Assembly: GCA_905234355.1 (NCBI GenBank)
Contig: CAJOHP010000002.1
Coordinates: 1 to 32,586 of the forward strand
Reading direction: 5' to 3'
Length of the DNA stretch: 32,586 nucleotides
Origin: an uncultured Prevotella sp.
GTDB lineage: Bacteria; Bacteroidota; Bacteroidia; Bacteroidales; Bacteroidaceae
Below, in pieces: positions 1 through 32,586 of the stretch (positions are counted from its first letter, which is position 1; each line of letters begins with the position of its first letter). Both the position numbers and the translations under genes were made by a program. The notes beneath the pieces were generated by a model. That model ran no database searches. It was not told where the DNA came from and saw nothing but the letters and a program-made list of their open reading frames with translations.

Positions 1-162
1 GGACAATTCTTATCAATTCTTTTCATGGGTAAATTCTCTAATTCTCTAATTCTTGATAGACAAAGACTTTACTTCCTTTATGGGGGTGGGAAAGTTCAGC
101 TATTAATTCCCGCCTTAAAATGTCAACCGCACAGCACGGAATCAGAAGAGTTGGATAAAAAG

Positions 163-196
163 ACCTGCCCCCTAAGCGATGGCGTAGGGGGCAGGT
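163..196 (-). terminator. Intrinsic terminator for the Bax-inhibitor-1 family gene
   Basis: Perfect 12-bp inverted repeat acctgcccccta/tagggggcaggt with 10-nt loop; followed on the minus strand by a T-run (tctttttatcc); lies just downstream of the stop at 255. Confidence 0.8.
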
Positions 197-254
197 GGAG
201 TGTGTAGTATTTACGCGTTGACGCTCTCGTAAGGCATAAAACGACATCGTATGC

Positions 255-1007
255 TTACTCTCTGCGTCCGAAGATGCGCAGCAGATAGAGGAAGAGGTTG
301 ACGAAGTCAAGATAGAGGGACAGTGCTCCAAGCAGTGCCACCTTCTGTGCGGCCTCTCCTGCGTCGGGTGCTTGGATGAGCATCTCCTTGATTTTCTGCG
401 AGTCGTATGCGGTAAGTCCCACGAACACGAGGACGCCGAGATAATTGAGTATCATGGTGAGTCCATCGCTCTTGAGGAAGATGTTGACCAACGTAGCAAT
501 GATTATGCCGATGAGGGCCATGAGGAGAATCTTTCCAATGGAGGTCAGATCAGTCTTGGTGAAATATCCGTAGGCCGCCATTGCAGCGAATGTACCTGCA
601 GTGATAAGGAAGACAGACACGATGCTGGCAGAGGAATAGACCAAGAAGATGCTGGACAGTGTAGCTCCGTTGACGACGGAGTAGAGCACAAACATGAGTG
701 TAGCGGCCGTGAGCGACAGCTTATCGATGGCCCATGACAGTGCGACGACGAGAGCGAGTTCGCCTATGAGCATGCCGAAGAGCACCGGCGGATTGCCATA
801 GATGAGTGCGAGCACCGCAGGGCTCGTAGCGACATAATAAGCCGTTAGTGCAGTGATGAGCAGTGCGAGCGTCATCCAAAGATAGACTTTCCGCATGAGT
901 AGAGGAAAGGCCATGGATGCCTGCACCTCATAGTCATAGCTGCTGGCCCCCCTCCGCTCGAAGTCGACTCCAGCCGGCTGATAGTTTCTGATTTCTTTTT
1001 GTTCCAT
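255..1007 (-). CDS. Bax inhibitor-1/YccA family membrane protein
   Basis: 250-aa ORF, about seven hydrophobic segments, C-terminal FVGLTAYDSQKIKEM and SLYLDFVNLFLYLLRIFG motifs typical of the BI-1/YccA family. Confidence 0.9.
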   Translation of the reverse strand: MEQKEIRNYQPAGVDFERRGASSYDYEVQASMAFPLLMRKVYLWMTLALLITALTAYYVATSPAVLALIYGNPPVLFGMLIGELALVVALSWAIDKLSLTAATLMFVLYSVVNGATLSSIFLVYSSASIVSVFLITAGTFAAMAAYGYFTKTDLTSIGKILLMALIGIIIATLVNIFLKSDGLTMILNYLGVLVFVGLTAYDSQKIKEMLIQAPDAGEAAQKVALLGALSLYLDFVNLFLYLLRIFGRRE

Positions 1008-1045
1008 ACTTTAGCAGAATTAGTAAAACAATTTGAATACGGCGG

Positions 1046-1053
1046 CAAAGATA
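1046..1053 (-). promoter_or_regulatory. Bacteroidetes -7 box (TATCTTTG on minus strand)
   Basis: Reverse complement of caaagata matches TAnnTTTG, upstream of the ATG at 1007. Confidence 0.6.
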
Positions 1054-1112
1054 CGAAAAAAGAAACAAACGTGTGCTTAAGATGGAAAAAATTAACTGCT
1101 GTGAATAATTTT

Positions 1113-1328
1113 TCACTTTTTCCCTCCAGGGAAGATTTCTTGAGATATCTCAGCGAAGAAATCGTGTTTAAGTATGGCCGACAACTGCGCGAGCAGCCTG
1201 ACGTTCATATCATCGCGTTTGAAGATGTCGTAGACATTGGTTCGCTCACATGGTATCTGTTCAGACAGCCACTTAGCCGTGTGACCCTGTCTGAAGAGCA
1301 CCTCTTTTACTCGTTCTCCTATTTTCAT
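1113..1328 (-). CDS. Small helix-turn-helix (XRE-like) protein
   Basis: 71-aa ORF MKIGERVKEVLFRQGHTAKWLSEQIPCERTNVYDIFKRDDMNVRLLAQLSAILKHDFF has HTH_XRE-like spacing. Confidence 0.65.
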   Translation of the reverse strand: MKIGERVKEVLFRQGHTAKWLSEQIPCERTNVYDIFKRDDMNVRLLAQLSAILKHDFFAEISQEIFPGGKK

Positions 1329-1527
1329 TTGTCAATTGTTTTAGATGGGATGATGAAATATCCCGGTTTAAGTTTTGTGCAAAATTACGCAAAAAACATG
1401 ACACAGCAAAATGAGGAAACAGCGCAAAGTGAATATCAGGGCATTTGTGCGCCCCAAGCGGACAAAAATGCAGACAAGAGGGATTTTTTTGACGCGTCCA
1501 GCATCCAACAACAGTCAAGGCGTGCTC

Positions 1528-1582
1528 TATAGGTGGGTTCTATTAATTCCCACGGTTTCTGTTGGCATAGATGGGGTATTAA
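1528..1582 (+). repeat. Partial copy of the MITE-like element (left end only)
   Basis: tataggtgggttctattaattcccacggtttctgttggcatagatggggtattaa; 52/55 identical to 32261-32315. No right TIR is visible downstream. Confidence 0.85.
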
Positions 1583-1665
1583 TTCTGCCGAAGCAAATGA
1601 CCAGGCCGCACCTTAATAAAATATAAAAAAGCTGCGTGACGTGCCATTATATCGTAAGAAAACAC

Positions 1666-1673
1666 TATCTTTG
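1666..1673 (+). promoter_or_regulatory. Bacteroidetes -7 box (TATCTTTG) upstream of lutA
   Basis: tatctttgc matches TAnnTTTG; ATG at 1741. Confidence 0.6.
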
Positions 1674-1740
1674 CAATTAGCCCTTGGAGCACGGATGTCA
1701 TTGTATCCCCACGAGCAACAACTCTAAAACAACGCAAAAG

Positions 1741-2478
1741 ATGAAAATAGGACTATTTATTCCCTGCTATGTAGATGCTGTTTACCCCGAAGTGGGAGTA
1801 TCTGCCTACAAGCTGCTCAGACACTTCGGCTTGGACGTGAGCTACCCTGTGGCTCAGACGTGCTGCGGCCAGCCGATGGCCAATGCCGGTTTTCAGCGTC
1901 TGTCGGAGCCACTGATAGAGAAGTTCGACCGTCTGTTCAGCGCCTACGACTATGTGGTGGCTCCCTCAGCCTCTTGTGCCGCCTTTGTGCGTGTGAATCA
2001 TCCTGAGATTATGAAGGGCAAGCACGAGTGCGTGGCGTCGAGGAAGACAATGGACCTAGTGGAGTTTCTGCACGACGTGCTTTCGATAGACCGTCTGCCA
2101 GGTCATTTCGCCCACAAAGTGAGTCTGCACAACTCGTGCCACGGCGTGAGGGAATTGGGTCTGTCATCAGCTTCGGAGCTCCAGATACCGTCTTACAACA
2201 AGATAAAGGATCTGCTTCAGCTGAAGGCAGGTATCGAGGTGGTGGAACCCGAGCGCCGCGACGAGTGCTGCGGCTTTGGGGGCATGTTTGCTGTGGAAGA
2301 GACCGCTGTGTCGTGCCGCATGGGCAAGGACAAGGTGTCACGCCATATAGCCACGGGCGCAGAGTATGTGACTGGCCCCGACTCCTCTTGCCTGATGCAT
2401 ATGGCCGGCGTGGCTAAGCGTGAGGGCATGAACATCAAGTTTGTGCACGTGGCAGAGGTGCTGGCTGCAGGTGTGTGA
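1741..2478 (+). CDS. lutA: (Fe-S)-binding protein, lactate utilization protein A (LutA/YkgE)
   Basis: MKIGLFIPCYVDAVYPEVG, two CCG-type cysteine motifs (TCCGQPMAN, DECCGFGGMF), followed by lutB and lutC. Confidence 0.9.
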   Translation: MKIGLFIPCYVDAVYPEVGVSAYKLLRHFGLDVSYPVAQTCCGQPMANAGFQRLSEPLIEKFDRLFSAYDYVVAPSASCAAFVRVNHPEIMKGKHECVASRKTMDLVEFLHDVLSIDRLPGHFAHKVSLHNSCHGVRELGLSSASELQIPSYNKIKDLLQLKAGIEVVEPERRDECCGFGGMFAVEETAVSCRMGKDKVSRHIATGAEYVTGPDSSCLMHMAGVAKREGMNIKFVHVAEVLAAGV

Positions 2479-2522
2479 AATCGAAGACAACCGACAACAA
2501 GAAAGCCATCAGAGAGAGAAGA

Positions 2523-3938
2523 ATGAGCACGAAACACGCAGACCGGAGCAAGGAATATCTCCGCAATCCAGAGAAGATAAGCCGTCACGACCAGACCTTC
2601 TGGGGCGTGCGGGAGAAGCGCGACAGGATGGCGCAGGAACTGCCCGAATGGGAGGCCCTTCGCGAGCTGGCCAGCCAGATAAAGCGCCACACCGTAACCC
2701 ATCTTGCCGACTACTTAGACGAGTTTTCCACCCGTCTGGAGGAGCGTGGTGTAGTGGTGCACTGGGCCCGAGACGCTCAAGAGTTCAACGAAATAGTGTT
2801 CGGCATCCTGGAGACACACAAGGTGCAGAAGCTGGTGAAGTCGAAGTCGATGCTGACTGAGGAGTGCGAGATGAACCCCTACCTCGAGTCACGCGGCATA
2901 GATGTGGTGGAGACCGACCTAGGCGAGCGCATCATCCAGCTGCTGGGTCAGAAGCCGAGCCACATCGTGATGCCCGCCATCCATCTGACGCGCGACGAAG
3001 TGGGAGCGCTGTTTGAGCGACTCGGCATCTCTCGGGAGGCAGGCAACCACGACCCAAGCTACCTTACTCGTTGCGCGCGCTATCATCTGCGCGATGAGTT
3101 TATGACAGCCGATGCAGGGATGACAGGCTGCAACTTCGGTGTGGCTCAGACAGGCGACGTGGTGGTATGCACCAACGAAGGCAACGCCGACATGTCGACG
3201 TCGATGCCCAAGTTGCACATCGTGGCGATGGGCATAGAGAAGATTGTGCCCGACTACGCCAGCCTGTCTGTGATGCACCGTCTGCTGGCCCGTTGCGGCA
3301 CAGGCCAGCCCACGACAACGTTTACCTCCCATTTTGAGAAGGCTCGCCCTGGCGGAGAGATGCACGTGGTGCTGGTGGACAACGGGCGCAGCGAGATGCT
3401 CAGCAACGAGGAGCACTGGCAGACGCTGAAGTGCCTGCGCTGCGGTGCGTGCATGAACACATGTCCCGTGTACCGAAGGAGCACCGGCTACAGCTACAGC
3501 TACTTCATTCCCGGCCCGATAGGCATCAATCTGGGCATGCTGAAGTCTCCCGAGGCTCACCACGGCAACGTGTCGGCCTGCACACTGTGCCTGTCATGTT
3601 CCAACGTCTGCCCGGCCAAGGTGGACCTTGGCGAGCAGATCTACCGCTGGCGACAGCAGTTGGAAGCACTTGGCTATGAAAGCAGCGAGAAGAAGTGGAT
3701 GTCGCGGGGGATGAGTGGTCTCTTTGGAAACACGGCAGTCTACCAGACTGCGCTTAAGTGCGCGCCCATACTGAACAGCATGCCTCGCTGGCTCCTATAC
3801 AACAAGATGAACGCATGGGGTGAGGGTCACGAGATGATGACCTTCCCCAAGAAGTCGTTCCACGCCATGTGGAAGGACGGCGATATAGAGGACCTAACAA
3901 AAGAAACGCCCGCAAAGGGCGAGGAGAACAAGCGATGA
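2523..3938 (+). CDS. lutB: Lactate utilization iron-sulfur protein B (LutB/YkgF)
   Basis: LUD domain plus two ferredoxin-type clusters (CLRCGACMNTCPVYR, CTLCLSCSNVCPAKVD). Start chosen at ATG 2523; a GTG at 2475 is also possible. Confidence 0.9.
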   Translation: MSTKHADRSKEYLRNPEKISRHDQTFWGVREKRDRMAQELPEWEALRELASQIKRHTVTHLADYLDEFSTRLEERGVVVHWARDAQEFNEIVFGILETHKVQKLVKSKSMLTEECEMNPYLESRGIDVVETDLGERIIQLLGQKPSHIVMPAIHLTRDEVGALFERLGISREAGNHDPSYLTRCARYHLRDEFMTADAGMTGCNFGVAQTGDVVVCTNEGNADMSTSMPKLHIVAMGIEKIVPDYASLSVMHRLLARCGTGQPTTTFTSHFEKARPGGEMHVVLVDNGRSEMLSNEEHWQTLKCLRCGACMNTCPVYRRSTGYSYSYFIPGPIGINLGMLKSPEAHHGNVSACTLCLSCSNVCPAKVDLGEQIYRWRQQLEALGYESSEKKWMSRGMSGLFGNTAVYQTALKCAPILNSMPRWLLYNKMNAWGEGHEMMTFPKKSFHAMWKDGDIEDLTKETPAKGEENKR

Positions 3939-4513
3939 AGAAAGAAGAACTACTGAAGACGCTGCGTCAGAACACCCGGCAGCAGTATGACCTGCCTCAG
4001 CTGGGCATAGCCGCCATCAGGTATGCCGACGTGGTGGGTCAGTTTGTAAAGACGAGCGAGGCCGTGGGCGGGCGGGTGAAGCGCATCAGCAAGAGCGACG
4101 ATGTAAGTGCCGTGGTGCGCCGTCTCTATCCAGATGCCCAGGAGATAGCGAGCTCCATGCCACAGTTAAGCATAGCCACCAAGAACCCCGACACAGTAGG
4201 CGAGGCCCGCGAGCTGAACGGCACCGACGTGGCTGTGCTGCAAGGCGAGGTGGGCGTGGCCGAGAACGGTTGCGTATGGGTGCCTCAGACGATGAAGGAG
4301 AAGGCGGTGATGTTTATCTCGGAAGAACTGGTGATAGTACTGGATGCCGACCGCATCGTGTCGAACATGCATGAGGGGTATGAACGTATGAGCGTGCCTG
4401 AGCTGGGCTATGGTTGCTGGATCAGCGGTCCGTCGAAGACGGCCGACATCGAGCAGGCTCTGGTGATGGGGGCTCAGGCCGCAAGAGGGGTGACCGTGCT
4501 GGTGAGGGAGTAA
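3935..4513 (+). CDS. lutC: Lactate utilization protein C (LutC/YkgG, LUD domain)
   Basis: ORF overlaps the end of lutB; LUD-like GVAENGCVWVPQ and ISGPSKTADIEQALVMGAQAARG motifs. Confidence 0.87.
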   Translation: MKKEELLKTLRQNTRQQYDLPQLGIAAIRYADVVGQFVKTSEAVGGRVKRISKSDDVSAVVRRLYPDAQEIASSMPQLSIATKNPDTVGEARELNGTDVAVLQGEVGVAENGCVWVPQTMKEKAVMFISEELVIVLDADRIVSNMHEGYERMSVPELGYGCWISGPSKTADIEQALVMGAQAARGVTVLVRE

Positions 4514-4521
4514 GGAGGTGC

Positions 4522-4599
4522 TGCGCTGGTAGCGCAGCCTACTGGACGGACAGAGAAGGCATGTTGCGCTGGTAGCGCAGCCTACTGGACGGACAGAGA
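4522..4599. repeat. Two copies of a 35-nt hairpin-containing unit (period 43)
   Basis: tgcgctggtagcgcagcctactggacggacagaga at 4522-4556 and 4565-4599; each contains the stem tgcgct-ggt-agcgca (8 bp in copy 1). Confidence 0.9.
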
Positions 4600-4615
4600 G
4601 CGAGCACCCTTCCGG

Positions 4616-5554
4616 CTACAGGGACCACTCATAGGTGTCGTAGCAAACGGTGCGCCCCCCATAGCCCTCCTTGTGAGCAATGAGTCCCTCGTTGAGGATG
4701 CGTCCGCCCTCTTCGTTGGACGTGCCGAAGTCGAGATAGGTGCAGTGGGGAAAATCGTGATACATGACCTGCTCGTAGATAGCCTCCATGGCTCCGCAGT
4801 GCTTACCCTCATCGTTGGTGGAACTGTACTGCCCGTGTAGCACATGTCCCATGACATAGAAGGTGATGCCGCCCACGATTTGCTGCCCGATGTAGGCATT
4901 GTACTGCACAATCTCTTTTTGGAATCGCGACTTGAGCAGCAGCATCTCCTCAATGGTGTGCACGGGTTTGGCAGCAAAGCGCTGCTCGAGGTTTTCCTCG
5001 AGCAAAGGCCAGAATGCAGCCAGGCTGTCGTCGGCACGGACTGTGACGCCGCTGTCGTGTGCCAGTCTGAGCCTGCGGCGATGGTCCTTTCGCCAAGGCA
5101 GGTTGCTTCGCAAGAAGATGACGGTGCCCGACATACGCCGTTCCAATCGTGGATGGCACTGCCAGAACATAGCATAGAGGTCTTCCTCAGCCGGCAGTCG
5201 ATGATAGACCCAAGGCACGGGTTTATAGACCACAGAAGCAAAGCCTTCGGAGCGGAGATAGTCGTTGAGCTGGGCAAAAAGCGCCACCACGTCGGCTGTC
5301 GTCACGTCGTTGTTCATGACCAGTCCGCCGTAGGTCAGTCCGAGGTGTGTGCAGAACCGGTCAGCGTCGCGATGGGCAGGCATGACAGCAAAGAGGCTGT
5401 TGCCCTTGTAGAAGAGCAGCGAGTGGTCGTGGAAGCGGTCGGCATGATAGTCCATATAGCCGCGCTTGAAGAGGAAAGTGGCATTGCGGGCTGTATCGAC
5501 ATATCGGTCCCATACGGTCAGCAGCTCAGGTGTATATCGTCTTATCTGGAACAT
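4616..5554 (-). CDS. GNAT/FemAB-like acyltransferase
   Basis: 312-aa ORF with FemAB/GNAT-like features (FLFKRGYMDYHADRFHDHSLLFYKGN, GGITFYVMGHVLHGQYSSTNDEGKHCGAMEAIYEQVM); overlaps the upstream cupin gene. Confidence 0.7.
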   Translation of the reverse strand: MFQIRRYTPELLTVWDRYVDTARNATFLFKRGYMDYHADRFHDHSLLFYKGNSLFAVMPAHRDADRFCTHLGLTYGGLVMNNDVTTADVVALFAQLNDYLRSEGFASVVYKPVPWVYHRLPAEEDLYAMFWQCHPRLERRMSGTVIFLRSNLPWRKDHRRRLRLAHDSGVTVRADDSLAAFWPLLEENLEQRFAAKPVHTIEEMLLLKSRFQKEIVQYNAYIGQQIVGGITFYVMGHVLHGQYSSTNDEGKHCGAMEAIYEQVMYHDFPHCTYLDFGTSNEEGGRILNEGLIAHKEGYGGRTVCYDTYEWSL

Positions 5555-5958
5555 TGCACACTTTTGATAAACTCGTCGTAGTCATACCAATAGTCGCTCT
5601 CGTCGAAGGGGTCGCTGGCAAGGACGAGACAGACGGCCCCACTGGAGAAGTCGTCGAGCGTGCGCCAGACGGCCGTCTCGACGAGTAGTCCCTGGTAGGG
5701 ATGGTTCAGATGGAAGGTCTCCCGTGTGCCCCTCCCGTTGTCGAGGGTGACGCTGAACGAGCCGCTTACGGCGATGATGAACTCGCGGCAGTGCTTATGG
5801 GCGTGCCCTCCCCTACTCTCGCCCGCAGGCACGTCGTAGGTCCAGTAGACACGCGACACCTTGAAAGGCACATGTCTGAACTCCTCGGCCACAGTGAGGT
5901 TGCCCCTGGGGTCGACGAGCTTTGGCAGATTGATGATTCTTCCTTCGTTTGTATTCAT
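5542..5958 (-). CDS. FdtA/QdtA-type cupin (dTDP-sugar 3,4-ketoisomerase / WxcM-like)
   Basis: DPRGNLTVAEEFRHVPFKVSRVYWTYDVPAGESRGGHAHKHCREFIIAVSGSFSVTLDNG, the characteristic FdtA/WxcM cupin signature. Start chosen at ATG 5958. Confidence 0.88.
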   Translation of the reverse strand: MNTNEGRIINLPKLVDPRGNLTVAEEFRHVPFKVSRVYWTYDVPAGESRGGHAHKHCREFIIAVSGSFSVTLDNGRGTRETFHLNHPYQGLLVETAVWRTLDDFSSGAVCLVLASDPFDESDYWYDYDEFIKSVQCSR

Positions 5959-5980
5959 AGTCAATATTTTTTTCGATGCA

Positions 5981-6949
5981 CTAAATGGCCTGCTTACTGC
6001 ATAGCCTGTCCACATGCCTGAGCAGGAACCTGTCTATGCCCCAACTGACCGTGAGCACCACGGCAAGGCAAACAGCCAGTGCAACGGTATAATGTAGCGT
6101 GGGCAATCGCCGCAGCACAGCCGAGACGACCATGGGATGGAGCAGGAACACGGGCATACTGAGTGCTCCGAGCATCTGCATGGGCCTTGAGCCCAGCATT
6201 CGCGAGAGCCAGCCTCGCTCGTGAGCAAAGACAAAGATGAGGGGTATGAGTGCCACCCAGAAGAGTGGCGCATTTCGCCACTTGGCGTCGGCATGCGGAT
6301 AAGCCAGGATGGCAGCTACGAGGAGGGCGACGACGAGCAGCTCGGCCCATGGCGGCGGAGCAGGGCACCGTCGGCTCCGGAAGAGCCGGGCCAGCATGAT
6401 GCCCATAAAGAAGTCGGCCGAACGCACTATCGGGCTGACATAGAGCACATCGGTCACCCTGTCGTAAGGCACCACAGCATAAGCCACGGTGCACAGTGCC
6501 AAGACGAGGGCCAGCAGTGTCAGCGAGGCATGCCGGTAGAGCCAAGGGAACGCCATGTAGCAGAAGAGCATGCAGGAGAGAAACCACGACACGGCATTGC
6601 AGGAGAAGTAGACCTCGCGCAGTGGCACCCAGCTCTGCAAGAGCAGTGCATTGAGCACGACGGGCCACCCTATGGCAGCATGGCTAAGCAGCAGAAAAGC
6701 CAGCAGCGTGAGCCAGTGCAGCGGGAGCACCTTCAGCAGTCGGCGCCGCATGAAGGAGCCGAAGTCGAAAGTGCCCTGTTCTATCTTCGGTCCGTAGCCC
6801 AGCGTCAGTACAAAGCCGCTGAGCAGGAAGAAGAAAGCCACGCCACAATCGCCTCCGGCATCGAAGGGCATCAGCCCGCCGTAGGAGAAATGTGACATGA
6901 AGATCATCATCACGAAGACGAATCGCAGAGACTGCAACGTCGAGATCAT
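5981..6949 (-). CDS. Acyltransferase family 3 (OafA-like) membrane protein
   Basis: LQSLRFVFVMMIFMSHF...GDCGVAFFFLLSGFVLTLGYG...FMRRRLLKVLPLHWLT, multi-TM. Confidence 0.9.
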   Translation of the reverse strand: MISTLQSLRFVFVMMIFMSHFSYGGLMPFDAGGDCGVAFFFLLSGFVLTLGYGPKIEQGTFDFGSFMRRRLLKVLPLHWLTLLAFLLLSHAAIGWPVVLNALLLQSWVPLREVYFSCNAVSWFLSCMLFCYMAFPWLYRHASLTLLALVLALCTVAYAVVPYDRVTDVLYVSPIVRSADFFMGIMLARLFRSRRCPAPPPWAELLVVALLVAAILAYPHADAKWRNAPLFWVALIPLIFVFAHERGWLSRMLGSRPMQMLGALSMPVFLLHPMVVSAVLRRLPTLHYTVALAVCLAVVLTVSWGIDRFLLRHVDRLCSKQAI

Positions 6950-6958
6950 CGTAGCGCC

Positions 6959-8158
6959 TTACTTTTTCATATACGGGTCGGTGCCGAGCACCGTGGCGGC
7001 AAGACGCTTTGCCTTGTCGCGCAGGGGGGTAGTGTCGGCATCGGCATCGCCATAGCAGAGCACGACACCCATGCGGCGCCCCTTGTGTGCCTCGGGCTTG
7101 CCGAATATGCGTATGCGTGTGCGGTCTTCCTTCAGCGCCTCCTCCAGATTGTAGGGCAGCAACGAGCGGTCGAGCGGCGTATTGGCCTCGACGGGCGAGA
7201 GGATGACGGCCGATGCTCCTGCATGCTCGAGGTGAATGCCTGCAATAGGCAGTCCGAGCACAGCGCGCAGATGGAGTTCAAACTCAGAGAGATTGGTGGT
7301 ATGCCCCAATGTGACCATACCAGTGTCGTGCGGACGTGGCGACAGTTCGCTGAAGATGACCTCCCCTTGCTTCGTGAGGAAGAACTCCACGCCCCAGATG
7401 CCAGCGCCGGTGAGTGCGCGTGTCACCTTGTCGGCCATGGTCTGTGCCGTGTGGAGCGCCTCGTCGCTAATCTTGTAGGGCTGCCACGACTCACGGTAGT
7501 CGCCTCCCTTCTGCACATGTCCGATGGGCGGACAGAAGAGCGTGGGCCATCCGTGCTGCTGCGTGACGGTGAGCAGGGTGAACTCAGACTCAAAATCGAT
7601 GAACTCCTCGATGATGACCTCCTTCACGTCACCTCGGGAGCCCTCCATGGCCTCGCTGTATGCCTGTTCCAGCTCATCATCGTTGTGCACATAGCTCTGA
7701 CCGTGACCTGAGGACGACATCAGGGGCTTGACGACACAGGGGAATCCAATCTCGTCGGCAGCCCTGCGGAACTCGTCGAACGTCTTGGCGTAGAAATACC
7801 GTGCCGTGCGCAGTCCGAGCTCCTTGGAGGCGAGATCGCGTATGGCACGGCGGTTCATGGTGTAGTTGACGGCACGTGCCGACGGCACGACCTGTATGCC
7901 CTCCTCTTCAAACTGGAAGAGCCGCTCAGTGCGGATGGCCTCTATCTCGGGCACGATGATGTCGGGCTTATGCTTGCGCACGACAGCCTCGAGGGCATCG
8001 CCGTCGAGCATGTTAAACACTTCGCGCTCATCGGCCACCTGCATGGCAGGGGCATTGTCGTATCGGTCGCAAGCGATGACATATTGGCCGGCACGCATGG
8101 CGGCAATGACAAACTCCTTGCCCAGTTCACCTGAGCCTAATAAAAGTATCTTCTTCAT
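6959..8158 (-). CDS. purT: Formate-dependent phosphoribosylglycinamide formyltransferase (PurT, ATP-grasp)
   Basis: [43 protein letters not shown]...[14 protein letters not shown]...[31 protein letters not shown] at 8158 overlaps the upstream stop (ATGA). Confidence 0.95.
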
Positions 8159-9093
8159 CTCCAATTAAATTTTTTACCCAAATGATATTTTAACGATTGG
8201 AAGCCCATGAATTCCAATCTTCCCAGACAACTGACAGATTGAAACACGGTTTTCAATTCCTCATAATTACTATACATCGGTTCTTCCACACTTATCACGA
8301 GTCTGTCGTCCTTGACAAGCCACAGGGAATCCTCGTCTCTAGACCCTAACTGACCATTGGATTTTTCCGTCACATAATAGAATCCATCAAAATCGGATAT
8401 GGCATAGTAATGAACATTAAAAGGCCAAAACGTACGTTTCACCTCCATCTGCCCACGCCATACTGTGATTTTCTTATATGGAAGAAGGAATACGAGAAGC
8501 AGACTGCCAAAGAGCAATACTTCAATTGCGCCTAATAAAACCATACCCCACCGTACCGGATTGCCATCAATCAGGTCTGAAAGAGAGGTTGCTACTCCAA
8601 CAAACACTAAGAACAGCATAGAAACCAAGATACCATACAAACGTGACTTTTTATATTCAGATACAACTTCGGCATTGTCTCTTACAATGAAGCCTGACTT
8701 ATCCTTAACCGCAATAGCTGCTTTTATCTCTTCAAAATTCAAGTATAAATTAGAGGCTATACTAACCTGCCGTTCTCCGTTCTTAATCAACCTGAGCACT
8801 TCGCCAGACTTACTATACTCGCTCTGAGCATAGTCAAACTCAGCAAAGCGATAGAACCGTTTCCAGAATGGCAACAGCAAGTTTTGTGTCTCCAACCCAT
8901 CAGCAACAACAATGATGCGCTTTATGGAAGCCAGATAGAAAGCAGAAAAAAGTAAAGCAAATGCAATCCAAACAATTAACAAAGGCAAGATGGCACTCTT
9001 TAATAAGGGAACACCACATAAGGCAAGAACACCAAGTGCTATTTCAACAAGTGTCAGCCACACATACCTTTTATTTAATTGAGAGGTTACCAT
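8155..9093 (-). CDS. Hypothetical membrane protein with two (2TM + PH-like) modules
   Basis: 312-aa ORF, two TM pairs each followed by a beta-rich segment ([16 protein letters not shown]... and [17 protein letters not shown]...); more AT-rich than its neighbours. Confidence 0.75.
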
Positions 9094-9100
9094 CTACTGA

Positions 9101-10234
9101 CTAGCGGTTATTATACATCTTCTCGTAGTACTTCTGATAGTCACCTGATGTGACGTTGTCGAGCCACTCCTGGTTGTCGAGATACCAGCGCACGGTCTTC
9201 TCTATGCCCTCCTCAAACTGGAGCGAAGGCTCCCAGCCCAGTTCGCGCTGGAGCTTCGACGAGTCGATGGCATAGCGCAGGTCGTGGCCGGCACGGTCGG
9301 TGACATAGGTGATGAGGTCCATGTCCTCGCCCTCCTTGCGGCCGAGCAGGCGGTCGACGGTGCTGATGAGCACACGGATGATGTCGATGTTCTTCCACTC
9401 GTTGAATCCACCTATATTATATGTGTCAGCCGTCTTGCCCTTGTGGAAGATGAGGTCGATGGCCCGTGCATGATCCTCCACATAGAGCCAGTCGCGCACG
9501 TTCTCGCCCTTTCCGTAGACAGGCAGTGGCTTGCGATGGCGTATATTATTTATAAAAAGAGGTATAAGCTTCTCTGGAAACTGATAGGGCCCGTAGTTGT
9601 TGGAGCAGTTGGTCACGACGACGGGCATGCCGTAGGTGTCGTGGAAGGCGCGCACGAAGTGGTCGGACGATGCTTTCGAGGCCGAGTAGGGCGAGTGCGG
9701 CTGATACTTCGTGGTCTCGAGGAAGAACTTCTCTCCGTAGGCCAGATGATGCTCGGCCGAAGAGGCTGTTGTGGTGAACGGAGGCTTGATGCCCTCGGGG
9801 TGTGTCAGTTCGAGTGCACCGTAGACCTCGTCGGTGGAGATATGGTAGAAGCGCTTGCCTTCATACCGCTCGGGCAGCGACTCCCAGTAGAGCTTGGCTG
9901 CCTGAAGGAGCGAGAGGGTGCCCATGACATTGGTGCGTGCAAAGGTGAAGGGGTCCTTGATGGAACGGTCAACATGGCTCTCAGCAGCAAGGTGGATGAT
10001 ACCATCGACCTTCTTGTCCTGCATCAGCTGGTAGAAGGCATCGAAGTCGCAGATGTCCATCTTCACAAACTCATAGTTGGGCTTCTGCTCTATGTCCTTG
10101 AGATTGGCCAGGTTGCCAGCATAGGTCAGCTTGTCCAGGCAGATGATGTGATACTCTGGATACTTGTTTACAAACAGGCGCACGACATGGCTCCCAATGA
10201 AGCCGGCGCCACCGGTGATGACGATTGTTTTCAT
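9101..10234 (-). CDS. rfbB: dTDP-glucose 4,6-dehydratase
   Basis: TGGAGFIGSHVVRLF NAD-binding motif, FYHISTDEVYGAL, YSASKASSDHFVRAF, NCSNNYGPYQFPEKLIPL. Confidence 0.96.
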   Translation of the reverse strand: MKTIVITGGAGFIGSHVVRLFVNKYPEYHIICLDKLTYAGNLANLKDIEQKPNYEFVKMDICDFDAFYQLMQDKKVDGIIHLAAESHVDRSIKDPFTFARTNVMGTLSLLQAAKLYWESLPERYEGKRFYHISTDEVYGALELTHPEGIKPPFTTTASSAEHHLAYGEKFFLETTKYQPHSPYSASKASSDHFVRAFHDTYGMPVVVTNCSNNYGPYQFPEKLIPLFINNIRHRKPLPVYGKGENVRDWLYVEDHARAIDLIFHKGKTADTYNIGGFNEWKNIDIIRVLISTVDRLLGRKEGEDMDLITYVTDRAGHDLRYAIDSSKLQRELGWEPSLQFEEGIEKTVRWYLDNQEWLDNVTSGDYQKYYEKMYNNR

Positions 10235-10416
10235 ATCTCTTCGTTTTTATGCTTATTCTTTAGAAACAGTCCCACGACGAACATGGTGAGGAAAGCCACG
10301 CCAAACGTATTGGAGGCCGTCTGCCACGACTCCTCCAGTCCGAGTACGTAGCTCAGTAGCGTGCAGACCGCAGCTACTATGGTGCAGATGAGCAGTTCAG
10401 CGGCTATTTTCTTCAT
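10231..10416 (-). CDS. Small (61 aa) membrane protein
   Basis: MKKIAAELLICTIVAAVCTLLSYVLGLEESWQTASNTFGVAFLTMFVVGLFLKNKHKNEEI; two TMs; stop overlaps the rfbB start (ATGA); start lies within the end of the MATE gene. Confidence 0.65.
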   Translation of the reverse strand: MKKIAAELLICTIVAAVCTLLSYVLGLEESWQTASNTFGVAFLTMFVVGLFLKNKHKNEEI

Positions 10417-11791
10417 ACCATCTGTTGTTTAGTGCGTCGACGGTCTTCGGCGCCCTTATTTTTCTGAGATACCACCACAGCACAGGCAGGGTGAAGAGGA
10501 ATGCCGCGAAGTCGCTTGCCGGCATGGAGAACCAGACGCCGTCGAGCTGCCAGAACAGCGGGAACACGTATGCCATGGGGAGCAGCAGCAGCAACTGCCT
10601 GGACAGCGAGAGCCAGATGCTCACCTTCACCTTGCCGATGCTCTGGAAGAAGTTGGTGATGACGGCCTGCGACCCCACCACAGGAAAGACGAGCATGTCG
10701 ATGCAGAGTCCGCGTTCAGCCATGTCGATGAGTGTGGCATCGGTAGTGAAGATGCGTGCTATCTGCCTGGCGAACAGCATGGTGACAGCCCATCCGGCCA
10801 GCAGTATGGCCGTGGCCACGGCAATGGCTAACCAAAGGCAGCGCAGCATGCGGTCGTACTTCCGGGCACCGAAGTTGTAGCCCACGATGGGCTGCATGCC
10901 CTGCGTCACGCCGATGACAAACATAAAGAACACCATGACCATGGAGTTGGCTATGCTGTAGGCCCCCACGGCCATGTCGCCGCCATAAGCCACAAACTGG
11001 TTGTTCATGAAGATGACGATGATGCACGACGTGGCGTTCATCAGGAAGGGTGAGATGCCTATGGCTATGATGTTGCGCACCAGTTCGGCTTTCAGCCGGT
11101 AGATGCCCCGCTTGAGGTGCAGCAGCTCGCTGGGATTGCTGAAGAGCCACATCTGCCAGCCGAGGGCCAGCGTCTGTGAGGCGACGGTGGCCAGCGCCGC
11201 ACCGCGTATGCCCCAGCGGAACCACCAGACGAAGGCCACGACGAGCACGATGTTGCAAGCCACGGTGAAGAGCACTGAGTACATGGCGTGACGGGGCTTG
11301 CCCGAGGCACGCAGCACGGCGTTCATGCCGAAATACATGTGGGTGATCACGTTGCCCGCCAAGATGACCTGCATGAACTCCCGTGCATAGGGCAGCGTGA
11401 CGTCGCTGGCACCAAAGAAACGCAGGATGGGGTCGAGGAAGACGAGACAGACAACCATGAAGGAAAAGCCGATGATGAGGTTGAGTGTCACGGTGTTGCC
11501 CAGCAGATGGCCCGCTGCGAGATAGTCGCGCTGGCCGAGCTTCACCGAGATGCACGTCGAGGCACCCACGCCCACAGCCGCGCCGAAGGCACCGCTCAGG
11601 TTCATGAAGGGAAAGGTGATGCCCAGGCCGGCAATGGCCTCAGGGCCTACCACCTGGCCTATGACCGACCGGTCGATAATATTGTAGAGCGACGAGGCCA
11701 CCATCGCCACCATGGCAGGCAGCGCATACTGCCACAACAGGGTGCCTACAGGCCGCGTGCCCAGCTCAAGTGCCGCTTTCTTGTTGTCCAT
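10397..11791 (-). CDS. MATE family efflux transporter
   Basis: 12-TM ORF, PVGTLLWQYALPAMVAMVASSLYNIIDRSVIGQVVG and GMQPIVGYNFGARKYDRM motifs. Start chosen at ATG 11791. Confidence 0.93.
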   Translation of the reverse strand: MDNKKAALELGTRPVGTLLWQYALPAMVAMVASSLYNIIDRSVIGQVVGPEAIAGLGITFPFMNLSGAFGAAVGVGASTCISVKLGQRDYLAAGHLLGNTVTLNLIIGFSFMVVCLVFLDPILRFFGASDVTLPYAREFMQVILAGNVITHMYFGMNAVLRASGKPRHAMYSVLFTVACNIVLVVAFVWWFRWGIRGAALATVASQTLALGWQMWLFSNPSELLHLKRGIYRLKAELVRNIIAIGISPFLMNATSCIIVIFMNNQFVAYGGDMAVGAYSIANSMVMVFFMFVIGVTQGMQPIVGYNFGARKYDRMLRCLWLAIAVATAILLAGWAVTMLFARQIARIFTTDATLIDMAERGLCIDMLVFPVVGSQAVITNFFQSIGKVKVSIWLSLSRQLLLLLPMAYVFPLFWQLDGVWFSMPASDFAAFLFTLPVLWWYLRKIRAPKTVDALNNRWYEENSR

Positions 11792-11806
11792 AATAAAAAG
11801 AATGTG

Positions 11807-11814
11807 CAAAGATA
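11807..11814 (-). promoter_or_regulatory. Bacteroidetes -7 box (TATCTTTG) for the MATE-purT-femAB-like block
   Basis: gtgcaaagata on the plus strand, close to the MATE start. Confidence 0.6.
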
Positions 11815-11919
11815 AGCATTTTCCACGACACCACCAAATTCTGCAACACAAAAGAGTCGGCACGGCACTTATCGAGGCACTTTTCGCTGTTGCCGTTTGG
11901 CCGTTTCAGAAAAAAGGCG

Positions 11920-11927
11920 TAACTTTG
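11920..11927 (+). promoter_or_regulatory. Bacteroidetes -7 box (TAACTTTG) for the S8 protease
   Basis: gcgtaactttgcgccctat, about 30 nt upstream of ATG 11957. Confidence 0.65.
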
Positions 11928-11956
11928 CGCCCTATATCACCGATAACAAAAAAACT

Positions 11957-13369
11957 ATGCACCGCATACTACTCACCCTACTCACCCTGCTGACAGCCGT
12001 CTGTTGTCCTGCAGCGAAGATAAAATATCCCGGACCGAAGTCTTACATCTACCGCTACTACCTGCGCGACAAGCAGGACTGCGGCTACAGTGTCAGTCAG
12101 CCTTCCCGGTTCCTGTCGGCCAAAGCCATAGAGCGGCGCCGCAGGCAGCACCTGAAGGTCGACGTGAGCGACCTGCCCGTGAGCAAGAAATATCTGAGTC
12201 TCTTTCGCGAAAAGGGAGCCCAAGTGTTGGGCACCAGCCGGTGGAACAACACCGTCGTGGTGCGCTCTGCCGACTCATTGCTGCTGCAGCGCCTGGCCCA
12301 GCTGCCCTGCGTCAGTGAAGCCAGGATGGTGTGGCTGTCGCCCGACTCCATCGATGCGCCGGAAGACGTCAGGTGGAACGTCAGGGAGCAATTCCAACGG
12401 TGGGACTCCGTCCCCAACGACCCCTACGGCATGAGCCGGCCGCAGATAGAAGCACTCGGGGGCAACCGTCTGCACGAGATAGGGCTGAGGGGCGAGGGCG
12501 TGACCATTGCCGTGCTCGACGGCGGCTTTCAGAATGCCGACCGCATACCCTGCCTGCAGCACCTGCACCTGAACGGTGTCCACAACTTCGTGCCCGCCCC
12601 CGTCAGCACGGCCGGAAGCAATGCCACGCTCTGGGGCATCTACGACGGCATAGACCATGGCACAAAGGTGCTCTCGGTGCTCGCTGCCGATGCGCCCGAG
12701 GTGATGATGGGCACTGCCACCGCCGCCACCTACTGGCTGCTGCGCTGCGAAGACCCTCAGACGGAGCAGCCCGTCGAGGAAGACTACTGGGCCATGGCTG
12801 CCGAATGGGCCGACTCGGTAGGGGCCGACATCATCAGCTCGTCGCTCGGCTACAATGAGTACGACCACGACCTGGGGTCCTACCGCCTGCAGGACCTCGA
12901 CGGACAGACCGCGCTCATCTCGCGCACGGCATCGATGCTGGCCAGAAAAGGCATCGTGCACTGCAACTCGGCAGGCAACTCAGGCATGTATGCCTGGAAA
13001 AAGATAGGCGTGCCCGCCGATGCACGCGACATCCTGTCAGTGGGGGCGCTCGACACGAAAGGCAAGATAGCCCCATTTTCCAGCGTAGGCCCGTCGCAAG
13101 ACATGCGCGTGAAGCCCGACGTGGTGGCCTTAGGCGCGCCCACCACACTCGTCTCCGGCCGCGGACTGCTGGCCCGCGACATGGGCACGTCGTTCTCCAC
13201 ACCGCTCGTGGCCGGCCTCGTGGCTTGCCTCTGGCAGGGGCTGCCCGGCAAGACGGCTCTGGAAATCATGGAGCTGGTCAGGCAGAGCGCCACACTAAGC
13301 CAAGAGCCCGACAATGTCTATGGCTACGGCGTGCCCGACTTCTGGCAAGCCTACCTGAGAGGGCAATGA
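11957..13369 (+). CDS. S8 family (subtilisin-like) serine peptidase, secreted
   Basis: Signal peptide MHRILLTLLTLLTAVCCPA; catalytic motifs VTIAVLDGGF (Asp), DHGTKVLSVLA (His), GTSFSTPLVAGL (Ser). Confidence 0.93.
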   Translation: MHRILLTLLTLLTAVCCPAAKIKYPGPKSYIYRYYLRDKQDCGYSVSQPSRFLSAKAIERRRRQHLKVDVSDLPVSKKYLSLFREKGAQVLGTSRWNNTVVVRSADSLLLQRLAQLPCVSEARMVWLSPDSIDAPEDVRWNVREQFQRWDSVPNDPYGMSRPQIEALGGNRLHEIGLRGEGVTIAVLDGGFQNADRIPCLQHLHLNGVHNFVPAPVSTAGSNATLWGIYDGIDHGTKVLSVLAADAPEVMMGTATAATYWLLRCEDPQTEQPVEEDYWAMAAEWADSVGADIISSSLGYNEYDHDLGSYRLQDLDGQTALISRTASMLARKGIVHCNSAGNSGMYAWKKIGVPADARDILSVGALDTKGKIAPFSSVGPSQDMRVKPDVVALGAPTTLVSGRGLLARDMGTSFSTPLVAGLVACLWQGLPGKTALEIMELVRQSATLSQEPDNVYGYGVPDFWQAYLRGQ

Positions 13370-13431
13370 CACGCACACACGAGCCTCTGCTTTCCCAAGA
13401 GCGAAGAGACACGAGCCAGACAGACGAAGCT

Positions 13432-14877
13432 ATGAACAGATACAATAAAGGATTCAGCAACAGCCATCCCTCACTTTGGCAACACCTTGACGGCTCTTCC
13501 AGCTCGGCAGAGCCCGCTGGCTCCGACGGCGGCACGGCGCCTACGCTCAGCCTCTTTGAGCTGAACGGCCTGGTGCGACAGACCATCGAGCAGGTGCTCG
13601 ACCGCGAGTACTGGGTAGAAGCCGAGCTCAGCGAATGCAGGGAGAACAATGGGCACTGCTACATGGAACTGGTGGAGAAAGACGCCCGGGGCAACACCCC
13701 CATAGCCCGTGCACAGGCTAAGTGCTGGCGAAGCACGTGGAGCATGGTGCGCCCACACTTCGAGCGCATCACCGGACAGCAGATGCACGCCGGCATGAAA
13801 GTGAAGCTGAAGGTCTACCCGCAGTTTCACGAGGCCTACGGATTCTCATGGATAGTGACCGACATCGACCCCACCTTCACCTTGGGCGACCTAGCCCGCC
13901 GCCGGCAGGAAATCGTCCGACAGCTGAAGGAAGAAGGCGTCTTCGACCTGCAGCGCGAGCTCCCACTGCCGCTCTTCTGCCAGCGCATAGCCGTCATCTC
14001 CGCACCGACGGCCGCCGGCTATGGCGACTTCACAGACGAGCTGCTACAGAACCCCTACGGACTGGCATTCGCCGTAAAACTCTTCCCCGCCGTGATGCAG
14101 GGTGAACAGGTGGAACAGAGCATCATCGACGCACTCAACCAGATATATGCGTCAGCCACCGGCGACGCCGGCGACACGCAGGCTTTCGACTGCGTGGTCA
14201 TCATCCGCGGCGGCGGCAGCACAAGCGACCTCTCCGGCTTCGACACACTGGCCCTGGCAGAGAATGTGGCGCAGTTTCCCCTGCCCGTCATCACCGGTAT
14301 AGGCCACGACCGCGACGAGAGCGTGCTCGACATGGTGAGCCACACCCGCGTAAAGACCCCTACAGCAGCCGCCGACTTTCTCATCGACCACCTGCGAGGC
14401 GTGCAGCAGCGCGTCGACAGCAGCGAGGAGCGGCTCCTGCACCACGTGCAGCAAGCCATGGAGATGGAGCGCATGCGCCTCGGCCGCCTTGCCGAACGCA
14501 TCCCCCCGCTCTTCTCGCTCGTGAGCACACGGCAGCAGGCACGCCTAGACAGCCTGACACAGCAGCTCACCGCAGCCATCGACAACCAGTTGCAGCGGCA
14601 GCTCGCACTCTTGCCCATGTTCCACACCAGACTCGCGGCAGCCACGGCGAGGGTGATGCTCGAGCAGCAGCACCGACTACAGCTGCTCCAACAGCGCACC
14701 GCTTCGCTCGACCCCGCCATCCTGCTGCGCCGGGGCTACAGCATCACCCTGCACAACGGCAAGGCACTCACCGACAGCACCCTCATAGCCCCTGGCGACG
14801 AGATAGAGACACGCCTCAGCCAAGGCTCTCTCCGCTCTACCGTCACACTCACGGCAGTGCAGCCACCTGCTCCATGA
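13432..14877 (+). CDS. xseA: Exodeoxyribonuclease VII large subunit
   Basis: FELNGLVRQTIEQVLDREYWVEAELSE (OB fold), IAVISAPTAAGYGDF, VVIIRGGGSTSDLSGFD, ITGIGHDRDESVLDMVSHTRVKTPTAAADFLI. ATG 13366 is an alternative start. Confidence 0.95.
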   Translation: MNRYNKGFSNSHPSLWQHLDGSSSSAEPAGSDGGTAPTLSLFELNGLVRQTIEQVLDREYWVEAELSECRENNGHCYMELVEKDARGNTPIARAQAKCWRSTWSMVRPHFERITGQQMHAGMKVKLKVYPQFHEAYGFSWIVTDIDPTFTLGDLARRRQEIVRQLKEEGVFDLQRELPLPLFCQRIAVISAPTAAGYGDFTDELLQNPYGLAFAVKLFPAVMQGEQVEQSIIDALNQIYASATGDAGDTQAFDCVVIIRGGGSTSDLSGFDTLALAENVAQFPLPVITGIGHDRDESVLDMVSHTRVKTPTAAADFLIDHLRGVQQRVDSSEERLLHHVQQAMEMERMRLGRLAERIPPLFSLVSTRQQARLDSLTQQLTAAIDNQLQRQLALLPMFHTRLAAATARVMLEQQHRLQLLQQRTASLDPAILLRRGYSITLHNGKALTDSTLIAPGDEIETRLSQGSLRSTVTLTAVQPPAP

Positions 14878-14979
14878 GGCGGCACGCGGCACAACCCGAC
14901 ACGTAGGTTGCCACCATGTCGCAACCACCATCAGCAATCACATATAGTAACCACAAAAGAAGAATACACCTCCCCAACA

Positions 14980-15159
14980 ATGAAATACGAAGAAGCACTG
15001 CAACAACTGGAGACCATCGTCAAGAAGATGGAGGCCGGCGAGTACGACATCGACCAGCTCTCCGAACAGCTGAAAGAAGCCCAGAAGCTCATCAAGCTCT
15101 GCCGCGACAAACTCACCAAGACCGACGCCGACATCAAAAAGATACTCGGCAAAGAGTAA
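14980..15159 (+). CDS. xseB: Exodeoxyribonuclease VII small subunit
   Basis: MKYEEALQQLETIVKKMEAGEYDIDQLSEQLKEAQKLIKLCRDKL, downstream of xseA. Confidence 0.95.
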   Translation: MKYEEALQQLETIVKKMEAGEYDIDQLSEQLKEAQKLIKLCRDKLTKTDADIKKILGKE

Positions 15160-15231
15160 GGCAAAAGGCCTTTTTGCTGACATACTGCTCAAATGACAGC
15201 TAAAAAATTTGGCAGATTCGCTTTTTTGCCG

Positions 15232-15239
15232 TAACTTTG
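15232..15239 (+). promoter_or_regulatory. Bacteroidetes promoter: TTTG (15208-15211) and TAACTTTG (-7) 4 nt before the ATG
   Basis: aaatttggcagattcgcttttttgccgtaactttgcgctatg; 20-nt spacing between TTTG and the -7 box. Confidence 0.65.
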
Positions 15240-15243
15240 CGCT

Positions 15244-15480
15244 ATGAATCAGAAGAATAAGCGCGAACGCATCACTCCTGCAGAACGGAAAGAAGCCTAC
15301 AAAGAGGTCAGTAAGTTTGTCCTTGACATCGCCAAACTGGTCTTTGCAGGTGTCATTCTGGCAAGCATCATGGATATGGATCTTGATAAGATTTATGTCT
15401 TCGTGATGGGCATCATCATTGTCATTGGGCTGACCATGCTGGGCGCATTTTTTTATTATGTTTCAATTAAAAAATACTGA
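15244..15480 (+). CDS. DUF6722-like small two-TM protein
   Basis: 78-aa ORF MNQKNKRERITPAERKEAYKEVSKFVLDIAKLVFAGVILASIMDMD..., with its own promoter. Confidence 0.8.
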   Translation: MNQKNKRERITPAERKEAYKEVSKFVLDIAKLVFAGVILASIMDMDLDKIYVFVMGIIIVIGLTMLGAFFYYVSIKKY

Positions 15481-15483
15481 ATT

Positions 15484-15597
15484 ATGGCATTCTTAGCAGT
15501 TTCTGGAATTATGACCTTATTCATTGCCGCGTTTGCACTATGGGTGGCCATCTATGAGCACAACCGCTCAAAGCGACTTGAACTGGAGCAACAATAA
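15484..15597 (+). CDS. Small (37 aa) single-TM protein, absent from the ORF track
   Basis: MAFLAVSGIMTLFIAAFALWVAIYEHNRSKRLELEQQ*; starts 3 nt after the stop of 15244-15480. Confidence 0.6.
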   Translation: MAFLAVSGIMTLFIAAFALWVAIYEHNRSKRLELEQQ

Positions 15598-15613
15598 TTA
15601 CATCACAACCGAT

Positions 15614-16630
15614 ATGAAAAACCTAGATTGGGCAAACCTGTCCTTCGGCTACATGCCGACCGACTACAACGTCCGTTGCTACTATCGCGACGGCAAATGG
15701 GGCGAGATAGAAGTCTGCTCCGACGAGTACATCAAAATGCACATGGCCGCCACCTGCCTGCACTACGGGCAGGAGGCCTTCGAGGGCCTGAAGGCCTACC
15801 GCTGCCCCGACGGCAAGGTGAGGCTGTTCCGCGTGCGCGACAACGCCGAGCGCCTGCAGTCGACCTGCCGCGGCATCCTCATGCCCGAGGTGCCTACCGA
15901 CCTGTTTGTCGAGATGGCAAAGAAGGTGGTGCGCCTCAACCAAGAGTGGATACCCACCTACGAGAGCGGCGCCACGCTCTACCTGCGCCCACTGCTCATC
16001 GGCACCAGCGCACAGGTGGGCGTGCACCCGTCGAAGGAGTACCTCTTCCTCATCTTCGTCACGCCAGTAGGCCCCTACTTCAAGGGCGGATTCGCCAGCA
16101 ACCCCTACGTCATCGTGCGCGACCACGACCGCTCGGCACCACTCGGCACCGGATGCTACAAGGTGGGAGGCAACTACGCTGCCTCGCTCTTTGCCAACAA
16201 CCAGGCTCACGAGAAAGGCTACGCATGCGAGTTCTACCTCGATGCCAAGGAGAAGAAATACATCGATGAGTGCGGCGCTGCCAACTTCTTTGGCATCAAG
16301 GACAACACCTACGTCACACCGAAGTCCACCTCCATCCTGCCCTCCATCACCAACCGCTCGCTCATGCAGGTGGCCGAAGACCTGGGGCTGAAGGTGGAGC
16401 GCCGTCCCATACCCGAGGAGGAGCTCGACACCTTCGAGGAGGCCGGTGCATGCGGCACGGCAGCCGTCATCAGCCCCATCAGCTACATCGACGACATGGA
16501 GACCGGCAAGCGCTACGACTTCGGACCCGAGCCCGGACCCATCTCGAAGAAGCTCTTCGACACACTGCGCGGCATACAGTATGGCACCATCGAGGACAAG
16601 CACGGATGGACTACCGTCGTCATAGAGTAA
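15614..16630 (+). CDS. ilvE: Branched-chain amino acid aminotransferase
   Basis: CYYRDGKWG...CLHYGQEAFEGLKAYR...VGGNYAASLFANNQAHEKGY...DECGAANFFGIK; class IV PLP aminotransferase motifs. Confidence 0.95.
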   Translation: MKNLDWANLSFGYMPTDYNVRCYYRDGKWGEIEVCSDEYIKMHMAATCLHYGQEAFEGLKAYRCPDGKVRLFRVRDNAERLQSTCRGILMPEVPTDLFVEMAKKVVRLNQEWIPTYESGATLYLRPLLIGTSAQVGVHPSKEYLFLIFVTPVGPYFKGGFASNPYVIVRDHDRSAPLGTGCYKVGGNYAASLFANNQAHEKGYACEFYLDAKEKKYIDECGAANFFGIKDNTYVTPKSTSILPSITNRSLMQVAEDLGLKVERRPIPEEELDTFEEAGACGTAAVISPISYIDDMETGKRYDFGPEPGPISKKLFDTLRGIQYGTIEDKHGWTTVVIE

Positions 16631-16673
16631 GACATCACATCAACAACAAAACCTAGCAAAAGCATCAACTATC

Positions 16674-17288
16674 ATGGACACATCATCAGGCTACAAAGAC
16701 CGCGCCCTCGAGTCGCTCAAGGGCGTATGGGACAGAGGCATCTCCGCTGTCATCATCTATTTCGCCATCACACAGATAGGCAGCACGCTGCTCACATTCA
16801 TGGTCAGCGACGTCACAGCCTCCACTACCATCAGCGGCCTCTGGGAGCTGGCATGCCTGCCGCTGGCATGGGGCGTCAGCGTCTATTTCCTCCGCCTCGT
16901 CCGCGGTGAAGACCTGGCCTACGGCCGGCTCTTCGACGGCTACTCCGACATCGTGCGCATAATGGGCGTCTACATCCTCGCAGGACTGGCCATCGTCATC
17001 GGCACCATGCTGCTCATCGTGCCGGGCGTCATCGCCTGGCTCATGTTCTCACAAACCACGTTCATACTCAAAGACGACCCGCAGATAGGCGTCGTAGACA
17101 GCCTGAAGAAGAGCGCAGCCATGATGGACGGACACAAGATGGACTTCTTCCTGCTCTGTCTCAGCTTCATCGGATGGTTCCTGCTCGCCATCATCACCTT
17201 AGGACTGGGGTTGCTCTTCCTCATGCCTTACTTCTACGCCACCTGCGCCCACTTCTACGAAGACCTCAAGGCAGAACAGGCAGTATAA
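16674..17288 (+). CDS. DUF975-like membrane protein
   Basis: 204 aa; LLIVPGVIAWLMFSQTTFILKDDPQIGVVDSLKKSAAMMDGHKMDFFLLCLSFIGWFLLAIITLGLGLLFLMPYFYATCAHFYEDL. Confidence 0.75.
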   Translation: MDTSSGYKDRALESLKGVWDRGISAVIIYFAITQIGSTLLTFMVSDVTASTTISGLWELACLPLAWGVSVYFLRLVRGEDLAYGRLFDGYSDIVRIMGVYILAGLAIVIGTMLLIVPGVIAWLMFSQTTFILKDDPQIGVVDSLKKSAAMMDGHKMDFFLLCLSFIGWFLLAIITLGLGLLFLMPYFYATCAHFYEDLKAEQAV

Positions 17289-17372
17289 CTCTAGTTTCGC
17301 AGGGGCATAGGAGTCTGCTTATTCTGCAGTTCGGACTGTTTTGCTATCCAGAGATTGCAAAAACCCCTTCCA

Positions 17373-17472
17373 TTTACCCCCTAAACGAGCCCGCTCTACC
17401 CCCTAAATGACCCGCCGCTACCCCCTAGCCGAAGGTCGTTTAGGGGTAGAGCGGGCTCGTTTAGGGGGTAAA
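17373..17472. repeat. Near-perfect 39-bp inverted repeat made of ~22-nt repeats
   Basis: Arms tttaccccctaaacgagcccgctctaccccctaaatgacc (17373-17412) and the reverse complement of 17434-17472; one indel and one substitution; 21-nt loop that also begins a related unit. Confidence 0.92.
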
Positions 17473-17567
17473 ACAAAAGCAATGCATATCGGAAAACGTA
17501 ACACTTTCATTTCCAACGATTTACAAAACACCATTTTTACCCACGAAATCCTGTGCCTGCGCATCCC

Positions 17568-17619
17568 TGTAGGGACGGGCTTTATGCCTGTCCGCCATAA
17601 CCAGCAGATGGACGTTTTG
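17568..17619 (+). repeat. Dispersed repeat: 27-mer plus 16-mer modules (copy 1)
   Basis: tgtagggacgggctttatgcctgtccg (17568-17594) is identical to 24414-24440; gcagatggacgttttg (17604-17619) is the reverse complement of 24444-24459. Confidence 0.93.
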
Positions 17620-17706
17620 ACTTCGGGCAGACACAAATCTTGCCCACCTCTTTATTAATTAAACCAAAATTACCTGGCTTTTTTTGCTCATTCCGAAACT
17701 ATTGCG

Positions 17707-17714
17707 TAACTTTG
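17707..17714 (+). promoter_or_regulatory. Bacteroidetes -7 box (TAACTTTG) for trmB
   Basis: attgcgtaactttgcaagc, upstream of ATG 17735. Confidence 0.65.
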
Positions 17715-17734
17715 CAAGCTAAAAAGGACTACAA

Positions 17735-18538
17735 ATGAGCAAAGGAAAACTGGCCAAGTTTGCCGACTTGGAAACCTACAGCAACGTATTCCAATACCCC
17801 TACAAGGCGATGGAAGCCCTGCCGGAGTTCGGCATGCGCGGGCACTGGCACGAGCAATACTTCCACAACACCCACCCCATCGTGCTCGAGCTGGGATGCG
17901 GCAAGGGCGAATACACCGTGGAGCTGGCGCGCAAGTACCCCGAAAAAAACTTCATCGGCGTCGACATCAAGGGTGCACGACTCTGGACAGGTGCCACACT
18001 GGCACTCAAGGAGAGCCTGACCAACGTGGCTTTCCTGCGCACCAACATCGAAATCATCGACCGCTTCTTCGGCCCTGCCGAGGTGCAGGAGCTGTGGCTC
18101 ACCTTCAGCGACCCGCAGATGAAGAACCCGCGCAAGCGTCTCACCTCTACATTCTTCCTTGAGCGCTACCGCCACTTCCTCACCGACGGCGCACTGCTGC
18201 ACCTGAAGACCGACAGTAACTTCCTCTTCACCTACACCACCTATGTGGTCGACAAAAACCACCTGCCCCTGCTACTCAAGACCGACGACCTCTACGCCGC
18301 CGCCAGCGCCGTGACCGCCGACTCGGCAGCCGACACACGCCACGACATACTGCAAGAGGCAGCCAGCATACAGACCTACTACGAGCAGATGTGGCTCGCA
18401 CGCGGTCTCAGCATCCGCTACATGGTCTTCTGCCTGCCCCACGACGGCATCCTGCAGGAACCCGACATAGAGATAGCCCTCGACGACTACCGCAGCTACC
18501 ACCGCACCAAGCGCAGCTCGCTCGAGACAAGCAAATAA
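17735..18538 (+). CDS. trmB: tRNA (guanine-N7-)-methyltransferase
   Basis: [35 protein letters not shown]...[25 protein letters not shown]. Confidence 0.94.
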
Positions 18539-18561
18539 CACCACCCCAACACCTACAAAGG

Positions 18562-20307
18562 ATGAAAAGAACACTCCTATCGCTACTCATCGCCGTCATG
18601 GCCACCACCGTATGGGCACAAGCGCAGCTCACCATCAGCGTCGACTCAGCCGGCACACTGGGCACGCAGCTCACAGAGGCCGTGCGATTTACCGTGGCCG
18701 CACTCAAGGTGAGCGGACCACTCAACGGAGCCGACATCAAGATACTGCAACAGATGGCCAGCAGGAGCAAGACACGCAAGGAAGGCGAAGAACTGCTCAC
18801 CGAGCTCGACCTCTCGGAGGCCACCATCGTGGACAACAAAGGCGGATTCCGCACCCGACTCAACCAGCTGCCGCCCGCCATGTTTGCCAACTGCAAGGCA
18901 CTAGAGACCGTAGCACTGCCCGACAGCATCACTGCCGTCAGCAAGAGCTGCTTCAGCGGGTGCACAGGACTGAAAGAGATCACCATACCCAGCCTGGTCA
19001 CCACCATCGACGACTATGCCTTCAACGCCTGCAGCAGCCTCACCTCGCTGGAACTGCCACCGCTACTGCAGAAAATAGAAAACCATGCCTTCGACGGATG
19101 CTCATCGCTCACTGCCATCAGCATCCCCTCCGGCGTGACGCTCATCGACAACTATGCCTTCGCACGCTGCACCAACCTGGAGGACCTCATGCTCGACAGC
19201 TGCCATATCAGCGGCGTGAACAACTCCGTCTTTGCCGGATGCGAGCGTCTCTCACAGGTAGCACTGCCCCCCACGGTCCAGACCATAGGCAGCGAAGCCT
19301 TCAGCGCATGCAAGAGCCTGACCGACGTGTCCTTCCCCGAGACACTCAAAGAGATAGGACCCAACGCCTTCAGCGGCTGTGCCTCGCTCAGCAGCATCGC
19401 CCTCGGCAATGTGGGACGCATAGGCAACGAAGCCTTCATCGACTGCACTAGCCTGCAGAAAGCCAGCATCAGCACACTGGGACGTATAGGACATAGCACT
19501 TTCGAAAACTGCATCAGCCTCAGTGAGGCCACCATCGGCAGCGGCTTGCAGGACCTGCCCGACGACCTCTTCGCCGGATGCACCAGCCTGGCACACGTCA
19601 GCCTGCCCGCCACGACCAAGACCATGGGCGACAGGGTGTTCATACTGTGCAAGTCGCTCGAGACCATACAGCTGCCTGAGTCGCTCAGCAAGATGGGCGA
19701 CCACGTCTTCGAAAACTGCGCCAGCCTGAAGACCATCACCATACCCAAACTGGTGAAACGCATAGGCAGCGACACCTTCGAAGGATGTCTCAGCCTCGAC
19801 AGTGTCAGCATACTCGGATTCATAGAGCAGATAGAAGACGACATGTTCCGCTACTGCCGTTCGCTACGCACCATCAGCCTGCCCGTGTCGCTCAGCGAGA
19901 TTGGCGACAATGCCTTCGAGCAGTGCTCACTGCTGGAAGAGGTTATCCTGCCCATTGCCGTAAAGAGCATCGGCGACAACGCCTTCGAGAAGTGCCTCAC
20001 GCTGCAGACCGTCATCGTCCCCGCAGCATGCACAAGCATAGGCAGTGCCGCCTTCCGCGAGTGCAGCGGACTGAAGCGCGTGGAGCTGCCTGCCGCGCTC
20101 AAGAAGGTGGGAGGAAACGCCTTCAACAAGTGCGTATCCCTCACCGACATCGTGTGCTACGCCCCCAACCCGCCCGCGCTCAACCACAGCACCTTCAAGG
20201 GCGTGCCACTCGACGCATGCCGCGTCACTGTGCCACGGGGGTGTCGCAGCACTTATCAGAAGAACAAGTCGTGGAACAAGTTTCCCCACGTGATGGAACT
20301 GAGATAG
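18562..20307 (+). CDS. Secreted BspA-like leucine-rich repeat (LRR_5) protein
   Basis: Signal peptide MKRTLLSLLIAVMATTVWAQA; many ~23-aa repeats of the type LPxSLxxIGxxAFxxCxSLxxVxI. Start chosen at ATG 18562. Confidence 0.93.
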   Translation: MKRTLLSLLIAVMATTVWAQAQLTISVDSAGTLGTQLTEAVRFTVAALKVSGPLNGADIKILQQMASRSKTRKEGEELLTELDLSEATIVDNKGGFRTRLNQLPPAMFANCKALETVALPDSITAVSKSCFSGCTGLKEITIPSLVTTIDDYAFNACSSLTSLELPPLLQKIENHAFDGCSSLTAISIPSGVTLIDNYAFARCTNLEDLMLDSCHISGVNNSVFAGCERLSQVALPPTVQTIGSEAFSACKSLTDVSFPETLKEIGPNAFSGCASLSSIALGNVGRIGNEAFIDCTSLQKASISTLGRIGHSTFENCISLSEATIGSGLQDLPDDLFAGCTSLAHVSLPATTKTMGDRVFILCKSLETIQLPESLSKMGDHVFENCASLKTITIPKLVKRIGSDTFEGCLSLDSVSILGFIEQIEDDMFRYCRSLRTISLPVSLSEIGDNAFEQCSLLEEVILPIAVKSIGDNAFEKCLTLQTVIVPAACTSIGSAAFRECSGLKRVELPAALKKVGGNAFNKCVSLTDIVCYAPNPPALNHSTFKGVPLDACRVTVPRGCRSTYQKNKSWNKFPHVMELR

Positions 20308-20365
20308 GACACTGCGCCCGCAACGCCCGCGACAATACGAGAAGACAACAAAACAGCATAGCTAC

Positions 20366-21496
20366 ATGACACTATACCCCAAACTCATTATGGACGCGCT
20401 GGCCACCGTGGTGTATGCCGGCACGAAGAAAAACCTGGTGGAGAGCGGCATGGTGGCCGACACGCCCACCGTGGCACCGCTACATCCTGCCCAAGAAGGA
20501 AAGAACTGGAAGGTAGGCGTGGTGCTGGAGTTTCCGCGCGACACCGACCCTTTCCTGAAGTCGACCGTCAAGGCTGCTGAAGCAGCCATCAAGTATCATT
20601 GCGGACAGGACATCGAGGTGACCATCGTCACCGAGTACAAGTCGAAGCCACGCCCCGAGCCCGACAAGCTGCTGCCCGGCGTCAAGAACATCGTGGCCGT
20701 GAGCTCAGGAAAGGGCGGCGTGGGCAAGAGCACCGTGGCTGCCAACCTGGCCATCGCTCTGGCACGGCTGGGCTACAGCGTAGGACTGCTCGATGCCGAC
20801 ATCTTCGGGCCATCGGTGCCCAAGATGCTGCACATCGAGGACGCACGGCCCTATGCCGTCCACGTGGACGGGCGCGACCTCATCGAGCCCGTAGAGCAAT
20901 ACGGGGTGAAGACGCTCAGCATAGGCTTCTTCGTCTCGCCCGACACAGCCACACTGTGGCGCGGCGGCATGGCGAGCAACGCACTCAAGCAGCTCATTGC
21001 CGACGCCGACTGGGGCGAGCTGGACTATCTCATCCTCGACACGCCGCCGGGTACAAGCGACATACACCTCACACTGCTGCAGACGCTCGCCATCACGGGC
21101 GCCGTCATCGTCTCCACACCGCAGCAGGTGGCCCTGGCCGACGCACGCAAGGGCATCGATATGTATCGCAACGAAAAGGTGGCCGTGCCCATCCTCGGAC
21201 TGGTGGAGAACATGGCATGGTTTACCCCCGCCGAGCTACCCGACAACCGCTACTACATCTTCGGACGCGAGGGGTGCAAGCAGCTGGCACAGCAGATGCA
21301 GGTCCCGCTGCTGGCACAGATACCGCTCGTGCAGAGCATCTGCGAGAGTGGCGACGAAGGCATGCCGGCCGCCACACGCACAGACACCATGACGGGACAG
21401 GCGTTCATCTCGCTGGCACAGGCCGTCGTCACCGTCGTCAACCGCCGCAACCGCGAACTGCCCAAGACGAAAATCGTAAGGACAACCAAAGGATAA
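20366..21496 (+). CDS. mrp: Mrp/NBP35 (ApbC) family iron-sulfur carrier ATPase
   Basis: IVAVSSGKGGVGKSTVAANLAIALARLGYSVGLLDADIFGPSVPKML; DTPPGTSDIHLTL. Confidence 0.94.
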   Translation: MTLYPKLIMDALATVVYAGTKKNLVESGMVADTPTVAPLHPAQEGKNWKVGVVLEFPRDTDPFLKSTVKAAEAAIKYHCGQDIEVTIVTEYKSKPRPEPDKLLPGVKNIVAVSSGKGGVGKSTVAANLAIALARLGYSVGLLDADIFGPSVPKMLHIEDARPYAVHVDGRDLIEPVEQYGVKTLSIGFFVSPDTATLWRGGMASNALKQLIADADWGELDYLILDTPPGTSDIHLTLLQTLAITGAVIVSTPQQVALADARKGIDMYRNEKVAVPILGLVENMAWFTPAELPDNRYYIFGREGCKQLAQQMQVPLLAQIPLVQSICESGDEGMPAATRTDTMTGQAFISLAQAVVTVVNRRNRELPKTKIVRTTKG

Positions 21497-21596
21497 GGCT
21501 GCCGGACGCTGGGGCGAAGACCACAGATGCGCCCACCCGCCTGCACCGCCTCGTGCTGCTCTGGCGCGGCATGGAGCTCGCCGTGGCCGAAGAAAT

Positions 21597-21625
21597 ATAG
21601 GGACGGGCAAAAAGCCCGTCCCTAT
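21597..21625. terminator. Hairpin between convergent mrp and the arabinofuranosidase gene
   Basis: atagggacgggc-aaaaa-gcccgtccctat, perfect 12-bp stem; second stem ccggcc-tgcag-ggccgg at 21632-21648. Confidence 0.7.
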
Positions 21626-21681
21626 GTCATTCCGGCCTGCAGGGCCGGCGTCTCATCTTTTCCAAGTAGCGTGCTGTCGAC

Positions 21682-23685
21682 TTATTTCTTCACCTTATAG
21701 AGACGGAACGACATGGCGGGCACTTCGTCGGCTATCACCGTCTGCTTGCCACCGGCCTTGCACAGCAGGGTGCCCCGCTGCGGCACAATCTTCTCCGGCT
21801 GGTCGAGTGTGTTCTCGTCGTCCATGGAGCCGCTGTGGCTCAGGGTGATGGTCTCGGCGGTGCGCTCGCCCTTCATGCCTGCGAGGTTGATGGCAATGGG
21901 CTGCGACTGCTTCGAGGTGTTGACCACCTTGACGAGCACCTCGCCCGTTGTCTTGTCGAAGACCGACGAGGCGAAGAGTCCGTCCTGCCCGTCCTGTCCG
22001 GCCACGGGCTTGCCGCCCATGGTGAGCTGCAGGACATTGGTGCCTTTGTTCTGGGCATAGAGCTGCTGCACGTAGTAGCTCACGGACTTAAACATACGCA
22101 GGTTGTCGTACCATATCATGTCGGGACGCCACTGCCATCCGTCGACGTGGGCGAAGAGCGGTGCATAGGTGGCCATCTCGACAATGTCGGCATTACGCTC
22201 CAGTCCGGTCATGAAGGCGGCCTCGTAGAGCGACGTCTCGTAGTGGTTCCACTTCTTCCCGCGTCCGTGGCAGGCGTATTCGCCGGCAAAGACCTTCGGG
22301 CCCTTGCGCGAGTAGCTGTCGTAGCGCATGGCGCCGCAGTTGCCGTAGCGCTCCTTGGCCTCGGGGGTGGCGAGAAACCATGCCTCGGGGCGGTAGAAGT
22401 GCTCGTCGACGAGGTCGGCCTTCTGCTCGCGCATGGCCTGCCAGCCCTTGTCAAACATCTTGCCCTCGCTGTCAGGACCGCTCGTCCCCACTATCTTGAT
22501 GTTGGGATACTGCTTGCGCATGGCTTCGACGAAGGGCTTCAGGCGCTCGAAGTAAGGGGTGTCCCACTGCTCGTTGCCTATGCCCAGATACTTCATGTTG
22601 AAGGGAGCGGGATGACCCATGTCGGCACGCACCTTGCCCCACTTGGAGTCGGCAGGTCCGTTGGCAAACTCGACGAGGTCGAGACAGTCCTGTATGAACG
22701 ACTGTAGCTCGTCCATCTTGGCGTGAGCCTCTGGCCCGTTCTGGAACTGGCAAGCCAGGCCGACGCTGAGCACGGGCAGCGGCTCGGCACCGATGTCCTC
22801 GCAGAGCTGGAAGAACTCATAGAAGCCCAAGCCGTAGGACTGGTAGTAGTCGGCATAATAGCGATAGTCGAAGGTGTCCTCCCAGCGGTTGCGGTTGGTG
22901 GGACGGTTCTCCACGGGTCCCACGCTGTTCTTCCACTGGTAGCGTGTGTCGAGCGTGGTGCCCTCGACGATGCATCCGCCGGGAAAGCGGAAGACGCCGG
23001 GCTTCACATCGGCCAGGGCCTGTGCCAGGTCGCGGCGCAGGCCGTTCTCGCGGCCCTTATAGGTGTCTTTTGGGAAGAGGGAGATGTGCTCCAGACAGAC
23101 GGGGTTGCGGCTGCTGAGGAAGATGCGCAGCTGTGCCTTCGGCTCGGTCTTGGTGGCCTTGAGCGTCAGCTCATACTTCTTCCACTCGCCCGAGCCGACC
23201 TTGAGCTTCTGCTGCACAAACTCCTGGTGCTCGTCCATGGTGTTCTCGTTGATGAGCTGCACGCGTATCTCCGACTCGCCCTGGGGCGCCTTGGCCCATA
23301 CGGTGAAGCGGTACTCCTTGCCCTGCTCCACGCCTATGCCGAAGTATCCCTCGTTCTGCAGTCCGGTGCGGCGCTCGCGGTGGCCGGGGTCGCTCAGCAC
23401 GACGTAGTGCGGACAGCGCTCGAAAGGACCGTCCTGCCGCAGTGCCACGTTGCCGAAGACGCGCCACCCCATGTAGGGCTGGGCAAACTCAAACGAGCGG
23501 TTCTTCACCAGTTCGCCATACAGGCCGCCGTCGGCAGCAAAATTGATGTCTTCAAAAAACAGGCCATACATCGTGGGCGATACCTGAGCACCCAGTTTCT
23601 TGGTGTTCAGGTCCATCACGTGCTGGGCCGATGCCCCCAGAGAGGCAGCCAGTGCAAGTGCACAGGAGAGGTGTTTCAGTCTCAT
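21682..23685 (-). CDS. Alpha-L-arabinofuranosidase (GH51), secreted
   Basis: Signal peptide MRLKHLSCALALAASLGASAQ; VSPTMYGLFFEDINFAADGGLYGELVKNRSFEF; FRFPGGCIVEG; YLGIGNEQWD. Confidence 0.93.
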   Translation of the reverse strand: MRLKHLSCALALAASLGASAQHVMDLNTKKLGAQVSPTMYGLFFEDINFAADGGLYGELVKNRSFEFAQPYMGWRVFGNVALRQDGPFERCPHYVVLSDPGHRERRTGLQNEGYFGIGVEQGKEYRFTVWAKAPQGESEIRVQLINENTMDEHQEFVQQKLKVGSGEWKKYELTLKATKTEPKAQLRIFLSSRNPVCLEHISLFPKDTYKGRENGLRRDLAQALADVKPGVFRFPGGCIVEGTTLDTRYQWKNSVGPVENRPTNRNRWEDTFDYRYYADYYQSYGLGFYEFFQLCEDIGAEPLPVLSVGLACQFQNGPEAHAKMDELQSFIQDCLDLVEFANGPADSKWGKVRADMGHPAPFNMKYLGIGNEQWDTPYFERLKPFVEAMRKQYPNIKIVGTSGPDSEGKMFDKGWQAMREQKADLVDEHFYRPEAWFLATPEAKERYGNCGAMRYDSYSRKGPKVFAGEYACHGRGKKWNHYETSLYEAAFMTGLERNADIVEMATYAPLFAHVDGWQWRPDMIWYDNLRMFKSVSYYVQQLYAQNKGTNVLQLTMGGKPVAGQDGQDGLFASSVFDKTTGEVLVKVVNTSKQSQPIAINLAGMKGERTAETITLSHSGSMDDENTLDQPEKIVPQRGTLLCKAGGKQTVIADEVPAMSFRLYKVKK

Positions 23686-23790
23686 TGTCTCTTTTTAGTA
23701 AGTTGTCTTTAGTTATTACTGGTTTGCTGTCAATTCTGCAAAATTAGTTAAAAAGTTTCACCAGGACAAGTTTTTCTCGCAGAAAAGCAT

Positions 23791-23798
23791 TACTTTTG
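23791..23798 (+). promoter_or_regulatory. Bacteroidetes -7 box (TACTTTTG) for the receiver protein
   Basis: cattacttttgtatc, upstream of ATG 23848. Confidence 0.55.
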
Positions 23799-23847
23799 TA
23801 TCAATTTAACGAAATCACAATTGTTGAACCATAAATACCTCAACGAC

Positions 23848-24204
23848 ATGAAGACCATATTGGTAGCAGAAGACAACGACAGCAACTACATCCTGATGAC
23901 TTACATCCTGAAGCGCGACTACCTTTACAAGCGCGCCAAGAATGGCGCCGAGGCAGTGGAGATGGTGAGTGCCGGCGGCATCGACCTAGTGCTCATGGAC
24001 ATCAAGATGCCGGTGATGGACGGGCTGGAGGCCACAAAGAAGATAAAGGAGCAGCACCCCGCGCTGCCTGTGGTGGCGCTGACGGCCAACGCCTTCGACA
24101 GCGACCGCACGCTGGCGCTCAACATTGGGTGCGACGACTTCCTCTCGAAGCCAGTGAGCAGCGAGAAGTGCCTGAAGACCATAGAGAAGTTCATCGGGAA
24201 GTAG
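23848..24204 (+). CDS. Stand-alone response regulator receiver (CheY-like)
   Basis: MKTILVAEDNDSNYILM...LVLMDIKMPVMDGLEATKKIKE...VVALTANAF...GCDDFLSKPVS; no output domain. Confidence 0.92.
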   Translation: MKTILVAEDNDSNYILMTYILKRDYLYKRAKNGAEAVEMVSAGGIDLVLMDIKMPVMDGLEATKKIKEQHPALPVVALTANAFDSDRTLALNIGCDDFLSKPVSSEKCLKTIEKFIGK

Positions 24205-24345
24205 CCGTACACAGACCAAGGAGACGGCCTGTACTGCCGGGGTGCACACTTTTCTCCTGGTTTTATCTAAATTTTTGCTGAAGTTTTCGGAAATAGGCTG
24301 TTCAGAATTGTCATCACAAACAGCATTCCGACTGCTGTAGGGACT

Positions 24346-24459
24346 CGGACAGGCATAAAGCCCGTCCCTACACCTTTTCCGTCCCCGTCCTTCCACGTGT
24401 CTGTGCCACCCGCTGTAGGGACGGGCTTTATGCCTGTCCGAAACAAAACGTCCATCTGC
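24346..24459. repeat. Perfect 27-bp inverted repeat of the dispersed family plus 16-mer module
   Basis: cggacaggcataaagcccgtccctaca (24346-24372) and its exact reverse complement (24414-24440), 41-nt spacer; caaaacgtccatctgc 24444-24459. Confidence 0.95.
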
Positions 24460-24495
24460 CGGATGGTTCTACAAAGATTTCGTGTGGGATAATTA

Positions 24496-24544
24496 CAGAC
24501 CCCACCCCCGTCTACTCCCTTCAAGGGGACGGGGGTGGGGTCTG
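24496..24544. repeat. GC-rich hairpin, 17-bp perfect stem
   Basis: cagaccccacccccgtc (24496-24512) / gacgggggtggggtctg (24528-24544), 15-nt loop. Confidence 0.93.
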
Positions 24545-24632
24545 GACTCGGCTTTGCCGCTTCGCTTGCCGAAGAACTTATCAACACAAAAACGTAGGAC
24601 CAAAAACAATTGGGTACATGATATTGAACAAC

Positions 24633-27143
24633 CTACTTGTGAAATGCGTTCTTTCCCACGACGGCCAGGACAATCAGCAGCAACAGGGCAAGCGAGACGT
24701 AGGCCACGGTCTCTGTGGTGTCTACCGAGCGAGGCTTGAAGGTCAGCTCCACCTTATGGCGTCCGGCAGGCATCTGGAGGGCACGCAGCACATAGTCTGC
24801 CCGGCCCAGCTCTGCCTCCTGTCCGTCGATGGTGGCAGTCCAGCCGGGATAGTATATCTCAGAGAACACCACCACGCCGCCAGCCGTGCTCTCCACGGTG
24901 TAGACCAGGTGGTTGGGCTCGTAGCTCTCTATCGTGGCCACGCTTGTGCTGTCCTGCTGTCGTGCCTCGCCGAGCACCTGGCTGAATCGCTTGTCGGCCA
25001 CGGCCACATGGCGCAGGTCGGTATGGCTCAGACCGTCTATCTCCTGATTGGCATTGTCCACATAGCGCACCTGGTCTACAAACCACGCATTGCCGTAGGT
25101 GTAGGGGTTCTGCAGGGGCACGGTCTGTCCGCCCTGCAGTGGCAGGATGAAGTAGCGCGTGTTGAGCATGTTGAGCACCGGATAGATGCTGTCGCCGCTC
25201 ACCTGGGTCATGTCGCCCCCGGCATCGGCGATGGCCTGCATGGCAGCCTGCATCTCGGGTGCGATGTGGGCATCGATGAGCTCCTGATAGCGGCGCAGCT
25301 TGGCTGCATGATAGCCGCCGACGGACTTATGGTAGTAGCTCGTCTCGTTCTCGTTGAAGGTGTTCGACGCCAGGTTCAGCACGCGGTAGTCCAGCTGCGT
25401 GTCGGCCAGTATCAGTTCGTCGGCCTGTGTCTTGGGCTGAGCCATCTCGCGCTCGGCCTTGGGCACAAACATGGAGTCGTTCAGGTAGCGCTTGTTCACC
25501 TGCCACAGGTCGAGCAGGCAGAGCACCACGAGCATGGCCACCATGGGCAGCGCCTTCAGCTTGCGGGCCTTATAGAGCAGCATGAGCAGTGTCCCCACGA
25601 GGATGATGGCAAACGACCGCCAGCAGTCCTGCGTGAAGACGGCCTTGCGCATCTCTTCAAGGTTAGCCAGCAGTGGGGCGGCCTGGTCGGCGGGCCACTG
25701 GCTGAAGGCCTGCTGCTCGTATTCTGACACGAAGCCGAAGAACAGCGAGGGCATCAGTGCAAAGAGCAGGCAGAAGCCGGCGGTGAGGGCGAAGGAGACC
25801 AGCAGGTACTTAGGGGGTATGGGGCTACGGGGCTGCGAAGCGGCGGGGTCGGCCTCGTCACGACTGTAGGCGGCCATCCACTCCCTGAGGGCCAGCATGG
25901 CCAGCAGGGGGATGGTGAACTCGGCGATGACCAGTATGGACGACACCGTGCGGAACTTGGCATACATCGGCACATAGTCGAGGAACAGGTCGGTCAGCCC
26001 CATGAAGTTCTTTCCCCATGAGAGCATGATGCTCAGCACGGTGGCCACGAGCAGTGCCCACTTCATGGGTCCTCTCACGATGAAGAGGCCGAGGATGAAG
26101 AGGAACATGACGAAGGCGCCCACATAGACGGGACCGCTCGTCATGGGCTGGTCGCCCCAGTACTGCTGCAGCTGCTGGTAGATGGGCAGATACTGGTTGT
26201 CGGCATGCTGCATGGCCGTCTTGCTCTGTGTGAGCGGCACCGAGGCACCGCCCTTGGTGTTGGGCACGAGCAGGGTCCACGTCTCGCCGATGCCATACGA
26301 CCACTGTGTGATGTAGTCGCGGTCCAGTCCGCTCGACGTCTGGTTCTGCGCGTCGGCCTTGACCAGTTCGCTCTTGCCGCGCATGGTCTCCTGGGAGTAC
26401 TGCCACGTGTGGTAGAGGTTGGAGAGATTGACCGCCACGCCGAGCAGGCCGCCGAGCAGGCATGCGCCTGTGGCCTTGAGGAAGTGGGCGGCACGCCCCT
26501 CGCGGAAAGCCTCGACGGCATAGGCCACCACCATGCAGAGGATGATGAAGAGGTAGTAATAGGTCATCTGCACGTGGTTGGCGTGTATCTCCAGTGCGGT
26601 GAAGATGCCCGTGACGGCAATGCCCCAGAGATAGCGTCCGCGGTAGGCCAGCACGATGCCGGCTATCATGGGCGGCAGGTAGGCCAGGGCCATCACCTTC
26701 CACAGATGGCCGGCAGCGATGATGATGAGGAAATAGGTGCTGAAGGCCCAGAGCACCGACCCCAGCGCTGCCAGATGCCAGCGGAAGTCGAAGGCACGCA
26801 GCAGGATATAGAAGCCCAGCAGATAGGCAAACAGATACCACACGTTCTCCGGCAGCCATAGGTGGTAGGCATCCTCGACAGCCGACAGTGTGGCCGTGCT
26901 GTCGTAGGAGGGCGACAGCTGGTAGGTGGGCATGCCCGAGAAGAGGGCATTGGTCCAGCGGGTACGCTCGCCAGTGCGCTGATAGTACTCCGAGGCCTCC
27001 TGACCGGCTCCCACACCGGCCGACGAGTCGTGGCGGAACAGGATGCGCCCCTCTATGTCGGCGGGAAAGAAATAGGCAAAGGCCACGACAACGAAAAACA
27101 ATACTGCCAGCACATCGGGCAGCACTTTCTTAATCTGGGTCAT
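24633..27143 (-). CDS. YfhO-like multi-TM membrane protein
   Basis: ~836 aa, many TM segments, C-terminal VVFSEIYYPGWTATIDGQEAELGRADYVLRALQMPAGRHKVELTFKP typical of YfhO family proteins. Confidence 0.88.
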   Translation of the reverse strand: MTQIKKVLPDVLAVLFFVVVAFAYFFPADIEGRILFRHDSSAGVGAGQEASEYYQRTGERTRWTNALFSGMPTYQLSPSYDSTATLSAVEDAYHLWLPENVWYLFAYLLGFYILLRAFDFRWHLAALGSVLWAFSTYFLIIIAAGHLWKVMALAYLPPMIAGIVLAYRGRYLWGIAVTGIFTALEIHANHVQMTYYYLFIILCMVVAYAVEAFREGRAAHFLKATGACLLGGLLGVAVNLSNLYHTWQYSQETMRGKSELVKADAQNQTSSGLDRDYITQWSYGIGETWTLLVPNTKGGASVPLTQSKTAMQHADNQYLPIYQQLQQYWGDQPMTSGPVYVGAFVMFLFILGLFIVRGPMKWALLVATVLSIMLSWGKNFMGLTDLFLDYVPMYAKFRTVSSILVIAEFTIPLLAMLALREWMAAYSRDEADPAASQPRSPIPPKYLLVSFALTAGFCLLFALMPSLFFGFVSEYEQQAFSQWPADQAAPLLANLEEMRKAVFTQDCWRSFAIILVGTLLMLLYKARKLKALPMVAMLVVLCLLDLWQVNKRYLNDSMFVPKAEREMAQPKTQADELILADTQLDYRVLNLASNTFNENETSYYHKSVGGYHAAKLRRYQELIDAHIAPEMQAAMQAIADAGGDMTQVSGDSIYPVLNMLNTRYFILPLQGGQTVPLQNPYTYGNAWFVDQVRYVDNANQEIDGLSHTDLRHVAVADKRFSQVLGEARQQDSTSVATIESYEPNHLVYTVESTAGGVVVFSEIYYPGWTATIDGQEAELGRADYVLRALQMPAGRHKVELTFKPRSVDTTETVAYVSLALLLLIVLAVVGKNAFHK

Positions 27144-27176
27144 AATAGCTTGCAAGTTATTTTTGTTTCGTGGGTG

Positions 27177-27184
27177 CAAAGGTA
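27177..27184 (-). promoter_or_regulatory. Bacteroidetes -7 box (TACCTTTG) for the YfhO-like gene
   Basis: gggtgcaaaggta on the plus strand; divergent from the pfs promoter. Confidence 0.6.
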
Positions 27185-27227
27185 CAAAAAAAACGCCATT
27201 CGATGCCTATATATACATAATAATTTG

Positions 27228-27235
27228 TAACTTTG
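27228..27235 (+). promoter_or_regulatory. Bacteroidetes -7 box (TAACTTTG) for pfs-luxS
   Basis: aatttgtaactttgcacgc, upstream of ATG 27250. Confidence 0.65.
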
Positions 27236-27249
27236 CACGCAAAAACGAC

Positions 27250-27894
27250 ATGAAGATAGGTATTATCGTAGCTATGGACAAGGAGCTGCAGCAGCTGCAG
27301 CAGCTTTTCTGCAGTGCCGACGTGCAGGTCAGGAAGTGCGGCATCGGCAAGGTGAATGCCGCCCTGGGCGCCCAGCGCATGATCAGTGAGTTTGGTCCCG
27401 ACGTCATCATCTCTACCGGCTGTGCCGGCGGCAACGGCGACGACATCCAGGTGCAGGACGTGGTGGTGGGCGCCGAGGTGTGCTATCACGACGTGTACTG
27501 CGGCCGGGCCGTCGACGACACGACAATCTATGGCCAGGTGCAGGGGTTGCCCGCCCGCTATGAGGCCGACCCGTGGCTGCTCCAAAAGGCGCGCGGCATA
27601 GCAGATTGCGACGTGCCCATACACCCAGGGCTCATCGTCACCGGCGACTGGTTTGTGGATTCCAAGGACAAGATGCGCGAGATTATCGGCCACTTCCCTG
27701 AGGCCAAGGCCGTCGATATGGAGTCGTGTGCCATCGCACAGGTATGCTATATTTACAAGGTGCCGTTCATCTCCTTCCGCGTCATCAGCGACATTCCACT
27801 TCGCGACACTGACGCCTCGCAGTACCACAACTTCTGGGACACTGTTGCTGAGCACTCTTTCCAGGTCACAAAGACCTTCATCGAGAGCCTGTGA
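27250..27894 (+). CDS. pfs: 5'-methylthioadenosine/S-adenosylhomocysteine nucleosidase
   Basis: MKIGIIVAMDKELQQL; CGIGKVNAALGAQRMI; STGCAGG; AVDMESCAIAQVCYIYKVPFISFRVISD. Confidence 0.94.
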   Translation: MKIGIIVAMDKELQQLQQLFCSADVQVRKCGIGKVNAALGAQRMISEFGPDVIISTGCAGGNGDDIQVQDVVVGAEVCYHDVYCGRAVDDTTIYGQVQGLPARYEADPWLLQKARGIADCDVPIHPGLIVTGDWFVDSKDKMREIIGHFPEAKAVDMESCAIAQVCYIYKVPFISFRVISDIPLRDTDASQYHNFWDTVAEHSFQVTKTFIESL

Positions 27895-27900
27895 TTGTGA

Positions 27901-27941
27901 ATTGTGAATTATGAATTGTGCATTGTGAATTATGAATTGTA
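27901..27941. repeat. Tandem 21-nt AT-rich repeat between pfs and luxS
   Basis: attgtgaattatgaattgtgc / attgtgaattatgaattgta. Confidence 0.9.
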
Positions 27942-27945
27942 AATT

Positions 27946-28455
27946 ATGGAAGTCATACAAAGTTTCACCATCGACCACACCCATCTGAAGCCGGGTATCC
28001 ATGTCTCACGCGAGGACAAGGGCTTCACCACTTTCGACCTGCGCATCACCGAGCCCAACAAGGAGCCCGCCGTTGCCCCCGCCGCCATACACAGCCTCGA
28101 GCACCTGATGGCCACCTGGTTCCGCAACTCCGAGGTGAAGGAGGATGTCGTCTATGTAGGTCCGATGGGCTGTCTCACGGGTATGTATATCATCATGAGA
28201 GACAACGGGCCATCAAACACCTACACCGTTGAGGACATGCGCCGCCTCACCATCGAGTGCCTACAGTGGATACTCACACAGGACGAGGTGCCAGCCACCC
28301 GCCCTGAGGCCTGCGGCAACTACCTGCTGCACGACCTGCCAATGTGCAAATGGGAATGTGCCCGCTATCTCGACCGCCTGCAGAACGATTTCCACTGCGA
28401 GTACACAACACTACAGATTACGCTCGACGACGGACGCGCTTTCGCAGATGCATAA
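27946..28455 (+). CDS. luxS: S-ribosylhomocysteine lyase
   Basis: SFTIDHTHLKPGIHVSR...HSLEHLMATWFRN...GPMGCLTGMYII; LuxS zinc-site HxxEH. Confidence 0.96.
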   Translation: MEVIQSFTIDHTHLKPGIHVSREDKGFTTFDLRITEPNKEPAVAPAAIHSLEHLMATWFRNSEVKEDVVYVGPMGCLTGMYIIMRDNGPSNTYTVEDMRRLTIECLQWILTQDEVPATRPEACGNYLLHDLPMCKWECARYLDRLQNDFHCEYTTLQITLDDGRAFADA

Positions 28456-28460
28456 GCCCA

Positions 28461-28498
28461 ATCATTAATCCCCAGCCATCGGGCTGGGGATTAATGAT
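28461..28498. terminator. Strong hairpin between convergent luxS and typA
   Basis: atcattaatccccagcc-atcg-ggctggggattaatgat, perfect 17-bp stem with 4-nt loop; no obvious U-tract. Confidence 0.75.
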
Positions 28499-28501
28499 AT
28501 C

Positions 28502-30310
28502 CTATCCTCGCTGTATAGAGGCTTTCTTGCGCTGGTCGTGGTCGAGAATCACCTTGCGCATACGCATCGACTTCGGTGTCACCTCCACCAGTTCGTCCTG
28601 CTTGATATACTCCAGGCACTCCTCCAGACTCATCACCGTCTTGGGGATGATACGCGCCTTGTCGTCAGTACCCGAGGCACGCACGTTGGTGAGCTGCTTG
28701 GCCTTGCACACGTTGATGACGAGGTCGTTGTCGTGCACATGCTCGCCGACCACCTGCCCCATGTAGACGTCTTCACCCGGATCGATGAAGAACTTGCCGC
28801 GGTCCTGCAGTTTGTCTATGGCATAGGCATAGGCCGTGCCGGTCTCCAGGGCAATCATCGAGCCGTTCTGCCGCCGCTCTATCTCGCCCTTGTAGGGCTG
28901 GTACTCCTTGAAGCGGTGGGCCATGATAGCCTCGCCCTGCGAGGCGGTGAGCACGTTGGTGCGCAGGCCTATGATGCCGCGCGAGGGTATCTCGAACTCG
29001 ATGTTCGTGCGCTCGCCCTGGCTCTCCATCGAGGTCATCTCGCCCTTGCGGCGCGTCACCATGTCTATCATCTTCGAGGCAAACTCCTCGGGCACGTTGA
29101 TGGTGAGCTCCTCGATGGGCTCACACCTCACGCCGTCCACCTCTTTATATATTACCTGGGGCTGTCCCACCTGCAGCTCGTAGCCCTCGCGACGCATGGT
29201 CTCGATGAGCACGGAGAGGTGGAGCACGCCTCGGCCGGAGACGACCCACTTGTCGGTAGCGTCTTCAAACGGCTCCACACGCAGGGCGAGGTTTTTTTCC
29301 AGCTCGCGCTCCAGGCGGTCGTTGATGTGGCGTGAGGTGACAAACTTGCCCTCCTTGCCGAAGAAGGGCGAGTCGTTGATGGTGAAGAGCATCGACATGG
29401 TGGGCTCGTCGATGGCGATGGGCGGCAGCGGCTCGGGCTGCTCCAGGTCGCAGATGGTGTCGCCTATCTCAAACTTGTCCAGGCCGATGACGGCACAGAT
29501 GTCGCCACACTCCACGCGGTCGGTGCGGTGGTGGCCCATGCCGTCGAAGGTGTGTAGCTCCTTTATCTTCGTCTTCTCCTGCGAGCCGTCGCGGTGGCAG
29601 ATGGTGATCTGCTGGCCGTCGGCCAGACTGCCGCGGTGCACGCGCCCCACGGCGATGCGGCCGGTGTAGCTCGAGAAGTCGAGTGAGGTGATGAGCATCT
29701 GCGGCGTGCCCTCGTTCTGCTGCGGGGCAGGTATCACCTCGAGTATCTTGTCGAGCAGGTAGGTGATGTCGCCCGTGGGCTTGGCGTAGTCCTCGCCCAT
29801 CCATCCGTTCTTGGCCGAGCCGTAGACCACGGGGAAGTCGAGCTGGTCTTCGGTGGCACCGAGGGAGAACATCAGGTCGAATACCATCTCGTAGACCTCC
29901 TCGGGGCGGCAATTGGGCTTGTCCACCTTGTTCACCACGACGATGGGCTTCAGTCCTATCTCAAGGGCCTTCTGCAGCACAAAGCGCGTCTGCGGCATGG
30001 GACCCTCAAAGGCGTCGACAAGCAGCAGACAGCCGTCGGCCATGTTGAGCACACGCTCCACCTCACCGCCGAAGTCGCTGTGGCCTGGGGTGTCGATGAT
30101 ATTGATTTTAGTGCCTTTCCAGTTGATGCTCACATTCTTCGAGAGGATGGTGATGCCCCGTTCGCGCTCCAGGTCGTTGGCGTCGAGTACTTGGTTGCTG
30201 AGGTCCTGTCCTTCACGAAACAGGTTGCCGGCCAGCATCATTTTGTCCACGAGCGTCGTCTTGCCGTGGTCCACGTGCGCTATGATAGCGATGTTTCTGA
30301 TATCCTGCAT
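28502..30310 (-). CDS. typA: Translational GTPase TypA/BipA
   Basis: [56 protein letters not shown]. Start chosen at 30310. Confidence 0.95.
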
Positions 30311-30337
30311 ATATTGCCTTTGCTTAAAAATCGGGTG

Positions 30338-30345
30338 CAAAGGTA
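30338..30345 (-). promoter_or_regulatory. Bacteroidetes -7 box (TACCTTTG) for typA
   Basis: gggtgcaaaggtac on the plus strand. Confidence 0.6.
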
Positions 30346-30493
30346 CTAAGAAAAAACGAAAAACGAGAAATGACCAATAAGAAAAGTCGCTCGGAAAGAA
30401 GAAAATACCTGCCACGAACATAATAAATGTTAAATTGCTGGCGCCGTTGTTCGATTTCTCATCTCTCATTTCTCATTTCTCATTTTATTTGCG

Positions 30494-30501
30494 TACCTTT
30501 G
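30494..30501 (+). promoter_or_regulatory. Bacteroidetes -7 box (TACCTTTG) for rpsO
   Basis: gcgtacctttgcaccc, ~120 nt upstream of ATG 30621. Confidence 0.6.
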
Positions 30502-30506
30502 CACCC

Positions 30507-30620
30507 GCTTTTCGGAAAATCCGAAGCATCTGACGATGTGACGCCCCGGCCGTGATTAGCCGGACATGCATCAGAAAGATGTATTTGAGCACCCAATCCT
30601 ATAATCACATCTTTTACATT
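30507..30620 (+). promoter_or_regulatory. Candidate structured 5' leader of rpsO
   Basis: ~114-nt leader with hairpins ttcgga-aaa-tccgaa and ccggc-cgtgatta-gccgg, plus a possible gatg/catc pairing. Confidence 0.4.
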
Positions 30621-30890
30621 ATGTATCTCGACAAAGCAAAGAAGCAGGAGATCTTCACCCAGTATGGCCAGTCGGCCACCGACACAGGCTCGTGCGAGAG
30701 CCAGATAGCGCTGTTCACCTATCGCATCAAGCACCTCACCGAGCACCTCAAGCAGAACCACAAGGACTTTGCCACGGCCCGCTCGCTGACCAAGCTCGTA
30801 GGCCGTCGCCGCAAGCTGCTGAAGTATCTCTACAACAAAGACATCAACCGCTATCGTGCACTGATCAAGGCCCTCGGCCTGCGTAAGTAA
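30621..30890 (+). CDS. rpsO: 30S ribosomal protein S15
   Basis: MYLDKAKKQEIFTQYGQSATDTGSCESQIALFTYRIKHLTEHLKQNHKDFATARSLTKLVGRRRKLLKYL. Confidence 0.97.
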   Translation: MYLDKAKKQEIFTQYGQSATDTGSCESQIALFTYRIKHLTEHLKQNHKDFATARSLTKLVGRRRKLLKYLYNKDINRYRALIKALGLRK

Positions 30891-30921
30891 TCGCACGACA
30901 CAGCACAAACCAAAAGACAGA

Positions 30922-30960
30922 AGCCCCGCAGTTCTCGCTGAGAGAGTTGCGGGGCTTTCC
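30922..30960 (+). terminator. rpsO intrinsic terminator
   Basis: agccccgca ... tgcggggct, 9-bp stem followed by ttt. Confidence 0.8.
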
Positions 30961-31039
30961 TATTACAGGTGGGGCGGCTTTTCTTTTGCAGCAACAAAAA
31001 AATCATCGTGCTTTTCTTGTCCGTTTCACGAGAAATCAC

Positions 31040-31047
31040 TATCTTTG
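31040..31047 (+). promoter_or_regulatory. Bacteroidetes -7 box (TATCTTTG) for the Rpn gene
   Basis: cactatctttgtgcc, upstream of ATG 31069. Confidence 0.6.
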
Positions 31048-31068
31048 TGCCATCTAAGGGAAAGAGCC

Positions 31069-32049
31069 ATGATAAAGAACAGATACATCCGCTTCGACTG
31101 GGCTGCGAAGTATATGCTTCGCAACAAGGCCGACTTTGCCATCTTCGAGGGGCTGATCTCCGTGCTGGTGAACGAGAAGGTGACCATCGTGGAACTGCTC
31201 GACACCGAGTCGAACCAAGAGTCGCGCAACGACAAGTACAACCGCGTGGACATCAAGGCCAAGAACTCCAAGGGCGAGATCATCCTGGTGGAGATTCAGC
31301 AGACACGCGAGTACGACTACTTGCAGCGTATGATTTACGGCGTGGCAAAGACTATCACCGAGCACATGAACAGCGGCGATGCCTACCGGAACGTGAAGAA
31401 GGTGTTCAGCATCAACATCATCTACTTCAACATGGGCCAGGGCGAAGACTACCTCTACCATGGACAGACCACGCTAAAGGGCGTGCACACAAACGACAGC
31501 CTGGAGCTGACCGACTATGAGCGCGACGACCTGCAGGTGGTGCCGCCCGAACAGGTGTTCCCCGAGTATTATGTCATTCGTGTGAACGTTTTCGACAAGG
31601 AGACTGTCAACGGCTGGCTGGAGGAGTGGATGGACTACCTGAAGAACGAGCGTATCAATCCCGACACCACGGCTCCCGGCCTGCAGGAGGCCCGCAAGCG
31701 TCTGGACCTGCTGAGGATGACCGATGCTGAGCGCCGCCGCTACGAGCACGACATAGACACGCTGGTGCGCGACACCGACGTGATGCGCACCCAACTGCTG
31801 GAGGCCGAGATAAAAGGACGAAAGCAGGGAATGGCTGAAGGATTGGCCGAAGGACGTGAGAAAGGATTGGCCGAAGGTCGTGAAAAAGGATTGGCCGAAG
31901 GTCGTGAGAAAGGATTGGCCGAAGGTCGTGCCGAAGGAGAAACGAGAAAGGCTTTGGAGTCAGCCAGAAGCATGAAGGCCGATGGCATGCCCATAGAACT
32001 GATAGCAAAATACACGGGACTCTCCATGGAGGACGTTGAGAGTCTATAG
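31069..32049 (+). CDS. Rpn-family recombination-promoting nuclease / PD-(D/E)XK nuclease family protein
   Basis: MIKNRYIRFDWAAKYMLRNKADFAIFEGLISVLV...YNRVDIKAKNSKGEIILVEIQQTREYDYLQRMIYG (nuclease core), C-terminal GLAEGREK repeats and IELIAKYTGLSMEDVESL. Confidence 0.88.
   Translation: MIKNRYIRFDWAAKYMLRNKADFAIFEGLISVLVNEKVTIVELLDTESNQESRNDKYNRVDIKAKNSKGEIILVEIQQTREYDYLQRMIYGVAKTITEHMNSGDAYRNVKKVFSINIIYFNMGQGEDYLYHGQTTLKGVHTNDSLELTDYERDDLQVVPPEQVFPEYYVIRVNVFDKETVNGWLEEWMDYLKNERINPDTTAPGLQEARKRLDLLRMTDAERRRYEHDIDTLVRDTDVMRTQLLEAEIKGRKQGMAEGLAEGREKGLAEGREKGLAEGREKGLAEGRAEGETRKALESARSMKADGMPIELIAKYTGLSMEDVESL
31840..31932 (+). repeat. In-frame 24-nt tandem repeat, ~4 units (GLAEGREK)
   Basis: ggattggccgaagg[a/t]cgtgaraaa at 31840, 31864, 31888, 31912 (last diverges to GLAEGRAEG). 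Confidence 0.95.
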
Positions 32050-32086
32050 TCTGTGAGTATCATATCATAATGTATAACTTTTTACG

Positions 32087-32278
32087 GCACTAACAGAACT
32101 GTATTGCTCTTACAACCAACTTGCCGCTCTCGATGTATCGAAGAACACAGCACTGGAAACACTATATTGCGACAACAACAGCATAAAGGGGGCTGACATG
32201 GATGCACTCATCAGCAGTTTGCCGCAAAGTACTACCAATAGGCCTAAATACTTCTACGTTATAGGTGGGTTCTATTAA
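32087..32278 (+). pseudogene. Truncated leucine-rich repeat protein fragment
   Basis: Open frame ALTELYCSYNQLAALDVSKNTALETLYCDNNSIKGADMDALISSLPQSTTNRPKYFYVIGGFY*; no in-frame start (taa at 32075-32077); stop supplied by the adjoining repeat element. Confidence 0.8.
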
Positions 32279-32456
32279 TTCCCACGGTTTGTGTTGACAT
32301 AGATGGAGTATTAACCTTTTGCCATCTTTCTGGCTCTTTTTGTTTCATCCTGTAAGTCTCATCGGTCGTGTAGCCCGCTACACTCTCTCTTCGACTTACA
32401 GACTGAAAGCAAAAATAGCTTAAAAATCTGCCAAAGCTAATTAATAGAACCCACCT
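32264..32456. mobile_element. MITE-like element, 193 bp, 18-bp perfect terminal inverted repeats
   Basis: aggtgggttctattaatt (32264-32281) and aattaatagaacccacct (32439-32456); long internal imperfect hairpin 32338-32358/32393-32414 with inner palindrome gtgtagcccgctacac. Left 55 nt shared with 1528-1582. Confidence 0.75.
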
Positions 32457-32466
32457 TTAAATAATA

Positions 32467-32586
32467 TTATCCCATGACCACGTCGAGTACCATCATCAGT
32501 ACGAAACCGATGGCAAAGCCGATGGTGCTGAGGTTGGAGTGCTGGCCTTCTGAAGCTTCGGGAATCAGTTCTTCTACGACGACGTA
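32467..32586 (-). CDS. ZIP family metal transporter, C-terminal end (runs off window)
   Basis: Reverse translation YVVVEELIPEASEGQHSNLSTIGFAIGFVLMMVLDVVMG*. Confidence 0.8.
   Translation of the reverse strand, partial: YVVVEELIPEASEGQHSNLSTIGFAIGFVLMMVLDVVMG

Follow-up and report, generated by a model that had tools for sequence, protein, structure and literature searches.

The gene at positions 31069-32049 of the window (the whole stretch of 32,586 nt from an uncultured Prevotella sp. that was analysed) adds a member to the known Rpn family, anti-phage DNA nucleases that inhibit themselves. It is probably an accessory toxin-antitoxin gene of rumen-type Prevotellaceae, in which an array of 4-aa repeats would act both as a specificity helix and as the joint between the nuclease core and the C-terminal tail. 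We regard it as a further member of a known system because Zhong et al. 2023 (PMC10327210) describe this system, in which toxic nucleases (RpnL) are inhibited by their separately translated C-terminal part (RpnS), the 4-aa repeats vary between strains and one added repeat breaks recognition, and name Bacteroides fragilis among the species with variable repeats. RpnP2 was shown there to protect against phages. In Rpn, a phage-defence class described only recently, the antitoxin lies inside the toxin gene, and the family studied here suggests how specificity may change without killing the cell, by a single recombination in the array that alters toxin and antitoxin together.

Table 1. Features of the rpn gene and its immediate surroundings (positions in the window).
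Feature	Position	Strand	Basis
The gene's own -7 promoter box (Bacteroidota type), TATCTTTG	31040..31047	+	TAnnTTTG match
Rpn-family nuclease gene (RpnL)	31069..32049	+	intact ORF, 326 aa; Pfam and NCBIfam matches; catalytic residues
PD-(D/E)XK nuclease core, residues 1-235	31069..31773	+	PF12784; alignment to E. coli RpnA
Internal ATG, M217	31717..31719	+	Met in 78/82 homologs (95%); poor start context
Internal ATG, M239	31783..31785	+	Met in 19/82 homologs; poor start context
Ten 4-aa units, GRKQ GMAE (GLAE GREK)x3 GLAE GRAE	31816..31935	+	TRF; unit count
Internal ATG, M255	31831..31833	+	best context of the three; kept in L200, lost in L077
C-terminal (RpnS-like) tail	31936..32046	+	homologous to RpnA antitoxin 7TH0
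Leucine-rich-repeat (LRR) gene remnant	32050..32277	+	intact LRR gene behind rpn in L200 (L200:3585-4424)

The nuclease core and its catalytic residues are preserved. The reading frame is as the earlier note on this DNA had described it, and the family named there, Rpn (COG5464), is borne out by Pfam (PF12784, PDDEXK_2, residues 9-229; 85.7 bits against a cut-off of 27.4, E 5e-24) and NCBIfam (TIGR01784, 'Rpn family recombination-promoting nuclease'; 73.4 bits against a cut-off of 52.1, E 2.5e-20). Alignment to E. coli RpnA places D10, D61, E75, Q77 and R87 on D11, D63, E82, Q84 and R94, with D61 paired by eye and motif because the aligner had shifted it by two columns. All five are invariant in an alignment of 53 sequences, and RpnA mutants at these residues lost or altered activity (Kingston et al. 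2017, PMC5350276). The AlphaFold2 model of the full-length protein has a mean pLDDT of 79 and a pTM of 0.60; Foldseek searches of this model against the PDB and viral models gave no match below E 0.001, and an Rfam search gave no match either.

The C-terminus is homologous to a known Rpn antitoxin. The match to the crystallised RpnA antitoxin 7TH0 covers residues 287-323; its phmmer E of 0.0083 is weak, but it falls in the right place, at the C-terminus, and with a profile built from 53 relatives the E-value is 0.00095. Together with the family matches and the catalytic residues, this homology supports the suggestion that the E. coli layout could exist in this Bacteroidales protein, and the occurrence of the layout in Bacteroidota had already been noted for B. 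fragilis (PMC10327210).

Core and tail are connected by the top-scoring tandem array of the window (TRF array 31838-31930; period 24 nt, 3.9 copies, 95% matches, score 172). The in-frame 24-nt repeats had previously been called exact; the repeats are real, but the copies are near-exact, since any two of copies 1-3 show one or two mismatches in 24 positions and copy 4 ends in GCCGAA in place of GAGAAA. Each 24-nt unit is itself a pair of 12-nt (4-aa) units, GLAE and GREK. Among 70 relatives, array length, measured from the fixed residue E245 before the array to a fixed motif behind it, shifts in whole 4-aa steps: 58 of the 70 lengths fall in one class modulo 4 (chi-square p ~2e-27, uncorrected for relatedness), while modulo 3 and modulo 7 the distribution is flat. 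As every multiple of three bases keeps the frame, the step is truly 12 nt. The number of units ranges from 0 to 35 in these relatives. The earlier note had proposed comparing repeat number between related strains; in our comparison, which covered one genome per species, the gene has 10 units, and two of its nearest relatives, whose cores are ~90% identical to its own, have 8 and ~16. The AlphaFold2 model predicts a single helix (residues 219-304) spanning the array, followed by two short helices, and a helix through the repeats is also the published view, again a prediction, of the repeat-bearing RpnS (Zhong et al., PMC10327210).

By analogy with the E. coli proteins, the full-length product would be a DNA nuclease of the PD-(D/E)XK type with a dimerising helical domain at its C-terminus. 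Separate copies of this domain, produced either by internal initiation or by orphan tails encoded elsewhere, would bind the full-length protein and hold the nuclease inactive until phage infection releases it to cut DNA. The 4-aa repeats would lengthen the first helix of the C-terminal domain and set the choice of partner and, across the family, the array would be the joint that links the nuclease core to different tails. Internal translation in this gene, inhibition, toxicity and phage defence are all inferred.

The source of a separate antitoxin is the least certain part of this scheme. The internal ATGs pointed out before, at 31717, 31783 and 31831, do correspond to residues 217, 239 and 255 and would give products of 110, 88 and 72 aa; the internal translation proposed from them, however, found no sequence support in the form of synonymous constraint, a consistently conserved start with start-like context or an internal promoter motif. 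Synonymous codon variation does not dip around residues 217-255, either in 17 close relatives or in all 82 relatives, and is if anything raised at residues 232-245. A start-context classifier trained on 110 unambiguous starts (AUC 0.90) gave -0.64 for 31831, -3.96 for 31717 and -4.56 for 31783, although it cannot decide for this gene because the true start in the window itself scores low (-1.06). Methionine is found at residue 255 in about 6% of relatives. M217 was rejected as a start despite its 95% conservation, owing to its poor context and to the L, F or M found in this column in the more distant Rpn branch, which makes a structural hydrophobic position an equally likely explanation. Standalone tail ORFs were rejected as boundary markers, several of them being contig-edge cuts or deletion scars; the true ones begin 5 to ~30 residues before the 217 column and therefore do not point to 31831. 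As for transcription, of 74 homologs 61 have TAnnTTTG within 100 nt upstream of the gene, whereas 53 kb of their core coding sequence contains it 3 times; none is found inside the present gene, the absence of a motif being no proof of an absent promoter. An internal transcription start has been seen in E. coli rpn and is not a defining property of the system.

The gene may thus have the core and tail described above and make no RpnS of its own, with inhibition supplied in trans by orphan tails or paralogs, or by dimerisation of its own tail. The unconstrained candidate starts, the poor context at 31717 and 31783 and the missing internal promoter motif are in keeping with this, as is the presence of free-standing tail ORFs in the genus. 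However, the context at 31831 matches that of the true start, and start-like codons are enriched before the array across the family (19 of 69 against 45 of 489 control windows, p 6e-5, without correction for relatedness). Moreover, all E. coli rpn genes tested proved to have an RpnS, as did one from C. difficile (PMC10327210), and the available flanks of the gene hold no orphan tail. We consider a gene with no RpnS of its own rather unlikely; an RpnS from this gene, best started at 31831, is possible but unproven.

The inheritance of the tail is nearly uncoupled from that of the core, and the breakpoints between the two lie in the array. In a comparison that drew on about 80 relatives, identity over the last 33 aligned residues hardly followed core identity (Mantel r 0.10, 74 sequences), whereas core blocks of equal length followed the rest with r 0.74-0.85. 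These included one block nearly as variable as the tail (mean identity 0.43 against 0.37). Paralogs within single genomes illustrate this: L092 and L140 encode identical core proteins and are 97% identical in nucleotides from 14 nt upstream of the start codon through the whole array, beyond which similarity is absent, and two further pairs with identical core proteins carry 5 and 13 units (L149/L150) and 4 and 16 units (L049/L017). Among pairs with similar cores, mean tail identity was 0.45 where the flanks were unrelated (115 pairs) and 0.68 where the downstream flanks were related (six pairs; p 0.003, a small sample); therefore tails either tend to keep to their place while cores move, or travel with the downstream flank. 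The direction of exchange can be argued either way, as the data do not choose between core conversion and tail replacement. Since toxin and antitoxin would read the same tail DNA, one exchange would reset both partners. A genome that carries such paralogs, with identical cores but different tails, already provides the material for an experiment on partner choice.

Most relatives are short-read MAGs in which rpn often breaks contigs, so that single core-tail pairings could be misassemblies. The whole pattern might then be an artefact of contigs misjoined at identical cores, and the frequent position of rpn genes at contig ends fits this. As a control we used a single-contig genome, 99% complete (G045), which has nine full-length Rpn genes, all of the more distant branch, and shows the same pattern. 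Four of its cores (L229-L232) are ~97% identical at the DNA level and carry two tail types. L229 and L232 have tail type A. L230 and L231 have type B, and the stop codon of each is followed, after a gap of two bases, by an ORF of 126 codons that carries a type A tail. Another tail type is common to two unrelated core families (L227/L228 and L233/L234), whose similarity at the 3' end is confined to the array, the tail and a few bases beyond the stop. With shared tails on unrelated cores and adjoining orphan tails in this genome, and a correlation lost over 74 sequences rather than in a few pairs, misassembly is an improbable explanation of the shuffling.

Free-standing tails suggest what becomes of a displaced antitoxin. 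In another genome, rpn is directly followed by a tandem pair of free-standing RpnS-like genes (~78 and 91 aa) that differ in repeat number (L194, G234:C4). Such a layout is left by C-terminal cassette displacement in the Rhs and CdiA toxins; for Rpn we found no description of it in the literature searched. Beside genes of the window's own branch we found no orphan tails, only tandem full-length genes at one locus. Zhong et al. noted that tails are highly variable and that copies found downstream share the type of the gene that precedes them (PMC10327210). We lean, by a little, towards the reading that the 12-nt array serves both as a specificity helix and as a joint for recombination, such that the cores of paralogs are kept alike, tails are exchanged and displaced antitoxins are left behind as free-standing downstream genes. 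If true, this would be one source of orphan RpnS genes and, through the exchange of cassettes, a way for a single cell to acquire new toxin-antitoxin pairs that do not interfere with each other.

The gene appears to be a local arrival in a housekeeping neighbourhood. Contig and window are the same stretch, which stops 537 bases past the gene; the neighbours of the gene are housekeeping genes (typA, rpsO). No defence genes were found nearby, as PADLOC on ten neighbours gave only a generic subtilase and an Mrp-type ATPase. The window is thus no defence island; proximity to defence genes is a tendency of Rpn and does not define it. No rpn was seen behind rpsO (~1.5 kb where the contig allows) in 29 other species sampled, in which rpsO often adjoins typA, and rpn therefore looks like a locus-specific arrival. 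The nearest relatives are found in rumen-type Prevotellaceae MAGs. L200 (RUG11619) is 91% identical in nucleotides from -29 into the array, has (GLAEGREA)x4 and five GRAE units and keeps the ATG at 31831; L201/L077, with a 90% identical core and 8 units, has lost it. The gene's own genome contains six PF12784 matches, five of them full-length, and phage and plasmid records hold only distant relatives (< 60% identity).

An accessory gene with a patchy distribution and paralogs at many loci could also be a DNA-mobilising enzyme or transposase and not a defence gene, as the database name 'putative transposase' has it, and RecA-independent recombination was observed on overexpression (Kingston et al., PMC5350276). 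However, homology between rpn copies usually begins no more than about 100 nt from the start codon and stops in the array or close to the stop codon, the copies having no ends in common, and Zhong et al. reject this role, having seen no terminal repeats or target duplications (PMC10327210); we consider it very improbable. That the gene is a degenerating, functionless copy whose tail varies without constraint is scarcely credible: several relatives do carry scars of deleted rpn genes, but here the reading frame is unbroken and has a promoter motif of its own, the catalytic residues are invariant and rpn tails keep a common pattern.

With E. coli RpnA and RpnP2 (PMC10327210), which are among the closest known systems, the gene shares the nuclease core, the catalytic residues, a homologous C-terminal domain with variable 4-aa repeats in its first helix, the accessory distribution and, in relatives, free-standing RpnS copies downstream. 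It differs from them in belonging to the PDDEXK_2 and not the YhgA branch, in having no evident internal start or internal promoter, in its ten-unit array with an 8-aa higher-order period and in the displaced tails of a different type beside some related genes. The EcoR124I/II type I restriction enzymes likewise change specificity with the number of 4-aa repeats (cited in PMC10327210), although there the repeat sets DNA spacing, whereas in Rpn it is thought to set the choice of protein partner.

The Rhs and CdiA polymorphic toxins have a constant part, a sharp junction, an exchangeable C-terminal part and orphan C-terminal modules downstream, and the Rpn family may be likened to them in all four respects. 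Unlike them, Rpn would exchange the inhibitor or specificity domain and keep the nuclease constant, its joint is a repeat array and its proteins are presumably intracellular.

Some minor observations concern deletions and short repeats. Scars of deleted rpn genes consist of the promoter and 17 codons before a secreted-protein gene (L158:3238-3333), an rpn N-terminus of ~45 residues before an LRR gene (L157, 6334-6225) and the promoter and 5 codons fused to a tail (L200:5193-5371); in L057 an rpn gene has lost most of its core. The window also contains tandem repeats of 7-8 nt at 30454-30485, 27890-27945 and 32-53, the first two near promoter regions. The unit at 30454 (ATTTCTC) has ~60 near-identical dispersed matches in its own genome and many in related species.
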